From positions 1 to 38,271 of the forward strand of contig CAJQSG010000002.1 in NCBI GenBank assembly GCA_905612525.1: 38,271 nt of DNA. Direction: 5' to 3'. The notes under the pieces are model-generated. The model did not search any database and was not told the origin of the DNA. It saw only the letters and a list, made by a program, of their open reading frames with translations. How positions within the stretch are numbered: position 1 is the stretch's first letter; each line of letters opens with the position of its first letter. This document shows, piece by piece, positions 1 through 38,271 of the stretch. Source of the stretch: an uncultured Candidatus Pelagibacter sp. (lineage in GTDB: Bacteria > Pseudomonadota > Alphaproteobacteria > Pelagibacterales > Pelagibacteraceae). Both the position numbers and the translations under genes were made by a program.

Positions 1-482
1 AGCTTGGACCAATATCCATAAACGCACCTTGTGCCACGTCTTGAACAGTCATATGTGTCATGAAGAACGCCATTTTTAACAACTGTTATATGTTTTGAGC
101 AAGATACAACTAAGGTACCCATAGGGAGTTCTTCTTTTTTTAAATGAACCTTGCAACCTTGACCAATAAACATTGTAGGTGTCCAGTTCCAACCTAATTT
201 TTTAAGATATTTTTTAACTACTACTCTATGGGTTCCTGATCTTGGACTGTCATTTTTTTTTTTTAAGTTCTTTGCAAGTTTAGTTCGCGATGTTGTTCTG
301 AATTCTTTATTTGCCTTATAAAGATCATCATAAATTTTTTGATAGGGTAAACCAGATACAATTGCAATAGATCTAACAACGCAATCTCCTGCTATGCCCT
401 TGTAGCCTGCTGCGGCTCTACCACCATCATTAATTTGTAATTGCAGATTGCTTTTTGAAAATAATCTTTTAAAAAAATTCAC
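1..482 (-). CDS. hypothetical protein, partial (runs off window edge); contains GDCVVRSIAI ... SKHITVV motifs
   Basis: Manual translation of the reverse strand from a GTG at 482 (overlapping the TGA of the upstream ORF): VNFFKRLFSKSNLQLQINDGGRAAAGYKGIAGDCVVRSIAIVSGLPYQKIYDDLYKANKEF... open to position 1; not in the ORF track because it is truncated at the edge. Confidence 0.65.
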   Translation of the reverse strand, partial: MNFFKRLFSKSNLQLQINDGGRAAAGYKGIAGDCVVRSIAIVSGLPYQKIYDDLYKANKEFRTTSRTKLAKNLKKKNDSPRSGTHRVVVKKYLKKLGWNWTPTMFIGQGCKVHLKKEELPMGTLVVSCSKHITVVKNGVLHDTYDCSRRGTRCVYGYWSK

Positions 483-772
483 AATTTTGTTTTATGATCA
501 AGAATCTCTACCATGCATTGAGTTGCGTATTCACGCCATTCTTTAGCTGATTTATCCTTTAGATTGTTAAGATGATTCATATTGCTATCAATATTTTCTT
601 GATGCTTAACTTTGTCAGTCTCTTCTAAGTTTTTTTCCATATTAGTGAGGTTGGTTTTCATCGCATTAATCCAACTATTACCAAGCTCAACACACTTGTC
701 ATCATTCCTCTCATCACAAATTTGTTTAAAAAAGTTAAAGATAACATCATCAGCTTTTATCTCTTTACTCAT
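479..772 (-). CDS. hypothetical protein, small, charged, probable helical
   Basis: 97-aa ORF overlapping the start of the downstream ORF (translational-coupling-like TGTGA). Confidence 0.6.
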   Translation of the reverse strand: MSKEIKADDVIFNFFKQICDERNDDKCVELGNSWINAMKTNLTNMEKNLEETDKVKHQENIDSNMNHLNNLKDKSAKEWREYATQCMVEILDHKTKL

Positions 773-773
773 A

Positions 774-2381
774 TTACTTTCCGAAAATACCTAATTTAAC
801 ATCATAATCAACTGCCACTCCATAATCAGGATCATCATCACTATCAACAACAAGTTGACCAGCTCTACTTAACAACTTATGACAATCACGAGTTAAGTGC
901 CTAAGTTTAACTTTTTTTCCAAAGCTGTTGTACTTATCAGCAATATCTTCAATTGCCTTTAGGGCTGATTGGTCAATTACTTTTGATCCTGCAAAATCAA
1001 TAATAATTAATTCAGGATCTTCTTCTGGTTTGAATAATTCTAAAAAACTATTAGTTGAACTAAAAAAAAGCGCTCCTTCTATTTCATAAACTTTTGCACC
1101 TTTTTCTGTTTTAGAAGGTCTTTCAGTAGCTCTAATTTTTGAGGCAGACTTCCACGCAAAAACTAATGCAGAAACTATTACACCTACTATTACTGCAACT
1201 GCTAAATCCTCTAGAACAGTTACCACAGTTACAAGCACTGTAACTAATGCATCACTTTTAGGTACAAAAAATAATATCTTTAGTGAGTTCCACGCAAATG
1301 TTCCAATCACCACCATAAACATCACACCCACTAAAGCTGCAATTGGAATCATTTCAATATAAGATGAGGTATATAAAATAAAAATTAATAAAAATAATGC
1401 AGCTGCAATTCCAGCTATTCTGGTTCTTCCACCTGACCTAACATTAATCATTGATTGTCCTATCATTGCACAACCACCCATTCCTCCAAAAAAACCTGTA
1501 ATGGTGTTAGCAAACCCTTGAGCTAAACATTCCTGACTAGCTCCTCCTCTTTTATTGGTTATCTCTCCCACTAAATTTAAAGTTAATAAACTTTCTATTA
1601 GTCCAATAGAGGACAATATAAATGCATAGGGAAAAATAATCTTTAGTGTTTCCAGGTTAAAAGGAACGCTTGGAATAGAAAAATTTGGAAGACCACCCTT
1701 AACACTGGCAAGATCACCAACATTTGGTATGTCAATTTTTAAGGTTAAAGCTAAAATAGTTGTGAATAAAATAGCTACCAATGTGGATGGTAACAACTTT
1801 GTTATTTTAGGTAAGAACCAAATAATAAACATTGTAAATACAACGAATATAATTGAATAAAGCAATGTGTTGCCTGTAATCCAAACAGCCTCACCTAGAG
1901 CATTTATTTTTTTAAACTGACTTAGTTGTGAAATACCAATTACTATTGCAAGACCATTAACAAAACCCAACATTACTGGCTGCGGAACCATTCTTATAAA
2001 TTTTCCAAGTTTAAAAACTCCTGCTAATAATTGAAAAACTCCCATTAAAACCACCGTTGCAAATAAATATTGAGCTCCATGATCCATAACTAATGAAACC
2101 ATTACAACAGCCAATGCACCTGTTGCTCCAGAAATCATTCCAGGACGCCCACCAAATACAGCTGTGATTAAACCAACAATAAATGCAGCATAAAGTCCTG
2201 ATAAAGGTGCCACTCCAGCAACAAAAGCGAAGGCAATTGCCTCGGGAACTAAGGCTAAAGCAACTGTTAAACCTGATAAAACCTCAATTCTAAATAATGA
2301 GAAAGACGCACCTTCCTTTGGAATATAGTTCTGTGAATTAAATCCAATAGATTTAGCAAATGATGAGAGAGTTGTCTTTAT
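774..2381 (-). CDS. SulP family inorganic anion transporter with C-terminal STAS domain; the frame extends upstream of the listed start
   Basis: GGRPGMISGATGA and a STAS-like C-terminus (LIIIDFAGSKVIDQSALKAIEDI). The open frame continues beyond the GTG at 2213 (FSLFRIEVLSGLTVALALVPEAIAFAFVAGVAPLSG...), typical SulP N-terminal sequence; the exact start is uncertain. Confidence 0.85.
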   Translation of the reverse strand: MKTTLSSFAKSIGFNSQNYIPKEGASFSLFRIEVLSGLTVALALVPEAIAFAFVAGVAPLSGLYAAFIVGLITAVFGGRPGMISGATGALAVVMVSLVMDHGAQYLFATVVLMGVFQLLAGVFKLGKFIRMVPQPVMLGFVNGLAIVIGISQLSQFKKINALGEAVWITGNTLLYSIIFVVFTMFIIWFLPKITKLLPSTLVAILFTTILALTLKIDIPNVGDLASVKGGLPNFSIPSVPFNLETLKIIFPYAFILSSIGLIESLLTLNLVGEITNKRGGASQECLAQGFANTITGFFGGMGGCAMIGQSMINVRSGGRTRIAGIAAALFLLIFILYTSSYIEMIPIAALVGVMFMVVIGTFAWNSLKILFFVPKSDALVTVLVTVVTVLEDLAVAVIVGVIVSALVFAWKSASKIRATERPSKTEKGAKVYEIEGALFFSSTNSFLELFKPEEDPELIIIDFAGSKVIDQSALKAIEDIADKYNSFGKKVKLRHLTRDCHKLLSRAGQLVVDSDDDPDYGVAVDYDVKLGIFGK

Positions 2382-2430
2382 CAGAAATTCCTTACAAATT
2401 TATTAGTTTAAATGAAGCAGTTAAATGTTT

Positions 2431-2556
2431 AATAAACCAAGTAGTTAGTAAAGTCTAGTTTCAATTATTGCGTTCTAAATAATTTTATGAGAATTATGCA
2501 ATAAAGTATTCTAAGGTATTAGTGGAAGACCAAAACTACTTCGACTTATATTAATA
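2431..2556. repeat. Intergenic repeat copy 1 (partner of 3600-3720)
   Basis: Shares the exact 19-mer taaagtctagtttcaatta (2449-2467 and 3621-3639), flanking similarity, and a distal block (aaggtattagtggaagaccaaaactactt vs gaggtagtggcgggagactaaaactacct). Confidence 0.65.
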
Positions 2557-2575
2557 CAAATAAAAGCTTTTTAGT

Positions 2576-3361
2576 TTAAGGCTTGAAAATTAACCTGGCA
2601 CCTCTATCTATTTTAAACATACTAATTTTTTTATCCTTAAAATATTCATTAGTAGCTGCTCTAGACCCTGACCATTCTCCATAATCATCTATAATTAATA
2701 CTCCATTTTTTACTAAACGAGGGTATAAGACTTCCAATTCAATTTTTGTACTTTCGTACCAATCAGTATCGAGTCTAAGAATTGAAATTTTTTCGGGGAT
2801 ATTTGATGAAATCTTTAAAGTATCTTCAACTTTTCCTTTAACTAAGACTAAACTATCTTTGTCTATGGCGCTATTAATAAGGTTTTTTTCAACTGCTTCA
2901 ATTGGTGAATAGGCATGAATATTATCAATATTGATATCTTTTTTATGAGTACGCATATAATATTCAGCTTTGAATCCACCTAAAAAACCATCTGCATCTT
3001 CATCTTTTTCTGTAGGATTTGACATACCTTCAAAAGTATCAAAACCATAAACTTTTTTATTTTTAATTTTTAATTTATCAATCATTTTTTTAAATAAAAT
3101 TAAATTTCCACCCTTCCAAACACCACACTCTACAAAATCTCCCTCAAGATTATTGCAATCTACATGCTGAATAGCTCTTAAGAGGCAAAAAATTCTATCA
3201 TGGCCCGTCATTGAAAATTTTGAAGCAGTTTCAACTAAATTAATTTCAGAATCTGTTGCTTCAGGATATAAGTAATTTAAAGAGTTATTTTCTATAGGAA
3301 CTATTTTTAGTCCAAACTTTTTAAGCAGTGATTTTCTAACTTTTAAAAAAGTCTTATACAT
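2576..3361 (-). CDS. TylF/MycF-like macrocin O-methyltransferase family protein
   Basis: FVECGVWKGGNLILFKKMI, VYGFDTFEGM, LRLDTDWYESTKIELEVLYPRLVKNGVLIIDDYGEW. Confidence 0.85.
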   Translation of the reverse strand: MYKTFLKVRKSLLKKFGLKIVPIENNSLNYLYPEATDSEINLVETASKFSMTGHDRIFCLLRAIQHVDCNNLEGDFVECGVWKGGNLILFKKMIDKLKIKNKKVYGFDTFEGMSNPTEKDEDADGFLGGFKAEYYMRTHKKDINIDNIHAYSPIEAVEKNLINSAIDKDSLVLVKGKVEDTLKISSNIPEKISILRLDTDWYESTKIELEVLYPRLVKNGVLIIDDYGEWSGSRAATNEYFKDKKISMFKIDRGARLIFKP

Positions 3362-3453
3362 TATGATGAATCTATAAATGATGATGTTCTTTAATACAAC
3401 TAATAAAGTAAATATCTTTTTAAATTAAAACTTGGTAATTTTTGTTATTTATT

Positions 3454-3546
3454 TAATAAAATTTTTAAGTAAAGTTTTTCTTTAACAGTCAAAACTGACA
3501 AAGGCCCAAATTATCTTTTATAAAACTTGCAGATAGTGAAAGTGTC
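3454..3546 (-). pseudogene. Decayed partial duplicate of the 3' part of the neighbouring HIT-protein gene
   Basis: Minus-strand tgggcctttgtcagttttgactgttaaagaaaaactttacttaaaaattttatt aligns with tggccactttcagtttgggtggttaagggaaaaccttattcaaaagttttatta of the HIT gene, with stops in all readings. Confidence 0.65.
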
Positions 3547-3599
3547 TTTTTTATCAATACATTTAAATTTTGATTATTTCTAAGTCAAAATGCTATTTG

Positions 3600-3720
3600 T
3601 TTAATTAAGCAAGCAGTTGATAAAGTCTAGTTTCAATTAATACGTGTTAACAAATTTGTTACGAATCAGATATATAATAGATGAGAGGTAGTGGCGGGAG
3701 ACTAAAACTACCTCTGTCCT
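3600..3720. repeat. Intergenic repeat copy 2 (partner of 2431-2556), contains a 9-bp hairpin stem
   Basis: Same shared blocks; inverted repeat agaggtagt (3684-3692) / actacctct (3707-3715), plus 14-bp palindrome taacaaatttgtta. Confidence 0.65.
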
Positions 3721-3726
3721 CACTCT

Positions 3727-4131
3727 TTAACTCTTAAAATACTTTTTAATCTTAAGAATAGTTTTTGCTAATAAAACTTTTGAATAAGGTTTTCCCTTAA
3801 CCACCCAAACTGAAAGTGGCCATGAACTATCTTTAGTATATCTTGCAATAATATGAATGTGTAACTGAGGAACAATATTACCAACTTTTTCAACATTAAG
3901 TTTTTTTGTTTTAAATATTTTTTTCATTAACTTGCTACAATGAACAATTTCTTTCATCAATAACATTTGATCTTTTGAGTTAAGTTCTGAAATATCAGTA
4001 ATATTTTTTCGCTTTGGAATTAAAATGATCCAAGGAAATTTAGCATTATCAATTAAACGAATACTGCACAGTTTTAATTCAGCTATTAGATGAGAATCTT
4101 TTAGAAAACTTTTACTTACTTTATTTGCCAT
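3727..4131 (-). CDS. HIT family (histidine triad) protein
   Basis: QLHIHIIARYTKDSSWPLSVW histidine-triad motif; FPWIILIPKR. Confidence 0.85.
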   Translation of the reverse strand: MANKVSKSFLKDSHLIAELKLCSIRLIDNAKFPWIILIPKRKNITDISELNSKDQMLLMKEIVHCSKLMKKIFKTKKLNVEKVGNIVPQLHIHIIARYTKDSSWPLSVWVVKGKPYSKVLLAKTILKIKKYFKS

Positions 4132-4195
4132 TATTAAACATTAATATAAATGTGTTCTATAAGCAAAATTATTATAGGCTAAATTAATTATTGCA

Positions 4196-4389
4196 GACAA
4201 AAAAATATGATCCGTTGCTAAAATATTTTCATGGAGACTTTTTATTTTTATCTACTGGGTAGTATTTGGATATATTTTTACTGGTAGCTTTAAGGAGCTG
4301 GAATACTAGGGCTTTGCTCTATAATTCCTCTCTTTTTTTATTATTTTCATGAAAGAATTTGGAATAAAGTTAAGTGGGGTCTTAATTAA
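4196..4389 (+). pseudogene. Remnant of a DUF2061-like small membrane protein
   Basis: Conceptual translation with one in-frame TGA and one frameshift: DKKI*SVAKIFSWRLFIFIYWVVFGYIFTGSFKE / ILGLCSIIPLFFYYFHERIWNKVKWGLN*; SWR and YYFHERIWN...WG are recalled DUF2061 motifs. Confidence 0.6.
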
Positions 4390-4405
4390 AAAATAAAGAA
4401 TATAT

Positions 4406-5710
4406 TTACAAGTATTTCTTTATTTTATCAGAGACGATTACTTTATTGTTGTTCATGTAATCTTCATGATTTTTTTCTATATTTTTAAGTTCATAAAGAT
4501 AATTAACCATCACACCATAAGATCTTTTAAAACCAGTTTCAGAAATATTTGCATTAATTACAATATCATCAACAATAGCTCCATTGCCTAAATGAAATCT
4601 ACTAACATCATTCGCTGGTAGTCCTTTTCCATTTTTTTCATTAACGATATAATGAGCTACTAATTTTGTTATAGCTTCTTTATTTCTTACAATTCTACTA
4701 TCACCTAGTTTTAAGTCTTGGGATTTTAAAAAGATAACATCTTGATCTTTTAGATCACCTAAAATATTTTTAATCTTAATTTCCTCTAAATAACTAAACC
4801 AATCAGCAAACCCTGGTATAGGTGACAAAGTGCCAAAGTTTTTAATGTGAGGTAGCTCTTCTTGTATTTCATAAACCACTCTCTTTATTAAAAAATTACC
4901 CAAGGTTACTCTTGATAAACCTTCTTGACAGTTACTAATTGAATAGAAAGTAGCAGTATCATAAGATTTTTCTTCATTATCTGTCGGCTTCATTAATTCT
5001 TGAATAGATTTACCAAGACCTTTTGTAAGAGCTACTTGAACAAAAATAATAGGCTCATCTTCAAGGGCTGGATGAAAGTAAGAAAAAAACCTTCTATCTT
5101 CCCCTAATCTTCTTTTAAGTTCATTCATATCTTTTATTTGATGAACTCTTTCATATTTAATTATTTTTTCTAAAACTGCAGCCTTTGTATCCCATGTGAT
5201 TTTAGCAAGTTTAAGAAATCCTGGATTAAACCAAGCTCTAAATAAATGCCTAAGATCATTATCTAATTCTGAAAGTTCTTTATTATCTTTTAATATTTTT
5301 ATCAAATCTTCTCTTAACGCAACTATAATCATAGTTCCATTGGGTGCCATATTCATTCTTCTAAAAAGTTCTCTTCTCTTACCTTCAGAAACTTTAAATA
5401 AATCAGACAAAGTTTTTTCATTTTGAGATTTTGTATAATTTTCAATTGCTTCGTTAACTTTTGTAAAGCTGGGCTTATATTTATCGTTAATTTTTTTGAA
5501 AAATAATAATTTATTTTCTGGAGATAGTGATTGATATAGTTCAGTAATATCTCTAGCAACAGTAATTCCAAATGCTGCACCTTTATGTGAGATTAAATCA
5601 TCAGATAGAGATATGATGGATTCTAAGTCATTTTTTTTAATATTTTTTATACTAAAAAGTTTTTGACCTGCATCAGCAATAGATGAAATTATTTGTTTTA
5701 AATTAAACAT
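4406..5710 (-). CDS. Malonyl-CoA decarboxylase family protein
   Basis: FHPALEDEPIIFVQVALTKGL, LSPIPGFADWFSYL, GAIVDDIVINANISETGFKRSYGVMVNYLYEL. Confidence 0.88.
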   Translation of the reverse strand: MFNLKQIISSIADAGQKLFSIKNIKKNDLESIISLSDDLISHKGAAFGITVARDITELYQSLSPENKLLFFKKINDKYKPSFTKVNEAIENYTKSQNEKTLSDLFKVSEGKRRELFRRMNMAPNGTMIIVALREDLIKILKDNKELSELDNDLRHLFRAWFNPGFLKLAKITWDTKAAVLEKIIKYERVHQIKDMNELKRRLGEDRRFFSYFHPALEDEPIIFVQVALTKGLGKSIQELMKPTDNEEKSYDTATFYSISNCQEGLSRVTLGNFLIKRVVYEIQEELPHIKNFGTLSPIPGFADWFSYLEEIKIKNILGDLKDQDVIFLKSQDLKLGDSRIVRNKEAITKLVAHYIVNEKNGKGLPANDVSRFHLGNGAIVDDIVINANISETGFKRSYGVMVNYLYELKNIEKNHEDYMNNNKVIVSDKIKKYL

Positions 5711-5727
5711 CTACAATTATTTGTTCA

Positions 5728-6513
5728 TTAAAGTTTAGAGTATTCATATAAAAACTTTGCAGCAATGATAAGTAAAAAAGACCCAAAATATTTACTAATT
5801 TTATTTTTATCAATAGTGTGAACTGTTCTTGCACCAATTCTAGCCACAAATGTTGTAATCGGTATAAAAATTAAAAAAGCTGGAATGTTTAAAAAACCAA
5901 TACTTAATGGAATATCTGTTTTTAAATAACTACCCGTTATCAAAAAACCTATTGCTCCAAATAAAGCAATTAAAAAACCAATAGCAGCAGCACTTCCTAT
6001 AGCTCTATTAATTGAATAACCAAAAAACTTTAAAATTGGAACATTCATAACAGCTCCTCCAATACCCATGGGTGCTGAGATAAAGCCAACTAAAAATCCT
6101 AAAATAATTTTTAAATGAAGTTTAATTTTAAGAGTTATATTTTTCTCCTTCTCTTTTAATAACAAAAGATAAATACTTAATAAGAATATGATGATTGCAA
6201 AGAAAAGAACTAAAGTTTTAGTTTTAAGAGTTGCTGCAAAAATTGTTCCAAAAATCACACCAAGTACTACAAAAATTCCGTAGCTTTTCACAATATCAAA
6301 GTCCACTGCTTTAAATTTATGATGAGTTAAAACTGAAACAGTTGATGTTGGAATAATGATTGCAAATGACGTTCCAACCGCAAGGTGCATGACATATTGC
6401 TGATCAATTCCTAAAGAGTTAAAAATATAAAATAAAAATGGAACTGTAATTAATCCACCTCCAATACCAAATAAACCTGCAACAAACCCAACTGGGATAG
6501 CCATTAAGGCCAT
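5728..6513 (-). CDS. TauE/SafE family sulfite exporter-like permease
   Basis: VGFVAGLFGIGGGLITVPFL ... GFVGFISAPMGIGGAVMNVPIL-type internal duplication. Confidence 0.85.
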   Translation of the reverse strand: MALMAIPVGFVAGLFGIGGGLITVPFLFYIFNSLGIDQQYVMHLAVGTSFAIIIPTSTVSVLTHHKFKAVDFDIVKSYGIFVVLGVIFGTIFAATLKTKTLVLFFAIIIFLLSIYLLLLKEKEKNITLKIKLHLKIILGFLVGFISAPMGIGGAVMNVPILKFFGYSINRAIGSAAAIGFLIALFGAIGFLITGSYLKTDIPLSIGFLNIPAFLIFIPITTFVARIGARTVHTIDKNKISKYFGSFLLIIAAKFLYEYSKL

Positions 6514-6553
6514 TAATAAACTAAAATAGATATATTCGTTAGATAGTAAAGAA

Positions 6554-7546
6554 CTAAGCAGATTGGCTTACCGAAGTATCAAAATTATTATATTTAATCT
6601 TATCCATTATATGATCAATCTTTTTAACATCGGCGTCTCTGACACACATATTTTCACTTAAATATCTTTTCCAAAAGCTAGATCCTGTTTGACCATGAAA
6701 TAACCCTAACGTATGCCTCATAATTTGATTTAAACGTGTTCCTTTTTTAATTTCTTCCCTAACATACGGTAGTAATTGTTCGATTACATCCTGTCGACTT
6801 GGTACATTTTCATTATTAAATATATCTCTTTCAATATCAGCTAATAAATAAGGAGTATGATAAGCGGCTCTTCCAATCATAACTCCATCAACTTTTTCTA
6901 AATGATCTTTCATTTGATCGGTTGTGGTAATTCCACCATTAATAATAATTTCCTCATTAGGAAAATCTTTTTTTAATCTGTAGACAAAATTATATTTTAA
7001 AGGAGGGATGTTTAAATTTTGTTTAGGGGTAAACTTTCCAAGAATAGCTTTTCTTGCATGAATAATGAAAGTTTTAACACCTGTACTTTTTAAAGTTGAA
7101 ATAAAATGATGGAAGTTCTCATAATCCTCAGTGTCATCATAACCAATTCTAGTTTTAATCGTAACTGGCAATTTTGTAACTGATTGCATTTTACTTAAAC
7201 AATCTGCAACTAAATTTGGTTCTTTCATTAAACATGCACCAAATTTATTCTTTTCAACTTTTTTAGAAGGACAACCTAAATTTAAATTAATTTCGTCATA
7301 ACCAAAGTCTTCACCTGCTTTTGTTGCCTCAGCTAAAAGGGCTGGAGAAGAGCCACCAATTTGAAGTGCAATAGGTTTTTCATTAATATTAAATTGTAAA
7401 AGTTTTTTTTTATCACCTCTATGGATTGCTTCAGAGACAACCATTTCGCTGTAGAGAAGTGTGTTTTTACTAATTAGTCTTAAAAAAAATCTCTCATGAC
7501 GATCTGTACAATCCATCATAGGTGCAACGGATACTTTCCTATTCAT
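6554..7546 (-). CDS. dusA: tRNA-dihydrouridine(20/20a) synthase DusA
   Basis: SVAPMMDCTDRHERFFLRLI, LNLGCPSKKVEKNKFGACLM, GVMIGRAAYHTPY. Confidence 0.9.
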   Translation of the reverse strand: MNRKVSVAPMMDCTDRHERFFLRLISKNTLLYSEMVVSEAIHRGDKKKLLQFNINEKPIALQIGGSSPALLAEATKAGEDFGYDEINLNLGCPSKKVEKNKFGACLMKEPNLVADCLSKMQSVTKLPVTIKTRIGYDDTEDYENFHHFISTLKSTGVKTFIIHARKAILGKFTPKQNLNIPPLKYNFVYRLKKDFPNEEIIINGGITTTDQMKDHLEKVDGVMIGRAAYHTPYLLADIERDIFNNENVPSRQDVIEQLLPYVREEIKKGTRLNQIMRHTLGLFHGQTGSSFWKRYLSENMCVRDADVKKIDHIMDKIKYNNFDTSVSQSA

Positions 7547-7568
7547 GATTAACTTTTATATTATTTTT

Positions 7569-8111
7569 TTAGTTATTTGTAGTATCTGAATCTTCAGGAT
7601 TTACATCAGTTGTTTCATCTTCAGTTTCTGATTCAGCTATTTGATTCGAAGAAACCTCTGTTTCTTCTGCAGTAGCTTCTAACTCTGGATTAACCTCTAC
7701 TTCAGGTTCTGCTTTTGCAGTTAATTCCTCTAAATCTTCTGGTGCTACTTGAATTTTTTCTGGGATTTTTCTAGCTCTTTTAGATGGTAAAATAGGGGTT
7801 CCACTTTTAGAAATTTCTCCTTTGTACATACTGTCAAAGTCATCACCAATAATTTCATCGTCATCTGTGCCATCATCAACTTGCTCTACATGTTTTCTAA
7901 GTTTGTGAATTGCACTTTCTGTTAAATCTGGAACTTTAATAGTTTCTTCGGCAATTTCTCTTAATGCAATAACAGTGTTTTTATCATTATCTCTATCAAG
8001 AGTAGGTTCTAACCCCGAATTTAATTGAACTGCTCTTTCTTTTGCAACCAATACTAATTCGTAGGGACTATCTACTTTATCTATGCAGTCTTCTACAGTT
8101 ACTCTAGCCAT
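7569..8111 (-). CDS. rpoZ: DNA-directed RNA polymerase omega subunit with long acidic C-terminal extension
   Basis: [30 protein letters not shown]...[20 protein letters not shown]; tail rich in E/D/T/N. Confidence 0.88.
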
Positions 8112-8154
8112 GCGCAGTATCTATACAGTGCTTAAAATAAAATCAAGGTTAATT

Positions 8155-9363
8155 TTATAAATAATGAGGATTTAACTTATTTTTTATTGAAAATAACAGC
8201 GATATAGTGACTAATATGTATGAACCTGAAACTAAAGCAATTTCTTCTATTGAAAAGCTATTATCTATAAGAATTCCAAAAAGAGCCGTACCAAATGCGG
8301 TTGAAAATACCATCAAGGCTGTTGTTAACGCTTTAATAGAACCAATATATTTTACACCATAAACCTCAGCCCAAGTTGCTGAACCTAAAACATTAGCAAA
8401 TCCGTTTGAAATACCAATTAATCCAAGGAATACAAAAGATGAGATTGGAGAATTGAAATAGTAAAGAACTAATGTAGAAATAAACAGGGGTATATTCATA
8501 TAAATTAATAATTTTCTACTACTAAATTTGTCTATTAAAAAGCCAGATAAAAATAAAGTTATTACAGATAAAATTGAATACACCATAAATGATTGAGCGA
8601 TCACGTAAGGGCCCCAACCTTTAGAAGATACTATAAATGATTGGTAAACAAATGTTCCCGTTGCAATCGCTGGCATAGCCAACATGCTTAAACAAACAAT
8701 ATAAAACCTATAGTCTTTTAATACTTCAGTTCTTGTCCATTGTTTTATATCTTTTGTTTTAGTGTCATTAATTTTTGAAGCCTCTCTTGAATCAAGTTTA
8801 ACATTTTTAACTAATGCTAAAGAAATTAATGGAAGAACTACAATAACTAAAATTGAAATGGCTACCCAAATGCTCCTCCAATCAATAAAAGTTAATAAAA
8901 AAATAATTAGTAGTGGCAAAATAAATTCAGCTAACGATAAACCAAGCCAAGTTGTACTTAATGCACGTCCTCTAGTCTTTTCAAAAAATCTTGAAATGGT
9001 TGTGGTTGCTGTATGTGACATTAGTCCCTGTCCTGATAATCTCATTAAGAAAATTGAGAAAAATAAAAAAATTACTGATGAAATTTTAGAAAATAAAAAA
9101 CAAGAAATCGCTAATAAAACAACAACGTAAGATGCAAATTTTAGAATATTAATGTCATCTATTTTTTTTCCAATCCAAACAAGTATAAAGCTACTTAATA
9201 AAGTTGCGGATGCATATATTGATCCAAACTGACCATGGGTAATAGAAAGAGTATCTCTTATACTTGAATTAAATAAGCCTAGAAAAAAACTCTGTCCAAA
9301 GCTTGAAAAAAATGTAAATATAAATCCAAATAAAATTACTTTAAAATTCAAACTTTTAAACAT
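8155..9363 (-). CDS. MFS transporter
   Basis: 12-TM-like hydrophobic pattern, FGQSFFLGLFNSSIRDTLSITHGQFGSIYASATL. Confidence 0.85.
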   Translation of the reverse strand: MFKSLNFKVILFGFIFTFFSSFGQSFFLGLFNSSIRDTLSITHGQFGSIYASATLLSSFILVWIGKKIDDINILKFASYVVVLLAISCFLFSKISSVIFLFFSIFLMRLSGQGLMSHTATTTISRFFEKTRGRALSTTWLGLSLAEFILPLLIIFLLTFIDWRSIWVAISILVIVVLPLISLALVKNVKLDSREASKINDTKTKDIKQWTRTEVLKDYRFYIVCLSMLAMPAIATGTFVYQSFIVSSKGWGPYVIAQSFMVYSILSVITLFLSGFLIDKFSSRKLLIYMNIPLFISTLVLYYFNSPISSFVFLGLIGISNGFANVLGSATWAEVYGVKYIGSIKALTTALMVFSTAFGTALFGILIDNSFSIEEIALVSGSYILVTISLLFSIKNKLNPHYL

Positions 9364-9377
9364 AGGAAATAAAAATT

Positions 9378-10244
9378 ATGAGCAATGTTGCATTTATAGG
9401 TTTAGGTGTCATGGGTTATCCGATGGCAGGATATATATCAAAAGCAGGGCATGATGTAACTGTTTATAATCGAACTGAAACAAAAGCTGATAAATGGGTT
9501 GCTGAATTTAAAGGATCTAAAGCAGATACTCCTTCAAAAGCTGCTGAAAAAGCTGATTTTATATTTACCTGCGTTGGTAATGATAATGATTTAAGAGAAA
9601 TAACTTTTGGAGATAACGGTATTTTTAAAACAATTAAAAAAGGTTCTGTTTACATTGATAACACAACGGCATCTGCAACAATTGCTAGAGAGATTTATGC
9701 TCATTCATTAAAAAGTGAATTTGGTTTCTTAGATGCACCCGTATCAGGAGGTCAAGCTGGTGCTGAAAATGGTGCACTAACCGTGATGATTGGTGGAGAT
9801 CAAGCAAACTTTGATAAAGCCAAAGACATTATTGATTGCTATAGCAAAAAAATGAAACTATTAGGTGGTGCTGGTAGTGGCCAATTAGCAAAAATGGTTA
9901 ACCAAATTTGTATAGCAGGTCTAGTTCAGGGTTTGTCTGAAGCGATTAACTTTGGAAAAAAAGCTGGCTTGAATATGGAAGATGTAATTGAAGTTATATC
10001 TAAAGGTGCGGCTCAGTCTTGGCAAATGGAAAATAGATACAAAACTATGATTGATGATAAATTTGAGTTTGGTTTTGCAGTTGATTGGATGAGAAAAGAT
10101 TTAAAGATAGCAATGGATGAGGCTAAAAATAATGGCTCTCTATTACCTGTAACTGAAGTTGTTGATAAATATTACAGCGAAGTTCAAGAAATGGGTGGAA
10201 ACCGTTGGGATACTTCTAGTCTTATTAGAAGACTAAGTAAGTAG
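9378..10244 (+). CDS. 3-hydroxyisobutyrate dehydrogenase / beta-hydroxyacid dehydrogenase family NAD(P)-dependent oxidoreductase
   Basis: VAFIGLGVMGYPMAGYISKAGHDVTVYNRT, FLDAPVSGGQAGAENGALTVMIGG, KMVNQI. Confidence 0.9.
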   Translation: MSNVAFIGLGVMGYPMAGYISKAGHDVTVYNRTETKADKWVAEFKGSKADTPSKAAEKADFIFTCVGNDNDLREITFGDNGIFKTIKKGSVYIDNTTASATIAREIYAHSLKSEFGFLDAPVSGGQAGAENGALTVMIGGDQANFDKAKDIIDCYSKKMKLLGGAGSGQLAKMVNQICIAGLVQGLSEAINFGKKAGLNMEDVIEVISKGAAQSWQMENRYKTMIDDKFEFGFAVDWMRKDLKIAMDEAKNNGSLLPVTEVVDKYYSEVQEMGGNRWDTSSLIRRLSK

Positions 10245-10250
10245 TCTTGT

Positions 10251-10850
10251 ATGCAACCAGTATATTATGAAGACTTTATCGAGATCAAAAATAAAATTTG
10301 GTCTATGTTGGACAATGCCATCAAAGATAGAAGTTCACCATTTAGAATTCCTGTATTCATCTGTGGTAACCAAGATGATTTTGATGGAAGAATTGTAGTC
10401 CTTAGAAAGTCTAATCAATCAAACAATCTTGTTCAATATCATAGTGATATTAGATCTAATAAAATTGCTAAATTAAAAAATAATAAAAATGCATCAATGC
10501 TCTTTTATGACAAGGAAGAGAAGATCCAAGTTAGACTTAAAGTTGAATGCATCATTAATCATGACAATGACATTACAAAAGAATCTTGGTTGAAGACAGG
10601 TCATATGAGTAGAAAGTGCTATCTAGTTAATAATGGTCCTGGAACAGAGTCTTTTTCCCCAACATCAGGATTAAAACCTGAATTAGATAATTTTGAATTC
10701 ACTATGGAACAAAGCGAGGCAGGTTATAAAAACTTTACCGTGATCCAATGTAAAATTAAAAGTATAGAATGGCTTTATTTAGCAGCTAAAGGTCATCGAA
10801 GAGCTAGATTTGATTTTGAAAATAATAAAGAACATTGGTTAGTTCCATAA
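10251..10850 (+). CDS. Pyridoxamine 5'-phosphate oxidase family (flavin-binding split-barrel) protein
   Basis: FRIPVFICGNQDDFDGRIVVLRKSNQSNNLVQYHSDIRSNKIAKLKNNKNASMLFYD ... GHRRARFDF. Confidence 0.75.
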   Translation: MQPVYYEDFIEIKNKIWSMLDNAIKDRSSPFRIPVFICGNQDDFDGRIVVLRKSNQSNNLVQYHSDIRSNKIAKLKNNKNASMLFYDKEEKIQVRLKVECIINHDNDITKESWLKTGHMSRKCYLVNNGPGTESFSPTSGLKPELDNFEFTMEQSEAGYKNFTVIQCKIKSIEWLYLAAKGHRRARFDFENNKEHWLVP

Positions 10851-10879
10851 TATGATCAAAAATTTTAATCTCATCAGCA

Positions 10880-11713
10880 TTAAAACCTAAATAAAATTAT
10901 TTTTTTTATTAAATTTAGAATAAAAAGAAAATATGTATATGTTTTATAAAGCACCATGTATTTAAAGTAGTATCTTAAAGTGCTGCCGTTTCTATTAGAT
11001 TTTACTTTGAATTTCATTTTCTCGTAAGAGTGATTCAAAACCTCTTTACTTTCGTTTTTATTTATACCCTTTTTTACAAATACTAAATTATGATAAAAAG
11101 AAATATTAGTTATTTTTGAATCATATTTTTTTTTTATATAGAATGGGTTTGCAATCTCTTGGTAATTTAAACTATCAGTTAAATGTTTAAAAAAATTCAT
11201 ATGTGAGCTTGAATACTTTAAATCAAAAGGATTACCTCCAAAAAAATGATTATAACTAGTCTGCATATCTTCTACCGCATATAATCCGTCGTTATTTAGA
11301 TAGGGAAAAAGTAAATGAAAGCTTTTTTTTACATCACTAGATAGGTGGCTGCCATCGTCAATTATGATATCAAAACTACCATATTCTTTTATAATTTCAT
11401 TTACAAATTTTTCATCACTTTGTGATCCTTGATGAATTCTAATATTTTCTCTATCTAATTTTTTTTCTACAGCATTTATTTTATGAATATCAATACCAAT
11501 TATAATGGAATTTTTAAAATAATCAGACCATGTTAACAAAGATTTTCCATCAGCAATACCTATTTCAAGAATTTTTAATTTTTTATTTTTTAATTGTTTA
11601 AAATAAGAATCATAAATTTCTATATATCCATGTTCTATTTTATCACTTTTATAAAGTTCTGATATCGATCTTAGACTTTTTTCAAAATTCATTATTTCAA
11701 GTATCTTTTCCAA
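10880..11713 (-). CDS. Class I SAM-dependent methyltransferase
   Basis: ILEIGIADGKSLLTWSDYFKNSIIIGIDI, FDIIIDDGSHLSSDVKKSFHLLFPYLNNDGLYAVEDMQTSY. Confidence 0.8.
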   Translation of the reverse strand: MEKILEIMNFEKSLRSISELYKSDKIEHGYIEIYDSYFKQLKNKKLKILEIGIADGKSLLTWSDYFKNSIIIGIDIHKINAVEKKLDRENIRIHQGSQSDEKFVNEIIKEYGSFDIIIDDGSHLSSDVKKSFHLLFPYLNNDGLYAVEDMQTSYNHFFGGNPFDLKYSSSHMNFFKHLTDSLNYQEIANPFYIKKKYDSKITNISFYHNLVFVKKGINKNESKEVLNHSYEKMKFKVKSNRNGSTLRYYFKYMVLYKTYTYFLFILNLIKKIILFRF

Positions 11714-12195
11714 TTTTTTTGGTAGTGAATAGCATTTTCTGTAATTGATTTTGCCTCTTCATCAGACACCTGACGTACAATTTTACCAGGAGAGCCAACA
11801 ACTAGAGAGTTATCGGGGATAACTTTATTTTCCGTGACAAGTGTGTTTGCACCAATGATGCAATTTTTACCGATCTTTGTACCATTTAAAATAACAGCAC
11901 CAATTCCAATTAAAGAATTATCTTCAATCGTGCAGCCATGCAACATTACTAAGTGACCTATCGTTACATCTCTACCAATTTTTAATGGGTAACCTGGATC
12001 AGTATGCAATACACTGCCATCTTGAATATTGGAGCCTTCACCAATATGAATATTTTCAACATCCCCTCTTAAGGTAACATTAAACCAAATACTGGTATTT
12101 TTTTCTAGCGTGACATCACCAATGATAGACGAGTTAGATGCAGACCAATTTTCACCTAAATTTTTAACTTTTTTATCTTCCAAATCATAAAACAT
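11692..12195 (-). CDS. Gamma carbonic anhydrase family / hexapeptide-repeat protein
   Basis: Left-handed beta-helix repeats: GEGSNIQDGSVLHTDPGYPLKIGRDVTIGHLVMLHGCTIEDNSLIGIGAVILNGTKIGKNCIIGANTLV. Confidence 0.9.
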   Translation of the reverse strand: MFYDLEDKKVKNLGENWSASNSSIIGDVTLEKNTSIWFNVTLRGDVENIHIGEGSNIQDGSVLHTDPGYPLKIGRDVTIGHLVMLHGCTIEDNSLIGIGAVILNGTKIGKNCIIGANTLVTENKVIPDNSLVVGSPGKIVRQVSDEEAKSITENAIHYQKNWKRYLK

Positions 12196-12215
12196 AACTT
12201 ATATATTATTATAAC

Positions 12216-12770
12216 ATGCCACTAAAAACTCCAATATGTGATTTCGGACAAGCTGCCAAAAGCTTTGAATTAAAGTCTACTAATAACGAAATTATTAAAT
12301 TAAATGACGTTAAGGGGACAAATGGAACTTTGGTGATGTTTATTTGTAACCACTGCCCTTACGTAAAAGCTGTTATTAAAGACATTGTTGAAGATTGCAA
12401 AAATTTAGAAAAGCATGGAGTAAAAGCAATAGCTATTTCAGCTAATGATCCAATAAATTATCCTGAAGATAGTTTTGAAAATATGATTGAATTTGCTAAA
12501 AAACATCAATTTAATTTCCCCTATCTTTTTGATGAGACTCAAAATGTTGCAATAAGTTATGATGCAGTCTGCACTCCTGATTTTTTTGGATACAATAATA
12601 ATTTAGAATTACAATACAGAGGTCGAATAAGAGAATTAGATAATTTAAAACCAATAAGAGCTGGTGATAGTGATTTATTTACTGCAATGAAACAAATAGC
12701 TGAGACTAGCAAAGGTCCTGAGACGCAAATTCCAAGTGTTGGATGCAGTATTAAATGGTTGGATAATTAA
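12216..12770 (+). CDS. Thioredoxin-like/AhpC-TSA (redoxin) family protein
   Basis: TLVMFICNHCPYVKAVIKDIVEDCKNLEKHGVKAIAISANDP. Confidence 0.85.
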   Translation: MPLKTPICDFGQAAKSFELKSTNNEIIKLNDVKGTNGTLVMFICNHCPYVKAVIKDIVEDCKNLEKHGVKAIAISANDPINYPEDSFENMIEFAKKHQFNFPYLFDETQNVAISYDAVCTPDFFGYNNNLELQYRGRIRELDNLKPIRAGDSDLFTAMKQIAETSKGPETQIPSVGCSIKWLDN

Positions 12771-13852
12771 TGTATTTAATAGTTACAAAAACATTTCCTC
12801 CAGAAGTGGGTGGTATGCAAAATTTAATGTGGGGTTTAGCAAATGAACTTTCAAAACACCACATGATAAAAGTTTTTGCTGATTATTATGAGGATCATAA
12901 AACTTTTGATGAACAAGTTTCTTTTTCAATAGAGCGTGTTGGTGGAATAAAGCTTCTTAGAAAATATAGAAAAGCTCAATTGATTAATGAATTTATTAAA
13001 GAAAATAAGATTGATGCCATTATCGCTGATCACTGGAAAAGTTTAGAGCATCTTAAAACTAATAAAAAAAAGATATGCTTGATCCATGGTAAAGAAATTA
13101 ACCATGAAAAAGGTACCTCTCTTAATAAAAGAGTATTAGAGGTATTAGATAATGTTGAAACAATAGTTGCAAATTCTGAGTACACTAAAAATTTAGCTAT
13201 TTCATTAGGGGTTCAGCGGGATAAAATTATAGTTATTAATCCTGGAGTTGATCCTGTTAAAGAATTAGATAAAAAAACTTTAGATAAAGTAGAGAGTTTA
13301 TTAAAATATAAGTCTCCAAGATTAATTACTGTATCAAGATTTGATAAAAGAAAAAACCATGAAAAAGTAATCATGGCTCTTCGAAATTTAAAACAAATCT
13401 ACCCAAGTATTGTCTATATTTGTGTGGGTTATGGTGATGAAGAAGAAAACATTAAAAAATTAGTAGCTGAGTTAGGTCTTCAGCCACAAGTGATGTTTTT
13501 TAAAGATATCTCTAATGAATTAAAAAATGCACTAGTTGCTAAATCTAATGTTTTTGTCATGCCATCGATTGTTCATAAAAAATCAGTTGAAGGATTTGGT
13601 ATTGCTTACGTTGAGGCGGCTCAATATGGATTGCCTTCTCTTGGAGGAAAAGATGGAGGTGCAGCAGATGCAATCGAACATGAAAAAACAGGTTTAATCT
13701 GTGATGGTAATGAATTAGATGAAGTATATTCGTCAATTAATTCAATGTTAGAAAATAATAAATTTCATGAATACGGAAAAACTGCCAAAGAAAATTCTAC
13801 TAAATTTAAGTGGAGTACGATTATTGAAGAATATAAAAAAATCTTAAACTAA
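12770..13852 (+). CDS. Glycosyltransferase family 4 (GT4)
   Basis: TFPPEVGGMQNLMWGLANEL, VINPGVDP, VSRFDKRKNHEKVI, FGIAYVEAAQYGLPSLGGKDGGAADAI. Confidence 0.88.
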   Translation: MYLIVTKTFPPEVGGMQNLMWGLANELSKHHMIKVFADYYEDHKTFDEQVSFSIERVGGIKLLRKYRKAQLINEFIKENKIDAIIADHWKSLEHLKTNKKKICLIHGKEINHEKGTSLNKRVLEVLDNVETIVANSEYTKNLAISLGVQRDKIIVINPGVDPVKELDKKTLDKVESLLKYKSPRLITVSRFDKRKNHEKVIMALRNLKQIYPSIVYICVGYGDEEENIKKLVAELGLQPQVMFFKDISNELKNALVAKSNVFVMPSIVHKKSVEGFGIAYVEAAQYGLPSLGGKDGGAADAIEHEKTGLICDGNELDEVYSSINSMLENNKFHEYGKTAKENSTKFKWSTIIEEYKKILN

Positions 13853-15351
13853 ATCTTTCTATTTTTTAAAGTTTTATATACCTGCCAACTAACGATTAAA
13901 ATTGTAACTGCTATTATTGAAGCTGTAAGCGGCCTATTCCATAAAAACTCCCACGATCCATCACTGATTAGCAATGATCTTCGTAAATTTTCTTCCATTA
14001 AACCACCAAGAACAAAAGCTAAGATGAGGGGTGGCATTGGAAAATCATATAGCCTCATGAATGTTGCAATAACAGCTATTCCGATCATTAAATAAATATC
14101 AAAATTATTAAAAGACATTACATAAATTCCTGTAATTGAAAAAAACAAAATAAGTGGAATTAAATAATTTTTAGGCACAGCAAGTATTCTTGCTATGTAG
14201 GGAATTAAGGGCAAATTCAATATAAGTAATATGACCATTCCAATGTACATAGACATAATAACTGACCAGAAAATTTCTGGGTTAGTTATATAAAGTCTTG
14301 GACCAGGCTGAATTCCAAAACCTAATAAAGCTCCAAGCATTACGGCTGTAGTTCCACTTCCTGGAATTCCTAAAGTTAATAAAGGAACAAAAGCTCCAGA
14401 ACATGCTGCATTATTTGCAGTTTCTGGTGCTGTTAGTCCATGAACACTACCTTTTCCAAATTTTTCTTTTTCTTCATCACTTACAAAATTTCTTTCCATT
14501 CCATATGCTAAAAATGAAGCGATAGTTGCTCCTGCACCTGGCAGAACTCCAATTAAAAAACCTATCACTGAATTCCGAGGAATAGCTTTTAACATTTGAG
14601 TCCTTTCCTCTTTATTGATTTTGATTGAACCAAGCTCTGTCAATGAAACCTGTTTTGCTACTGCAGAAGGGTCATTTCTTTTTAAAATAATTGTTAATGC
14701 TTCACTCATTGCAAAAGTTGCCATTACAACTAAAACAAAGCTTATTCCATCTGTTAAGTTCATATTATTAAAAGTAAATCTAGTAATATCAGATAAAGAA
14801 TCTTGACCTACTGATGCTAACATTAAACCAAGAACTACCATCATCATTGCCTTTATAAACTGACCTTTAGAAGAAAAAGCTGCAATTGCAGTTAGACCCA
14901 ATATCATTAAAGCAAAATAATCTGGTGATCTAAATGATAAGCTTACTTTTGATAAACTTGGCGCAAGGAATAATAAATATATTGTAGCAAGAGTTCCTCC
15001 AGCAAAAGAACTCCATGCAGCTATAGCTAAAGCTTTTCCTGCTTTACCTTGTTGTGCCATAGGGTAACCATCAAATGATGTCGCAACAGTCCCAGGAACA
15101 CCAGGCGCATTTAATAAAATTGACGAAGTTGATCCACCAAATACTGCACCATAATAAACACCTGCCATTAAAATTAATCCAGTAGCTGGATCAAAACCAT
15201 AAGTAATTGGTATCATTAATGCTATTGCCGTCATTGGTCCAAGACCTGGCAGCATTCCAATGATTGTTCCAAAAAAACAACCAATCATAACCATAAATAT
15301 ATTTTGAAATGTAAGAGCTGTTTTTAATCCAATTAAAATACCTTCAATCAT
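13849..15351 (-). CDS. tctA: Tripartite tricarboxylate transporter large permease (TctA)
   Basis: GTIIGMLPGLGPMTAIALMIPITYGFDPATGLILMAGVYYGAVFGGSTSSILLNAPGVPGTVATSFDGYPMAQQGKAGKAL. Confidence 0.93.
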   Translation of the reverse strand: MIEGILIGLKTALTFQNIFMVMIGCFFGTIIGMLPGLGPMTAIALMIPITYGFDPATGLILMAGVYYGAVFGGSTSSILLNAPGVPGTVATSFDGYPMAQQGKAGKALAIAAWSSFAGGTLATIYLLFLAPSLSKVSLSFRSPDYFALMILGLTAIAAFSSKGQFIKAMMMVVLGLMLASVGQDSLSDITRFTFNNMNLTDGISFVLVVMATFAMSEALTIILKRNDPSAVAKQVSLTELGSIKINKEERTQMLKAIPRNSVIGFLIGVLPGAGATIASFLAYGMERNFVSDEEKEKFGKGSVHGLTAPETANNAACSGAFVPLLTLGIPGSGTTAVMLGALLGFGIQPGPRLYITNPEIFWSVIMSMYIGMVILLILNLPLIPYIARILAVPKNYLIPLILFFSITGIYVMSFNNFDIYLMIGIAVIATFMRLYDFPMPPLILAFVLGGLMEENLRRSLLISDGSWEFLWNRPLTASIIAVTILIVSWQVYKTLKNRKI

Positions 15352-15818
15352 CCCATTACTCCAATCAGTTTTAAAAATGGATCTCTTAAATAAATTTCAA
15401 GTACCCCATGTAAAAGATACATAAACAGTGCCACAAATGGAAAAGATAATAAAAATATCCATAACCACCTTCTCTCACCTAAAGCGTAGTAAGAGGATGC
15501 TAAAAATAGTGATGTAGTTAAGAAATACCCAACTCTTAATATAGTAAAACCATAAATAATTGCGATAAGAACTAATATAGCTGTTTTTTTATATTCTAAA
15601 CTCTTGTGATCAACTTTAATGGTGTTCACTTCTGGTAAGATAACTTTTAATCCAGAAAAAAACATACCAGCATAACCTAGATAAATTGGAAATGTTTTGG
15701 CATTAAAGGGTGAATTTTCGTCAAATGAAAAAACTTGAATATTGTAAGCAGTATATAAATATAATGTTGAAAAAATAAAAAAGAGCAGTGATATAATTTT
15801 AGTAGTATTTATATTCAC
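15348..15818 (-). CDS. tctB: Tripartite tricarboxylate transporter small permease (TctB)
   Basis: Position between tctA and tctC; small 4-TM-like pattern; GTG start. Confidence 0.8.
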   Translation of the reverse strand: MNINTTKIISLLFFIFSTLYLYTAYNIQVFSFDENSPFNAKTFPIYLGYAGMFFSGLKVILPEVNTIKVDHKSLEYKKTAILVLIAIIYGFTILRVGYFLTTSLFLASSYYALGERRWLWIFLLSFPFVALFMYLLHGVLEIYLRDPFLKLIGVMG

Positions 15819-15824
15819 TGCTCT
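15782..15824 (-). promoter_or_regulatory. Intercistronic hairpin containing the tctB start codon
   Basis: agagcagtga ... tcactgctct, a 10-bp inverted repeat; the GTG of tctB at 15818 lies in the 5' arm. Confidence 0.55.
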
Positions 15825-15847
15825 AATTTTTAAATAACCCTAAAGGA

Positions 15848-16828
15848 TTATATAACTCCTAATTTCTTCATAAGAGCTGTCATTTCTACAGTTTGCTTTT
15901 CTAAGAATTTAACAAAATCCTTATCTGAGTTATAAATATTAACCCAAGCGTTTCTTTTTCTTACAGCTTCCCATTCAGGAGTTTTCATAACTTTACCTAG
16001 CATTGTAGATAAAACTTGTTTATCTTTATTGCTCATATTTGGAGGTCCAAAAAATCCTCTCCAGTTTACGAACTGAACATCATAACCTTGTTCTTTTAAA
16101 GTTGGTGCATCAGGTGCATCAGCTACTCTTGATGGTGCAGTAATACCAATAATTCTTACTTGGTCTCTTGCTCCCATAAGTTCACCTAAACCTGTGGAGA
16201 TAATTTGTGTCTCACCAGATAAAAGTCCAGCTAAAGCTTTTCCACCAGCATCATAAGGAATGTAAGCTACATCATTTGGGTTTGCTCCTGCAGCTTGAAA
16301 TGCTAAAGCACCAATTAAATGATCCATACTTCCTCTTACTGATCCACCAGCCATTTTAATAGATTTTGGATCTTTTTTATACGCATCAACTACATCTTTA
16401 AAGTTCATGTAAGGTGAGTTTTTTGCAACTGCAATTGCACCGTAGTCACCAATAACACCAGCGATTGGTGTAACATCTTTATAAGATAAAACTCCAGATC
16501 CTGAAACATAACCTTTATGTCTAGTGATAGATCTTAAAACTAATGGTGTTGATTGAACCAAGACTGTATTTTTAGGCTGAGTATTAATCATGAAAGCTAA
16601 AGCCTTTCCTCCACCACCACCTGACATATTTTCAAATGATGCACTTTTTAACATTCCTGATTTTGTTAAAGCTTCTCCAGTACCTCTAGCAGTTCCATCC
16701 CATCCACCACCAGCACCACCGCCAATTACGAAATGGATTTTATCCATTGCGATTGAATTTGTTGCTGTTGCAGAAAATAATAGAATTACCGAGAATAATA
16801 CTGAAACTAATTTTTTAATATTTTTCAT
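15848..16828 (-). CDS. tctC: Tripartite tricarboxylate transporter substrate-binding protein (TctC/Bug family)
   Basis: Signal peptide, IHFVIGGGAGGGWDGTARG, GGGGKALAFM, PSRVADAPDAPTLKEQGYDVQFVNWRGFFGP. Confidence 0.9.
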   Translation of the reverse strand: MKNIKKLVSVLFSVILLFSATATNSIAMDKIHFVIGGGAGGGWDGTARGTGEALTKSGMLKSASFENMSGGGGGKALAFMINTQPKNTVLVQSTPLVLRSITRHKGYVSGSGVLSYKDVTPIAGVIGDYGAIAVAKNSPYMNFKDVVDAYKKDPKSIKMAGGSVRGSMDHLIGALAFQAAGANPNDVAYIPYDAGGKALAGLLSGETQIISTGLGELMGARDQVRIIGITAPSRVADAPDAPTLKEQGYDVQFVNWRGFFGPPNMSNKDKQVLSTMLGKVMKTPEWEAVRKRNAWVNIYNSDKDFVKFLEKQTVEMTALMKKLGVI

Positions 16829-17027
16829 TATATTCCTCTATTGTTAGTTTTTAATAGCTGTAGTTAATTACACTATAGTCATGAAAGCAAGTTTTTGAAT
16901 AAGGTACAACTTAAAGTTGATTTTTTTTTTAAGAAATAAGCAAGTACTCTCTCAAACATTTTAATAATAAAAAAAATAGTTATCACTAATTAAGAGAGTT
17001 TCTTTTCTGTTATCTTTTTCAAGGTAA

Positions 17028-18125
17028 GTGATAAAAGAATATTTGTTAATGAAAAATCTTTCTATTCAATTTAATTCCTCTAACATTAAAGAATTATTTT
17101 CTAAAAAATTTCTATTAGTTATTTTAATTTCTATCCCAAGTGCAATTGTAGCTGATTATTTTAATATACCTTTAGCGTGGATGCTTGGTCCTATGCTTGC
17201 AGTTTCAATTGCAGCATTAAGTGGAATAAAAATCAAAATGCCAAAACTAGCTTTAAGTTCAATTTTATTAGTTCTTGGGCTTCATATTGGAAATTATATA
17301 GATCAAAATTTAATCAATCAGATGACTGAATGGGTGTGGACTTCAATAATAATGTTTGTCTATATTTTAATAAGTATTTTAATTGTATCAAAATATTTAC
17401 AAAAATTTTCAGGCTATAATGTCAAAACTTCTATTTTTTCAGCAGCACCAGGCGCTTTAGGGCCGTTAATGATATTGGCTGAACATGAAAAATCTGACTT
17501 ATCGCAAGTTGCTACATCACATTTAATTAGATTAATCATAATAATAACTGTCATTCCTTTTTTTGTTGTTAGCTATTCAACAAATGAGGCTCTAACAATT
17601 GAAAAATTTAATTATCTTGATCAAAATCATTTTCATCTTTTAATTCTTTTAATAGGTTCAATATTATTAATTTTCTTATTTGATAAAATTGGTGTGCCTG
17701 CTGCATTATTATCCGGGACATTAGTTGCAAGTGGAATTTTACAAATATCTGGCGTTGCTTCCTACAAACTGCCAGACGAAAGTATAAATTTTTGTTTGCT
17801 TATTTTAGGTGCCTCTGTTGGTTGTCGTTTTGCTGACAAATCACTAAAGGAAGTTGCAAGTAATTCGTTCCATAGTTTGGTTGCAACTGTAATACTTGTT
17901 ACTCTTGGATTATTAGCTGCAATTGTTGCCACATACTTTGTTGATACCAATTTCTTAACCCTACTCTTGTCTTTTTCTCCTGGTGGAATTTATGAGGTAG
18001 CAGTTATTGCAATAGCTTTTGATTTAGATCCTAACTTTGTAGCATTTCATCATATTATTAGATTGCTGATGATACTGTTTACCATTCCTATAATATTGAA
18101 AATTATTGGTAAGAAATTAAATTAA
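17028..18125 (+). CDS. AbrB family membrane protein (PF05145-like duplicated TM region); start may be the internal ATG at 17049
   Basis: IPSAIVADYFNIPLAWMLGPMLAVSIAALSGI ... FSPGGIYEVAVIAIAFDLDPNFVAFHHIIRLLMI. Confidence 0.82.
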   Translation: MIKEYLLMKNLSIQFNSSNIKELFSKKFLLVILISIPSAIVADYFNIPLAWMLGPMLAVSIAALSGIKIKMPKLALSSILLVLGLHIGNYIDQNLINQMTEWVWTSIIMFVYILISILIVSKYLQKFSGYNVKTSIFSAAPGALGPLMILAEHEKSDLSQVATSHLIRLIIIITVIPFFVVSYSTNEALTIEKFNYLDQNHFHLLILLIGSILLIFLFDKIGVPAALLSGTLVASGILQISGVASYKLPDESINFCLLILGASVGCRFADKSLKEVASNSFHSLVATVILVTLGLLAAIVATYFVDTNFLTLLLSFSPGGIYEVAVIAIAFDLDPNFVAFHHIIRLLMILFTIPIILKIIGKKLN

Positions 18126-19049
18126 TATTTTTTCCAAAACTTTAGCTGCACTTAGTTTTTCTAAATCATCCACCTGTATTGCTTTAAAGTTTTCTCGCTC
18201 AATACTAACCTTGTAGGCAGTTGTATGTTTACCAAATAAAGTTAATCCTTTTGCACTAAGGTGTGAGGAGATATGAGCTGGACCCGTGTCATTTGCAATA
18301 ACAAATGAGCTTTCTTTAATCAAACTTGCTAGCTGCGATATATCAAGGGCTTTACCTTTATCTAAAACTGAAACAGCCCTAATGTTTTTTGCATCATCAA
18401 TTTCTGATGGTCCTGGAGCTACTACAACTTTAATTTGTTCACCGTATTTATTGTTAATCAATTTTATTAGTTCATTGTAATGGGGCCATTTTTTATGAGT
18501 TAGATGAGCTGAACAAAAAGGAAATAAAACAATATATTTATCTAAATTAAATTCTTGTTTAATATTATCAATGTTAGTTACAGCCCAACTAAAGTTTGGT
18601 TTCATGGTGTGCTCAGTTTTAATTTCAGAAGTTTTTAGTTGATGATCAAATCTATCTAGAACAGGATTTTTATCAAATTCTTCTTTTGAGATATTATTTG
18701 GCAAGGTGGTTTCTGAACTAGACCAAGTATTAAAATTTGCTTTTGGAAATAAAATATTTTTATAGAATTTTGTTCTAGATGAGTTTTGTAAATCATAAAC
18801 TTTTTTTATCTTTAGTTTTTTTAAAGTTCTCATCAATAAATATAGATAAATTAGATTAAACCTTGATAGACGCTTATCTAAAATAACACTGTGAACATGT
18901 GGGTTTTTTTTAAATAATTCAAAATAAGGTTTTGTTGTTAATATATGTATTTGATCTTCAGGGTAGTTTTCAGAAATATCTTGAATTGCTCCACAAGCTT
19001 GGGCTATATCTCCTAAAGAACCATGTTTGATAACTAAAATATTAGACAT
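18117..19049 (-). CDS. Glycosyltransferase family 9 (ADP-heptose--LPS heptosyltransferase-like)
   Basis: ILVIKHGSLGDIAQACGAIQDI, YIVLFPFCSAHLTHKKWP, FVIANDTGPAHISSHLSAKGLTLFG. Confidence 0.87.
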   Translation of the reverse strand: MSNILVIKHGSLGDIAQACGAIQDISENYPEDQIHILTTKPYFELFKKNPHVHSVILDKRLSRFNLIYLYLLMRTLKKLKIKKVYDLQNSSRTKFYKNILFPKANFNTWSSSETTLPNNISKEEFDKNPVLDRFDHQLKTSEIKTEHTMKPNFSWAVTNIDNIKQEFNLDKYIVLFPFCSAHLTHKKWPHYNELIKLINNKYGEQIKVVVAPGPSEIDDAKNIRAVSVLDKGKALDISQLASLIKESSFVIANDTGPAHISSHLSAKGLTLFGKHTTAYKVSIERENFKAIQVDDLEKLSAAKVLEKILI

Positions 19050-19081
19050 ATTTCTAACAACTTAACATAGTATAAATTTTT

Positions 19082-19471
19082 ATGAATAAAATTCTAGTTG
19101 AAGTATCAGTCGGTGAACTTTTAGATAAAATTTCTATTTTAGAGATTAAACAAGAAAAAATTAAAGATCCTGAAAAACTAAAATTTATTAATGATGAACA
19201 CGGTATTTTAAAAGATCAATTAGATAATAATGTTAAATCTGATGAAAAACTTAATACTCTTTTTCAATCCCTAAAAGATATTAATGCAAAATTATGGGTG
19301 ATTGAAGATGATAAAAGGTTATGTGAAAAAAATTCTGATTTTACTGAAAACTTTATAAAACTATCAAGAGATATTCATTTTTTAAATGATGATCGTGCTA
19401 AGATAAAGTTAGAGATGAACAATCACACGGGCTCTAAGATTAAAGAGATTAAAGAATACACTTCTTATTGA
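19082..19471 (+). CDS. DUF6165-like conserved hypothetical protein
   Basis: MNKILVEVSVGELLDKISILEIKQEKIKDPEKLKFINDEH. Confidence 0.65.
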   Translation: MNKILVEVSVGELLDKISILEIKQEKIKDPEKLKFINDEHGILKDQLDNNVKSDEKLNTLFQSLKDINAKLWVIEDDKRLCEKNSDFTENFIKLSRDIHFLNDDRAKIKLEMNNHTGSKIKEIKEYTSY

Positions 19472-20139
19472 AAACTATATTTTTTTTCTAAATATTTTAT
19501 CAAGTTGTGAATAATAAAAGTCATAAATAAATAAATTCCACCTGCTAAAAGAAATACCTCTAACGGTTTGTAAGTGGTTGATACAATGTGTTTTGCAACA
19601 CCCGTGATATCCATTAATGTTACAGTGCTTGCAAGGGATGTACCCTTCATCATTAATATAATTTCATTACCGTAGGCTGGTAAAGATTGTCTAATCGCTA
19701 CTGGAATTTGAATTTTATATAAAATAATTTTATTTGATATCCCCAGACTTTTACCAGCTTCTATAATTCCAGGTTTAATAGTTTGAAAAGCAGATCTTAA
19801 AATTTCTGAAGTATAAGCTCCTGTATTTAAAGCAAATGCAATAATTGCACACCAATAAGGTTCTTTTAATATTACCCAAAGAAAAGTTGATCTTAACCAC
19901 TCAATTTGTCCAAGACCATAATAAATTATAAATATTTGAACCAATAAAGGAGTTCCTCTAAATAAATAAGAATACCCGTAGGCAAACTTATTTATAAATG
20001 GGTTTTTATTTAATCTTAAAACTGCAAATAAAAATCCAATAAATAAACCTATGATTAAAGATGCCGATAATAATTTTAAAGTTATAACTGCTGCACTAAG
20101 TAGTTTTGGCAAACTTGTTATCATTAAATCAAAATCCAT
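19465..20139 (-). CDS. Polar amino-acid ABC transporter permease (HisM-like)
   Basis: FRGTPLLVQIFIIYYGLGQIEW, GAYTSEILRSAFQTIKPGIIEAGKSLGIS EAA-loop. Confidence 0.9.
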   Translation of the reverse strand: MDFDLMITSLPKLLSAAVITLKLLSASLIIGLFIGFLFAVLRLNKNPFINKFAYGYSYLFRGTPLLVQIFIIYYGLGQIEWLRSTFLWVILKEPYWCAIIAFALNTGAYTSEILRSAFQTIKPGIIEAGKSLGISNKIILYKIQIPVAIRQSLPAYGNEIILMMKGTSLASTVTLMDITGVAKHIVSTTYKPLEVFLLAGGIYLFMTFIIHNLIKYLEKKYSFQ

Positions 20140-20831
20140 TAAAAGCCCCTACTATACTTAACTTCAAGTCTGTTAATCAATTTCATGCTCAAAAATGTTA
20201 GCATCAAATATAAAACTGCAGCAAAACAATAAAAGAATAAAGGATCTCTAGTAGAGCCTGCTGCAATATAGGATTGTCTCATGATCTCAACTAAACCTGT
20301 AACTGATATTAAAGATGTGTCTTTTAAGGTGATTTGCCAAACGTTACTTAAGTTTGGAATGGCAAGTCTTAACATTTGAGGTAAAATTATTTTATAAAAT
20401 TGTACAAATTTACTAACACCTAAAACTTTGGCAGCTTCAAATTGACCTTTGTCTATTGATTGAATAGCACCTCTAAATACTTCTGTTGAATAAGCTCCTG
20501 ATATAATACCGATTGCAACTGAACCCGTAATAAATGCATTAATTTCTATGTATTCAAAGTATCCAAAAATTGAAGCAACGTACATTATGGCTCCACTACC
20601 TCCAAAAAAGAATAGGTAAATTACTAATAATTCTGGAACACCTCTGATTACAGTGGTGTAAGTATTTCCAATAAAATTTAGAAATTTATTATTTGATAAT
20701 TTAAGTGGCGTAAAGATTAATGAAAATAAAAAACCAATTAACATTGCAGTAACTGCTACTGCAACTGTCATTAGAGTTGCATAAAACAACTCGTCTCCCC
20801 AGCCTGTTTTTCCGAAAGTTAAAAGATCCAT
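20139..20831 (-). CDS. Polar amino-acid ABC transporter permease (HisQ-like)
   Basis: VIRGVPELLVIYLFFFGG, GAYSTEVFRGAIQSIDKGQFEAAKVLGVS. Confidence 0.9.
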   Translation of the reverse strand: MDLLTFGKTGWGDELFYATLMTVAVAVTAMLIGFLFSLIFTPLKLSNNKFLNFIGNTYTTVIRGVPELLVIYLFFFGGSGAIMYVASIFGYFEYIEINAFITGSVAIGIISGAYSTEVFRGAIQSIDKGQFEAAKVLGVSKFVQFYKIILPQMLRLAIPNLSNVWQITLKDTSLISVTGLVEIMRQSYIAAGSTRDPLFFYCFAAVLYLMLTFLSMKLINRLEVKYSRGF

Positions 20832-20835
20832 ATAG

Positions 20836-20865
20836 AAAGGGCGGCTAAATTAATAGCCGCCTTTT
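20836..20865 (-). promoter_or_regulatory. Intercistronic stem-loop between the substrate-binding-protein and permease genes
   Basis: ggcggcta (20840-20847) / tagccgcc (20854-20861), 6-nt loop, flanked by aaag/tttt. Confidence 0.7.
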
Positions 20866-20876
20866 CAAAATATTAA

Positions 20877-21737
20877 TTACATAGAAGCGTCAAAACCAAA
20901 ATGCTTGATCGCAAGTCTACTAATAACTCCATCTTTTCTTGCTTGATCAATGGCTTTATTAAAAGCATTTAAAAGTTCAGCATCTCTTACACCAAGAGTT
21001 CCACCTAGTTGAGAAGCCTGTCTTAATCCAACTCCAACACCATTACCAAAAGCACCACCTGAAAAAGTCGGTCCAACTAACACAACAGATTTTCCAGATT
21101 TTTCAGCATAATCGGTAAAAGCTACAGCAGCTGCCAAAGCAACATCACATCTTCCAGATGTTAAGTCTAAATTAACCTCATCTTGCGTTTTATAAGTTCT
21201 AACATTTACTTTCCCTACATCACCAGATTCTAAAAAGTTTTGGTGGATAGTTCCAGTTTGTGTACAAACAGTTTTTCCAGCCAAAGCCTTAGTAATAGTT
21301 TTTAAAGCTTTTTTAGCATCACTGCTTGGTTTTGAAAGACTAATACCTACAGGAGTGTTCATACCTTCAAGACTTGATCCTTTCATAACTGCGAGCGCAG
21401 CAACTTCATCAGCATAACCCTGCGAAAATGTTATAACTTTTTTTCTCTCATCAGTTATTGACATTCCAGCCATTATTGCATCAAACTTTCTCATTTGAAG
21501 AGCAGGTATCATACCATCCCAATCTTGCTCAACAACTTCGCACTGTCTTCCAATGTATCTACAAAGTGAATAAGCTAACTCAACTTCAAATCCAATTAAT
21601 TTTCCTGAAGCATCTTTAGAGTTCCATGGTGGGTATGCACCCTCTGTTCCAATCCTAATTTTATCAGAAGCATAAACATTTCCAATAATTAATAAAGAAG
21701 CTAGAACAGTTAAAATTGTTTTTTTAAATATATTCAT
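20877..21737 (-). CDS. Polar amino-acid ABC transporter substrate-binding protein
   Basis: Signal peptide, IRIGTEGAYPPWNSKDASGKLIGFEVELAYSLC, DWDGMIPALQMRKFDAIMAGMSITDERKKVITFS. Confidence 0.92.
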   Translation of the reverse strand: MNIFKKTILTVLASLLIIGNVYASDKIRIGTEGAYPPWNSKDASGKLIGFEVELAYSLCRYIGRQCEVVEQDWDGMIPALQMRKFDAIMAGMSITDERKKVITFSQGYADEVAALAVMKGSSLEGMNTPVGISLSKPSSDAKKALKTITKALAGKTVCTQTGTIHQNFLESGDVGKVNVRTYKTQDEVNLDLTSGRCDVALAAAVAFTDYAEKSGKSVVLVGPTFSGGAFGNGVGVGLRQASQLGGTLGVRDAELLNAFNKAIDQARKDGVISRLAIKHFGFDASM

Positions 21738-21816
21738 TTTTCCTCCATAATTTTAGGGGAGAAATCCCCCTTTAAAGATATTTATTTCACAAATTTAATA
21801 CTTTAAAAAGAAAATT

Positions 21817-22857
21817 TTAGTGATTAATTGATGATGAGAAGTTCCAAGAACAGTCAAAACTTGGGATATAAACCCTATCTAGAGTTGTGTTGCCAAAATT
21901 CTTATTAAAAACATCAAGCCATTTTTTAACTTGTTCTGGTTTTTTGTCTTGGCTACCAACTTGAGCTGTAATTACACCGTTGGGTTTCAATATTCTAATT
22001 AACGAATCCATATTTTTTGCTGCTAAATCTATACAAAATTGATCATCATTAAGATCAACAAAAATTTTATCGTACTTGTCATCTTCAACAGCTTTAATGC
22101 TTTCAAAGGCATCACCCCAAATACATTTAACTGAATTTTTTTCAGTAGACTTTTTTCCAATACTTCCTAAGTGTTTATTGCAAACATCAACCACTTCTTG
22201 ATCCAGTTCATACCAATCAATAAAATCAAAACCTTTAGCCATGCATTCTCTTGCAACACCACCATCTCCTCCTCCAATGATTGCAGCCGTTCCCATATCT
22301 TTGTTTAACTTTAATGCAGCATTAACAAAAGTTGAGCTGTATAAAGCTTCATCATTAGTCGCCACTTGTATTTCATTGTCTATAAAAAGTGATTTTCCAA
22401 ATTGCTCTAGGTCTAATATTTCTATGTGTTGACCAACTTTAGATTTAAAATCTTCCAAAACTTCATTTACCACATAAGACTTTTGTAATCCTGGGGAGCT
22501 ATAAATGTCATGATACAAAGATTTAGTATCTCTATTAAATTCCTTTTTGATAATTCTTTTGTGTTTAAATTCTTTTCTAATAATATCTAAAGCTATTGAT
22601 GGACTTACTTTTCCACATGTAAAAAAATCAAAACTTATAATTCCTTTTTCTGGAAATGTATGAAAGCTCATATGACTTTCGCCTAATAATGCAAGTATGG
22701 TGAAACCTTGGGGTTCAAATTTATATTTTGAAATTTCAAGGACTGTTACTTCTGCAGCTTTTGCTATTTTATGAATAACACTTTCAAATAATGACGGGTC
22801 ATATTCTTGAGTAGTGCCAATAATATCTAAAGTTACGTGCTCTCCTACTTTAGTCAT
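21817..22857 (-). CDS. Fused S-adenosylmethionine decarboxylase - spermidine synthase (SpeD-SpeE fusion)
   Basis: N-terminal ESHMSFHTFPEKGIISFDFFTCG (AdoMetDC) and C-terminal AAIIGGGDGGVARECM ... DKIFVDLNDDQF (spermidine synthase). Confidence 0.9.
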   Translation of the reverse strand: MTKVGEHVTLDIIGTTQEYDPSLFESVIHKIAKAAEVTVLEISKYKFEPQGFTILALLGESHMSFHTFPEKGIISFDFFTCGKVSPSIALDIIRKEFKHKRIIKKEFNRDTKSLYHDIYSSPGLQKSYVVNEVLEDFKSKVGQHIEILDLEQFGKSLFIDNEIQVATNDEALYSSTFVNAALKLNKDMGTAAIIGGGDGGVARECMAKGFDFIDWYELDQEVVDVCNKHLGSIGKKSTEKNSVKCIWGDAFESIKAVEDDKYDKIFVDLNDDQFCIDLAAKNMDSLIRILKPNGVITAQVGSQDKKPEQVKKWLDVFNKNFGNTTLDRVYIPSFDCSWNFSSSINH

Positions 22858-22959
22858 AAATTAATTCCTTTTATAGTTTCGTACTTTATTTTAAAAGTTA
22901 CAGATATTTAATGGAATAATTCGATTATGGCAAATATTTTAAGTTTTTTTACTACTTAT

Positions 22960-23151
22960 TTATCTTTCACTTTTTATTTTATCCTTACAAAACTCTCTAG
23001 CTTTATCTAAGTCTGTAATTTTAGACTCTGACAACTTTTGGCTGCCTGCTAAACAGGCATCTACTGCTCTTTTTAGGTTATAATCACTAAAATTTAAAAC
23101 AACAACCATTGCTAGTATTATAAAAATTGCTATTAAAATATTTTTAATCAT
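22960..23151 (-). CDS. Small membrane-anchored hypothetical protein
   Basis: 63-aa ORF with N-terminal TM helix. Confidence 0.5.
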   Translation of the reverse strand: MIKNILIAIFIILAMVVVLNFSDYNLKRAVDACLAGSQKLSESKITDLDKAREFCKDKIKSER

Positions 23152-23175
23152 TTAATTCATATCTTGCATTAATTG

Positions 23176-23697
23176 TTACACACTATCAATAAAATTTGAA
23201 AAAGCTTTTGAGGCTATTTTTAAATTTTCATTCCAATCAACATCTGCATTTTTATCAGCATTATCAGAGATATATTTAAAGCATTTGAATTCAATTTTTT
23301 CAAGTTTGCAAACTTTGGCAATGGCGTAAGCCTCCATGTCAACTACATCAACATTCATATCTATTTTTTTATTAACAAAACTATCACCTGATCCACAAGA
23401 GTAGCCCGAATCAGAGGTAATAATTTCTTTCATCTTATCATACGGTGTTTCTCCTAATTCAAAATTTAAATTCCTAACATCCATATCTCTCTGATAAAAT
23501 TTTGTACACTCGACGATTCCCCTTAAATCACTATTAATTGCTCCAGCTGTTCCATAGTTAATAACTAGTTTGGGTTTATAAATATTGATCAATTTTAAAC
23601 AATTGTATGTTGCATTAATCTTTCCCACTCCTGTATGGTAGAAGTAATCTAACCCAACAGTTTCTTCTTTAATTGCTGCAAGAAATAATTTGGTCAT
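23176..23697 (-). CDS. Compact MTA/SAH nucleosidase-like (nucleoside phosphorylase superfamily) protein
   Basis: VINYGTAGAI, FELGETP, DVVDMEAYAIAKVC, FKYISDNAD. Confidence 0.78.
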   Translation of the reverse strand: MTKLFLAAIKEETVGLDYFYHTGVGKINATYNCLKLINIYKPKLVINYGTAGAINSDLRGIVECTKFYQRDMDVRNLNFELGETPYDKMKEIITSDSGYSCGSGDSFVNKKIDMNVDVVDMEAYAIAKVCKLEKIEFKCFKYISDNADKNADVDWNENLKIASKAFSNFIDSV

Positions 23698-23734
23698 AGA
23701 TTTTTTTTATTAAAGATATAAATATATTAATAGC

Positions 23735-24262
23735 ATGGATTTAAAAGATTATATTAGATCAATTCCTGATTATCCAAAAAAAGGAATTTTATTCAGAGAT
23801 ATATCGACTCTGATTAAAAATGAGAAAGCATTTGCAGAATCTATCAACCAAATAATTGAAAGGTCAAAAAAATACAAAATAGACAAAATTGCTGCTATAG
23901 AATCTAGAGGTTTTGTTTTTGCGTCTGCAGTTTCTTATGTGCTTAAAAAACCCTTTATAATGCTTAGAAAAAAAAATAAATTACCTGCTGAAACTCATTC
24001 AGTTAATTTTGAGTTAGAGTATGGAACTGCTACTATTGAGATTCACAAAGACTCAATCAGTAAAGGTGATTCAGTTTTAATTATTGACGATCTTATAGCG
24101 ACTGGTGGTACTGCAGAAGCAGCTGCAAAACTAATTGAAATGTCAGGTGGGCACGTTGCCGCTTTTATTTTCGCAATTAATCTTTTTGATTTAGATGGGT
24201 GCAGTAATTTAATTAAAAAAAATTACAAAGTAGAAAATTTAATTGAATTCCCAGGTCATTAA
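23735..24262 (+). CDS. apt: Adenine phosphoribosyltransferase
   Basis: IRSIPDYPKKGILFRDISTLI, IESRGFVFASAVSYVL, VLIIDDLIATGGTAEAAAKLIE. Confidence 0.92.
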   Translation: MDLKDYIRSIPDYPKKGILFRDISTLIKNEKAFAESINQIIERSKKYKIDKIAAIESRGFVFASAVSYVLKKPFIMLRKKNKLPAETHSVNFELEYGTATIEIHKDSISKGDSVLIIDDLIATGGTAEAAAKLIEMSGGHVAAFIFAINLFDLDGCSNLIKKNYKVENLIEFPGH

Positions 24263-24266
24263 AATT

Positions 24267-25130
24267 TTAAACTTTTGGCCTATACCAAGATTTTTTACCC
24301 ACCATTGCATTGACTAAACCTAAAAATCTCATTTTGTATATTTTTCTCTTATATCCATTACAGGTTAATAAATAATAAATAAATTTAATTTTAGAAGAAA
24401 CTAATGTTGGTAAAGTTTTTAATAGAGCATTAATATACCCATAATGTTTTTGATTAAAATAAAATTTTGACCACATCCAATGCCAATTTCTAGAATACTC
24501 AATTTCATCTTTAAATAAACCAGAAGGAGATTTTCCACCCAAATGATTAATTTTAGCTGTTTTTAAAACATAAATTTTTTTCATTTCTTTTTTTTTTCTA
24601 AGACATAAATCATCATTTTCTAAAAATAAGAAAAAATTTTCATCAAAATAAAGGTGGTCTTCAAAACTTTTTTTATTAATTAACATTGCAAAACCATCCA
24701 CTGAATCTACATCTAAGTAATCAAGCTCATTATTAATTGAATTAATATTTTTAATTATATAATTAGGATATTTAATATTATCAGAAATAGGTGCCAAAAT
24801 AGAGTAATCATTTATTTTTGCTGTAAAATTAATCATCTTTTGGATTGTGCTACTTTCAAATTTAACATCTGGATTAATAACAAAAGCATAGTCTGTTTTG
24901 CACATTTTTATTCCTTTATTGTTAGCAGCGCCCATTCCTATATTTTTCTGAATAACTATTGTAATCCCAGGATATTCTTTTTCTAATTTTCTTTTAATCT
25001 TTTCATCTCCTGAATTTTCAATAATAATTATTTTAGAATTTTTTGGTAGTGAATTTATGCATTCATTGATGATGTGTTCACTTTTAAAGGTAACGATAAT
25101 AAATGTTAAATTATTAAAACTTAAGGACAT
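24267..25130 (-). CDS. Glycosyltransferase family 2
   Basis: LTFIIVTFKSEHIINECINSLPKNSKIIIIENSGD, VINPDVKF, FFLFLENDDLCLR. Confidence 0.87.
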   Translation of the reverse strand: MSLSFNNLTFIIVTFKSEHIINECINSLPKNSKIIIIENSGDEKIKRKLEKEYPGITIVIQKNIGMGAANNKGIKMCKTDYAFVINPDVKFESSTIQKMINFTAKINDYSILAPISDNIKYPNYIIKNINSINNELDYLDVDSVDGFAMLINKKSFEDHLYFDENFFLFLENDDLCLRKKKEMKKIYVLKTAKINHLGGKSPSGLFKDEIEYSRNWHWMWSKFYFNQKHYGYINALLKTLPTLVSSKIKFIYYLLTCNGYKRKIYKMRFLGLVNAMVGKKSWYRPKV

Positions 25131-25182
25131 GTTTGATATAAAATACTATATACTTACTATATCTATTAATGTAAAAAAAAAT

Positions 25183-26202
25183 ATGCATAAAATTATTGTA
25201 ACAGGTGGTTTGGGGTTTATTGGAAGTAACCTTATTAAGCTGTTATTGAAAAATAAATTCAATGTTACCAATATAGATAAAGTAACTTATTCTTCTAATT
25301 TTTATAATACGAAAGAATTTCATGGTCATAAAAACTATAAATTTATTAAATGTGATCTTAATGATAAATTAAAGCTAGGTAAAATCATATACAAATTTAA
25401 ACCTGCTGGTATTTTTAATTTAGCTGCAGAAACACATGTTGACAGATCAATTGATGAGCCTGCTAGTTTTATTAATAGTAATATTGTTGGTGTTTTTAAT
25501 TTACTTGAAATCTTTAGGGATTATTCTAAATTTAATAAAAAAACTAAACTGATTCATATTTCAACCGATGAAGTTTACGGCGATATATTAAAAGGTAGGT
25601 CTAATGAAAATTTCCCCTACAGACCAAGCTCACCTTATGCTGCTAGTAAGGCCTCATCTGACCATTTAGTTTCATCCTATGTTAGAACATATGGAATTCC
25701 GGCAATTGTAACCAATTGTTCAAATAACTACGGTCCCAAGCAACATCCAGAAAAGCTTATTCCTAAGTTAATTTATAATATACTTAATAATAAAAGTTTG
25801 CCCATCTATGGAAATGGAAAAAATTCCAGAGAATGGATTTATGTAGATGATCACTGTGAGGCTTTAGTTAAAGTTTATAAAAAAGGTAGAGTTGGTGAAT
25901 TTTATAATATTGGATCTAATAAAAATTTTAACAACCTAGAAATTTGTAAATCTTTAATTAAAATAGCAAAAGAACAAATTAAAATAGGTACAAAAGTTAA
26001 AATTAAATTTGTAAAAGATAGACCTGGTCATGATGTAAGATATGCACTTGATAGTAAAAAAATATTTAATGAATTAAATTGGAAAACTAAAATGAACTTT
26101 AATACTGGGCTAGAAAAAACATTTTTATGGTATCTTCTAAATAATAACTATTATAAATCCGTATCAAAAAATGATATTGTCAAAAGAATAGGAAAAATAT
26201 AA
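25183..26202 (+). CDS. rfbB: dTDP-glucose 4,6-dehydratase (start placed at MHKIIVTGGLGFIGSN rather than the ORF-track 25057)
   Basis: IVTGGLGFIGSNLI, AAETHVDRSIDEPASFI, HISTDEVYGD, PYAASKASSDHLV; the N-terminal 42 aa of the tracked ORF overlap the opposite-strand gene. Confidence 0.9.
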   Translation: MHKIIVTGGLGFIGSNLIKLLLKNKFNVTNIDKVTYSSNFYNTKEFHGHKNYKFIKCDLNDKLKLGKIIYKFKPAGIFNLAAETHVDRSIDEPASFINSNIVGVFNLLEIFRDYSKFNKKTKLIHISTDEVYGDILKGRSNENFPYRPSSPYAASKASSDHLVSSYVRTYGIPAIVTNCSNNYGPKQHPEKLIPKLIYNILNNKSLPIYGNGKNSREWIYVDDHCEALVKVYKKGRVGEFYNIGSNKNFNNLEICKSLIKIAKEQIKIGTKVKIKFVKDRPGHDVRYALDSKKIFNELNWKTKMNFNTGLEKTFLWYLLNNNYYKSVSKNDIVKRIGKI

Positions 26203-27074
26203 TGATTAAAAAAGGAATTATTTTAGCTGGCGGAAAAGGAACAAGGATGAGTCCTTTAACAAAATCTGTTAATAAACAACTTTTACCTATTTATGATAAA
26301 CCTTTAATTTTTTATCCTTTATCAATACTAATGCTTGCAAAAATTAAGGATATACTAATCATCGTTAATAAAGGACAGCTTGAACAATATAAGAAATTAT
26401 TACCTAATGGAAAAAATTTAGGTATTAAAATTACCTATATGGAGCAGGATTCGCCCAGAGGTCTACCTGATGCATTTATTCTAGGAGAAAAATTTATTGG
26501 TAAAGAGAAAGTAGCAATGATTTTAGGCGATAATTTTTTTTATGGACAAAACTTAACCTCTATACTGATAAAATCTACAAATATAAAGAATGGTGCAAAG
26601 ATACTACTACATAAGGTTAGAAATCCAGAATTATTTGGCGTTGCAAAGGTTGATAAGAGAAAAAAAATAACACACTTAAAAGAAAAACCTAAAAAATTCT
26701 TATCTAACGATGCAATAACAGGATTATATTTTTTTGATAATAAGGTAATTAACTACTCAAAAAAATTAAAACCGTCTAAAAGAGGAGAAATTGAAATTAT
26801 TGACTTACTAATGAGGTACAAAAAAAATAATCAATTAACTGCAAATTATATTGGGCGTGGTGGTGCATGGTTGGATACTGGCTCTATCGAAGATTACTAC
26901 AAAACAATTGCTTTTGTACAAGCTGTAGAAAATAGACAAGGTCTTAAAATTGCCTGTATTGAAGAAATTGCGCTTTTAAACAAATGGATAAAAAAAAAAC
27001 ATATAACAAATTCAATCAAATTTTACGGAAATTGTGATTATTCAAAATACTTAAAAAAATTAATATCTAAATGA
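26202..27074 (+). CDS. rfbA: Glucose-1-phosphate thymidylyltransferase
   Basis: GIILAGGKGTRMSPLTKSVNKQLLPIYDKPLIFYPLSILM, LGDNFFYG, GGAWLDTGS. Confidence 0.93.
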   Translation: MIKKGIILAGGKGTRMSPLTKSVNKQLLPIYDKPLIFYPLSILMLAKIKDILIIVNKGQLEQYKKLLPNGKNLGIKITYMEQDSPRGLPDAFILGEKFIGKEKVAMILGDNFFYGQNLTSILIKSTNIKNGAKILLHKVRNPELFGVAKVDKRKKITHLKEKPKKFLSNDAITGLYFFDNKVINYSKKLKPSKRGEIEIIDLLMRYKKNNQLTANYIGRGGAWLDTGSIEDYYKTIAFVQAVENRQGLKIACIEEIALLNKWIKKKHITNSIKFYGNCDYSKYLKKLISK

Positions 27075-27592
27075 TAATTAAAACAAAGATAAAAGACTTA
27101 CTAATAATAAAAAATAAAAAATTTTCTGATTCAAGGGGGTATTTTAAAGAATTGTCCAGAGAAAAAGAAATAAATATTAACCTGCCATTTACAGTTATGT
27201 CATATTCGAAAAAAAATGTAATTAGAGGTCTTCATATCCAAACGCAACAATCACAAGGAAAATTTGTATCTGTCTTAAAAGGTAGAATATTTGATATAGT
27301 TTTAGATTTAAGAAAGAACTCTAAAACATTTGGAAAAATAGTGTCAACTATTTTGAGTGAAAAAAATGCTAAGTCAATATATATACCCCCAGGATTTGCT
27401 CATGGATTTTGCGCGCTAGATAAAGAAAACTATGTGATTTATAGCTGCACAAAATATAGAAATGCACAATCTGAGATGGGTATTAAATATAATGACAAAG
27501 AATTAAATATCAACTGGCCTGTTAAAAAACCAATTATCTCAACAAAAGACAATAATAATATTTCTTTTCAAGATTTTATAAATAAATTTTAA
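27071..27592 (+). CDS. rfbC: dTDP-4-dehydrorhamnose 3,5-epimerase family
   Basis: FSDSRGYFKELSREKEI, VIRGLHIQTQQSQGKFVSVLKG, IYIPPGFAHGFCAL. Confidence 0.9.
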   Translation: MIIKTKIKDLLIIKNKKFSDSRGYFKELSREKEININLPFTVMSYSKKNVIRGLHIQTQQSQGKFVSVLKGRIFDIVLDLRKNSKTFGKIVSTILSEKNAKSIYIPPGFAHGFCALDKENYVIYSCTKYRNAQSEMGIKYNDKELNINWPVKKPIISTKDNNNISFQDFINKF

Positions 27593-27593
27593 T

Positions 27594-28301
27594 ATGAATT
27601 CAAAAATTTTAGTAACAGGAGGTAATGGAAGATTTGCCACTGTGCTAAAAAAAGAAAATAAAAAATTAAATTTAGTTTTTGCTTCTAAAAAACAGTGTAA
27701 TATTTTAAATTTAAAATCAATTGAGAGTGCTGTTAGAGCATTTAAACCAAAAATTATTTTACATTGTGCCGGATTATCAAGACCTATGGATATTCACTAT
27801 AAAAATATTAAAAAAAGTATAGATATTAATATTATAGGAACGGCCAATATCACGAAAGTGTGTGAGGCAAATAAAATAAAGTTGATATATTTTTCTACTG
27901 GCTATGTTTATGAAGGAAAAAAAGGAAACTACTCAGAGCATGATTCAGTTAAACCGTTTAATAACTATGGCTTGTCGAAATTAGGCGGTGAATGTGCTGT
28001 GTCAATGTATTCTAATTCTTTAATTTTAAGAATCACTATGACTGAAAAACCATTTCTATACAAAACTGCCTATACTAATTTAAAAAGTAATTTTATGTTT
28101 CATGAACAATTGGTAAAAATTTTACCTGAATTAATTAAAAAAAAGGGAATTATAAATGTTGGTGGACCATCACAATCTGTTTATAATTTTGCCAAAAAAA
28201 CCAATCCTAAAGTTATAAAAAGTTATGCAAAAGAAAGACCTAATTTCCCTCTAAATCAAACCATGGATTTAAAAAAATTAAAAAAAATTATTACGTGGTA
28301 G
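27594..28301 (+). CDS. RmlD-like sugar-nucleotide-binding SDR protein (dTDP-4-dehydrorhamnose reductase-like)
   Basis: ILVTGGNGRFATVL, IILHCAGLSRPMDI, FSTGYVYEGKKGNYSEHD, NNYGLSKLGGECAV; final codons lie in the opposite-strand tRNA. Confidence 0.8.
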   Translation: MNSKILVTGGNGRFATVLKKENKKLNLVFASKKQCNILNLKSIESAVRAFKPKIILHCAGLSRPMDIHYKNIKKSIDINIIGTANITKVCEANKIKLIYFSTGYVYEGKKGNYSEHDSVKPFNNYGLSKLGGECAVSMYSNSLILRITMTEKPFLYKTAYTNLKSNFMFHEQLVKILPELIKKKGIINVGGPSQSVYNFAKKTNPKVIKSYAKERPNFPLNQTMDLKKLKKIITW

Positions 28302-28372
28302 CGGGAAGTGGAATCGAACCACTGACCTCAGGCTTATGAGTCCTGCGCTCTAACCGACTGAGCTACCCCGCC
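28296..28372 (-). tRNA. tRNA-Met (CAU anticodon), intact, 3' CCA encoded (copy A)
   Basis: Minus strand GGCGGGGTAGCTCAGTCGGTTAGAGCGCAGGACTCATAAGCCTGAGGTCAGTGGTTCGATTCCACTTCCCGCTACCA; acceptor (with two G-U pairs), D arm and T arm fold; elongator Met vs Ile2(CAU) not decided. Confidence 0.9.
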
Positions 28373-28391
28373 ACTTAATTATCGTTGTTTT

Positions 28392-28420
28392 ATAATAGAT
28401 TTTATTTTCTGTCCAATCAA
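28392..28420 (-). promoter_or_regulatory. sigma70-like promoter of tRNA-Met copy A
   Basis: Minus strand TTGATT - 17 nt - TATTAT, about 20 nt upstream of tRNA position 1. Confidence 0.65.
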
Positions 28421-28440
28421 GTATTTGCCTATTTTTCTAA

Positions 28441-28465
28441 CTCACTGTGCCTATAGTGTGCCAAG
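28441..28465. repeat. 25-bp arm-like motif, A-right
   Basis: ctcactgtgcctatagtgtgccaag; one of five related copies; also forms an inverted repeat with cacagtgag at 28494-28502. Confidence 0.7.
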
Positions 28466-28591
28466 AATACGTGTAGGGAGGTTCCTGCAGACTCACAGTG
28501 AGAAATAGATTTATACGTTTAGAAAACACAATCAAAATCACTAAAGATTTTTCAATAGATCAAAATCCTAAACAGAGTCTAAATGTAATAC

Positions 28592-29401
28592 TTAAAAAGC
28601 TAAATCTGAACTATCAACTTTTATCAATTCTTTACCCTGTACGTTAATCGTACATATCGTGTCAAACTCTTGTTGGGCCTGAATAGCAAAACCGCTATTA
28701 ATATGGATAAATGTATAAAATAATCCCTCACTTTCTTCCATTTCCTCTAAAAATTCATTTATCTCTTCATTTGGACTCTCAAAGCTATTAAAAGTCTTCA
28801 CAACATAGAAGTTCTCTTCGTCTATTAATGTTGTTCCTAAATAATGATCATACGAATAAAGTTTTAATCCCTGAGAAAATTTTTTTAGTTCTTTGTCTGT
28901 TGCAAACAACTTTTTCAACATATTAAGAATTTTTTTAGATTGTTTTTTATCTTCAATTTTAATTGGTAATAAAGTTTTTCCATAAATACTTAATGAGAGA
29001 AATGAATCGGATACCATTTCTTTAAAAAAAGGTTCAAAATTTTTGAATTCTTTTTTAAAATCTTTATCCATATCTGGAGAATAATTTATTTTAACTTTTC
29101 CTTTAGTTAATTTTCCTTTTGAGTTTATCTTAGCATCAATCTTTAGATACATACTTCCATCGTCCCCAAAATTAAAAACACCTTCAGATCTCAATACTTT
29201 AGAGTTAACAACTTTTGAACTGAATATCATGTTATAATCATCAGCATCAGCTTCACATTTTATAGAGTAATTTTCATCAATTTTTATTATATCTGTTTCT
29301 TCAAAAGCTTTTTTTACTGAAATATTTAAATCAGGTTCCTCAGCAAAAGAAGAAGGGTTCAACAACAAACCCAGAACAACAATCCCTAAAATCTTTTTCA
29401 T
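28592..29401 (-). CDS. Secreted/periplasmic hypothetical protein (cassette gene 1)
   Basis: 269-aa ORF; signal peptide MKKILGIVVLGLLLNPSSFAEE shared with 29665-30147. Confidence 0.7.
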   Translation of the reverse strand: MKKILGIVVLGLLLNPSSFAEEPDLNISVKKAFEETDIIKIDENYSIKCEADADDYNMIFSSKVVNSKVLRSEGVFNFGDDGSMYLKIDAKINSKGKLTKGKVKINYSPDMDKDFKKEFKNFEPFFKEMVSDSFLSLSIYGKTLLPIKIEDKKQSKKILNMLKKLFATDKELKKFSQGLKLYSYDHYLGTTLIDEENFYVVKTFNSFESPNEEINEFLEEMEESEGLFYTFIHINSGFAIQAQQEFDTICTINVQGKELIKVDSSDLAF

Positions 29402-29413
29402 GGGAAAGACTTT

Positions 29414-29438
29414 CTCACTGTGTCATGTGTGTGTCAAG
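29414..29438. repeat. 25-bp arm-like motif, B-left
   Basis: ctcactgtgtcatgtgtgtgtcaag. Confidence 0.7.
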
Positions 29439-29484
29439 AAATGTTGAGAAGTGAAATAAGGTACACAGAACAGGAATCCCGACC
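29415..29484 (-). repeat. 70-bp leader repeat (identical by eye to 30161-30230)
   Basis: tcactgtgtcatgtgtgtgtcaagaaatgttgagaagtgaaataaggtacacagaacaggaatcccgacc in both copies. Confidence 0.9.
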
Positions 29485-29536
29485 GCTGACCTTAGGCTTA
29501 TGAGTCCTGCGCTCTAACCGACTGAGCTACCCCGCC
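29462..29536 (-). pseudogene. Partial tRNA-Met copy B: 5' half, D arm and anticodon arm retained; T arm/acceptor 3' side replaced
   Basis: Minus strand ggcggggtagctcagtcggttagagcgcaggactcataagcctaaggtcag then cggtcgggattcctgttctgtg instead of tggttcgattccacttcccgctacca. Confidence 0.88.
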
Positions 29537-29555
29537 ACTTAATTATTGTTGTTTT

Positions 29556-29583
29556 ATAATAGATTTTATTTTTAGTCTATCAA
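29556..29583 (-). promoter_or_regulatory. tRNA-type promoter retained upstream of copy B
   Basis: TTGATA - 16 nt - TATTAT on the minus strand, homologous to copy A. Confidence 0.6.
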
Positions 29584-29603
29584 GTATTTGCGTATTTTCT
29601 TAG

Positions 29604-29628
29604 CTGACTGTGTCCTATGTGTGTCAAG
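29604..29628. repeat. 25-bp arm-like motif, B-right
   Basis: ctgactgtgtcctatgtgtgtcaag. Confidence 0.68.
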
Positions 29629-29664
29629 GATACGTCTTACGAGGTTCCTGCGGACTCTATACTT

Positions 29665-30147
29665 CTATTTTTTTATGTTTGTAAGATATTTCCTTTTACT
29701 GACCCACAAACATTCTCCATAGAATTTAAAATCATCTTTTTTGTACCATGCAGTTCCTGTTAAGTATGGACTAGAATTACGGTCAAATTTTTCTTTATTT
29801 TTATATCTTAAAAGAAAATACTGAAAAGCAAAAGGTGATTTTTTCTTTTTTTTTTTTAACTTTATCTCTAAACCATCTTTAAAATCAACAGAGTCAAAAT
29901 TTTGAGTTTTTACTTTTCCAATTTTATATTGTGAGTTATTTGCAGTGTCTACAAATGCATTTATTGTAACTTCTGATTTTTCTTCATTTATCTTCAAATC
30001 AAAAAAAGCAAACATATTTTTATTTATTAAGGGGTACTTTGATTTCTCAACAGAATGCATGGCACATCTATAATACGCTTCTTCAGATGAATAAACATTT
30101 CCACTTAGCAGTAAACTCAGAACAATAATACCCAGAATTTTTTTCAT
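29665..30147 (-). CDS. Secreted/periplasmic hypothetical protein (cassette gene 2)
   Basis: 160-aa ORF; signal peptide MKKILGIIVLSLLLSGNVYSSEE like that of 28592-29401, body not obviously related. Confidence 0.68.
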   Translation of the reverse strand: MKKILGIIVLSLLLSGNVYSSEEAYYRCAMHSVEKSKYPLINKNMFAFFDLKINEEKSEVTINAFVDTANNSQYKIGKVKTQNFDSVDFKDGLEIKLKKKKKKSPFAFQYFLLRYKNKEKFDRNSSPYLTGTAWYKKDDFKFYGECLWVSKRKYLTNIKK

Positions 30148-30159
30148 TAAAAATATATT

Positions 30160-30184
30160 GTCACTGTGTCATGTGTGTGTCAAG
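30160..30184. repeat. 25-bp arm-like motif, C-left
   Basis: gtcactgtgtcatgtgtgtgtcaag. Confidence 0.7.
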
Positions 30185-30230
30185 AAATGTTGAGAAGTGA
30201 AATAAGGTACACAGAACAGGAATCCCGACC
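30161..30230 (-). repeat. 70-bp leader repeat (partner of 29415-29484)
   Basis: Identical 70-mer by eye. Confidence 0.9.
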
Positions 30231-30282
30231 ACTGACCTCAGGCTTATGAGTCCTGCGCTCTAACCGACTGAGCTACCCCGCC
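30208..30282 (-). pseudogene. Partial tRNA-Met copy C: same replaced 3' half as copy B
   Basis: 57 bp (30228-30284) identical by eye to 28318-28374 of the intact locus, then tcgggattcctgttctgtg replaces the T arm and acceptor. Confidence 0.88.
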
Positions 30283-30301
30283 ACATAATTATTGTTGATT
30301 T

Positions 30302-30330
30302 ATAATAGATATTATTTTTAGTGCAATCAA
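30302..30330 (-). promoter_or_regulatory. tRNA-type promoter retained upstream of copy C
   Basis: TTGATT - 17 nt - TATTAT on the minus strand. Confidence 0.62.
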
Positions 30331-30350
30331 GTATTTGCCCGTTTTCCCTA

Positions 30351-30375
30351 CTCATTGTACCTATAGTGTGCCAAG
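30351..30375. repeat. 25-bp arm-like motif, C-right, with an extra half copy at 30390-30401
   Basis: ctcattgtacctatagtgtgccaag, then tagtgtgccaag. Confidence 0.65.
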
Positions 30376-30422
30376 GATATATGGCTTTTTAGTGTGCCAA
30401 GATTATTATAACGTATAGAAAA

Positions 30423-31094
30423 ATGAGTAAACCAATCAACCTACTAAAACTTTCGTGGATAATTTTCTCTGTTGTATCAGTTGGATTTTTAATATCTTTT
30501 GGAGTAACCAGCTATCAAAGTAAAGTTGTTGATGAGCCTAATTGGATGCTATGTGAGGCAGACAAAGGGTTGAAAAAACCTCAGTATATAAAATTCCATA
30601 ATACAAAAAAGGTTATTTATAATATTTATCAACAGAGGTGGGTAGAGGATATGGCATCTATGGACGTCATTAATTCAAAGGGAAAAGAAGCTAGACCTAC
30701 TATAGAGATACATGAAGATAAGACTCGGTTCACTAAAACTATTTATAAAAGAAAACAGTTTCTTATTTTTGTTTCAGATAAGTATTATGTTTTTTATAAA
30801 GAAATAGACGATAATTTTTTTTGGTCTTCAGAGGTATCTAAAGCAACAGCTCAACATATAATAATAAAAAGAGATGACCTTACTATGCTAGATTACAAAA
30901 ATGAGTGGGTAAAAGCTCTACGTAGAAATAAAAAATATACAGATGTGGTAATAGATAAATTGTTTAAAGAAGCTGATGGTTATTTCAATTCTTATGAGGA
31001 CATTTTATTTTCCAATGGTACAAGTGTAAAAACACAAAGATTGTTAAATGTTTTTCAATGTAAAGAAACAGCAGCTGTTAAAGCTAAAATTTAA
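30423..31094 (+). CDS. Hypothetical protein with N-terminal membrane anchor
   Basis: 223-aa ORF; LLKLSWIIFSVVSVGFLISFGVTSY TM segment. Confidence 0.65.
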   Translation: MSKPINLLKLSWIIFSVVSVGFLISFGVTSYQSKVVDEPNWMLCEADKGLKKPQYIKFHNTKKVIYNIYQQRWVEDMASMDVINSKGKEARPTIEIHEDKTRFTKTIYKRKQFLIFVSDKYYVFYKEIDDNFFWSSEVSKATAQHIIIKRDDLTMLDYKNEWVKALRRNKKYTDVVIDKLFKEADGYFNSYEDILFSNGTSVKTQRLLNVFQCKETAAVKAKI

Positions 31095-31153
31095 GCTAAC
31101 CAGCGACTATCCTGCATATAGCCACTCAATTTAAGATTTGGTAGGGTTTTATT

Positions 31154-31330
31154 ATGGCTACATTAGATGGAATTATTGAACCAATATATTTTTTGATTAC
31201 CTCAATATCATTTATAATATTAAGTGTAATTCAATATAAAAAATTTGGGAAAACTAGGGAAACAATTTATCTCGCAGGCTTATCATTTTTTTTCTTATGT
31301 AGTTACATTGCTATAATTTTGAAAGTTTAA
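31154..31330 (+). CDS. Small hypothetical membrane protein (58 aa)
   Basis: MATLDGIIEPIYFLITSISFIILSVIQYKKFGKTRETIYLAGLSFFFLCSYIAIILKV, read manually; below the ORF-track size cut. Confidence 0.5.
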   Translation: MATLDGIIEPIYFLITSISFIILSVIQYKKFGKTRETIYLAGLSFFFLCSYIAIILKV

Positions 31331-31394
31331 AACTATAAGCTTCATGGATAGAGTGCCATAGTTTACTTGTGTTTACTTTACTCATAAAATGAAA

Positions 31395-31880
31395 TTAATC
31401 TCTAAAATTTACAAATTCAATTGGGAGACCAATATCAATGGCCTCGATTGCAGATATTGCTTCTTGAAGATCATCTCTCTTTTTTCCTTCAGCTCTTAAT
31501 TCTTCTCCTTGAATTTTAATCTGTATTTTAAGTTTTAGTTTTTTTATGTCAGAAATAATTTTTTTTGCATTTTCTTGGCTAATACCTTCCTCTAATTCAC
31601 TAACTTGTCTAATGGTTGCACCTGCGGCACTTTCCGAATTTTTAATAACTATTACTCTTGGATCTACTTTTCTTCTTATAAGATGAATTTGTAGTAATTC
31701 ATTTGCTTGTTTTAATTTTAACTCATCTGGCGCTAGCATAGTAATTATCTTATCTTTTCTTTCAATTGAAATATTGAGTCCTTTAAAATCATATCGATTA
31801 CCAATTTCTCTTAAACAATTGGCAAGAGCGTTATCAAATTCTTGATAATTAATTTTACTTATTACATCAAATGATGGCAT
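31395..31880 (-). CDS. yajQ: YajQ family (DUF520) nucleotide-binding protein
   Basis: MPSFDVISKINYQEFDNALANCLREIGNRYDFKG ... IQGEELRAEGKKRDDLQ. Confidence 0.92.
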   Translation of the reverse strand: MPSFDVISKINYQEFDNALANCLREIGNRYDFKGLNISIERKDKIITMLAPDELKLKQANELLQIHLIRRKVDPRVIVIKNSESAAGATIRQVSELEEGISQENAKKIISDIKKLKLKIQIKIQGEELRAEGKKRDDLQEAISAIEAIDIGLPIEFVNFRD

Positions 31881-31932
31881 AATTTTATTATTATTTTATA
31901 CAATAATGTATTTTTTAAAAGGTATATATTAT

Positions 31933-32175
31933 TTAAAATTTAATCTTTTTTAAAAAAATCTGCTTAGCAGTTACTGCTACGATTTTTAGAGTGTTTTCAT
32001 TGACAACATTATTTATCGCTCTTATTCGTATTTCTAATTTGTGTCCATCTAATTTCCAAAAATAGTCATCACAAATAATAATACCATCTTCTTTTAAAAA
32101 TTTAAGAGCATTATTTAAATTTTTTTTCACCTGATAGTATTTATGGTGTCCGTCTATATAAATTATATCAAGAAT
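31933..32175 (-). pseudogene. 5'-truncated SAM-methyltransferase fragment
   Basis: Open frame ILDIIYIDGHHKYYQVKKNLNNALKFLKEDGIIICDDYFWKLDGHK..., preceded by an in-frame TAA; the N-terminal Rossmann half is absent. Confidence 0.65.
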
Positions 32176-32217
32176 TTAGAGTACGTAGAATAAGAGTAAT
32201 GATTAAAGGATAGTTAA

Positions 32218-32272
32218 CACTGACATCAGGTTTATGAATCACGCACTCTAGCCAACATATCTAAACTCCCCC
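32218..32272 (-). pseudogene. Highly decayed tRNA-Met copy D with decayed promoter region
   Basis: cactgacatcaggtttatgaatcacgcactctagccaacatatctaaactccccc-aataattattgttgattt aligns with copy C cactgacctcaggcttatgagtcctgcgctctaaccgactgagctaccccgcc-acataattattgttgattt. Confidence 0.72.
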
Positions 32273-32334
32273 AATAATTATTGTTGATTTGTAAAAGATT
32301 TCTATTTTTATACAATCAGGTTTTGATAATATAA

Positions 32335-32562
32335 TTATCTTATAATTGTTATAAAAATTCCCATAAGACTTACTACCAAAACTCCTAAGCTAAAAAAAAT
32401 AACTTTTTGCTTTATCTCTTCTTTTTTTTCTATTTTAACTCGATTTAGTAATATGTTTATATCAACTTTTATTTTTGGATTAGTATATTGTGATCGAGAT
32501 ATTTTTTTACTTTTAAAGTCTTCATTTATTGATTTATAGTTATAAAAAATATTTCTATGCAT
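32335..32562 (-). CDS. Small hypothetical protein with C-terminal TM
   Basis: 75-aa ORF ending VIFFSLGVLVVSLMGIFITIIR. Confidence 0.45.
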   Translation of the reverse strand: MHRNIFYNYKSINEDFKSKKISRSQYTNPKIKVDINILLNRVKIEKKEEIKQKVIFFSLGVLVVSLMGIFITIIR

Positions 32563-32602
32563 AACATAATTTAATCATCAATTATTTATTTGGCAACTAA
32601 AA

Positions 32603-35047
32603 TTATAAAAGTCTAGCCTTTTTATTTTTTAATGGAGATATCTCTACAACAGCTGGATACTTTTGTTTAGCAACCTCTATATATAGATTCATCTTAACTA
32701 ATTCTTCGTTAGAGTATTCTGAATTTATGTAACCAAATGATAAATTCTTCTTATAGTTAAAAGAATAATTTCCAGATGTTGTTCTACCAATTATCTTTTC
32801 ATCTAGATAAATTGGTTCCTCGTGTAACAATAAAGGATAACCTGCGTTGTTATCTTTTAATGAAAGCATAATAAATCTCTTATGTTGTTTTTTATTTTTA
32901 ATTCTTAATAAATTTTCTTTACCAATAAAATTAATGTCTTTTTTGTAACTAATTGTAAAATTTAATCCTGCTTCATATTGATTTTCTTCTGGAGAAATAT
33001 CATGTCCCCAATGTAAAAAACCACTTTCCATTCTCATTGTATCCATTGCATGTGATCCACAATGAGACAAGTTATGGTTTTTCCCTTCTTCTATAATTAG
33101 TTGGTAAATTTCTTTAGCATCTTTAGGCCTTAAATAGATTTCAAAACCTAATTCTCCAACATAAGATAATCTTTGAGCCCAAACTTTTTTTGAACTAATT
33201 TCAATATATTTACCTGTACCAAATTTAAATAATTCATTTGAAAAATTATCATTTGATATTTTAGAAATTAAATTTCTACTCTTTGGACCAAAAATTCCCA
33301 AACAAATTAGTTTATCAGTTATGTCTTTAAATTCTACCTTGCTTGATAAATGTTTTAAAATATGTGCTTTATCATGCGTTCTTGTTGCAGCTGAACTAAC
33401 AATTCTAAAATGGTTTTTTTTTATACAAATAACAGTTAAATCAGTTTCAATTCCACCCATCTCATTAAGCATTTGAGTGTAAGTAGATCTTCCAATTTCA
33501 TTTTTAATATTAGCAGTACATATTCTTTGTAATTCATTATGAGCTTCTTTACCTTTTAATTCATATTTTGAAAATGGAGATAATTCATACAAACCAACAT
33601 TGGTAATTGTATTTTTTGTTTCAAATTCAACAGATGGGTACCAGTTTTGATAATCAAAACTGTATGTGTATTCTGGTCTTTCTCTATTTAATGCGTACCA
33701 CATTGGTCTTTCATACTCACCAGACACACCAAAACATGCTCCAGCTTTTTTTAATTGATTGTGGTAAGGGAGTAATCTTTGATTTCGAGCTGTATTATGC
33801 TGTTTATATGGCCAATGCATTCCATATAAATCACCTAGCGTTTCTGTAACTCTTTCCATAATAAACTTTTTAGATGAATGAAATTTTTGAAACCGTTTTA
33901 TATCTAGTGAAAATAAATCTTCACTCATATACCCGTTTATCATCCACTCTGCAGTAACTCTTCCAGCTCCGCCTGAGCTTGCTATGCCGATACTATTAAA
34001 TCCACAGCAAGTAAAAAGGTTATTCACTTCTGGGGCTTCTCCTAAAAGATATTGAGTATCTGGTGTAAACGACTCTGGACCTGAAAAAAATTTTCTAATT
34101 CCAGCAGTTTCTAACATTGGCAATCTTTGAAATGATTTTTCTAGGTAGGGCTCAAAGTGATCAAAATCATCTGGAAACTCTCCAAAAGAAAAATCCTCCG
34201 GAACAACTCCCTTGTCTTTAAAAGCAGGTTTTGCATTAGGTTCAAATATTCCAACTAATATTTTCCCAGCATCTTCTTTTAAATAAAGACATGAATTATA
34301 GTCTCTTAAAACTGGTAAATTTTTAGGTAATTTATCAATTGGTTCTGTGATTATATAAAAATGTTCATTTGGATATAATGGAATACTTACACCAATATCT
34401 TCTCCGATTTGTCTCGACCACATTCCAGTTGCAATTACAACGTATTCACAATCTATCTTTCCAAATTTAGTTTGAACACCAATAATTTTCTTGTCTTTAA
34501 CCAATATTTTTTCAACAGGAGTTTTCTCAAATATCTGAGCCCCTTCCATTTTTGCAGCTTTAGCTAATACATTGGTAATTCCTATAGGATCTGCCTGACC
34601 ATCTTCTGGCATATAAACTCCACCTAAAATGTCAGCATCATTTATAACGGGATAGAGTTCTTTTATTCTTTTTTTGTTAACACTTTCAACATTAACATCA
34701 AATAATTGTGCAGCTGTTGCTTGTCTTAATAACTCTTGCAACCTTTCTGGAGTGCTTGCAACTGTAATTGCCCCATTTTGTTTTAAACCAGTTGATAATC
34801 CTGTTTTTTTTTCTAATTCTTTATAAAGATTTAAGGAATATTTTCTAAGACGTGTAATAGTAGACGACGCTCCTAATTGACCAACAAGACCAGCTGCATG
34901 CCAAGTTGTGCCTGAGGTTAGCTGATCTCTTTCAAGAAGAATTGTATCTTTCCAGCCAAATTTTGCTAAATGATAAGCAACAGAACAACCCGCAATACCC
35001 CCTCCGATCACAACGACTTTTGTACTTTTTGGAATTTCTTTACTCAT
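32603..35047 (-). CDS. FAD-dependent oxidoreductase with C-terminal GcvT domain (dimethylglycine/sarcosine dehydrogenase-like)
   Basis: VVVIGGGIAGCSVAYHLAKFGWKDTILLERDQLTSGTTWHAAGLVGQL; GcvT-like C-terminus HCGSHAMDTMRMESGFLHWGHDISPEENQYEAGL. Confidence 0.92.
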   Translation of the reverse strand: MSKEIPKSTKVVVIGGGIAGCSVAYHLAKFGWKDTILLERDQLTSGTTWHAAGLVGQLGASSTITRLRKYSLNLYKELEKKTGLSTGLKQNGAITVASTPERLQELLRQATAAQLFDVNVESVNKKRIKELYPVINDADILGGVYMPEDGQADPIGITNVLAKAAKMEGAQIFEKTPVEKILVKDKKIIGVQTKFGKIDCEYVVIATGMWSRQIGEDIGVSIPLYPNEHFYIITEPIDKLPKNLPVLRDYNSCLYLKEDAGKILVGIFEPNAKPAFKDKGVVPEDFSFGEFPDDFDHFEPYLEKSFQRLPMLETAGIRKFFSGPESFTPDTQYLLGEAPEVNNLFTCCGFNSIGIASSGGAGRVTAEWMINGYMSEDLFSLDIKRFQKFHSSKKFIMERVTETLGDLYGMHWPYKQHNTARNQRLLPYHNQLKKAGACFGVSGEYERPMWYALNRERPEYTYSFDYQNWYPSVEFETKNTITNVGLYELSPFSKYELKGKEAHNELQRICTANIKNEIGRSTYTQMLNEMGGIETDLTVICIKKNHFRIVSSAATRTHDKAHILKHLSSKVEFKDITDKLICLGIFGPKSRNLISKISNDNFSNELFKFGTGKYIEISSKKVWAQRLSYVGELGFEIYLRPKDAKEIYQLIIEEGKNHNLSHCGSHAMDTMRMESGFLHWGHDISPEENQYEAGLNFTISYKKDINFIGKENLLRIKNKKQHKRFIMLSLKDNNAGYPLLLHEEPIYLDEKIIGRTTSGNYSFNYKKNLSFGYINSEYSNEELVKMNLYIEVAKQKYPAVVEISPLKNKKARLL

Positions 35048-35101
35048 GTGTAGTGTATTATATTAATATACATATATATATTAATAAATTTTAAAATTAT
35101 A

Positions 35102-36106
35102 ATGAAAATATTAATTACTGGCTCATCTGGATTCATTGGCTTTCATCTTTCAAAACTACTCCTTGAGAGAGGATATAAGGTGCACGGTTATGATTCCATG
35201 AATAATTATTATGATGTAACTCTAAAAAAAGCTCGATTAGGTATTCTAAAAAAATATAAAAATTTTTCATTTTCTAAAAATAAATTAGAAGATAAAAAAA
35301 ATGTAGATAAAATATTTAATAAATTTAATCCAAGTATAGTTATCCATTTAGCAGCTCAAGCAGGAGTTAGGTATAGTATTGAGAATCCTAGAGTGTATTT
35401 AGATTCTAATATAACTGGCACTTATAATATTATAGAAGCCTCCCATAAGATAAAAGTTAAACATCTTATTATGGCCTCAAGTTCTTCTGTTTATGGTTCA
35501 AATAAAAAAATTCCATTCAAGGAGACTGATAAAACAGAAACACAACTCAGTATTTATGCTGCAACAAAAAAATCTAACGAAAGTATGGCACATGCATATT
35601 CAAATATATGGAAAATACCAATAACAATGTTGCGTTTTTTTACTGTGTATGGGCCATGGGGAAGACCTGATATGGCACTATTCAAATTTACAAAAGGAAT
35701 ACAAAACAACAAAAAAATTGATGTTTATAATAAAGGTAGGATGTACAGAGATTTTACTTATATTGATGACATTGTGAATGGTATTCATTTAATTATTAAA
35801 AAAGCTCCAAACCCCAAACAATTAGGTAAATTTAAAGATGATAGTCTTTCTCATGTAGCACCATTTAGAATTTTAAATATTGGGAATACAAAGAAAGTTT
35901 ATTTATTGAATTTTATTAAACAGATAGAAACTGAATTAGGTAAAAAAGCTAAAAAAAAATTTTTAAATTTGCAAAAAGGTGATGTTAAACAAACTTTATC
36001 TAATTCAAATCTTTTAAAATCTATAACAGGGTACAATCCTACTACTAATTATAAAATTGGAATTAAAAAATTTTTAGAATGGTATAAAAATTATTATAAA
36101 TTATAA
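35102..36106 (+). CDS. NAD-dependent epimerase (UDP-glucuronate 4-epimerase-like)
   Basis: ILITGSSGFIGFHLSKLLLERGYKVHGYDSMNNYYDVTLKKARL, HLAAQAGVRYSIENPRVYLDSNITGT, RFFTVYGPWGRPDMAL. Confidence 0.9.
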   Translation: MKILITGSSGFIGFHLSKLLLERGYKVHGYDSMNNYYDVTLKKARLGILKKYKNFSFSKNKLEDKKNVDKIFNKFNPSIVIHLAAQAGVRYSIENPRVYLDSNITGTYNIIEASHKIKVKHLIMASSSSVYGSNKKIPFKETDKTETQLSIYAATKKSNESMAHAYSNIWKIPITMLRFFTVYGPWGRPDMALFKFTKGIQNNKKIDVYNKGRMYRDFTYIDDIVNGIHLIIKKAPNPKQLGKFKDDSLSHVAPFRILNIGNTKKVYLLNFIKQIETELGKKAKKKFLNLQKGDVKQTLSNSNLLKSITGYNPTTNYKIGIKKFLEWYKNYYKL

Positions 36107-36113
36107 TATTCTT

Positions 36114-37319
36114 TTAAATTAAAATATTCTTTTTTAAAATTAAACAATGTCTAAATAATGTAAATTTTTTTGACCTTTTCTTAAGTACAATCTTTTTGTT
36201 GATTTTATTTCTTTTATTATCATTTAAAACTGACTTAATAGTTTTTAAAAAATCTATCTTTGAGTTTGATTTAAATAAATATCCACCATCCTTATCTATT
36301 ATTTCCATTGGTCCATTAGGACAATTGCTGGAGACAACTTGACAATTATTATATCCTGCCTCAATGATAACAAATCCTGGGTCTTCCCACAAAGAAGTCA
36401 AGACTAAAGCCTCGCTTTTATTCATAAAATAATTAACGTTATTTGTAAAACTTAAAGTTAAAACTCTATCAGAGATATCTAATTTTTTAATTATATCCAA
36501 AAACTCAAGTTTCTGCTCACCCTCTCCAATAAATAAAAAGTATAAATCTCTATCTAAATTCATTATTTCAGGAATACATTTAAGATAAAAAAGAAAATTT
36601 TTTTGTTTTGTAAATCTTCCAATAGAAAGTAAAAATTTTTTATTTTCTACTATTTCTTTTATTCTATCATCTAGATTTATTTGGGTATTTTTTAAGACAT
36701 TCATATCCTTTAAACTTATAACAGGGTCATGCAAAACACATAACTTGTCTCTTAAAAAATCATATCTACTTAAATCTTTAAAGGTATCTTCAGTGGGACA
36801 TGTAATTTTAAAGACTTTTTTACAAGCTGCTTTCCATAGAATTTTTCTGAAAAATGTTAATCTTGGCAAACCAGAGATCCTTAAGATTAATTTGGTTTCA
36901 TAATGTTTAAAAAGAAATAAAATTAAAGGTAAAGATGTTATCAAATGAATAATTAAAAACGCAGGTTTTTCATTTTTCAAAACTTTGTGTAATGGATTAA
37001 AAGATTTAAAAAAAATATACCAATAAGCCATTCTACTTCTTAAAAAACCATCTTTTTTGAAATTATTAAAAATAGAATTTTTATTTAAATGAATTAATTC
37101 GATATTTTTTTTTTTTAAAATATCAGAATAATCTTTCCATTCATGAACAGCATCAATAATAGTTGCTCTAAATAAATTTTTATTTAAATATTTATTAACT
37201 GAATAAGCTGAATTTATAACAGATTTAACAGTTGCAACTTTTGAAGTAAATGGTGACCAGTAAAAAACTTTTTTCATTATTTTATATCTAAATTGACAAT
37301 ATATAGTTTTAATATACAT
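36114..37319 (-). CDS. Glycosyltransferase family 4; start may be MKKVFYW (about 37277)
   Basis: LLSIGRFTKQKNFLFYLKCI, FLFIGEGEQKLEF, SEALVLTSLWEDPGFVIIEAGYNNCQVVSSNCPNGPMEII. Confidence 0.85.
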   Translation of the reverse strand: MYIKTIYCQFRYKIMKKVFYWSPFTSKVATVKSVINSAYSVNKYLNKNLFRATIIDAVHEWKDYSDILKKKNIELIHLNKNSIFNNFKKDGFLRSRMAYWYIFFKSFNPLHKVLKNEKPAFLIIHLITSLPLILFLFKHYETKLILRISGLPRLTFFRKILWKAACKKVFKITCPTEDTFKDLSRYDFLRDKLCVLHDPVISLKDMNVLKNTQINLDDRIKEIVENKKFLLSIGRFTKQKNFLFYLKCIPEIMNLDRDLYFLFIGEGEQKLEFLDIIKKLDISDRVLTLSFTNNVNYFMNKSEALVLTSLWEDPGFVIIEAGYNNCQVVSSNCPNGPMEIIDKDGGYLFKSNSKIDFLKTIKSVLNDNKRNKINKKIVLKKRSKKFTLFRHCLILKKNILI

Positions 37320-37333
37320 AAATATAAGTTTTT

Positions 37334-38271
37334 ATGAAAAAAATTAAACCATGTGTTATAGGACTTGGATATGTTGGATTACCTGTTTTTTTAGCATTAA
37401 AAAAAAAATTTAAAACAGTAGGTTTTGATAATAATAAATTAAGAGTCAAGAATTTAAAAAAATATATCGATATTAATCAAGAGTTTGTAAAAAAAGAATT
37501 AAAATTAGAGAATAACTCTATTTATACGAATAATAGTCAGCATTTAAAAGAATGTAATTTTTATATAATTGCCGTACCAACACCCATTAAAAATAATAAG
37601 TTTCCAGAATTAAAATATATAAAATCTGCTTTTGAAAAGTTATCTAAATATATCAAAAAAGATGATATTATTTTTTTAGAGTCAACTGTCTATCCTGGAA
37701 CCACTGAGGATTTTTGTAAAAAAATTTTGCTAAAAAAGAATATAAATTTTTATATTGGATATAGTTCAGAGAGAATAAATCCAGGTGATAAGGTGCATAA
37801 TCTAAAAAATATTTCAAAAGTTGTCTCTATAAATACAAAAAATAAGGAAGTCTTATTTTTTGTGAAAAGAATATATAATTGTATTTCAAAAAAAATTATC
37901 CTATCAAACAAAGTTAAAGAAGCTGAACTTTCCAAGCTTATCGAAAATACTCAAAGAGATTTAAACATAGCGTTAATGAATGAAATAATGATTTTATGTC
38001 ATAAAAAAAAATTAGATTTTCATGAGGTAATCAAGCTTGCAAAAACTAAGTGGAATTTTTTGAATTTCAATCCAGGTCTTGTTGGTGGACATTGCTTACC
38101 TGTTGATCCTTATTATTTGAGTTATTACGCTAATAAATCAAAATTTAAGACTAGTGTAACTTTAGCAGGAAGAAAAATTAACAATTATATGGAATATTTT
38201 ATTTTTAAGAAAATAATTGATGAGCTTAAAAATATTGATGAAATTAATACAAAGAATATAGTTATATGTGG
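37334..38271 (+). CDS. UDP-N-acetylglucosamine/galactosamine 6-dehydrogenase-like nucleotide-sugar dehydrogenase, partial (runs off window)
   Basis: Manual translation MKKIKPCVIGLGYVGLPVFLALKKKFKTVGFD ... FYIIAVPTPIKNNKFPELKYI ... NPGLVGGHCLPVDPYYLSYYA; not in the ORF track because the 3' end is cut off. Confidence 0.9.
   Translation, partial: MKKIKPCVIGLGYVGLPVFLALKKKFKTVGFDNNKLRVKNLKKYIDINQEFVKKELKLENNSIYTNNSQHLKECNFYIIAVPTPIKNNKFPELKYIKSAFEKLSKYIKKDDIIFLESTVYPGTTEDFCKKILLKKNINFYIGYSSERINPGDKVHNLKNISKVVSINTKNKEVLFFVKRIYNCISKKIILSNKVKEAELSKLIENTQRDLNIALMNEIMILCHKKKLDFHEVIKLAKTKWNFLNFNPGLVGGHCLPVDPYYLSYYANKSKFKTSVTLAGRKINNYMEYFIFKKIIDELKNIDEINTKNIVIC

Follow-up and report, generated by a model that had tools for sequence, protein, structure and literature searches.

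The closest described systems to the locus considered here are the CIMEs and, with them, the tandem accretion of ICEs and IMEs (Pavlovic 2004, via PMC5704250). The ssrA islands of Dehalococcoides are arranged in tandem at a single RNA gene, and 15 of them lack integration modules (PMC3146451); the term 'arm-type' does not occur in the text of that paper. Among the marine mobile elements that carry cargo are the tycheposons, which are anchored at tRNA genes, encode a tyrosine recombinase and span 4-200 kb, and the VEIMEs, both of which are discussed as satellites in PMC10872708, PMC10803314 and PMC11389934. For SAR11 itself, a survey of the hypervariable regions recorded no attC sites and noted only an integrase, located in HVR2, and tRNA genes flanking HVR4 (PMC2217521), and a literature search on SAR11 phage satellites returned only a review of another subject. 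How the gene content of SAR11 turns over is still unsettled, and it is on this question that cassettes bordered by arm sites bear.

The window, by which is meant the whole stretch of 38,271 nucleotides analysed from an uncultured Candidatus Pelagibacter sp., contains five short motifs beside a tRNA-Met gene. These are read, with a probability of about 0.8, as arm sites of a tyrosine integrase that end three integrase-less cassettes placed in tandem at the tRNA gene and mobilised in trans, a reading in which binding, the foreign integrase and mobility are inferred from sequence.

Motifs and junctions of the tRNA-Met array

The first-pass annotation had proposed five directly oriented 25-bp motifs, each with two TGRCACA-like heptamers on the minus strand at an 11-bp period, as arm sites flanking tRNA cores. 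An IUPAC pattern of the motif finds exactly five matches at the positions proposed, all in one orientation and with the heptamers phased as described; it has no match in 100 dinucleotide shuffles, and no further copy exists in the 802-kb, 65%-complete source assembly. On the minus strand, the sites that point towards a core, termed P, are found at 28441-28465 (junction A, TGGCACA/AGGCACA, 109 bp from the anticodon), 29604-29628 (junction B, TGACACA/GGACACA, 108 bp) and 30351-30375 (junction C, TGGCACA/AGGTACA, 109 bp). The sites that point away, termed P', are at 29414-29438 (B) and 30160-30184 (C), both with two copies of TGACACA at 65 bp from the anticodon. Junctions B and C are hence two-sided and A has the right-hand motif alone, as had been recorded, and the half copy tagtgtgccaag at 30390-30401, also on the minus strand, is present and contributes one extra heptamer. 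The imperfect heptamers in the P sites of A (AGGCACA) and C (AGGTACA) count against the arm-site reading.

The designation of the flanked sequences as tRNA cores holds only in part. Core A is an intact tRNA-Met(cat) (28296-28372, minus strand; ARAGORN, Rfam RF00005 at 65.8 bits). Cores B (29482-29536, minus strand, 96% identity) and C (30228-30282, minus strand, 100% identity, with a marginal Rfam tRNA match of 29.3 bits) are not whole, comprising just positions 1-55 of the tRNA-Met and the promoter region upstream of it. This promoter region lies within the P arm of the element at 29539-29589 (minus strand) and belongs to a repeat family, D3, with further copies at 28375-28425 and 30285-30335. 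That B and C might be decayed whole tRNAs was considered and rejected, their left half (aaatgttgagaagtgaaataaggtacacagaacaggaatcccgacc) being more convincing as an attP P' arm than as a decayed T-arm.

A fourth copy, D (32218-32324, minus strand, 78% identical to C), lies outside the range that the first-pass annotation covered and has no recognisable P' arm site. Together with its right flank (32217-32461) it aligns with the sequence that precedes the intact tRNA-Met of a relative, L043 (65% over 252 columns, E 1.6e-7), where the 5' side of the tRNA is nearly empty, with 338 bp between the intact gene and an oxidoreductase gene. From this alignment, D most plausibly represents what is left of the ancestral tRNA-Met 5' half and its upstream region. 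In many relatives the content between the tRNA-Met and its two flanking genes is variable, these flanks being presumably an adenine phosphoribosyltransferase-like gene on one side and an 814-aa oxidoreductase-like gene on the other. The source assembly has the look of a Pelagibacter-type SAR11 genome, is AT-rich and shares its tRNA-Met neighbourhood with the Pelagibacter single-cell genome RIS_SAG_29.

The junctions are spaced at 1164, 746 and 1989 bp, giving cassettes of 1.16, 0.75 and 1.99 kb, and the array reads as A (hybrid), cassette 1, B (attP-like), cassette 2, C (attP-like), cassette 3 and D (outer and decayed). This assignment, with D closing the array, relies on the motif geometry, on the integrase-bearing relatives and on the presence of cargo in the integrase slot. 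Junction A fits a hybrid att site made of the bacterial 3' half and an element-supplied 5' half, promoter and P arm; the earlier labels of hybrid for A and attP-like for B and C are apt.

Cassette 1 carries a 269-aa predicted secreted protein (MKKILGIVVLGLLLN..., 28592-29401, minus strand) and cassette 2 one of 160 aa (MKKILGIIVLSLLLSG..., 29665-30147, minus strand), which start 17 bp past the P' heptamers of B and C, respectively. The probable cargo of cassette 3 is an ORF call of 223 aa (30423-31094, plus strand). Neither the 269-aa nor the 223-aa product has a Pfam or PADLOC match, and no integrase or transfer gene was seen among the ORFs of at least 80 aa in the array. The interval between C and D also contains a DUF520 (YajQ-type) gene (31395-31880, minus strand) and, at about 31950-32180, what appears by eye to be a truncated methyltransferase.

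Heptamer pairs and integrases in relatives

A scan of 399 genomes of the genus with the exact pattern TGNCACA-N4-YGNCACA gave 80 matches, against one for the reversed pattern used as control. By our own count about 40 of the 80 lie at genes or fragments of tRNA-Met, tRNA-Gly or tRNA-Thr. Roughly 17 are of the type TTGGCACA-N4-TGGCACA and resemble the pairs that flank tmRNA; five loci of this group were read, all flanking the tmRNA 3' core, with the remainder assigned by motif only. A further 17 are two recurrent sequences, with no tRNA nearby in the one example of each that was checked, and six are unassigned.

Since the pattern itself selected the heptamers, their conservation is no evidence; the distances were unselected. 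In the tRNA group a motif pointing away lies 63-68 bp from the anticodon and one pointing in lies at 107-109 bp, apart from a few at 95-98 or 119, a shift of about one heptamer period. The same distances are seen with all three tRNAs (Met, Gly and Thr), whichever way the tRNA is oriented, and the window obeys them at 65 and 65 bp for P' and 109, 108 and 109 bp for P. Part of this constancy may reflect common descent of the arms. A motif spread over genomes without any link to tRNA cores or recombination junctions would have refuted the earlier proposal; as about half of the exact pairs sit at fixed distances from a tRNA anticodon, and many of the others are tmRNA-like, that outcome was not met. 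The definition of arm sites as repeats distinct from the core and in fixed helical phase on both sides is also satisfied, at 65 and 108 bp and in steps of about 11 bp.

Several further settings of the motif were observed. At L208-L215 and L219 pairs of the type TTGGCACA-N4-TGGCACA surround small cassettes beside tmRNA, with the core CGGGGCACCTGGCAACAGAACGCCCC. At L074 (8448-10639) and L235 there are motif copies (TATTGGCACATTCTTGGCACAGAAAGA) for which no tRNA was found, those at L074 sitting among type IV pilin-like genes (GFTLIELLVVVAIIG). At L206 (7740-12368), L073 and L088 the motif occurs as P' before several members of paralogous secreted-protein gene arrays with LILIFSLQSWTKADD-type N-termini, the cores having decayed. 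In viral contigs the exact motif scan found just two contigs, in unrelated settings, judged to be chance.

The first-pass annotation had also proposed to check whether the motif lies next to tyrosine integrase genes, and in relatives this is what is found. Tyrosine integrases of one family, roughly 315-335 aa long, are present in 19 of the 399 genomes, and their sites consist of heptamers in 11- or 12-bp phase, 65-68 bp from the anticodon and directly before the integrase start codon; one site, at L170, is at 78 bp (about 67+11). Elements with the integrase at tRNA-Met are bounded on both sides by TGTCACA pairs, at 68 and 107-108 bp, with one at 95 bp, and a Pelagibacter integrase at the same tRNA-Met has TGACACA heptamers. 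Other members carry GGTCGCA, GTACTCA, GGGCACA, GATCACA or GGATGCA in the same place, at 65-66 bp. The layout of a heptamer pair followed by an integrase start recurs in 86 contigs, mostly proteobacterial, in which the majority of the frames, though not every one, read as integrases. At L342-L421 the pair right before the integrase start is mostly TGGCACA, in Proteobacteria from Pseudomonas to Methylobacterium and Gallionella.

The integrase ATG lies 15-17 bp past P' in the integrase-bearing elements, and most cargo-only elements have their first start codon at 14-17 bp; at two tRNA-Gly P' sites the distance is 117 bp, and some other P' sites are followed by no gene on that strand. As the cargo start occupies the slot of the integrase after P', it is most simply inferred that cargo took the place of the integrase gene in integrase-bearing cassettes and so gave rise to the cargo-only ones. 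Among the cargo at other loci are a trypsin-like protein (L077) and a type IIG restriction enzyme with its neighbours between a tRNA-Thr fragment and a full tRNA-Thr (L076), and an integrase-bearing element (L162) has a type I restriction operon. At L164 (6906-10210, genome G106) an integrase is surrounded by two tRNA-Met 3' halves and two P' sites in inverted orientation, which suggests an inversion or two opposed elements.

The element closest to the window is found in Ca. Pelagibacter RIS_SAG_29, where about 10 kb is inserted at the same tRNA-Met (L431, 8632-19663). The site at its integrase (L390, 4103-5107), CTTGACACACTCATGACACA, is 65 bp from a tRNA-Met fragment and has the heptamers and spacing of the window. 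Its P arm departs from the 108-bp rule, the nearest heptamers on a reading of the sequence ending about 124 and 144 bp out. The tRNA match of the outermost tRNA-Met fragment ends right after the anticodon loop (CTCATAA), and this loss of match fits a crossover there. The element encodes the integrase, an AAA/primase-like protein and a terminase small subunit; no capsid gene was recognised among the scanned ORFs (a subset against PHROGs), the absence being judged from sizes and gene order. From its gene content it is classed as satellite-like, without helper dependence having been shown.

A widespread 318-aa Xer-like tyrosine recombinase (320 aa in the source genome, contig 24, L122) was dismissed as the recombinase because it has only a SAM-like N-terminal domain, mostly has polysaccharide-type genes around it and lacks a motif in its vicinity; it occurs in most genomes with any tyrosine recombinase (L092, L094-L096, L099 and others), and no arm domain was recognised in it. 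The integrase elements L169-L173 were considered as pelagiphages, but their gene content, with integrase and primase-like genes in 4-6 kb (L172 and L173), seems on inspection to suit satellites better. A protein search of viral contigs with one integrase gave no match, and an integrase profile search found distant relatives, mostly at 24-30% identity.

Proposed movement in trans and the alternatives to it

What is it, then, that would move a cassette without an integrase? As the motifs are placed as in the recombinase-bearing relatives, the cassettes probably move by means of a recombinase taken from a virus-satellite-like element. Fundamental to the proposed mechanism is an attP that would run from an inward-pointing P site through about 108 bp to the anticodon, and from there through about 65 bp to an outward-pointing P' site, with the crossover placed in or beside the anticodon loop. 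The anticodon stem-loop is nearly symmetric, so that either half of the tRNA can become duplicated, and the tRNA of the window stays expressible because the element supplies its own promoter and 5' half. Junctions between neighbouring cassettes, such as B and C, would restore attP, and the cassettes, holding cargo in place of the integrase, would most likely depend for excision and integration in trans on the integrase that a related element supplies, for example the satellite-like one at the same tRNA in RIS_SAG_29. The proposal of arm-type sites for a tyrosine recombinase is supported by the identity of the sites, their geometry and the equal layout of the integrase relatives, which the comparison gives directly; no binding data exist, and recombination and current mobility are, like the foreign integrase, deduced from sequence resemblance.

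Of the alternatives, the one that survives best is that the motifs are former arm sites of dead, decaying elements, that is, decayed cis-mobilizable elements that have lost their integrase and undergo no mobilisation in trans. This is possible but doubtful. D, with its missing P' site and low identity to C, and the divergence of B and C mean that the window array may be such a relic, and the family integrase was not found in the source assembly, of which only 65% is represented. Set against decay is the recurrence in many relatives, at several tRNA genes and at tmRNA, of integrase-less cassettes with intact heptamers and diverse cargo, together with the array at L206, which keeps four intact and similar P' sites despite its decayed tRNA cores. 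The argument from intact sites is only suggestive, because the choice of pattern favours them.

It is improbable that the motif serves the cargo genes as promoter or operator and is no recombination site at all, even though the 14-17 bp between P' and the start codon hold for most first cargo genes and integrases alike and the TTGACA within the motif is like a -35 box. The P site, of the same orientation and similar sequence, faces the tRNA, several P' sites have no downstream gene on that strand, and the spacing is tied to the anticodon rather than to genes. A dual role, as arm site and as leader of the integrase or cargo gene, remains possible. Tandem duplication, by homologous recombination, of a unit of tRNA-Met and secreted-protein gene, with the motif as a conserved upstream element of the tRNA, would account for the long repeat shared by the cassettes (D1, 91% identity) and for the signal peptide common to both MKKILGI proteins. 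It is very hard to sustain, however, given that the two cargo proteins are of unequal length and, judged by eye, unlike past the signal peptide, that tRNA-Gly and tRNA-Thr show the layout too, next to unrelated cargo and also where the tRNA runs the other way with respect to the motifs, and that relatives have integrase genes in the same slot.

On the preferred reading of arm-site cassettes moved in trans, the site grammar of heptamer pair, 108 bp, anticodon, 65 bp and heptamer pair allows cassettes to be found by computer without an integrase, ties them to a family of satellite-like elements as candidate helpers, and accounts for 5'-half and 3'-half tRNA insertions by a single machinery. A wider and tentative proposal, held with less than even confidence, is that SAR11 has an integron-like cassette economy, in which satellites mobilise in trans, and perhaps package, minimal units with attP arms at tRNA genes and tmRNA, and these units build the tRNA-flanked variable islands. 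If true, such an economy would be building variable islands in highly streamlined free-living cells from units of one or a few genes that bear only the arms of a satellite-type integrase.

Comparison with described elements

How far do the known systems accommodate these cassettes? Like tycheposons the window cassettes are anchored at a tRNA gene, here tRNA-Met, but on the criteria in PMC10872708 they otherwise fail, with no recombinase and a size of about 0.75-2 kb against 4-200 kb. In relation to the PICI and PICMI satellites (PMC10803314), the RIS_SAG_29 element is alike in its integrase, primase-like gene, terminase small subunit and lack of a capsid gene recognised among the ORFs scanned, whereas it is about 10 kb long with cargo, and AlpA and a helper phage have not been shown for it; the window cassettes differ in having no integrase, primase-like or terminase genes. 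With integron cassettes and CALINs (PMC11389934) they share arrays of gene cassettes without an integrase and presumed mobilisation in trans by a tyrosine recombinase, yet their sites are tRNA-derived attP cores with arm sites and not attC.

The resemblance to the Dehalococcoides ssrA islands lies in tandem stacking and in the missing integration module, those islands differing in their rdhA cargo and their restriction to ssrA (PMC3146451). To judge from PMC5704250, the window units are like CIMEs in being att-flanked, without an integrase and accreted in tandem at one target. The criterion for a CIME, that attL and attR are retained in the absence of integration and transfer genes, is fulfilled at junctions A to D, although D is decayed, with no such gene seen among the ORFs of at least 80 aa. 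As to an origin from an ICE or IME, the cargo sits in the integrase slot of relatives, but those relatives look like satellites and not ICEs. Unlike CIMEs, the units are 0.75-2 kb long with one or a few genes and recur in many genomes, the sampled loci retain intact heptamer pairs, and no link to conjugation was seen. On this comparison the window cassettes are filed as acting like tandem-accreted CIMEs and resembling the ssrA islands, for which no new category appears to be needed.

Follow-up and report, generated by a model that had tools for sequence, protein, structure and literature searches.

The window analysed in this work, a stretch of 38,271 nucleotides from an uncultured Candidatus Pelagibacter sp., contains an intact tRNA-Met(CAT) gene at 28296..28372, which was detected by ARAGORN and scored 65.8 bits with the Rfam tRNA model. 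This gene and the features described below lie on the minus strand unless stated otherwise. Two pseudo-tRNA-Met copies were found at 29460..29536 and 30206..30282, with 96% and 100% identity respectively over tRNA positions 1-55, the same decayed 3' part and Rfam scores of 29.3 and 25.4 bits. A fourth copy at approximately 32218..32324, strongly decayed and with a promoter remnant, was 75% identical to the repeat over 105 nt and likely marks the oldest boundary. A copy of the tRNA-Met promoter region, assigned as promoter by consensus only, was located at 29553..29590; it was 90-95% identical to the copy in unit 3 and alignable with that in unit 1.

Two open reading frames lie between these copies. 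The first (28592..29401) encodes a predicted secreted orphan of 269 aa with a MKKILGIVVLGLLL signal, and the second (29665..30147) a predicted secreted protein of 160 aa with a MKKILGIIVLSLLLSG signal and a nearly orphan body. No homologue of the first body was found in 250 SAR11 genomes. Matches of the second protein in other genomes covered mostly the signal peptide, the longest (in genome G106) spanning residues 1-85 at 40%, and neither Pfam, PHROGs nor PADLOC gave a significant family match for this cargo. The two proteins aligned with each other only over residues 1-44 (BLASTP E=1e-5, 16/44 identical). The analysis confirmed two statements of a preliminary description of the locus, an identity by eye of about 80% between the DNA starts coding for the signal peptides and a lack of obvious similarity between the mature parts, and the full-length paralogy that it had named as refuting its view was not found in the sequences. 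Single-sequence structure models of the two bodies (pLDDT 47 and 52) were too poor for a fold comparison. As a guess, the cargo could act at the cell surface or in the periplasm, for example in interaction with phages or competitors.

A leader derived from tRNA-Met

Positions 29415-29484 and 30161-30230 were identical at 70/70 positions, as seen in the sequence, the repeat family and the alignment, and an exact repeat of 70 nt is far beyond what chance could produce. The identity extended beyond the 70 bp first noticed: in 20-nt blocks it was 95-100% from tRNA position 7 to 106, compared with 75% in the signal peptide, 55-65% in the upstream arm and 33-40% in the body. The leader is more conserved than the signal peptide, as had been noted. 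The identical 70 bp form the 3' part of a repeat derived from tRNA-Met(CAT), in which the tRNA promoter, the tRNA 5' part (positions 1-55), a decayed 3' part (GTCGGGATTCCTGTTCTGTGTACC...), a 25-bp motif (CTTGACACACACATGACACAGTGAG), 12 nt and an ATG follow one another, with a further arm motif in front of the promoter in the minus-strand unit.

The 25-bp motif CTTGACACACACATGACACAGTGAG contains a direct repeat with a period of 11 bp. It occupies 29414..29438, where it can be read as a putative promoter (TTGACA-17-GAAAGT) with the ATG of the first reading frame after 12 nt; CTTGACACACACATGACACAGTGAC at 30160..30184 is placed in the same way, 12 nt before the second. The left arm of the window units is CTTGACACACACATGACACAGTGAG or a variant ending ...GAC. 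Similar motifs lie upstream of the tRNA copies: CTTGGCACACTATAGGCACAGTGAG at 28441..28465, with a period-11 direct repeat at -114 from position 25 of the intact tRNA, is the putative right end of one cassette, CTTGACACACATAGGACACAGTCAG at 29604..29628 that of the neighbouring cassette, and a degenerate form, CTTGGCACACTATAGGTACAATGAG, occurs at 30351..30375 upstream of the tRNA copy at 30206..30282.

The preliminary description had taken the leader for a recombination or RNA element. The first part of this proposal was supported, the leader resembling an attachment site that derives from a tRNA and bears a motif of the integrase arm type. The idea of a known RNA element, apart from tRNA, was given up after the Rfam search. 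The identity of the leaders may stem from gene conversion, which the description had also proposed, or from a recent common origin. The end of an attachment site made from a pseudo-tRNA had not been foreseen, and the derivation from tRNA-Met, the two further copies and the motifs at 28441-28465, 29604-29628 and 30351-30375 had been missed.

Paired repeats at a fixed distance from tRNA-Met in SAR11

The 25-bp pattern, with at most 2 mismatches, was found in 11 of 201 genomes, and the reversed control gave 0 in the listed genomes. The nine motif-matching stretches in the named genome collection all belonged to Pelagibacteraceae/Pelagibacterales. Across the tRNA-Met loci compared in related SAR11 genomes, a pair of 6-mers spaced by 11, 75-77 nt from tRNA position 25, was present in 17/20 cassette-followed copies versus 0/43 single-copy loci (Fisher p=1e-12), a count that is not fully independent because part of these loci had been fetched by leader similarity. 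Among loci L111-L118, which had been located by searching 59 genomes for the tRNA, the pair occurred in 6/8. It was absent from L116 and L118, which have truncated tRNA-Met copies, and from the decayed copy of the window, and these absences count against the explanation preferred below.

Several unrelated repeat sequences take this one position relative to the tRNA. The GACACA class includes the window and others, TGGTCCAC was found in L111-L115, TGATCACAC in L107 and L117, and TGCGTC in L077. Two polarities were distinguished. In one (L036-L038 and L077), an intact tRNA leads and the copies that follow it start at tRNA position 24-27. In the other (the window, L080, L081 and L111-L118), it is the last copy that is intact, and the first one breaks off after position 42-63. 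The crossover core would accordingly be placed in the anticodon arm, at about positions 25-42, where both truncated kinds overlap. From their layout near integrase genes and tRNAs, we infer that the repeat pairs are arm-type sites of an integrase.

These results suggested that the leader is probably the left attachment end of cassettes without an integrase, two of which stand in tandem at tRNA-Met(CAT) and would probably be moved in trans. Each insertion would break the tRNA in the middle. The copy lying upstream would keep its promoter and 5' part, gain the 3' sequence and arm of the element, and die. The other end of the cassette would supply an arm together with a tRNA promoter and a 5' part, and once this 5' part is joined to the old 3' part, one working tRNA would result. 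The intact gene at the end of the array would be such a reconstituted target. The arm, a pair of 11-bp-spaced repeats, would be bound by a tyrosine integrase; the cassettes would probably be moved in trans by integrases that belong to phages or their satellites and use this tRNA; and transcription of an open reading frame joined to the arm could give an mRNA with hardly any 5' leader. The anatomy of the cassettes is well supported; trans mobilisation, present activity and a promoter function of the arm are inferred. Neither an excised circle nor a precise presence/absence difference within a strain was seen, which counts against this explanation.

Cassette ends and cargo in other genomes

Most such loci lacked an integrase and carried cassettes of 0.4-4 kb, and tandem cassettes were present in L038, L077 and the window. 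Their cargo elsewhere included a restriction/helicase protein, a Mrr-like protein and MrcB_N+HNH proteins. L111-L115 had both ends in common, about 110 nt on the left and about 230 nt on the right, around cargo that could not be aligned, and their outer flanks were unalignable as well. Between pairs of these loci, the aligned inner parts were 88.8-94.4% identical, compared with 73.6-79.8% for the flanking chromosome (9 pairs with outside alignments), a similarity of the ends that may in part reflect constraint on the tRNA and the arms. A conserved 55-aa open reading frame was observed near the right end in L111-L114, 4/5 loci of the TGGTCCAC class. Similar layouts were found at tRNA-Leu (L246 and L255, with partial copies in L247 and L251) and at tRNA-Thr (L250 and L254).

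The repeated units could also have arisen by tandem duplication of a tRNA-Met and secreted-protein unit, the leader being held identical by gene conversion and the bodies having diverged or been swapped by homologous recombination, with no integrase involved. A recent duplication or conversion would account for the leaders of the window, which were 100% identical over 70 nt but reached no more than 81-82% identity with the best copies in other genomes, and L033, L035 and L243 carry arrays of paralogues of one family that resemble tandem duplication and speak against the cassette explanation. However, the bodies have no similarity, L111-L115 have common ends around different cargo and different outer flanks, the distance between tRNA and repeats is fixed across several unrelated sequence classes, and integrase elements have the same layout. 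Duplication with conversion was thus judged improbable.

Several further observations were made around these arrays. In L033 (6457-13039) and in L243/L257, tandem arrays of about 700 bp encode a secreted family (DFEIEGMSIGDSLLDYF) in units with tRNA-Met remnants, near tRNA-Pro and tRNA-Ser genes. In L034 (6793-9030) a transporter-like open reading frame of 719 aa lies between GGTACTGGT repeat pairs with an adjoining tRNA-Leu, and no integrase was seen there. A YajQ-like gene (31395-31880, minus strand) and a 58-aa open reading frame (31154-31330, plus strand) were located inside the island of the window. In other fetched loci YajQ has a different place (L249), and homologues of the 58-aa frame occur in L076 and L090, which were fetched around PF00589 matches; both are possibly displaced core genes. 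A 65-aa open reading frame (31933-32130, minus strand) resembles a methyltransferase fragment and adjoins the decayed tRNA copy.

Integrases and candidate helpers

No tyrosine recombinase was present in the list of window open reading frames, and the whole draft genome gave one PF00589 match, on another contig. The genome is a draft of 802 kb in 53 contigs and 65% complete, and the genomes of its relatives are also drafts, so that a missing integrase is weak evidence. Among the compared loci, only L107 and L119 had an integrase. In L107 an integrase element is located at the same tRNA-Met; it is bordered by a tRNA copy on each side and has TGATCACAC arms, the arm class that L117 has without an integrase, and it adjoins the same 344-aa gene, presumably GMP-reductase-like, that was found in L077 and L080. 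Repeats of this kind lay near int in the integrase-bearing SAR11 loci L086-L089 and L107, and three of these loci (L086, L087 and L107) had them at the opposite end of the element too.

An integrase with GACACA arms was not found in SAR11 by searches with PF00589, PF13356 and an integrase protein or by the order-wide pattern search. Such integrases were seen only in viral contigs whose host is unassigned, which counts against the cassette explanation. With the relaxed GACACA pattern TTGACACACNNNNGACACANTNA, 3/4 viral contigs had it close to a PF00589 integrase. Among viral matches to TGGTCCAC and TGATCACAC, queried with few integrases, a single contig had an integrase close to the arm, a result that speaks neither for nor against the explanation. 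When viral and phage sequences were searched for the tRNA core together with the arm, nothing of relevance was obtained, and the sole match of one such search (L096) was rejected as lying within phage coding sequence.

Old integrase elements could have been reduced to their ends and some genes and become immobile, as in remnants of cis-mobilizable elements, a reading that differs from the preferred one in present mobility only. It would fit the graded decay of the tRNA copies (from one intact copy through two partly decayed ones to one that is strongly decayed), the related integrase-bearing elements at the same site and the integrase not found nearby. The cassettes, however, are small, their open reading frames adjoin the arm at a fixed spacing, and the same ends, more alike than the chromosome, surround different cargo across genomes, which suggests exchange over one-way decay. 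Immobile scars are on this evidence rather unlikely.

The arm as a possible promoter and the signal-peptide module

In the GACACA class, 12 nt separated the 25-bp arm from the start codon in nearly all open reading frames next to an arm, many of which had an in-frame GTG at +3. Read as TTGNNN-17-hexamer, most arms facing an open reading frame matched the -10 consensus at 3-4/6 positions (2/6 in L031), and the start codon usually followed the -10-like hexamer after 6-7 nt (TTGNNN-17 bp-TANNNT-like). The arm may thus double as a promoter of the cargo, a suggestion against which the modest -10 match (2-4/6) counts. A purely regulatory leader, a promoter or a tRNA-like 5' RNA kept for the expression of surface proteins, would also account for the fixed distance from arm to ATG and the promoter-like hexamers. 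It is difficult to reconcile with the motif upstream of the tRNA, which faces no start of an open reading frame, with L036-L038, where the motif is at the far cassette end and reversed relative to the reading frames, with motif occurrences adjacent to integrases, and with tRNA parts that now score poorly as tRNAs. A leader with this function only was considered improbable.

The MKK(I/L)LGI... DNA pattern occurred at 25 places in 15/59 genomes (control 0). The resulting set comprised 31 distinct sequences, including 3 truncated copies of the window reading frame at 28592-29401, and different bodies were related in only 3 pairs (E<1e-3). The earlier idea of a constant export signal before varying bodies was supported by this set, with a signal that is near-constant. 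It had not foreseen that cargo elsewhere includes non-secreted genes, nor that many open reading frames with the signal module are not directly behind an arm. Module and cassette are therefore associated yet separable. The common form of the module uses GGG, ATC, GTG and CTG. In the window open reading frames these account for 5.9, 10.6, 8.7 and 1.9% of the respective codon families, and this rare codon use makes shared descent likelier than convergence.

In L245, contig 52 of the same genome, five period-11-bp repeat sites of differing sequence lie among three signal-module open reading frames (1285-4670), one of which starts MVKKLLGI; a prepilin-like open reading frame is present and a thyX-like gene adjoins. 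thyX-like genes also adjoin the integrase elements in L108 and L109.

Discussion

Cis-mobilizable elements (CIMEs) are integrase-less islands with attL and attR that accrete in tandem (PMC5704250). The cassettes described here are likewise flanked by attachment ends, a pseudo-tRNA with arm at one end and an arm with tRNA at the other, and form tandem arrays, here at tRNA genes. No integrase-like open reading frame was found in them, and transfer genes, judged from lists of open reading frames only, were also lacking. With regard to accretion, the integrase element of L107 is found at this site in a different genome. Unlike CIMEs, the window-type cassettes are 0.4-4 kb, often with one gene, their constant ends enclose different cargo across genomes, no conjugative relative was seen, and the arm is also promoter-like.

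Tycheposons are marine tRNA-targeting elements of 4-200 kb in Prochlorococcus and Methylophilaceae (PMC10872708). Like the SAR11 cassettes, they occur in marine oligotrophs, carry cargo and are accompanied by partial tRNA copies where they insert, tRNA-Met being one of several targets, but the SAR11 cassettes have no tyrosine recombinase of their own and are mostly below this size range. Integron cassette arrays without integrase (CALIN; PMC11389934) also consist of small tandem cassettes that would need an integrase in trans. Their attC sites are inverted, hairpin-forming and recognised by IntI, whereas the sites here are tRNA-derived with period-11 direct-repeat arms; no integron integrase and no attC-like inverted site were seen, as judged from the repeat layout. 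Among the integrase-bearing SAR11 phage or satellite elements (L107, L109, L110), L107 has the same tRNA-Met site and repeat geometry, but these elements carry an integrase and replication-like genes, and the window cassettes have neither. No published description of these combinations was recognised in titles and abstracts, subscription papers being mostly outside the search.

It is tentatively conceivable, though doubtful, that SAR11 maintains an integron-like economy of cassettes, in which single genes with tRNA-derived attachment ends would be moved in trans by phage or satellite integrases and expressed from the arm as near-leaderless mRNA, with a shared signal module exporting the bodies. 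The cassette reading gives testable predictions on helper integrases, and such cassettes could be searched for by a tRNA copy combined with an 11-bp-spaced repeat pair at constant distance. SAR11 bacteria rank among the most abundant marine cell types, and their streamlined genomes are considered poor in mobile elements. The cargo of the cassettes consists of predicted exported orphan proteins here and includes restriction-type genes elsewhere. If the cassette reading is true, the entry of flexible genes into SAR11 genomes would be explained by very small cassettes that lack an integrase and occur at several tRNA genes.
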